From IMG/VR virus record IMGVR_UViG_3300030101_002207, positions 18,407 through 41,157 of that record: a stretch of 22,751 bases of DNA; one strand, given 5' to 3'. The notes under the pieces are model-generated. The model saw nothing but the letters and a program-made list of their open reading frames with translations, searched no databases and was not told the origin of the DNA. Below, in pieces: positions 1 to 22,751 of this stretch. The stretch comes from a virus. The translations under genes were made by a program, and so were the position numbers. The first letter of the stretch is position 1, and the number at the start of each line of letters is the position of its first letter.

Positions 1-287
1 CCAGCAGTGGCAGAACAGCCGTCATAGGCAATGTGTAATCTGTTTTGCTCAGACCAAATTACTTGATCAGATGTCATTGGCATTTCAGCGCCAACCATTC
101 GTAAGAATCCAGATAACGTTCTGTTTCCATAACGCTCTACTTCTTGTTCATAAATTTCAGGTAAATACTGCTGAGCAAATGTGTCAGTGTTTCCAGCACC
201 ACCGTCGTTAAATTTTAAGTAGTTACTATTTAAAATCTCTTGTGTTTGAGATGGAATAATACTACCAAATTGAGGAGTTAAACTCAT
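1..287 (-). CDS. Probable major capsid protein, N-terminal part (cut by window edge)
   Basis: This open frame starts at ATG 287-285 and runs off the left edge, giving about 95 residues beginning MSLTPQFGSIIPSQTQEIL and continuing with a segment containing YLPEIYEQEVERYGNR and VIWSEQNRLH. An N-terminal extended arm followed by 'T-x-x-A-x-x-Y-x-P-E-I-Y-x-x-E-V' and a 'Q-V-I-W-S-E' stretch is what I associate with HK97-fold capsid proteins of marine phages. Position supports this: it is the next gene after terminase, portal and a charged scaffold-like protein, the usual order of head genes. The start follows an A-rich leader (AAAAATTAAAATT) with no Shine-Dalgarno sequence. Only the N-terminus is visible, so the fold cannot be verified; another abundant head protein is possible. 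Confidence 0.6.
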   Translation of the reverse strand, partial: MSLTPQFGSIIPSQTQEILNSNYLKFNDGGAGNTDTFAQQYLPEIYEQEVERYGNRTLSGFLRMVGAEMPMTSDQVIWSEQNRLHIAYDGCSATA

Positions 288-301
288 AATTTTAATTTTT
301 A

Positions 302-1285
302 TTAGTTAAATTTTCTAGTTTTTATTTTTAATTTTGTAGAGTCAGCACCAGAAATAGCTTTAACTTTAAATCCGTTTAAGAAAACCTCACCTTGTTGTGA
401 TCTAGCTTTAGTATCACTTAAGTTTTTTGATTTGTTTACAACGTCTTTAACAGCATCGGCTTTTCCTTGCTCATAAAAATGAGCTGCTATTTTATCTACG
501 TTTTCAGCAGCATACATAGCTTTATGATAACCATTAACATCTGAAACGTTGCCTTTATCGTCTAAGAACTTCTTGACGAGGTTTGTTATGTTAGATTGGT
601 TTTCTGCAACTTTATCTTTGTTTTGAATATTATACTTATATTTCTTTTCACCTACAGTGATATCAAAACCTTTGAAATCATCGCTAAAAAGTTTTTTAGT
701 ATTATTCTTAAACAACTCATGTTGTTGCTTAGCTTGTTCTTGCTCCTTGTTATATCTATTGAAAAAGTCCATAGCTTTTTGTTGCTCTTGAGTTACGCCG
801 GGTCTCAACTTGATTTCGTCGTAATATTTTTTCTTTGTTTGCTCTAAAAAGTTTTTGGCTTTTGCAACTTCTTCTTTAAACGCAAGTTTCTTTTTGCGTA
901 TATCTCTTTCCTCATCTACTTCTTCATCAAATACAAAATCTTCTAATAAAAGATCTACGTCTGAATTATCTAAATAAGGTTTATTTTTTTTGTAATATTC
1001 TTTTAATAGTGTAACATCGTCAATGCTAGAATAGTCAGCATTTAAACGAGTATAATCTTCTATTGTACCACCAGTTTCTTCCATAAAGTTAACTAGCTTT
1101 TCAATATTTTCAGGCAATTTTTTACCTAATATTTTTTCATCTCTTACAGCTTCTTTAACTTCTGCTTCAGCTTGTTTAACTTCAGCTTCTGTTACTTCTT
1201 GGATCGGAGAAAACCCTTCAGTAGTCTCGTTGGACTCTTGTACAGGTTCTCCCACCTTTGCGCTATCTCCGGATGGTTCTTCCAC
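302..1285 (-). CDS. Scaffold-like charged head protein (body; probably expressed by -1 frameshift from ATG at 1392)
   Basis: The frame encodes 327 residues from a GTG at 1285, but stays open upstream to about 1339 without any ATG. The protein is highly charged, rich in E, K, D and Q, with probable coiled coil across residues 105-190 (EEVDEERDIRKKKLAFKEEV; KEQEQAKQQH) and a conserved-looking basic C-terminus (KLKIKTRKFN). Lying between portal and probable capsid gene, it fits a capsid scaffold or a head-assembly core protein. I infer that the true N-terminus is that of the 66-aa frame at 1392: a -1 slip at the A_AAA_AAG heptamer (1330-1324) gives a continuous 363-aa protein whose junction reads KTKK-EDAIQIG. 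The alternative is initiation at GTG 1285, which has AAGGAGG five bases upstream, although other genes here do not use such sites. A real frameshift mutation or sequencing error in the A tract is a third option. Confidence 0.75.
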   Translation of the reverse strand: MEEPSGDSAKVGEPVQESNETTEGFSPIQEVTEAEVKQAEAEVKEAVRDEKILGKKLPENIEKLVNFMEETGGTIEDYTRLNADYSSIDDVTLLKEYYKKNKPYLDNSDVDLLLEDFVFDEEVDEERDIRKKKLAFKEEVAKAKNFLEQTKKKYYDEIKLRPGVTQEQQKAMDFFNRYNKEQEQAKQQHELFKNNTKKLFSDDFKGFDITVGEKKYKYNIQNKDKVAENQSNITNLVKKFLDDKGNVSDVNGYHKAMYAAENVDKIAAHFYEQGKADAVKDVVNKSKNLSDTKARSQQGEVFLNGFKVKAISGADSTKLKIKTRKFN

Positions 1286-1392
1286 AGATACCTCCTTTGT
1301 TTCTCCGATTTGAATGGCATCTTCTTTTTTGTTTTTAATTTAAAGTCACCTTCCTGCTTAACAGGTTCATTTGTTTTTATTTCTTCTGACAT
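1192..1392 (-). CDS. 66-aa protein with MPFKSEKQRRYLW motif; zero-frame product of the frameshift locus
   Basis: ATG at 1392-1390, stop at 1192. Residues 1-24 are acidic-to-basic (MSEEIKTNEPVKQEGDFKLK, then lysines); from Met25 it reads MPFKSEKQRRYLWKNHPEI followed by AQRW. I recognise this second part as resembling a short phage protein motif in which MPFxSExQRRYLWAxxPExA recurs, so the zero frame is probably meaningful and not a shadow. The last 44 residues overlap, in a different frame, the N-terminal acidic region of the scaffold-like protein. Lys22-Lys23 are encoded by the slippery AAA AAG. The leader is A/T-rich (TTTAATTATTTAATTATATTATATT) without a Shine-Dalgarno sequence. Function is unknown. 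It may be a small head or DNA-binding protein, or only the default product of the shift. Confidence 0.6.
   Translation of the reverse strand: MSEEIKTNEPVKQEGDFKLKTKKKMPFKSEKQRRYLWKNHPEIAQRWENLYKSPTRLLKGFLRSKK
1324..1330 (-). other. Candidate -1 ribosomal frameshift site (A_AAA_AAG)
   Basis: On the minus strand the zero-frame codons are ACA AAA AAG AAG ATG, so the heptamer A AAA AAG has the X XXY YYZ phasing of the E. coli dnaX-type -1 slippery site. After slipping, the next codon is GAA and the frame remains open to 302. The overlap between frames runs from about 1339 to 1192. No strong stem-loop is visible 5-9 bases downstream; the nearest is a weak TATCT/AGATA hairpin about 33 bases downstream. 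Function is inferred. Confidence 0.5.
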
Positions 1393-1423
1393 AATATAAT
1401 ATAATTAAATAATTAAATAAAGC

Positions 1424-3811
1424 TTATAAAAATTGCTCTATTCCTGTTGATTGTTGATTTTCAAAATCTATTGGTAAACCGTCGTTTTTTCTTTGGCTTA
1501 TCATTTCACTTTGCTGCGTTGCTTGCAATTTTGTTCTTTTATCTTTACGATCTTCTATTGCATTTTCTTTTTGCTGCATAGCTTGAACTTCAAGCTGCTT
1601 TAACTGCATATCAAACTGATGTTTTATCTGCAATTTTTGTTGATCAAGCTTTGCTTGTATTTCCATTTTTTGTATTTCCATTTGAGTTCTAGCTTGTTCA
1701 TATTGAACTTTAGAACCTGAAATAGCTTCTTGTTTTTGAACTTCAGCCATAGCTGTTTTTTCAGCAGTAGAAGCTTGAGCGTCAGCTTGAGCCTGTATAT
1801 TAGATTGTTGTATTTTAATATCTTGCTGTTGTTTACGCTTACGTTTTATTTTAAGCATTTGATTAGCAAGTTTAATATTTTTTATTTGACGTAAATCTAT
1901 AGCGTCATCTAAATCAATATTACCTGCCTGTAAAGCAACTTGAATATTAGCCTCTAATTTAGCTTGTTCTTCTTCATCTGGTTCTAGTTCTAAGAATATA
2001 CCAAAATCATGTAAGTTTAAATCAATTAAATTCTCTAAAGTTTTAACATTAAATGTAGATATAGAGTTTTGTAAAGAATTAGCTGTTAAAGGAAAGCTTA
2101 AAGCGTCTGCTATTTTTAATGAAATATTCTCTGCTATTCTTAATGTTATATATAATCCAGATTGATTTATATGTCTTGTAGCTGTATTTGAAGCATTAGC
2201 TGCTAGTTTTTGTAATCCAACCAATGTATTTCTATCAGGCAAGCTACCATCTCTAGCTTCATTAAGTCCGGTTACGTCGCGTATCATTTGTAAATAATAT
2301 TGATACGTAGTAATTAAACTTTGTATTTTAGCGCCTCCACTACTACTTTGTAGTTCTTGAATTGGCACTTTACCTCTATTTAAATCACCATCTTGTGTCA
2401 ATGATCTACCAACAATAGAACCTGTTTGAAAATACATGTTTAATGCTTCAGCTGGATTATAATTAGTGCCATTACCAAGATCAACTTCAGCAAGTCCGTC
2501 CATATCTAAATACACACCATCTGGTACCATGCGAGATAACACTTGTTGTAGTTTTAAATGTGTTAATTGTATCATGTCTGCAAAGCCTACACACTTGCTT
2601 ACTAAAGACTCTATTCTACCTTTATACATACGCGGCGCGCATATAGAATAATTCATTTCAACTTTTGTAGTATCAGCATATGGCCTTGACATGTTTTCAG
2701 CAAGCTCCCACTTTAACATAGTGTCAGTTCCTAAAACTTTAGCACCGCTATATAATACTTCAATAGATCTAGATACTCTTTCAAACATATCGCTTTCTGG
2801 CGGATTAAAAGTGTCTGGCTTTTCAATAGCCTTCATTAATCCTTGATCTGTTTGTTTTATTTTAAACACCTGATCGTTATATGTTTTATAATCAAAATAT
2901 AAAACTTGTACAGTATTTTCATCATAACCTCCCCAACCAGTAATATACTGCCTGTTGCCAGGCATTTTTTGTATACGCTCTAACTCTTTATTAGAAATAT
3001 TAGGAAATTCTTTTTTAAGTTCAGGTATTGTTATTGATTTTATTTCGCCAACATAATATATGTCTTCAAAATTAGGATCTTCAGTATATGAGTAAACCAT
3101 GTAAGCGGGATCTACGTAATCAACTGTTATACCATTTGCGGTGTTAAAATTAGTTTTACAAGCTGCAATACCAATTGTAACTAAATCCATATTTATTCTA
3201 CGTCTAGTTAAATTGTATTTGTTTTTAGCCATAATTGTAGATATAGCTTCTTCTTCAGCTATTTCAATTGACTGCTTGTATTTTAATTGCATGTGAAGCT
3301 CTAGCTCTTCTTCTGATTCTGGTATTAAATATGTATTAGAAGTTTGATATAAATCAATACCTAAAACCTGCTTTATATTTTCTATATATTCTTTAGAAAT
3401 CATATCTTCATATATTTTAGAAGCATATGAAGTTCTTTTCTTTATTGAATTAGGATCTTGTGCGTAAGCTTTAATTTCATAAGCCTTTTGTGATATACCA
3501 TTTACAACTATGTCTACAAACTTAGATAAAATAGGCACTGGTTTCCAGTCTAAATTTAAATAAGATAAATCACCGTTAATTGACAATTCATCTTTATATT
3601 TTTGTATAGACTGCTCTCCTCTGGCATATAAACGCAACTCGTGGAAATTGTTCCAGTTTGTTAAATACCTATTACCGTTAGTTCTACCAGATCTAAACCA
3701 CTCGTACTCAATAGCCATTGCTACTTGACTACCGTATTCTAAACTACTTTTCTCAGCATTACTTACTACTTGACTTGGAAAAGCGCTATTTGAGTTAGTG
3801 TATATATTCAT
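1424..3811 (-). CDS. Portal protein
   Basis: This 795-residue protein lies immediately after the large terminase, overlapping it by one base, the classic terminase-portal pair. It would form the dodecameric ring at the unique capsid vertex through which DNA is packaged. The middle contains portal-like segments, for example the clip/stem-like region near CVGFADMIQLTHLKLQQVLS and a following 'RDVTGLNEARDGSLPDRNTL' segment, a V-T-G-x-N pattern seen in large portal proteins. Residues 640-770 form a long Q/K-rich coiled coil (QKMEIQAKLDQQKLQIKHQF), which could be the portal barrel or an assembly tail. Its size, near 800 residues, resembles portals of podovirus and crAss-like phages more than the 450-residue siphovirus type, but I cannot assign the phage family. 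The start follows an AT-rich sequence. Confidence 0.88.
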   Translation of the reverse strand: MNIYTNSNSAFPSQVVSNAEKSSLEYGSQVAMAIEYEWFRSGRTNGNRYLTNWNNFHELRLYARGEQSIQKYKDELSINGDLSYLNLDWKPVPILSKFVDIVVNGISQKAYEIKAYAQDPNSIKKRTSYASKIYEDMISKEYIENIKQVLGIDLYQTSNTYLIPESEEELELHMQLKYKQSIEIAEEEAISTIMAKNKYNLTRRRINMDLVTIGIAACKTNFNTANGITVDYVDPAYMVYSYTEDPNFEDIYYVGEIKSITIPELKKEFPNISNKELERIQKMPGNRQYITGWGGYDENTVQVLYFDYKTYNDQVFKIKQTDQGLMKAIEKPDTFNPPESDMFERVSRSIEVLYSGAKVLGTDTMLKWELAENMSRPYADTTKVEMNYSICAPRMYKGRIESLVSKCVGFADMIQLTHLKLQQVLSRMVPDGVYLDMDGLAEVDLGNGTNYNPAEALNMYFQTGSIVGRSLTQDGDLNRGKVPIQELQSSSGGAKIQSLITTYQYYLQMIRDVTGLNEARDGSLPDRNTLVGLQKLAANASNTATRHINQSGLYITLRIAENISLKIADALSFPLTANSLQNSISTFNVKTLENLIDLNLHDFGIFLELEPDEEEQAKLEANIQVALQAGNIDLDDAIDLRQIKNIKLANQMLKIKRKRKQQQDIKIQQSNIQAQADAQASTAEKTAMAEVQKQEAISGSKVQYEQARTQMEIQKMEIQAKLDQQKLQIKHQFDMQLKQLEVQAMQQKENAIEDRKDKRTKLQATQQSEMISQRKNDGLPIDFENQQSTGIEQFL

Positions 3812-6021
3812 TAACTTATTATTTTTGATGTAGTTCCTCTATTGTCGTATCTTTTTATACCAAGATCAACAGGCTCTAGTTTAATTTTGTTTACAGGCGA
3901 ATATCTATGTTTATTACAAGCCATTAAAGCTAGTCCAGAACTAATAGAAGCATCGTGCTTTGTTCTATTATTAATATTAAATTTAGCCCAATCTTCTAGT
4001 GTTTTTTGAAAATACATATCTCCGTATCCAGTTTCTTTTAAACCTACAAATGTTTCTATATATGTTTCTATAGCTGAAGCATGCGCTTGTTTAATATCTT
4101 CACTAGAGTTTGGTATTCCACCTAATTCTCTTTCAGTTATAGATAATTTATTATATTTTCTATCTGGCCTATTCATAGAAAAACCTCTATAACCACGTTT
4201 TTTTAAATAATATAAAAGCCTAGGTTTGTTGTTTTCAATTAATATTGGCATACCATAAAAAACGCAAGCCATTAAAACATCTTCAAAAAATATTTCAGCT
4301 GTTTGTGGTCTAGCTATATATTCTAGAAAAAAATGATTAGGAGGCACATCTTCCATACAAAACTTTGTTAAGCCGTGTAAAGATCCTTTTGAACCTCTTT
4401 TATCTACAGTTCCTGATATATCATATGGATCACATCCAAAAGCACCCATAAAATCATTACCTGGATAATATGTGTTATTTTTTTTATATCTTTTATTTTG
4501 TATATGAGACGGCGGCACCCAACTTATTTTAAATCTACCGTTTTTATTTGGAACAAATATAACGTTTGTGTCTTTTTCTGCGTTTTGCCACTGAAAACTA
4601 CCTTGAGTAATATTTATAGAATTACGCATGTCTTCGTTAAAATCTATTTGTTCGTAAATTTTAGTTAAATTAAACAAAGATTCTTTTGATTCGTCTCTAA
4701 ACGCGTGCTTCTCTGTTCTAGGAAATTGTCTATAAAACTCATTTAAAGCGTCTTGATCTTGCTTCAATCCAGCAACTTCGTTATCCCAATATTCTATTAC
4801 ACCTAAATCTATAATTTCACCTTGTGGTCCTTTAACAGGTTCGTCTGGTGTTTGGAAGACAGGTATGCCATAAGAATCAATATATCCTTCGTAATTCCAT
4901 TCCATAGGTATGAACAAGCTATATAATCCAGAGCGAGTTTGTCCATTCGCGTTTCGTTGTGTAACATCTGAGTCATTATATAGTTTTTTAAAGTTGTCGC
5001 CGCCTTTGTCTAATGAGTTACTAGTTGAACCCATCATGCATTTACCTATAATTCTACTACCTAATCGTAAGCAGGTTTTCGTAACCCTCCAGTTGTTGAG
5101 GATGTTCGTCGGACGCTCCCACTTGCCGCTTTCATCGTGGACGAGGAGTTTGAGCTTTTCACCGTCATACGAGTTGTCGCCCGTGTTTTTCCAGTCGATC
5201 GTGGTGTCGAGCCCATCGATCTCTTGTAATTGTGCGTTTGTTTCAAGTTTCTTACGCGTGTATTTTGTTGCGGGTACTCTATACGCAAGCTCTGTCTTTG
5301 GCCTGTCCATTCCGTCTTGAATTGGTTTGAAAAAGAAGGGGTAGTTAACTGATATCGGTACCACCTTGTCTGTAAACATCTTCTTTGCATCAGGACCAGA
5401 TTTTGATAATATTCCAAACCTAGAATCGCTTGATATGGTTGCCATATTAACACACTCCCCGGACGCCATAAAGGAAAACCCAGAACGTCTGTTCTTAAGA
5501 TAGCACATCCCATATGATCTATGGTCGGCCTTGCAAGCTTCCCAGAATATGTAGAATAATCTGTTTGATTCCCTAAAATCTGGTTGCCCAACATCAATCT
5601 TGGACCACTGCAAGTACATATAGTGAGTACCAGTAATGTAAGTAGCCACATCCTTATTATAGAACCAAAAGCCTTCTTCCCTGCGGACGAACTCATTATC
5701 GATGTAATCATACCATTTTTCTTTGAAGTCTAACGGGTATTGTTCCCAGTCAAAAACAGACTTTATTTTTTTTAATACTTTTGGATATTCAGTGTGTTCC
5801 CAAGTATTTGTTTCAAACTTGTGTATTTTGTTTTCTACAGGTAAGGCTATTTTTAGGTTTTGTATTTCATATATTTCGCCTATTTTGCCTGTCTTACTTA
5901 TAACAATAATATCGTGTTCTTTATTATACCCATATTCCCATTTACTATACCTATTCATTCGTTTAAGAATTTTAGGTTTAATATGGTCTTTTAAAACTTT
6001 ATATAAACTTTGCTCGTACAT
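3811..6021 (-). CDS. terL: Terminase large subunit (ATPase and nuclease)
   Basis: This 736-residue packaging motor cuts concatemeric DNA and pumps it into the prohead. Visible motifs, in order: an adenine-binding-like segment TGTHYMYLQW near 130-139; a divergent Walker A, LKNRRSGFS, near 175-183; Walker B LLVHDE at 292-297 with the catalytic Glu297; a coupling motif near GKCMMGSTSN at 326-335; and nuclease acidic residues in GCDPYD (529-534), IEN (595-597) and KHDAS (689-692). The length fits the large terminases that lie next to portals near 800 residues. It overlaps the upstream small gene by one base (start 6021) and the portal start by one base. The ATPase half (about 5040-5740) is far richer in G+C than the rest of the gene, with different codon use, suggesting an intragenic recombination patch. 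Confidence 0.93.
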   Translation of the reverse strand: MYEQSLYKVLKDHIKPKILKRMNRYSKWEYGYNKEHDIIVISKTGKIGEIYEIQNLKIALPVENKIHKFETNTWEHTEYPKVLKKIKSVFDWEQYPLDFKEKWYDYIDNEFVRREEGFWFYNKDVATYITGTHYMYLQWSKIDVGQPDFRESNRLFYIFWEACKADHRSYGMCYLKNRRSGFSFMASGECVNMATISSDSRFGILSKSGPDAKKMFTDKVVPISVNYPFFFKPIQDGMDRPKTELAYRVPATKYTRKKLETNAQLQEIDGLDTTIDWKNTGDNSYDGEKLKLLVHDESGKWERPTNILNNWRVTKTCLRLGSRIIGKCMMGSTSNSLDKGGDNFKKLYNDSDVTQRNANGQTRSGLYSLFIPMEWNYEGYIDSYGIPVFQTPDEPVKGPQGEIIDLGVIEYWDNEVAGLKQDQDALNEFYRQFPRTEKHAFRDESKESLFNLTKIYEQIDFNEDMRNSINITQGSFQWQNAEKDTNVIFVPNKNGRFKISWVPPSHIQNKRYKKNNTYYPGNDFMGAFGCDPYDISGTVDKRGSKGSLHGLTKFCMEDVPPNHFFLEYIARPQTAEIFFEDVLMACVFYGMPILIENNKPRLLYYLKKRGYRGFSMNRPDRKYNKLSITERELGGIPNSSEDIKQAHASAIETYIETFVGLKETGYGDMYFQKTLEDWAKFNINNRTKHDASISSGLALMACNKHRYSPVNKIKLEPVDLGIKRYDNRGTTSKIIS

Positions 6022-6296
6022 TACTTAGATCTACCTTCTGCAAAACCTTTAAAAGCTCTTTCTTCTTTAACTTCTTTTGGTTTTTCGTTTAATAAGTTTT
6101 CTTCTTCTTCGATGCGGCTAAGTATTTCAAAAGCATCAAATATAGCAAGCTTTTTTGTAGCCGCAGCATTTTTAAGTCTATCAGCTGATATATCATCGTC
6201 TGAATCAACAATAGCTTCTTTAGCTACTTTGATTAATTCCTCTACTGCTTTCTGCCCAGCTTGGATTATATTCTTCTTCGTCTCCTTGGTATTCAT
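6021..6296 (-). CDS. Small protein directly upstream of terL; candidate small terminase subunit
   Basis: A 91-residue, mostly alpha-helical, charged protein starting MNTKETKKNIIQAGQKAVEE with a helical stretch ADRLKNAAATKKLAIFDAFE and a basic end. It lies immediately before terL and overlaps it by one base. Position and the helix-rich composition make it a candidate TerS or terminase partner, but it is shorter than usual TerS proteins and no DNA-binding HTH is obvious, so this is inference from context. Its first 77 bases are read in another frame as the end of the upstream GroES-like gene. That overlap is long, and both frames look conserved (see findings). Confidence 0.7.
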   Translation of the reverse strand: MNTKETKKNIIQAGQKAVEELIKVAKEAIVDSDDDISADRLKNAAATKKLAIFDAFEILSRIEEEENLLNEKPKEVKEERAFKGFAEGRSK

Positions 6297-6846
6297 ACTT
6301 AATTACAATATCATTTGATTTCATACAATAAAGTCGTTTATTATCGACTAAAAACTCCCATTCGCTGTTAGGAGTAAATCCTACAAGATCACCTGGGTTG
6401 ATATTAAGCTGTTCTAATGAACTATTACCATATTTTAATATACCAATAAGGCTTGCTTCTTTATCAAGCGTTAGATCTTGTTTGCTTTTTATAGGTGTTA
6501 CAAAGCATCTATTATTTATAGTCTTCCAATTGTTTTTGTTTTTATATAAATAAATTTGGTCAATTGCGCAGAAATAATAATCTTCTTTAAAATAAGATCT
6601 GCTTTTTTTCTTTTCACCCCTCATATCATAAAACGTTCTAAATACGTTTTGATGTATGATTATTAAAGCACCTTTCTTAATAGGCGTAGAAAAAGCTGCT
6701 GGTGTTTCAATAACTTTAGCAACTCTATTAACAAACTTCCAGTTTTCTATTTTAGTATTTACAACTAATTTTTTATCACCTACATTAACAGTATTACTGT
6801 ATTTATCGCCAACTGGTTCAACGATAAAATCATAAAGACTTTTCAT
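6220..6846 (-). CDS. Probable tandem GroES-like (Cpn10-fold) protein
   Basis: A 208-residue protein that I read as two Cpn10-like halves. The first, residues 6-101, has FIVEPVGDKY, then VAKVIETP, then IKKGALIIIHQNVF and ends DQIYLY. The second, residues 112-185, has RCFVTPIK, then SLIGILKYG, then INPGDLVGFTPNSEWEF and ends SNDIVIKYE. Each follows the Cpn10 order: an N-terminal 'V-x-P' strand, a 'G-x-V/I' strand, a 'G-D-x-V-x-F' turn and a final 'D-I-x-x-x-x'. This resembles GroES but without an obvious mobile-loop 'GGI-L' signature. The same phage encodes a normal GroES and GroEL 5.8 kb upstream in the transcription order. It could be a specialised co-chaperonin or a structural protein that borrowed the fold. 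The C-terminal YQGDEEEYNPSWAE tail is read in a second frame by the next gene. A structure prediction would decide the call. Confidence 0.6.
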   Translation of the reverse strand: MKSLYDFIVEPVGDKYSNTVNVGDKKLVVNTKIENWKFVNRVAKVIETPAAFSTPIKKGALIIIHQNVFRTFYDMRGEKKKSRSYFKEDYYFCAIDQIYLYKNKNNWKTINNRCFVTPIKSKQDLTLDKEASLIGILKYGNSSLEQLNINPGDLVGFTPNSEWEFLVDNKRLYCMKSNDIVIKYEYQGDEEEYNPSWAESSRGINQSS

Positions 6847-7073
6847 TAATATTCTAAATCATACTCAACAGAAATAGCCATGTTAGAATTAAATTTTTTC
6901 CATGGCAATACTTCGTTGTTTTTCTTTATATGTATATTATAAGAATTATCTAAGTCATTAAAAAGTATATGAGAAATTTCATGACCACCGTATACTAATT
7001 GACCAATAGAGTAATGCATAGCGTCATTTTTATAATCAGATCCAATACTGATTTTTCTAATGTTATTCTGCAT
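6846..7073 (-). CDS. Hypothetical 75-aa phage protein
   Basis: A small soluble protein beginning MQNNIRKISIGSDYKNDAMH with GQLVYGGHEISHI in the middle and ending in ISVEYDLEY. It overlaps the following gene start by one base and its own start lies inside the end of the upstream 82-aa gene (11-base overlap), so it is clearly part of the operon. HEISH matches HExxH, but the surrounding sequence reads as a beta strand ('GG-x-x-I-x-x-I') with no further zinc ligands, so I do not call it a peptidase. Function is unknown. Confidence 0.7.
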   Translation of the reverse strand: MQNNIRKISIGSDYKNDAMHYSIGQLVYGGHEISHILFNDLDNSYNIHIKKNNEVLPWKKFNSNMAISVEYDLEY

Positions 7074-7311
7074 TTTCTTGTTCTATTTGAGTGTACTCGC
7101 CTGTAACAAGATCAATGTTTATGCTTCCATATTTTTCTTCAAGCTTTTCTTTAGTTTTAGAAAGCTTTTCATTAATTTCAGCAACTCTATGTAACAAAGA
7201 GTGTTTTTGAGTTTCTAATACACCTACGTTATTAATAACGTTGTCTAATTCTTGTTTAGTAGATTTTACTTCTTCTAATTCTTTTTTTGTAATTTTTTTA
7301 GCTTTTGCCAT
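7063..7311 (-). CDS. Coiled-coil hypothetical protein
   Basis: An 82-residue charged protein. Residues 5-62 form a continuous heptad-like coiled coil (KKELEEVKSTKQELDNVINN; then QKHSLLHRVAEINEKLSKTK) followed by a short INIDLVTGEYTQIEQ tail. Such short coiled-coil proteins are common among phage head and tail assembly genes, but nothing here identifies the role. The start is preceded by five perfect AATTT repeats and no Shine-Dalgarno sequence. It overlaps the next gene by 11 bases. Confidence 0.75.
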   Translation of the reverse strand: MAKAKKITKKELEEVKSTKQELDNVINNVGVLETQKHSLLHRVAEINEKLSKTKEKLEEKYGSINIDLVTGEYTQIEQENAE

Positions 7312-7336
7312 AATTTAATTTAATTTAATTTAATTT
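7312..7336 (-). repeat. Five perfect AATTT repeats in the leader of the coiled-coil gene
   Basis: The 25 bases directly next to the start codon are (AATTT)5 on the plus strand, i.e. (AAATT)5 in the mRNA. Shorter versions precede the 785-aa fibre gene (about 17320-17337) and, less regularly, groEL and other late genes. The leader has no Shine-Dalgarno sequence. I take it as an unstructured, A/U-rich translation leader of the Bacteroidetes kind; length variation by slippage is possible. Confidence 0.7.
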
Positions 7337-7360
7337 ATAATTGTATAGTTTATCTATACT

Positions 7361-7666
7361 TTATTTTCCTGCTACCAAGTCTGTTGCCGTTGTAGCGTTA
7401 GACAAAACATAATCTACAACTACTGGAAACCACTCTCCTTCAGGTACGTTTTTAAATGTAATTGCCTGAGCAGCGCCTGGTAATCCTGATCCACTTGAGC
7501 CTGTTGCTCCAGCTGGTATAACTTGAAGATCTGCACTAGAACTTGTACCTACATATATTATTGATCCATTTAAAGAATCAGCAGCTGTTAAAGCGTTTAG
7601 TGCTACAGGTGTTACAGTTTTAATATCGTTTGTTATAAAATCAGGTTGATTTGCGTATTGTCCCAT
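7361..7666 (-). CDS. Small probable virion (decoration-like) protein
   Basis: A 101-residue, Ala/Gly/Thr/Val-rich, neutral protein without membrane segments or Cys. It contains IIYVGTSSSADLQVIPAGAT and GEWFPVVVDYVL, alternating hydrophobic residues that suggest an all-beta fold. Small, soluble beta proteins of this kind in a head operon are often capsid decoration or fibre-base proteins, but this is an inference from composition and position. It starts MGQYANQPDF, with a Q/P-rich arm, and ends KLVAGK-like (DLVAGK). No recognisable catalytic motif. Confidence 0.72.
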   Translation of the reverse strand: MGQYANQPDFITNDIKTVTPVALNALTAADSLNGSIIYVGTSSSADLQVIPAGATGSSGSGLPGAAQAITFKNVPEGEWFPVVVDYVLSNATTATDLVAGK

Positions 7667-7670
7667 TTTT

Positions 7671-8123
7671 TTATTTATTACTTATTGATTTAAATTTTTC
7701 TGCACCGCGCGAACCAAAATAAGCTACATACACGGTTGTTGTTAATGTCTTTAATAGATTTATCCATTCTTGTTCTACTGTAAAATCTATATAACCATGA
7801 CTATCCACCCAGATAAAAGCTATAGTCATTATAGTTAAAAATATCAAACTCATAGGCCTAGTATTTTTACTAAGCCAAGAATCTGATGTCATGTCGCTAG
7901 CCCAGCGATTTGATATTTCCTGGGCTTCAGCTATATCTTGTTCTAATAGTTTTAAAGCCATTTCTTTGTCAGGTGGAGGTAAAGTGTCATCTCTATCGAT
8001 TAAGTTCTTTACAACACCCAACAAACCTTTGTCTGGTAAAACTTCTGCTAGTGAATCTAATACTCCAGATTTTCCTAGCAGAAATTGACCGACTTTGGTA
8101 TTTTTAAATTTTTTTTTAGGCAT
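7671..8123 (-). CDS. Holin-like membrane protein (3TM gene-transfer-agent holin type)
   Basis: A 150-residue protein with a basic N-terminus (MPKKKFKNTKVG), an amphipathic middle (KEMALKLLEQDIAEAQEISN), the segment SWLSKNTRPMSLIFLTIMTI, and hydrophobic segments at about 91-107 and 121-137 ending FGSRGAEK. The order 'W-x-S-x-x-T-R-P' followed by membrane segments and 'G-x-R-x-x-E-K' fits the holin-of-3-TMs family known from gene-transfer-agent-like clusters. It would permeabilise the inner membrane at lysis. It lies among head genes next to a secreted protein; no endolysin is visible in the window. Only two strong membrane spans can be seen, so an alternative is a virion membrane protein. Confidence 0.72.
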   Translation of the reverse strand: MPKKKFKNTKVGQFLLGKSGVLDSLAEVLPDKGLLGVVKNLIDRDDTLPPPDKEMALKLLEQDIAEAQEISNRWASDMTSDSWLSKNTRPMSLIFLTIMTIAFIWVDSHGYIDFTVEQEWINLLKTLTTTVYVAYFGSRGAEKFKSISNK

Positions 8124-8462
8124 TTAATTTCTATATAATCTTATTAATCCGTCAAAGTCTCCAAAAAATTGACAGTATAATTCGTCTTTTAAAAAATAAT
8201 ATTTTATAATTACTTCGTATCCATTTCTTGGATTATATAGTTTTGTAGTAAATTCATTGTCACTTTGACTTAATATTTCTTCTTTCATAAAGTGATCGTC
8301 TTCAAAACTATAATCAAATACTTTTAGTATAGCGTATTCGCTAGCAATTATTGTTGTTTTGTAACTAGAAGTTTTACTTTTCCAAGTACCTTCAAATTGT
8401 TTTTGAGCTGTAGCAGTTAATGCTGCTGAAATAAATAATAGTGTTGTTAAAAAATTTTTCAT
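8124..8462 (-). CDS. Secreted lipocalin-like small protein (moron candidate)
   Basis: A 112-residue protein with a clear signal peptide: MKNF, then a hydrophobic core LTTLLFISAALT, and a cleavage context ATA-QKQ near residue 19. The mature part begins with FEGTWKSKTSS, alternates beta-strand-like segments and ends in FFGDFDGLIRLYRN. A G-x-W motif after the signal and about 90 residues of beta strands are reminiscent of small lipocalin-like proteins, though I cannot confirm the fold. The signal-peptide style is typical of Bacteroidetes. It ends one base after the holin-like start region. Being exported, it may act in the periplasm, for example in superinfection exclusion or lysis, but no function is shown. 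Confidence 0.75.
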   Translation of the reverse strand: MKNFLTTLLFISAALTATAQKQFEGTWKSKTSSYKTTIIASEYAILKVFDYSFEDDHFMKEEILSQSDNEFTTKLYNPRNGYEVIIKYYFLKDELYCQFFGDFDGLIRLYRN

Positions 8463-8517
8463 AATATTAGATTTAATTTAATTGTATACTAATATTATTA
8501 CATGGTTTTAACAGTTT

Positions 8518-9255
8518 TTATGAACCGGATCTTTCATCAAACATAGGGTTTATTTCAAATTGACCTATTCTATTTTCTGCTTCTTTAGCTTTTGATCTAA
8601 AATAATCTTTATAATACTCTGCAGCGTCTTGGGCGTCTACTGCTTTTTTTCTAGCTTCATTGTAATTATCAATCATTTTTGCTGAAACATATCTAGGATC
8701 ATCAGTTATGTATTCACCTGTTCTTGGATCTATAGGTGGTCGTTGACCAAGTAATCCAACATTTTGAAATTGTTTTTGAGCATCATATATTGCATTACTC
8801 ATAGCTTGCTCAGTATCTGCACTTGTGTTACCTTGTGAACTTAACATCATTGCATTTTGCAAGTTATCTTGTATTTCAGAAACTTTTTTAGCAGACTCTT
8901 CTAAGCTTTTTAAGTATTCTGGATTACCAGAAACACCTCTTCTAGCTCTAGCCTGTTGTTTTCTATCTATATCTTCTTTTATGCTGCTTCTATTAGGTCT
9001 AGGCGCATAATCTTTGTTAATGTTTTCAACTCTAGGATTTATTAAATATCTAGAACTTAGATAAGGGTATTTTCTTTCGTCTCCTGTTTTACTGAACGAT
9101 CGTTCGATAAAGTTTTGATTATCGCCTTCTATCAAAGATTTTTTAAAAGCATCAATACCTCTTGGTCTAAACTCGTTTTTTAAATCTTCTTCAGTAAGTT
9201 TGTTTTGAATTCTTTTAAATGCGTATTTATCAAAATGATCTTTTTTATGTGGCAT
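8518..9255 (-). CDS. Hypothetical charged structural protein
   Basis: A 245-residue hydrophilic protein starting MPHKKDHFDKYAFKRIQNKL, with a basic segment near residues 100-106 (QARARRG) and probable helices over 110-170 and 190-235 (ARKKAVDAQDAAEYYKDYF). No membrane segment, signal peptide or catalytic motif is seen. It lies in the late operon two bases from the HExxH gene. The proline- and arginine-rich middle (YAPRPNRSSIKEDIDRKQQ) suggests a partly disordered virion or core protein. Function is unknown. Confidence 0.75.
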   Translation of the reverse strand: MPHKKDHFDKYAFKRIQNKLTEEDLKNEFRPRGIDAFKKSLIEGDNQNFIERSFSKTGDERKYPYLSSRYLINPRVENINKDYAPRPNRSSIKEDIDRKQQARARRGVSGNPEYLKSLEESAKKVSEIQDNLQNAMMLSSQGNTSADTEQAMSNAIYDAQKQFQNVGLLGQRPPIDPRTGEYITDDPRYVSAKMIDNYNEARKKAVDAQDAAEYYKDYFRSKAKEAENRIGQFEINPMFDERSGS

Positions 9256-9257
9256 AA

Positions 9258-9566
9258 TTATGCGTTTTTATAAGCTTCATCTTCCCATGGTAACTTGGCG
9301 TTGCCTTCGTCCATTTTAGCTCGTGAATATTTTTTGCCTTTCCAGTATACATAATCATTGTCATAATCTAAGTCACCACGTTTCATTTGATCTATATGAA
9401 CCATTTCGTGATTTACAACATCTTTTATTTTAGAAGGACAAACATTTTTATTTATAATAATTGTTCCATTATTATTAGCTTTACCCATAACATCATCTTC
9501 CATATCTACATGATATATTGGAGTATTATCAATTTTATATGGAGGATTATTTAATTTAAAAGCCAT
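9258..9566 (-). CDS. Small HExxH metallopeptidase-like protein
   Basis: A 102-residue protein with NHEMVHIDQ at residues 52-60, matching the zinc-binding HExxH helix (H53, E54, H57), preceded by a beta strand GTIIINKNV. The C-terminal LPWEDEAY could supply the third zinc ligand (Glu), as in gluzincin-like minimal peptidases. The upstream segment begins with FKLNNPPYKI. Only about 100 residues surround the motif, so it resembles a minimal metallopeptidase core. Placed among head and small structural genes, it might process a virion protein or act on the host wall; the target is unknown. It overlaps no gene and is separated from the downstream gene by two bases. Confidence 0.65.
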   Translation of the reverse strand: MAFKLNNPPYKIDNTPIYHVDMEDDVMGKANNNGTIIINKNVCPSKIKDVVNHEMVHIDQMKRGDLDYDNDYVYWKGKKYSRAKMDEGNAKLPWEDEAYKNA

Positions 9567-9567
9567 A

Positions 9568-9723
9568 TTAGTTTTTATACGGAAACATTTTATTTAATGC
9601 TCCTTTTCTGGCTTCACAACCGCAAGGGATGTTTAGTCCCTTGCTCATTGTGTCAACCATTTTCTTAATGCCTGTAGCTTTAGTAAATTTTTCTATAGAA
9701 TCTCCTAAACCTGTGGACTTCAT
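9568..9723 (-). CDS. 51-aa Cys-containing phage protein
   Basis: A short gene with ATG at 9723-9721 and stop at 9570-9568. The product begins MKSTGLGDSIEKFTKATGIK and contains NIPCGCEARKGALNKMFPY. The pattern 'L-G-D-x-I-E-x-x-T-K-A-T-G-I-K' followed by 'I-x-C-G-C-x-x-R-K-x-x-L-N-x-x-F-P' is one I associate with short proteins in phage head operons. The CGC pair could bind metal. It fills the gap between the HExxH gene (one base away) and the upstream gene (two bases away), which supports it as a real gene. Role unknown. Confidence 0.7.
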   Translation of the reverse strand: MKSTGLGDSIEKFTKATGIKKMVDTMSKGLNIPCGCEARKGALNKMFPYKN

Positions 9724-9725
9724 AA

Positions 9726-10028
9726 TTATGCGATAGCCATTGCTGTTACTTTCACAGTTGAAGATGGTATAACGATAGCCATAACTCCTCCTGGATTAGC
9801 TGTTAAAGCAGACTGTAAATCCTTGGTCCAGTCTGAAGCAGCTGCGGCAACAGTTAATAATATACTTTTACCAATACTATTGTAAAGAGTAACTGAATTA
9901 TTATTAGCTGTAGTTCCATTTGCAATACCCATGTGAACAGACACAATGTCTCCTAGTAAAATATCAGCTACACCAGCATTGTTTGCAATGTTGATATTTT
10001 CTTTTCTAATTTTAATGTACTTTGCCAT
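9726..10028 (-). CDS. Small probable virion protein
   Basis: A 100-residue neutral protein with alternating hydrophobic residues (GDIVSVHMGIANGT; GVMAIVIPSSTVKVTAMAIA), without Cys or membrane spans. Its composition (A, N, T, V, I) is like the 101-aa protein at 7361-7666, but I cannot align the two with confidence. A compact beta protein in a structural operon suggests a decoration or fibre-accessory role. The leader contains a CATTAA hexamer repeat (plus-strand TTAATG at 10034-10064) and no Shine-Dalgarno sequence. Confidence 0.7.
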   Translation of the reverse strand: MAKYIKIRKENINIANNAGVADILLGDIVSVHMGIANGTTANNNSVTLYNSIGKSILLTVAAAASDWTKDLQSALTANPGGVMAIVIPSSTVKVTAMAIA

Positions 10029-10033
10029 TTTGT

Positions 10034-10064
10034 TTAATGTTTAATGTTAATGTTAATGTTAATG
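10034..10064. repeat. TTAATG hexamer repeat in a gene leader
   Basis: Five copies of TTAATG, the last four strictly contiguous (10041-10064) and the first offset by one T. They lie six bases from the start codon of the 100-aa gene, inside its mRNA leader, where they read CATTAA. It may be an unstructured leader or a slippage-prone spacer between genes. Confidence 0.7.
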
Positions 10065-10099
10065 TTTGGCTAGGTTTATACAGTCCTAATCTGTTTATT

Positions 10100-10525
10100 T
10101 TACATGCAGTGCTTTCCTGCTGGTGAACCCTTTTTTGGAACGTTGGGTCCTGTAGGAAGTTTTTTCTTTTGTTTACCGCGTCTAGGAGAATCAAATTCTG
10201 TAACTATAGTACCATCTTCAGCATGCCAATGAGTTCCTTTTGAAGGATCTCCATCGTGCTTAGCTGGTGATCCTTCATGCCCCATTTCAGCTGGACTGTG
10301 CCCCATTTCCATAGGTCCTTTCATCATCATTGCAGATTTTGAATGTTTTGACATCCAAGAAGTAGCTCTGTTATCTATAGGCATATCTTGCATTAAATTT
10401 TTTCTTTCTTGTTTTACTGACTCTCCCTTTCTCATACCATAATGATGGTTTTGCATTGGGCTATGTCCCATTTCAGCTGGTGAGTGACCCATTTGAGGTC
10501 CTCCTTTTTTTTCTCCGTAAGGCAT
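10100..10525 (-). CDS. His/Met-rich repeat protein
   Basis: A 141-residue protein with the repeated unit MGHSPAEMGH: MGHSPAEMGHSP at about residues 12-23 and MEMGHSPAEMGHEGSP at about 72-87. It has 11 His and about 15 Met and ends in a basic, Pro/Gly-rich tail (RRGKQKKKLPTGPNVPKKGS) and HCM. No globular domain is apparent. The His/Met content suggests metal binding or a flexible linker. The neighbouring 102-aa protein is also His-rich. The start at 10525 follows an A-rich leader. A different frame of 60 residues over 10012-10194 is a shadow. Function is unknown. Confidence 0.68.
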   Translation of the reverse strand: MPYGEKKGGPQMGHSPAEMGHSPMQNHHYGMRKGESVKQERKNLMQDMPIDNRATSWMSKHSKSAMMMKGPMEMGHSPAEMGHEGSPAKHDGDPSKGTHWHAEDGTIVTEFDSPRRGKQKKKLPTGPNVPKKGSPAGKHCM

Positions 10526-10536
10526 AATATTTGTTT

Positions 10537-10845
10537 TTATTTGTGATCTATGTTGTTTTTTCTAGTAAATTCATCATGTAAACGCATTGCAGATCCGTGA
10601 TGTTTTTTGTCGTATTTCATATCGCCTGCTAGTTTAGAAATATGTTTTTCATCAGCAGTCATTTTCTCGTCGCTATGACCGTGGTGATCGTCATATATAA
10701 TATCACGCTTTAAATAATCGATATGAGCAGCATCGTCTTTTTCAGACGCTTTATAATTTTCTTTTGTTACGTGTGTATGCGCATGATCCATAGACCATTT
10801 AGCGTTTCCTGTGTATTTTCCGTAATGTCCTTTATGTAGTTTCAT
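10537..10845 (-). CDS. His-rich small protein
   Basis: A 102-residue, strongly charged protein with 14 His residues, in clusters such as DHAHTH, DDHHGHSDEK and KKHHG. It begins MKLHKGHYGKYTGNAKWSMD. There is no signal peptide or membrane segment. High His plus Asp/Glu suggests metal binding or a pH-responsive virion component, but this is only composition. It lies 12 bases upstream of the His/Met-rich repeat gene in transcription order, and the pair may act together. Function is unknown. Confidence 0.68.
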   Translation of the reverse strand: MKLHKGHYGKYTGNAKWSMDHAHTHVTKENYKASEKDDAAHIDYLKRDIIYDDHHGHSDEKMTADEKHISKLAGDMKYDKKHHGSAMRLHDEFTRKNNIDHK

Positions 10846-10851
10846 ATTTAA

Positions 10852-11403
10852 TTATTTTATTGGATATATTTTCGCTTGTGTAACAAATTGAGTTTTTTCA
10901 GCCATACTAAGATCTTCCCAATTTTTATCAGCAGTTGTTTTATTTTCGTTATAAATTTTTTGTCCTTCATTAAGCCTTAATCTAAAATCTACTTCTGAAG
11001 GATTTTTTACATTATACATTTCTTCATACTGCTTAAGTTTTTTAGTCATATCAGAATCGGCTTTTTCTTGAGCTTTTTTCTTTCTAATTTCTAATTCACC
11101 TGTTTTTTTGTCAAACTTAGTTCTTTTTGGATTTAAATCTGAAATAACTTCACCTGTTTTTTCGTTTATAATTCTACCATCAGCACCTTTTTTATCAGCT
11201 CTTTTATTTCTTCTTTCTATTCTTCTTTCAAGACGATCAGCTTGAATCTGTGGATCAGCTGCGCCCTCTATAGCTTTAGCAGTTCCTTCAGATATATCAT
11301 CAAACATACGCTGCAGTGATTCTCTTGTAGAAACATAGCCTGTAGCTACTTCTACGTTTAACGGAGATTTTTTAAAAAAAGAAGAAGAAAATTTTGAACT
11401 CAT
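10852..11403 (-). CDS. Hypothetical charged helical protein
   Basis: A 183-residue protein. The N-terminus is MSSKFSSSFFKKSPLNVEVA, followed by an extended Arg/Lys-rich helix (QADRLERRIERRNKRADKKG), a hairpin-like NEKTGEVISDLNPKR and a final helical region that ends in KIYPIK. The middle looks like a coiled coil. The start overlaps the stop of the upstream 69-aa gene by one base. Possibly an internal head or core protein, given the strong positive charge, but no family is recognised. Confidence 0.72.
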   Translation of the reverse strand: MSSKFSSSFFKKSPLNVEVATGYVSTRESLQRMFDDISEGTAKAIEGAADPQIQADRLERRIERRNKRADKKGADGRIINEKTGEVISDLNPKRTKFDKKTGELEIRKKKAQEKADSDMTKKLKQYEEMYNVKNPSEVDFRLRLNEGQKIYNENKTTADKNWEDLSMAEKTQFVTQAKIYPIK

Positions 11404-11612
11404 TACTTATAAACTTTAGCTCTTGAAGTAATTGGCACGCCTGGTGCACATTTACATGGAAATTTAGAAACTTGCATACCTGTTATACCTGAACTAGATC
11501 CTACACCCATTGGAAAACCTTCTTTACTTAAAGGCCCGTCCCATATAGCGTTTTCACCTATTTGCCCTGACAACTTAGGGTTTTTGCGTATTTTATCAAT
11601 ATCGTGATTCAT
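11403..11612 (-). CDS. Hypothetical 69-aa protein with CKC motif
   Basis: A short protein beginning MNHDIDKIRKNPKLSGQIGE, with a Gly/Ser-rich middle (GVGSSSGITGMQVSKFP) and a CKC pair near residue 54. It is coupled to the next gene by a one-base overlap. Its leader is an A-rich (AAAAATAAAAACAAAAAC) stretch directly before ATG. No family recognised. Confidence 0.65.
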   Translation of the reverse strand: MNHDIDKIRKNPKLSGQIGENAIWDGPLSKEGFPMGVGSSSGITGMQVSKFPCKCAPGVPITSRAKVYK

Positions 11613-11641
11613 GTTTTTGTTTTTATTTTTATTAAATAATT

Positions 11642-11983
11642 TTAATAACCTAAAGCTTTTCTCATTGCATCGTTTGTTTTTGATGCAACAGCTTCTTGAG
11701 CGGTATTCATCATGCCAGCAGGTAACACTCTATCAAAAGTGCCTGTAACTGGTTGTCCTACCATGTTTGGTATTTGATTTTGAAAACTACCTAAAGCTGT
11801 TGGATTTATAGGTGATGGTGTGAGTTGGTTTTGTTGAAGCGTACCAGTCATTGGATCTACGCCGGGCATACCAGTGCTTATCATTTTAACTGGAGTTTCT
11901 GGCGCGGCTTCAATAGCGTCTCTTAAATGCTTAGGTAAGTTTTTTTGATTACCTACAAGTGCTTTGTCTAACGGTGTTTCCAT
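11642..11983 (-). CDS. Hypothetical Pro/Gln/Asn-rich protein
   Basis: A 113-residue protein that begins METPLDKALVGNQKNLPKHL and is rich in P, N, Q, M and T in the middle (PGVDPMTGTLQQNQLTPSPI), with a helix at the C-terminus (SKTNDAMRKALGY). The middle looks disordered. It starts two bases after the wHTH-like gene stop, so it is translated in the same operon. It might be a flexible structural or linker protein; nothing more can be said. Confidence 0.65.
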   Translation of the reverse strand: METPLDKALVGNQKNLPKHLRDAIEAAPETPVKMISTGMPGVDPMTGTLQQNQLTPSPINPTALGSFQNQIPNMVGQPVTGTFDRVLPAGMMNTAQEAVASKTNDAMRKALGY

Positions 11984-11984
11984 G

Positions 11985-12425
11985 TTATCTATCTTTATCG
12001 TTATTTACGTTATAAATGGCTTTTGTCATAACTTTATCAGTATACGTATCGCCATTAATTATTTTATTACGTCTACCAGTATTTATATCTTCTTCACCTA
12101 GCATTATTCTGTATATTCTACTTATTAATTGCTTACCTTTGAAAGATACTTTATATATATGGTATTTCTGAGTGGACCTGTTTCTATGTCTCCATACAAC
12201 TATCCAACCTTCTTTTAGCAGCCTGTTCCATCTGCGGTTATCCCAGCTGTATGAGTATACACCCATTTCAAAATCTTTTTTAGTAAAAAAATCTATACAG
12301 TCAAGATATATTAAAAGTTCTAGATCTGCATCATTTAAATTGTTGTTTTTACAAGCCCACTTTCTTATGATGCGATAGTGCTTCATTAGGTTTAGTTCTC
12401 TAATGTCACTAGCATCTAATCTCAT
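11985..12425 (-). CDS. Winged-helix (MarR-like) DNA-binding candidate
   Basis: A 146-residue protein. Residues 30-50 (LNDADLELLIYLDCIDFFTK) look like the start of a helical DNA-binding domain, 62-74 (DNRRWNRLLKEGW) like a recognition helix, and 74-100 (IVVWRHRNRSTQKYHIYKVS) like a two-strand wing ending in 'S-x-K-G-K-x-L-I'. The 'L-x-x-E-G-W-I-x-x-x-R' plus 'Y-x-V-S-x-K-G' order is that of MarR-type winged helices. It overlaps groES by four bases (ATGA), so it is co-translated with the chaperonin genes. It may control late genes or package DNA; the target is unknown. Confidence 0.6.
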   Translation of the reverse strand: MRLDASDIRELNLMKHYRIIRKWACKNNNLNDADLELLIYLDCIDFFTKKDFEMGVYSYSWDNRRWNRLLKEGWIVVWRHRNRSTQKYHIYKVSFKGKQLISRIYRIMLGEEDINTGRRNKIINGDTYTDKVMTKAIYNVNNDKDR

Positions 12426-12682
12426 ACTACAACAACGACGTCTGCAGATTTAATTACGTGATATGAATTATCACCAACTTCAATTTTATGACCAGCGTGA
12501 CGATCAAAGTATATAATATCATTGTTTTTAATACCAACTACTTCTGTTCCAACAGACACTACGTCTGCTTTTACATATCTTATATCTTCACGTTGTTTTT
12601 CTGCAAGAAGCAAACCACCTTTTGTTTTTGTAGTTCCTTCTTTTGTTTTATTTATTATTAAGTTTCTACCTATTGCCTTCAT
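12422..12682 (-). CDS. groES: Phage co-chaperonin GroES (Cpn10)
   Basis: An 86-residue protein, slightly shorter than the usual 95-100. It shows the Cpn10 order: N-terminal strand KAIGRNLII, the mobile loop with KTKGGLLLAEKQR (the GGLLL core docks GroEL), VKADVVSVGTEVV, then NNDIIYFDRHAGHKIEV and the end SADVVVVV. It would cap the phage GroEL ring, as T4 gp31 caps host GroEL. Its start lies inside the groEL end (17-base overlap), so groEL-groES order is reversed relative to the usual bacterial groES-groEL. It overlaps the winged-helix gene by four bases. Confidence 0.9.
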   Translation of the reverse strand: MKAIGRNLIINKTKEGTTKTKGGLLLAEKQREDIRYVKADVVSVGTEVVGIKNNDIIYFDRHAGHKIEVGDNSYHVIKSADVVVVV

Positions 12683-14222
12683 CTATTCTTAAATTATTGA
12701 TTACACAATCAGTAGATAATATTGTTGTTGCTACAGAAGCTGCGTTTTGAAGAGCGCTCTTGGTGACAAGTAATGGATCTATAATACCTGACTTAATCAT
12801 ATTTACCATTTTTCCTGTAACCACATTGTAGCCTTGTCCTTTTCTGTTCGGTGTTTCTACGTTGTTTACACCTGCATTTTCAATTATTGTTTTATAAGGC
12901 GCCTTGATAGCTTCTAGTAAAACTGTTTCACCAATAGACTTAGCATTAATATTTGTAGCAGCATTCAATAGAGCAATACCACCACCAGGAACAATCCCTT
13001 CTTTAATAGCAGCTTTAGTAGCACAGATAGCGTCTTCAACTCTATCTGTCTTTTCTTTTAATTCTATTTCTGAATTAGCACCTACTTTTACAATAGCTAT
13101 TTTAGCTGATAGCATTGCTAATCTTTTTTCAAGCTTAATAAGCTTGTTAGGATTTTTTTCTTTTAAAAGTTTTTCTTTTATATCTTGTATAACTTGATTA
13201 ACTTCTTCTGTGCTTTCATTTATTTGCAATATTGTGTCTTCATGCGATGTTACGCTTTTTAAACATGTACCCAAATGATCTGGTTGTATCATGTTCATGT
13301 CGTCACCTAAATCTTCATTTATAATAGTAGCGCCAGTAAGTATAGATAAATCTTGTAACATTTGCTGTTTGTTTATACCATACGTAGGCGCGTCAATTAC
13401 ATTAACTTTAATATTGCCTTTTGTTTTATTCATAGCTAGAGCTGATAAAACACCTTGTTCTAAATCGCCTATAATAAGCAAAGGTTTATTGTTTTTTATT
13501 ACGTGCTCTAGCACAGACTGTATTTGTCTGATAGTATCTACTGGTGATTCTAATAATAATATAAGTGGCTTTTCAAGTTCTGCAGTTTTACTAACTTTGT
13601 TAGTAATAAAATGAGAATTTTTTAGCCCTTTTTCATATTGAACACCATCAACAACTTCTACATGTGTTTTACCATCTGATGAGGTTTCCATCATAACAAC
13701 GCCTGTGTTGTCAACTGCTCTGAAAGCATCTGCTATTATTTTACCAAGTGCAGGTTCATTGTTAGTAGATATTGTAGCTATTTGATCTATCATTTGGCCT
13801 TTTACATCGACTGATAATGATTTTAAATACTTAACTACTTTTTTAACTGATTCGTTAATACCGTTTTTTAACTCTCTTGAGTTTGTTTTATCTACTACTT
13901 TATAAGCTTCTTTTAGTATTGCATGAGCAAGTACTGTTGCTGTTGTAGTTCCATCGCCTGCTTCTTGTACAGTTTTACGTGCTGCTTCTTTTAAAAGCGT
14001 TGCACCCATGTTTTCTACTGGATCTCGCAAAATTATTGAATCTGCTACTGTAACACCATCTTTAGTTATTATTGGTCTTCCAGCGTGATCTTCTAGCATA
14101 ACGCATTTGCCGCTAGCTCCGAGTGTAGAGCTAACAGCTTGCGTTAGTTTTTCAATTCCTTTAAATACATTATCTCTGGCTTGATCACCAAAGTTAAGAT
14201 TTTTGACTATTAAGTCTGACAT
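12666..14222 (-). CDS. groEL: Phage chaperonin GroEL
   Basis: A 518-residue group I chaperonin, which folds proteins inside an ATP-driven double ring. ATP-site features are intact: [10 protein letters not shown] with Asp55 (E. coli D52), GDGTTTATV at 89-97 with Asp90 (D87), and [13 protein letters not shown] with Asp397 (D398), followed by GIVPGGG at 409-415. The apical substrate-binding region (about 180-370) is more diverged: [12 protein letters not shown], then [10 protein letters not shown]. It is about 30 residues shorter than bacterial GroEL and ends in [11 protein letters not shown] with no Gly-Gly-Met tail. Its likely client is a phage structural protein, such as the capsid protein. 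Its leader is a TTTAAT-type repeat with no Shine-Dalgarno sequence. Gene placement, within the late operon, implies late expression. Confidence 0.95.
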
Positions 14223-14254
14223 ATTAAATTAGATTAAATTATATTATAAAAATG

Positions 14255-14539
14255 TTATTCAAAAGTTTTTACTACTTTAGGTCCTTTTAAGTATTCTAGC
14301 TTTTTATTGTAATGCTCTACAGAGCTATCAATTGCTTGTTCAGCGCCTTCAATAGTTTCACGTCTTGTAACGTCAGCCCACTCATCTTCTAGAGTGTGGT
14401 GTTCGGTTTGATAAAAGCCGTTTGGTAATTGCACTATACGCCAGTTTTTCTTCTGAGCTACGTGCTCCCATAATTTTCTGGTTTCATCGGACACTTGTGG
14501 TTGACTAGACCAAGTATTAGTCGAATAATAAATTGTCAT
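14255..14539 (-). CDS. Hypothetical 94-aa protein between fibre genes and groEL
   Basis: I choose ATG 14539 (MTIYYSTNTWSSQPQVSD) because it follows an A-rich leader (AAAACCAAAACCA), as do other starts here; a longer frame from GTG 14578 lacks such a leader. The protein has an RKLWEHVAQKKNWRIVQLPN segment, then GFYQTEHHTLEDEWADVTRR, and a helical end. The W/H/E-rich middle looks like a small alpha/beta domain. No family recognised; its position suggests a fibre or adsorption accessory. Confidence 0.65.
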   Translation of the reverse strand: MTIYYSTNTWSSQPQVSDETRKLWEHVAQKKNWRIVQLPNGFYQTEHHTLEDEWADVTRRETIEGAEQAIDSSVEHYNKKLEYLKGPKVVKTFE

Positions 14540-14625
14540 TGGTTTTGGTTTTATGTTATTATTTGGTTTGCACTTCACCGTGCCGGTTATATCTATATAC
14601 TCACTTGATTTTAGTAAATTTTACT

Positions 14626-14961
14626 TTATTGCCAAGTGAAATATAAATCTTCTGTTACTGGTGTAATTTGAGATTCTATATTTTTTGATATTGATTCTTG
14701 TAATTTTTCTACATCTAATGAATTTTCCAACCAACTTATAACAAGATTTTCAAATTCTTCTGTGTCTTCATACGGTACAAAATCATCACCTTTAGTGTAT
14801 GTGTAGCTTTGTGTTCCTATTAATTGACTCGAATATACATCTCCACCAGACTCTTTAGATCCTTTGTATATATAATGTACCGTGTAAATTACATTTTCTT
14901 TATCTTCAAATTCGATGTAAGCATTCATCTGTGGAATACTCCAAGTGTAAGTAATTGCCAT
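14626..14961 (-). CDS. Fibre-associated small protein (DUF7936-like)
   Basis: A 111-residue protein that begins MAITYTWSIPQMNAYIEFED, then ENVIYTVHYIYKG, then a middle DDFVPYEDTEEFENLVISWL and ends TPVTEDLYFTWQ. The pattern 'M-A-I-T-Y-x-W-x-I' then 'V-x-x-V-x-Y-x-x-x-G' and 'F-V-P-Y-E-x-x-x-x-x-x-V-x-x-W' is one I know from small proteins adjacent to cyanophage and marine-phage tail fibres. It starts one base away from the fibre gene stop and shares its MAI start. It may assist fibre assembly or be a minor fibre component. Confidence 0.7.
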   Translation of the reverse strand: MAITYTWSIPQMNAYIEFEDKENVIYTVHYIYKGSKESGGDVYSSQLIGTQSYTYTKGDDFVPYEDTEEFENLVISWLENSLDVEKLQESISKNIESQITPVTEDLYFTWQ

Positions 14962-17319
14962 TTATTTATTTTTTTGTTCTAATATTTCTATTCTTTTTAT
15001 TGCTTCTTGCAGTGCGGCTGTTAAAAGCGGTACTAACTTAGCTTGATCAATACCTTGATAAACTTCGTTACCATCTTCGTCTATTTGATCTTTTTCACCA
15101 GATATAGCTTCTGGAACTATGTCTTGAGCTTCATGAGCTATAAACCCATCTACAGTTTGATCATCAGATATAAAATTAAATCTACACGGTTTTAAAAGCA
15201 TTAGTCTATCTATTCCATTTGATATTGGAATAACATTTTCTTTTAATCTATAGTCTGAAGACGTATTAAAAGCTGTTGCAAAATTACTAACAGTTATAGA
15301 TCCTCTTTCACTTGTGCTTGTTCCGGGACTGGCATAAAACCCAGCAATCTTATTAGGCGCACTACCTTGATTTGCTCTAGTAAGCCTTAATAAGTTAGAG
15401 CTTGAGCTACTTGTTGTTCCTTCTATTTCTAATAAACTAGCTGGTGATTCTAAGCCTATACCTATATTACCACTTTCTCTAAATGTTATTATAGGCGCGT
15501 CGTTTCTATCGGTAATATTAAAATTAATATTAGCATTATCGTATTGCAATGTCATTCTTTTAGCAGCGCTGCTGTTTTGCATTTCCATTATAACATTGTC
15601 TGCATTTCCTGCGGCTTCAACTACGATAGCGGCTTTACTGTTAGTCATGCCGTCAATATGAAGAAAACCATCTGGACTAGTAGTTCCTATACCTACGTCA
15701 GCATCACTAAAAACTATATGAGAACCGTCTCCAGTTATTTTAGCTCCATCTTGTATTTGTTGAGTATCTCCTAGCTCAAAACTACCATTATTAGGATTTG
15801 CTACAAATACATGGTCACCTCCATTAGTTACAACTATTCTACCTTCTACTTGTAGTTTAGCGCTAGGACTAGTAGTACCTATACCAACATTACCTGTATT
15901 TGTTATAGTCATCTTAGTAGTAAGAGAGTTAGATGTACTAGTAGCAAAAGTCATATTATGAGTACCATCAGCGCCGTTTCGTACTGTTCCTATAGCGCCA
16001 GCGGTAAAACCGTCAAAGCCATTACCACCCATTCTAAAAGTAATTTTAGGCCCAAAACCATTTGCAGCAGTTCCGCTAGTCATCATGCCGACATCTATTA
16101 CAGAATATTGAGCATTTGTAAAACTACTATTATAGTAAAATTTAGCTACACCATCTGTACCTATAACTTGTAGTTTTCTACTAGGACTAGTTGTTCCAAT
16201 ACCTAATCCTGTACTAGTTAAGCGCATTCTTTCAGAATTGTCTGTAGCAAATTGTATGTAATCATTTGTTTCGTTACCAACAATTCTTACTCTACCCACA
16301 TTAGCGTCTGTGCTAGCCCAAGTTAATTCCCTATTATTGTCAAGTCTTATATTACCTGCCGCTATATCTAATTTTTCTTGTGGATCACTAGTGCCTATAC
16401 CAACATTACCATTACCTTTTAGCACTAAAATATTATCTGTAGTAGTACCTCTAAATACTAACAAATCATTACTAGTAGAACTATCTAAATCACTTTCAAT
16501 TGTAAATCGTTTAGATTCATCTGATGCTCTAAAAGTAAGTCTTGGTTGATCAGCTGTTTGATCACCGCCTATTGAAATTTCTCCATCTACATCTAGTTTT
16601 GCTGTAGGACTAGTAGTTCCAATCCCGACGTTGCCTGCTGTTGTAATTCTAAACCTTTCAGTACCTTCTCCTTCAATAGTAAAATGATTATCATTAATAA
16701 GCTCCCAATCAGAGCCGCCTCTTCTTAAATGAAGTTTTGCTTGGTGAGTGCCAGCGTCTTCATGAATTTTAACTGCAACATCGCTACCATTATTATAAAC
16801 CTCAAGCTTTTCAGTAGGACTAGTTGTTCCAACACCTACATTACCAGGATTTGAAAAATACGCATGAGTGGTATCACCGTTTAATACAAAATAAGTAGTT
16901 ACTGATCCAGAACCGTTATCTGTTTTAAATATAATATCACCATCATCATTTTGGTTATCAATAATCAAATCACCTGTAATAGTCCTTAAATGCGTGTTAG
17001 TACCATCATGAAAAAATCTACCATCTGTTGCACCTCCAACATCTATTCTTACATTATCAACAGCTCGTAAGTTTTTATTAATAACAATAGTTTCACTACT
17101 ACCACTAAACCTCATGTATTGAGTTACTCCACCGCTACCGTCGTCGCATTTAATAAAAATATCAGAGTCGTCTGCGTTTTGGGTAATTTCTAAATCGCCA
17201 GTATAATTTTCAATAGAAGATTTTGATCCATTATGATATATTTTTAGATCATCACTACTACCTAAAATAATTTCTATATTATCTCCGGCATTTACGTTAT
17301 TTAAAAATTGTATTGCCAT
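14962..17319 (-). CDS. Large tail fibre with C-terminal S74 self-cleaving chaperone
   Basis: A 785-residue fibre. The N-terminal part repeats a DLKIYHNGSKS / TGDLEI / DDGSGGVTQY module at about 25-75 and again near 90-140. The middle has seven copies of a V-G-I-G-T-x-S-P...K-L-x-V motif (for example NVGIGTTSPTAKLDV), typical of fibre shafts. The end, from residue 688, is the peptidase S74 intramolecular chaperone: SDYRLKENV, DGFIAHEAQDIVPEAI and a coiled-coil tail (PLLTAALQEAIKRIEILEQK). Ser688 and Lys693 are spaced as the endosialidase Ser-Lys dyad, so the last ~98 residues are predicted to be cut off after trimerisation. It is the probable host-recognition fibre. Its leader has three TTAAT-like repeats. 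Confidence 0.88.
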   Translation of the reverse strand: MAIQFLNNVNAGDNIEIILGSSDDLKIYHNGSKSSIENYTGDLEITQNADDSDIFIKCDDGSGGVTQYMRFSGSSETIVINKNLRAVDNVRIDVGGATDGRFFHDGTNTHLRTITGDLIIDNQNDDGDIIFKTDNGSGSVTTYFVLNGDTTHAYFSNPGNVGVGTTSPTEKLEVYNNGSDVAVKIHEDAGTHQAKLHLRRGGSDWELINDNHFTIEGEGTERFRITTAGNVGIGTTSPTAKLDVDGEISIGGDQTADQPRLTFRASDESKRFTIESDLDSSTSNDLLVFRGTTTDNILVLKGNGNVGIGTSDPQEKLDIAAGNIRLDNNRELTWASTDANVGRVRIVGNETNDYIQFATDNSERMRLTSTGLGIGTTSPSRKLQVIGTDGVAKFYYNSSFTNAQYSVIDVGMMTSGTAANGFGPKITFRMGGNGFDGFTAGAIGTVRNGADGTHNMTFATSTSNSLTTKMTITNTGNVGIGTTSPSAKLQVEGRIVVTNGGDHVFVANPNNGSFELGDTQQIQDGAKITGDGSHIVFSDADVGIGTTSPDGFLHIDGMTNSKAAIVVEAAGNADNVIMEMQNSSAAKRMTLQYDNANINFNITDRNDAPIITFRESGNIGIGLESPASLLEIEGTTSSSSSNLLRLTRANQGSAPNKIAGFYASPGTSTSERGSITVSNFATAFNTSSDYRLKENVIPISNGIDRLMLLKPCRFNFISDDQTVDGFIAHEAQDIVPEAISGEKDQIDEDGNEVYQGIDQAKLVPLLTAALQEAIKRIEILEQKNK

Positions 17320-17340
17320 TTAATTTAATTTAATTTATTA

Positions 17341-19206
17341 TTATCCTACGTATGTAAGTAATACTTGATAAGCTGAATCTGCAGGTGTTCCCACAAATGC
17401 TACACCTAAGTTAGCAGAGGATCTAGTTATATCTGCATAAACTGTTTGTCCTGCAGCTGTTATTACTTCGCATTTAGTATTTATAGCTGTAGAACCAGCG
17501 CCAAAAACAGAAGCATTAGAAACATCTACTGTGAAAGTTCTTATACCTCCAGAGTCTGCTTTTGATACATAAGCTAATCCGCTATTTAATACAATGTTTT
17601 TACCTAAAGCTCCAGTGTCTGTTGAAGCTATTGTAACTTCAGTTGCGCTGTTTCTAGTAAGAGTTATATTTGATCCAGCTGTTAACTGTACAACCGAGTT
17701 GTCTGTACCAGATGTAGATGTTAAATTTAAATCTACATTACTACCATCTTGTGTAGCGTTTAGGTCGTAGGTTTCATCAGTATTTGTAGTGTAAGAAGGA
17801 ACATCCCAAGTATTATCTTTACTTAAAAATCTTGTTCCTGTATTAGAAGTTCCATCTACAGCAGTTAAATCTACGTCACCTATATCTACAGGACCTATAG
17901 CTACATTGTTTGTTGTTCCGTAAGCTACATAAGTACCGCCGTTGCTGTTACTAAAAGTTGTAACACCTTCGTCGCCTTGTACTATAACCCAATCATTAAT
18001 ATCAGATGTACCTTGTGCCGCGTCTAATTTAGCAATAACAGAATCACCAACATCTAATGTTACAGATCCGTAGAAACTACCAGCTGTTGTTACAACATAG
18101 TAATCACCAACCGATACTGCAACTCTTGAAGCCCCTGTTGTTAAGTTACCACCGCCATCTAAAGCACCTGTACCAGCATTGAAACCGTCTTTAAAAGTTA
18201 ATCCCCCGGCAACTAAACTATCTACATATGCTTTTGAAGCCGCATCTGTATTAGCAGAAGGGGTTGTTGGTACAGTAACTTGTCCACCAAAGCTTGATTG
18301 ACCAGTTCCAGAAACTGTTAATTCACCACCAACTGTAAGATCATCTACTATTGTTACATCATCTTCTAAATCAAAAGTTAACGTGTTATTGGTAGATCCA
18401 GTTACTTTTACAGTTGTACCAACTCCGTTTACATTTACTATATCAGTGCTGCTATCGCTTCCAGTTAAAACAATATCAGGATTAGCTCCGTTAGTTGTAG
18501 GTAATGTATATGTAGTGTTAGTGTTAGTAGGAAAAGTTACTGTTTGAATATCTACAGCTGTAACGTGACCAGTTGAGTTGGTTGTTATAGTGTTAACCAA
18601 GTCAACTGTACCGCCTGATCCTGGAGACGCAGATGAAGTTGTGTCTGATCTACTTGTAGAGTCGTGAGTAAGAGTTACTGTTCTTGTGCCTCCAACAGCA
18701 CCTGATATGTAAGTTCCACCTACAACATCTACTGTTTCTCCGTTTGAAACTACTTGATCAGCACCAGTTGTAGAACCTATTTTCCACGTTGACATACCGC
18801 CTGCAGATCCACTTGCCGCGGCTGTAATTCTACCTTGAGCATCAACTGTAATATCGGCTAATGTGTAAGAGCCAGGAGTTACAGCTGTGTTGTCTAGGTT
18901 TATTGTAACTGTATCAGTTGCGCCTGCAACAGAAGATAAAGCAGTACCTCCAGCTATAGTAAGAGTATTACCATCATTAATAGTTTGACTACTACCAGAA
19001 TCACCTGCAACATCAAAACTATAAGAAGCACCTATGTCTATCCAACCTGCACCTGTATATAATCTTACTACATCGCTTGCTGTGTTATAATATACTCTAC
19101 CCTGAAATAAACCAGAACTAGGATCTGATGCTATATTTTCTAGTCTTAGTTTTTGTGATTGAGCACCTTCAGCGTACTCTACGTTGTTTACAAATAAAAT
19201 TGCCAT
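17341..19206 (-). CDS. Large tail fibre-like protein
   Basis: A 621-residue, Thr/Ser/Asn/Gly/Val-rich, all-beta protein. Its N-terminus MAILFVNNVEYAEGAQSQKL is close to that of the downstream S74 fibre (MAIQFLNNV), suggesting a shared attachment element. A segment VYYNTASDVVRLYTGAGWID resembles the fibre-base modules of marine phages, followed by a shaft with many TNTxYTLP-type repeats, a TPSANTDAASKAYVDSLVAG segment typical of T4-like cyanophage fibres, and a C-terminal beta domain ending VAFVGTPADSAYQVLLTYVG. It should be a virion protein involved in adsorption. No S74 domain is seen at the end, unlike its neighbour. Confidence 0.82.
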   Translation of the reverse strand: MAILFVNNVEYAEGAQSQKLRLENIASDPSSGLFQGRVYYNTASDVVRLYTGAGWIDIGASYSFDVAGDSGSSQTINDGNTLTIAGGTALSSVAGATDTVTINLDNTAVTPGSYTLADITVDAQGRITAAASGSAGGMSTWKIGSTTGADQVVSNGETVDVVGGTYISGAVGGTRTVTLTHDSTSRSDTTSSASPGSGGTVDLVNTITTNSTGHVTAVDIQTVTFPTNTNTTYTLPTTNGANPDIVLTGSDSSTDIVNVNGVGTTVKVTGSTNNTLTFDLEDDVTIVDDLTVGGELTVSGTGQSSFGGQVTVPTTPSANTDAASKAYVDSLVAGGLTFKDGFNAGTGALDGGGNLTTGASRVAVSVGDYYVVTTAGSFYGSVTLDVGDSVIAKLDAAQGTSDINDWVIVQGDEGVTTFSNSNGGTYVAYGTTNNVAIGPVDIGDVDLTAVDGTSNTGTRFLSKDNTWDVPSYTTNTDETYDLNATQDGSNVDLNLTSTSGTDNSVVQLTAGSNITLTRNSATEVTIASTDTGALGKNIVLNSGLAYVSKADSGGIRTFTVDVSNASVFGAGSTAINTKCEVITAAGQTVYADITRSSANLGVAFVGTPADSAYQVLLTYVG

Positions 19207-19212
19207 GTGTTA

Positions 19213-19902
19213 TTAGTTTAAAAATGCCTTACCTGCGAAGCCGGCTCCAAATGTTATTGTTAAATTATTATTGTCTATATAGTCTACTTGACCTCCTAAA
19301 ACAGAATTGTCTCCTGTATCTACTACAGATACTGATGGAAATTTTTCAAGATTGTGATTTATTGTCCAAGTTGCCGATGGCGATCCTTGGGTAAAATTAA
19401 ATGTTTTATCTCCTACATCTTTTGATATAGTAAAAGCAGCGAAGTCGTAGTGTTTTTTTAAAACAGCTGTTCCATTTCCTGCTATATTTGTTAATACTAA
19501 ATTATACAGAGTTGGGTTTACCTGTGTGTATGAATCTATAGTATAATGACCAAATTGGTCTATATTGTTTTGTTCGTTTATTAATATATTGTTTCCTACA
19601 AGGTACTGAACAAACGCTTTTGTGTTTTGACCAGATGAATCTATAGTAGATATACTAAGTGTAGTAAAACTATTCATAGCAGCTCCGTCTGCAGGGCCGC
19701 TAAATTCACCTGTGCTAGTTGGTGCTTCTACAAATTTAAACACCATTTGACCAGATATAGATATCTTACCTTTTATATTAAGATATTCTGCTACGGCTTT
19801 AGCTGTAAAGTTTCTGGTTAATCTATTACTACTCTCGGTTCCAATCCAAGCATCGTTATCTTCAACCTGTAAATCTCTTGGATACGAACTTATTCTTGCC
19901 AT
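19213..19902 (-). CDS. Short fibre or receptor-binding protein
   Basis: A 229-residue protein. The N-terminus, MARISSYPRDLQVEDNDAWI followed by GT and TRNFTAKAVAEYL, has the same plan as the next protein's N-terminus (M-A-x-I-x-S-Y-P, D, G-T, T-R-N-F). The middle is a beta-rich domain. The C-terminal part, TWTINHNLEKFPSVSVVDTG then VDYIDNNNLTITFGAGFAGK, matches a 'W-x-I-x-H-N-L-x-x-x-P-x-V' beta module that recurs at phage fibre tips. It is therefore a likely adsorption protein attached through the shared N-terminal arm. Confidence 0.75.
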   Translation of the reverse strand: MARISSYPRDLQVEDNDAWIGTESSNRLTRNFTAKAVAEYLNIKGKISISGQMVFKFVEAPTSTGEFSGPADGAAMNSFTTLSISTIDSSGQNTKAFVQYLVGNNILINEQNNIDQFGHYTIDSYTQVNPTLYNLVLTNIAGNGTAVLKKHYDFAAFTISKDVGDKTFNFTQGSPSATWTINHNLEKFPSVSVVDTGDNSVLGGQVDYIDNNNLTITFGAGFAGKAFLN

Positions 19903-19905
19903 TTA

Positions 19906-20394
19906 CTATGCGTATATTCTTATTTCTAAAAACCCTCTTTGTAAAACATCAACTAAGCTACCGTCTGCAGCATCTATGTATTCAAACTCTACGTAATTAC
20001 CTGATAAATTAATTTCTTTTACTGTTATACATGCTGTTCCTGCTGAGGCTGGATTAGTTGTGGCTCCTTGATAATTAGAAACTACTATGTATGTGTTCGC
20101 TGTTAAAGTACCTCCGCTTGCGGTTAACCTGTATTTACCTGGGTCTTGTCTAGACCAAGTGAACGTCATGCCAGTTGTGTTTTGTAAAGCTGTGCCTTGA
20201 GGCGCGTCTGTGCTAGCTTGCGAAAATCTTTCAGCATATATTGTATAACCTAACTGAGATAAGTCACTTACTGCACCTAGTGAAAAGTTTCTTGTTTTAG
20301 GATCATCATTTGTGCCGTCTGCAGGCATAGATGTACCTAATAATAAATCAGCTCTTTTGGGTGTAGCTGTTGGGTATGAGTTTATATTTGCCAT
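19906..20394 (-). CDS. Short fibre-like protein with shared N-terminal arm
   Basis: A 162-residue protein beginning MANINSYPTATPKRADLLLG followed by T and, at about 35, TRNFSLGAVSDL, the same anchor pattern as the 229-aa protein. The remainder (TFTWSRQDPGKYRLTASGGT; VEFEYIDAADGSLVDVLQRG) is beta-rich and ends in a strand FLEIRIYA. This suggests an alternative tip on the same attachment arm, perhaps a second short fibre or a fibre accessory. No catalytic motif seen. Confidence 0.72.
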   Translation of the reverse strand: MANINSYPTATPKRADLLLGTSMPADGTNDDPKTRNFSLGAVSDLSQLGYTIYAERFSQASTDAPQGTALQNTTGMTFTWSRQDPGKYRLTASGGTLTANTYIVVSNYQGATTNPASAGTACITVKEINLSGNYVEFEYIDAADGSLVDVLQRGFLEIRIYA

Positions 20395-20395
20395 G

Positions 20396-20647
20396 CTATT
20401 TGTTTTGTGTAGCTGTATTAGTTAGTAAGTCGTAGTTATGAGTTAGTATCGATGCATCGCCACGGGTTAAAGCTCTGTCAGCTGCGCTCATGTTGTTTCT
20501 TTTATGGAATTTATCGGTAAAGGTGCCATTATGATTTAAAAACCCGTTTTTTTTCATTAGTTTTATAGCAAACTTCTTGTTTCCTCCAACTTGCGCTATT
20601 AATCTAGGAATAAGTTCTCCTGGAGCTGTAAATCGAGTTGTTTCCAT
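20396..20647 (-). CDS. Small basic protein, first gene of the leftward region
   Basis: An 83-residue basic protein: METTRFTAPGELIPRLIAQV with GGNKKFAIKLMKKNGFLN and RNNMSAADRALTRGDASILT. It is probably helical. As the first gene of the leftward arm, it is adjacent to the control region and should be the first late product. It may bind nucleic acid or be a structural protein; no family recognised. Confidence 0.65.
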   Translation of the reverse strand: METTRFTAPGELIPRLIAQVGGNKKFAIKLMKKNGFLNHNGTFTDKFHKRNNMSAADRALTRGDASILTHNYDLLTNTATQNK

Positions 20648-20688
20648 ATTACTATATACTTACATATAAAGCGAGAAACTTACAAAGT

Positions 20689-20733
20689 GTGACATTAGGG
20701 TACTACTTATATAACTTATAAGGCTTATGTCAC
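20689..20733. promoter_or_regulatory. Inverted repeat GTGACAT...ATGTCAC with three 9-bp-spaced CTTAT repeats
   Basis: GTGACAT at 20689-20695 and ATGTCAC at 20727-20733 form a perfect 7-bp dyad with a 31-base spacer. Inside it, CTTAT occurs at 20706, 20715 and 20724, strictly nine bases apart. This placement, about 45 bases upstream of the late-arm start codon (20647), suits an operator controlling leftward transcription. Function is inferred. Confidence 0.5.
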
Positions 20734-20926
20734 TATATAAAACTAGGCCCCATAGCAAATAGAGAGGATTGGTGTTGAATTTTAGTAAAATTTTTTATAT
20801 TTTTTTGTAAAGCCAGTTTTGTTTCCCGGTCCTACCCTGTTTTTTAGGATAATAATCATATTTTATTACGTTTTTGTTGATATTTCCCTAGGCTTTCACG
20901 TTTTCCCTAACTATTTAAGTTTTTTT

Positions 20927-20958
20927 TTACAAACAAAATACATTACATATTGGATAAT
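20927..20958 (+). promoter_or_regulatory. Repeated early element, copy 1
   Basis: TTACAAACA, 14 bases, then TTGGATAAT. It lies 39 bases before the ATG of the first early gene. Copies 2 and 3 have the same spacing. I infer a phage early promoter; it does not match the Bacteroidetes TAnnTTTG -7 box exactly, but each copy has TA-N3-WTTG in that place. Confidence 0.6.
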
Positions 20959-20997
20959 AATAATGTAAATACTTAATAACTAATAATAATAATAACT

Positions 20998-21225
20998 ATG
21001 CAAATTATCAATTCAAAAAGATTTGTTGTACGCAAATCACTAATCGGAAATCCTACAATCATACAAGTAACTTTCAAAAATGGTAAAACATACAAGTACA
21101 ATCACGATAAAGTGTACGAGATAATGAAAGACAAACTAAATTCTATGAATTGTTTCGAGAAATATAAGTCTTACACTTCAACTACTAGTGTACCAGTAAT
21201 CTTACGTGACAAAGTAGTACTATAA
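20998..21225 (+). CDS. Early 75-aa hypothetical protein
   Basis: The first rightward gene. Its product begins MQIINSKRFVVRKSLIGNPT and contains VTFKNGKTYKYNHDKVYEIM, then CFEKYKSYTSTTSVP. The 'F-K-N-G-K-x-Y-x-Y' beta hairpin suggests a small beta/alpha fold. Small phage early proteins often modify host functions, but no family is recognised. The start context is AACTATGCAA, shared with three other early genes, and it is preceded by copy 1 of the repeated element. Confidence 0.75.
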   Translation: MQIINSKRFVVRKSLIGNPTIIQVTFKNGKTYKYNHDKVYEIMKDKLNSMNCFEKYKSYTSTTSVPVILRDKVVL

Positions 21226-21235
21226 TAGTATTACT

Positions 21236-21262
21236 TGTCATGACAGATTGTCACTGCGCAGT
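21236..21262. promoter_or_regulatory. Two adjacent 10-bp palindromes (TGTCATGACA and ACTGCGCAGT)
   Basis: TGTCATGACA (21236-21245) and ACTGCGCAGT (21253-21262) are both perfect palindromes, seven bases apart, in a 92-base spacer without genes. They are not followed by a T run, so a terminator is unlikely. A TGTCAC box (21249-21254) lies between and overlaps the second. This could be an operator or a replication-related site. Confidence 0.45.
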
Positions 21263-21317
21263 ACATCTACAATAAATTAAACTAATAAACAATTAAACAC
21301 CTATAAATAAAACTAAT

Positions 21318-21404
21318 ATGAGAAAATTCATTCACACTATTCTATTCAAAATCAAATCATTAAAAATAGAAATCGGTAAAGCTCCAAGTGAAACAACTTG
21401 GTAA
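21318..21404 (+). CDS. Early 28-aa peptide gene
   Basis: ATG at 21318, stop 21402-21404. The product starts MRKFIHTILFKIKSLKIEIG and ends PSETTW. It is basic and amphipathic. It lies between two regulatory-looking sites, with copy 2 of the repeated element starting one base after its stop. A coding role is uncertain at this size, but it follows an A-rich leader (AATAAAACTAAT). Confidence 0.4.
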   Translation: MRKFIHTILFKIKSLKIEIGKAPSETTW

Positions 21405-21436
21405 TTACAAACAAATTACAATATCCTTTGGATAAT
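21405..21436 (+). promoter_or_regulatory. Repeated early element, copy 2
   Basis: TTACAAACA, 14 bases, TTGGATAAT, followed by ATAATAAAAT, identical in this last part to copy 3. The next ATG (21471) is 34 bases downstream. Probable early promoter. Confidence 0.6.
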
Positions 21437-21470
21437 ATAATAAAATACTAACTAATTAAAACTAAATACT

Positions 21471-21581
21471 ATGTCTTCAAAATACTTAAATATATCTTTC
21501 AGAGTCTATGGCAAACACTTCAACTTGCTAACTAAAGAACAAAAAGATAAAGTCATTGAGATATACTATGACTTCTATTAA
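21471..21581 (+). CDS. Early 36-aa protein
   Basis: ATG at 21471, stop at 21579-21581. The product begins MSSKYLNISFRVYGKHFNLL and ends VIEIYYDFY. Alternating aromatic and polar residues suggest a small folded unit or a helix. It is the first gene after copy 2 of the repeated element, which supports a real transcript. Function is unknown. Confidence 0.5.
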   Translation: MSSKYLNISFRVYGKHFNLLTKEQKDKVIEIYYDFY

Positions 21582-21587
21582 AAAACC

Positions 21588-21701
21588 GGAGTGAATGGCT
21601 CGCAGTAAATCGTGGCGTACTTAATATAGATGAAAAACTCTATAGCGTTAGTAGGTAAATCGCGCGCGTGTGTGAGAGAAGTTCGATTCTTCTACACTCC
21701 A
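21588..21701 (+). tRNA. tRNA-like RNA gene, atypical or degenerate
   Basis: The 3' end carries a good T-arm: AGAAG-TTCGATT-CTTCT (21677-21693), followed by ACACTCC and a discriminator A at 21701, without an encoded CCA. The 5' end GGAGTG (21588-21593) pairs with CACTCC (21695-21700), giving a six-pair acceptor stem. The interior is not standard: the length is 114 bases; a hairpin TATAGA-TGAAAAAC-TCTATA (21625-21644) could be an anticodon arm with an 8-base loop; and a D-arm-like TAGCG-TTAGTAGGTAAAT-CGC (21643-21663) lies 3' of it instead of 5'. It might be a rearranged or degenerate tRNA (a TGA anticodon, Ser-like, is conceivable), a tRNA mimic, or a tRNA fragment used as an attachment site. 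Confidence 0.4.
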
Positions 21702-21722
21702 CTAATATTAAATAATATAACT

Positions 21723-21848
21723 ATGCAAAAACTAGATAAAATAGCACAAGAAGTATTTGGTGAGTTCGGGTTCACTACGTGTACTTCAGATCAACAAGAA
21801 ACAATATTAACTTATTACTCTAACTTTAAAAATCTATGCAATGAATAA
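21723..21848 (+). CDS. Early 41-aa protein
   Basis: I place the start at ATG 21723 (AACTATGCAA context) and not at an upstream ATG at 21630, since that longer frame would run through the tRNA-like RNA. The product begins MQKLDKIAQEVFGEFGFTTC and ends NFKNLCNE. It has two Cys and a helical N-terminus. It overlaps the next gene by eight bases (21841-21848). Function is unknown. Confidence 0.6.
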   Translation: MQKLDKIAQEVFGEFGFTTCTSDQQETILTYYSNFKNLCNE

Positions 21849-22080
21849 TAAAAAAGAATTTATGTTAGTGCCTTATGAGTCAAATGAATATGGCTTTACT
21901 TGTAAGTACTTTAACTTTCACCCTTACTATATTATGTCATTTTCAACTAAAACAGAAGATGAAATGAAGAGTAGAATATCTGATTATACTGCTAACAGAG
22001 TAAAATATGAGCGAAAGTTTAAATTACATACTAATGCAGCAGCGGAATTTTATCAAGAACTAAATTATAAAGGTGATTAA
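21841..22080 (+). CDS. Early 79-aa hypothetical protein
   Basis: Begins MNNKKEFMLVPYESNEYGFT and contains CKYFNFHPYYIMSFSTKTED, then KSRISDYTANRVKYERKF. It is aromatic- and charge-rich. It starts within the end of the previous gene, and its stop is two bases before the next ATG, so these genes are translated together. Not recognised. Confidence 0.68.
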   Translation: MNNKKEFMLVPYESNEYGFTCKYFNFHPYYIMSFSTKTEDEMKSRISDYTANRVKYERKFKLHTNAAAEFYQELNYKGD

Positions 22081-22082
22081 CT

Positions 22083-22211
22083 ATGCAATTTATACAAATA
22101 ACTAATAATAAAGAGATAGATATGACTTCTCTTATACTAAAACAAATGAAAGGCGAGATAACTCGTGATGAAGTTTTACAAGTAATTAAAAATAATTATG
22201 AAGAAAAATAA
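22083..22211 (+). CDS. Early 42-aa protein
   Basis: ATG at 22083 in a TTAACTATGCAA context, stop 22209-22211. The product begins MQFIQITNNKEIDMTSLILK and ends VLQVIKNNYEEK, probably one beta strand and two helices. The next gene starts inside its end (14-base overlap). Function is unknown. Confidence 0.55.
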   Translation: MQFIQITNNKEIDMTSLILKQMKGEITRDEVLQVIKNNYEEK

Positions 22212-22281
22212 AATACTAACTATTGCAGCAGTGTTTTTCACTGCAATATACTTAATCTTTATGTTTAATTATTTAAAATAA
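22198..22281 (+). CDS. 27-aa single-span membrane peptide
   Basis: ATG at 22198-22200 within the end of the previous gene; stop 22279-22281. The product is MKKNK followed by an uninterrupted hydrophobic stretch ILTIAAVFFTAIYLIFMF and NYLK. A basic N-terminus before one membrane span gives an inside-out orientation. Tiny membrane peptides of this sort can alter the host membrane, but no role can be assigned. The tight overlap and the next gene start at 22283 support translation. Confidence 0.5.
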   Translation: MKKNKILTIAAVFFTAIYLIFMFNYLK

Positions 22282-22282
22282 T

Positions 22283-22426
22283 ATGAAAAGAAAAAGAAAG
22301 TTTTCACACTATAAACTAAAACAAGTGCAAATTAGAGTAATTGAACAAGAGTATTATGATAAATTAAACTCTGATATAAATCAGTGGCAACAGAATTACA
22401 AACATAATACAATAACTATTGGATAA
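22283..22426 (+). CDS. Early 47-aa basic protein
   Basis: ATG at 22283, one base after the previous stop; stop 22424-22426. It begins MKRKRKFSHYKLKQVQIRVI and ends YKHNTITIG. The strongly basic start could bind nucleic acid. Its last ten codons coincide with copy 3 of the repeated element, so the promoter-like element is embedded in coding sequence. Confidence 0.5.
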   Translation: MKRKRKFSHYKLKQVQIRVIEQEYYDKLNSDINQWQQNYKHNTITIG

Positions 22427-22427
22427 T
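22396..22427 (+). promoter_or_regulatory. Repeated early element, copy 3
   Basis: TTACAAACA, 14 bases, TTGGATAAT, then ATAATAAAAT as in copy 2. It overlaps the end of the 47-aa gene and lies 16 bases from the next ATG (22444). Probable early promoter. Confidence 0.6.
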
Positions 22428-22443
22428 ATAATAAAATTAAACT

Positions 22444-22620
22444 ATGCAAAAAATAAAATTCTTACAAAACAATCAAATCTCACTTAATAATAAAATCTAT
22501 CAAGGCTACAATATAGGTGAGTTACCAAATACTTTCGGCTTTACTTATAACGAAGAAGCAGATCAAGTTGGTATTAGCGAATGGTTTAACTACAAAGGTT
22601 TAACTTATGTCGCCAAGTAA
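22444..22620 (+). CDS. Early 58-aa protein
   Basis: ATG at 22444 in the AAACTATGCAA context; stop 22618-22620. It begins MQKIKFLQNNQISLNNKIYQ, with GFTYNEEADQVGISEWFNYK in the second half. Small alpha/beta protein of unknown function. It directly follows copy 3 of the repeated element. Confidence 0.6.
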   Translation: MQKIKFLQNNQISLNNKIYQGYNIGELPNTFGFTYNEEADQVGISEWFNYKGLTYVAK

Positions 22621-22621
22621 T

Positions 22622-22751
22622 ATGAAAGAGCTGCTAATCTATGCAAAGCAGCAAAAGAAATTACGTGCAAGCGAGCATAGGCGCAAGCACGCCCACGATG
22701 GTCTGTGCAGTGGACTTAGTAGTGCTGAGTACAATCGAGTCAAGCATTCAC
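22622..22751 (+). CDS. Early protein, N-terminal part (cut by window edge)
   Basis: Starts at ATG 22622, one base after the previous stop, and stays open to the window end (43 residues). It begins MKELLIYAKQQKKLRASEHR and continues with Arg, Lys and His residues, then DGLCSGLSSAEYNRVKHS. The DNA here is richer in G+C than the upstream early genes. Not recognised. Confidence 0.5.
   Translation, partial: MKELLIYAKQQKKLRASEHRRKHAHDGLCSGLSSAEYNRVKHS

Follow-up and report, generated by a model that had tools for sequence, protein, structure and literature searches.

A one-directional family of predicted early promoters in a group of uncultured podoviruses, probably of Bacteroidota

Background

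Little is known about how phages of Bacteroidota control transcription, and the promoters of their hosts follow a code unlike the textbook one. Housekeeping promoters of Flavobacterium and Bacteroides carry TTTG at -33 and TAnnTTTG at -7, and T-12, A-11, T-8, T-7, T-6 and G-5 are needed (PMC6847099). In better described phages, T4 middle promoters carry a MotA box centred at -30 (PMC6024815), and the promoters read by the phage sigma factors of phiEco32 and 7-11 are well conserved and low in copy number (PMC4331800).

The phage group described here has, like phiEco32 and 7-11 (PMC4331800) and T4 in its late phase (PMC6024815), its own sigma70-type factor and non-host promoters. Two promoter classes are predicted, an early type (class E) and a late type (class L). 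The low copy number of the phiEco32 and 7-11 sigma promoters fits class L better than class E, which has 4-10 copies. With T4 middle promoters (PMC6024815) class E shares a sigma70-like -10 element and a phage-specific box, centred near -30, that replaces the host -35 element. However, the class-E box is longer (-38 to -22), varies between lineages and forms an array in the presumed early region, and no MotA or AsiA relative was identified for class E.

Terminase, portal, GroEL and GroES genes place this phage near the Flavobacterium elemo phages, Cellulophaga phi38:1, Maribacter phage Panino and the metagenomic podovirus MW202828. Terminase and portal each matched 87 named phage records, mostly below 60% identity, and by these homologous genes the phage resembles Pervagoviridae podoviruses. 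Four named relatives, phi38:1 (Callevirus, Pervagoviridae), elemoA (Elemovirus), Panino and MW202828, share all four genes but, unlike this group, have neither the sigma factor, nor class-E promoters, nor any match to sigma70 region 2. Searches of these four with the phage sigma and with the class-E weight matrix gave no match.

Results and Discussion

Copies of the element and their surroundings

The window analysed here is a stretch of 22,751 nucleotides, bases 18407-41157, at the right end of a 41,157-bp IMG/VR virus record. As the original prediction had it, the element TTACAAACA-N14-TTGGATAAT occurs three times on the plus strand (exact matches at 20927-20958, 21405-21436 and 22396-22427), copy 1 lies in noncoding DNA and each copy is followed by a small gene, with ATGs at 20998 (39 nt downstream), 21471 (34 nt) and 22444 (16 nt). 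The whole record holds only these three copies, on one strand, and no further match was found on either strand of the window with up to three mismatches. Dinucleotide shuffles gave a chance expectation of 0.11, and none of 100 reached three copies. Copy 2 starts immediately after the stop codon of a short ORF, while the 3' end of ORF 22283-22426 lies within copy 3 and takes its stop codon (ggaTAAt) from it. Conservation extends further than first noted, since AWAAWWR continues downstream, and the N14 spacer is itself partly conserved across relatives (positions 9-16, which lie inside it).

With this extension, the predicted class-E promoters span 20927..20968 (copy 1; TTACAAAC.. box, GATAATA -10; score 46.6 against shuffle maxima near 0), 21405..21446 (copy 2; score 51.1) and 22396..22437 (copy 3; score 50.1), all on the plus strand. 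From the conserved purine discussed below, their +1 positions are predicted at about 20965, 21443 and 22434. The weight matrix recovers these three copies in the record and no others.

Behind copy 1 lies the first early gene (20998..21225, plus strand; 75 aa, MQIINSKRFVVRKS...), which has no significant match in Pfam and whose orthologues follow an early promoter in most relatives. Copy 2 precedes a small early ORF of 36 aa read from the sequence (MSSKYLNISF...; 21471..21581, plus strand), and copy 3 a small early gene of 58 aa (22444..22620, plus strand). Between copies 2 and 3 there is a conserved tRNA-like non-coding RNA (21588..21700, plus strand), in which an acceptor-like stem of 6 bp and a canonical T arm (GUUCGAUUC) enclose a long central arm; both ARAGORN and Rfam miss it. 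Homologues are present in L054, L017 and L291, and in L054 the RNA lies directly 3' of a class-E promoter. In four other records (L077, L011, L023 and L040) short T-arm/acceptor-like hairpins adjoin class-E promoters, some seemingly without D and anticodon arms; these could be tRNA remnants or processing signals.

A promoter family restricted to one phage group

Scanning 2.9 million viral contigs for exact matches gave 65 stretches with the element, many having 2-4 copies. Bacterial and archaeal contigs (257 Gb) gave 21, with multiple copies only in three phage-like MAG contigs. All 48 IMG/VR carrier records, searched with up to three mismatches, gave 243 copies in one orientation and 3 in the other (reversed-pattern control, 5). 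Of the 279 copies in 80 loci with a sigma homologue, all have the same orientation as the sigma gene and 272 precede it. Both box types tested are confined to this group, whose terminase is present in 29 of 30 tested records, and in four bacterial genomes counts of the core pattern equal those of the reversed control.

The consensus of 378 non-redundant copies is TTACAAACWAAATACRA-N(5-7)-TGGATAATA, the downstream part also being given as (T)GGATAATA. GATAATA is invariant among these sites, an invariance partly favoured by the score threshold and site selection. A purine follows GATAAT at a distance of 7 nt in 99% of sites (A.56, G.43), and gene starts, taken from mechanical gene calls, peak exactly at this purine (30/344), only 10/344 being closer. 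Taking the purine as +1, GATAAT occupies -12..-7, GATAATA -12 to -6 and the upstream box -38 to -22. This is the geometry of sigma70-family promoters, in which the -10 element ends 7 nt before the predicted start and the -35 region lies about 17 nt upstream. Since the start purine coincides with the gene start in some copies, some class-E messages would be leaderless.

The original prediction of a phage early promoter is thus supported, as to both the promoter and the early region, by comparative anatomy: in dozens of related phages the element lies on one strand, immediately ahead of small genes, and a conserved purine stands where transcription is expected to begin. We hold with high confidence that the three elements are promoters, whatever reads them. 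Judging from these comparisons, most of which come from one clade with few named relatives, they very likely belong to a large, one-directional promoter family limited to a single group of uncultured phages whose hosts are probably Bacteroidota. Activity, timing and reader of class E are inferred from sequence. No description of the element was found in an open-access library of papers.

Comparison with the host promoter code

The proposal that a host sigma factor reads a TA-N3-WTTG box found no support. Those positions are essentially unconserved in the 378 copies (positions 17-22, 0.02-0.14 bits; the W at 22 is A.47, T.33, G.13), and the true core is GATAATA. The suggested comparison with flavobacterial promoters gave agreement with the Flavobacterium consensus at A-11 and T-7 only. 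Class E and the housekeeping promoters of Flavobacterium and Bacteroides (PMC6847099) also share the spacing from the -10 region to the start, and the hosts of the named relatives are Flavobacteriaceae. In contrast, G-12, A-8 and A-6 replace T-12, T-8 and T-6, G-5 is absent, there is no TTTG at -33, and class E has an extra 17-bp upstream box. The 378 sites read G-12 A-11 T-10 A-9 A-8 T-7 A-6 and lack the Bacteroidota -7 element, the consensus compared being that of Flavobacterium. Likewise, -38 to -31 is TTACAAAC, with no conserved TTG upstream.

Upstream of genes, TAnnTTTG is rare in the sense direction in the sigma-group phages (sense/antisense 1/8, 2/5, 3/10, 3/8, 3/9 and 1/4), which avoid it, whereas three of the four sigma-less relatives favour it (17/9, 17/10, 15/4 and 9/9 for the four). 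No host-type promoters are enriched in the early region. Since the host -7 element is unmatched and host-type boxes are under-represented, the standard host sigma factor would not be the reader of class E.

The divergent region and the late-type promoter

Left of copy 1, on the minus strand, there is a predicted class-L promoter (TTTGTAAG..TGTAAGTATATA; 20647..20689; score 37.6 against 6.4 in shuffles). It has the form TTGTAA-N16-TGTRAGTATATA, points leftward and lies just 5' of the first late gene (20396..20647, minus strand; 83 aa, METTRFTAPG...), its presumed target, whose ATG sits 5 nt behind the TATATA of the promoter. Between the early and late promoters there is a 45-bp palindrome, GTGACA-N33-TGTCAC (20689..20733), which is likely an operator. 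Complete genomes usually have two copies, and in relatives the second lies across the start codon of the HTH gene that immediately precedes sigma. The palindrome's regulator may thus control its own operon as well as the switch from early to late genes.

Several lineages with changed class-E boxes retain class L, and the sigma variants with altered region 4 lack it. Class L is also without a clear site in G007, where the region 4 helix is ordinary, and weak or unclear in G070, G058, G051 and G061; the link between class L and sigma rests on few events.

The phage sigma factor

Carriers that reach far enough encode a private sigma70-type factor of about 250 aa, 1.5-10 kb downstream of the promoters. 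It matches PHROG_351 (E=1.5e-18), and in structure it comes closest to sigma-A, sigma-70 and sigma-S subunits; the TM-scores are low, which probably reflects an uncertain domain arrangement. A search of 50,697 named phage records gave a single weak match to it. Judging from copy positions, element-carrying records without sigma end before its expected place. The present truncated record, within which no sigma70-family factor is encoded, is one of these, and by analogy with its relatives the factor of this phage would lie beyond the record end. In L192 a class-E copy lies directly before the sigma start codon. In two loci (G019:C1:58338-59098 and G026:C1:35215-35968) the sigma frame has in-frame stops or frame breaks, which may be sequencing error, recoding or decay. 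Middle promoters behind sigma were considered and dropped, as the apparent gaps look like short coding ORFs.

Which factor reads class E

The upstream box varies by lineage (TTACAAAC, CACGGACTTA, TTCGAAAC, ATATAAGTTTG) while the -10 stays constant. Changes to CACGGACTTA, TTCGAAAC or ATATAAGTTTG occur without a matching change in sigma region 4, and class L usually stays. On the sigma tree at least 8 changes of box type are needed, some box labels being rough, and CACGGACTTA, a type confined to this phage group, recurs in separate sigma lineages. Across 54 gene families, box type correlates neither with sigma (r = -0.04) nor with its HTH neighbour (r = -0.21); only linked early genes co-segregate with it (r = 0.54-0.56), which may be simple linkage. 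For class E, specificity does not follow the phage sigma, as box type is independent of both region 4 and the sigma tree. Since boxes switch without region 4 changing, a separate, additional factor probably reads the box.

The opposite reading, that the phage sigma itself reads class E, supposes an autocatalytic array in which a little sigma, from the virion or from leaky transcription, switches on the upstream operons. Sigma and class E co-occur wherever this is testable and are both absent from the four named relatives, although one clade may simply have inherited both from a single event. The avoidance of the host-type box points the same way: it was abandoned exactly where sigma is present, so sigma itself could read class E. 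The copy before sigma in L192 and the near constancy of both the -10 and sigma region 2 add to this. Nevertheless, region 4.2 stays the same through several changes of the box, CACGGACTTA turns up in separate sigma lineages, the clade with variant region 4 keeps an ordinary class-E box yet has no class L, and the sigma gene lies downstream of the array and would not be available first. We regard this reading as unlikely, though a real contender.

Early promoters are normally read by the host, and GATAATA retains A-11 and T-7; host holoenzyme with an alternative or relaxed housekeeping sigma might therefore read class E without phage help. Such plain host promoters seem improbable given the rarity of the exact element in bacterial and archaeal contigs, where repeated copies are phage-like, the core-pattern counts no higher than the reversed control in four bacterial genomes, and the restriction of both tested boxes to this group. 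Alternatively, the repeats of the early region could be operators or serve replication or recombination: class E is repeated and resembles a protein-binding site, and the separate palindrome nearby looks like an operator. That class E is strictly oriented, keeps within a limited distance of gene starts and has a purine at +1 and a -10-like invariant core makes this very improbable indeed. A single-subunit or virion RNA polymerase is a less favoured candidate reader: the giant ORF of this record has no DxDxD catalytic-type motif, and a PF00940 search of 18 records gave no match, the control being silent too. In L092 a giant ORF of more than 2,100 aa (3-6422, minus strand), cut by the record end, has a HAD-like DFDDTL motif; it resembles a polyvalent ejected protein rather than an RNA polymerase. 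A faint likeness of TAATACGA in some relatives to T7 promoters was dropped, -21 to -13 being unconserved.

The reading to which we give somewhat better than even credence is that class E comprises promoters of sigma70-type geometry read by host polymerase, which something else than the phage sigma would direct, with an additional, lineage-specific DNA-binding factor at the box. We prefer the arrangement in which class L is read with the phage sigma and class E by host polymerase with this factor. Bacterial RNA polymerase would open GATAATA (-12 to -6) and begin transcription at the purine 7 nt downstream of GATAAT, which in some copies is the A of the ATG itself, and the upstream box (TTACAAACAAAATACRA in the window) would serve as the phage's own address. 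Class E would thereby start the rightward early transcription units of this uncultured podovirus, transcription would pass several class-E promoters into the operon of the regulator and sigma, and the phage sigma would then most likely serve the class-L promoter on the opposite strand. Tentatively, and with doubt, this may amount to a new scheme in Bacteroidota phages, in which a fixed -10 is combined with an exchangeable 17-bp box, and a lineage-specific factor of the phage or its virion reads this box and redirects host polymerase before sigma takes over the late genes.

Conclusions

From an apparently common group of uncultured phages comes a set of hundreds of sequence-defined promoters with predicted starts, a private sigma factor, a late promoter and a putative operator. 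If our reading is correct, these may provide orthogonal promoters for Bacteroidota, and the group would represent a natural experiment on how promoter boxes and their readers evolve apart.
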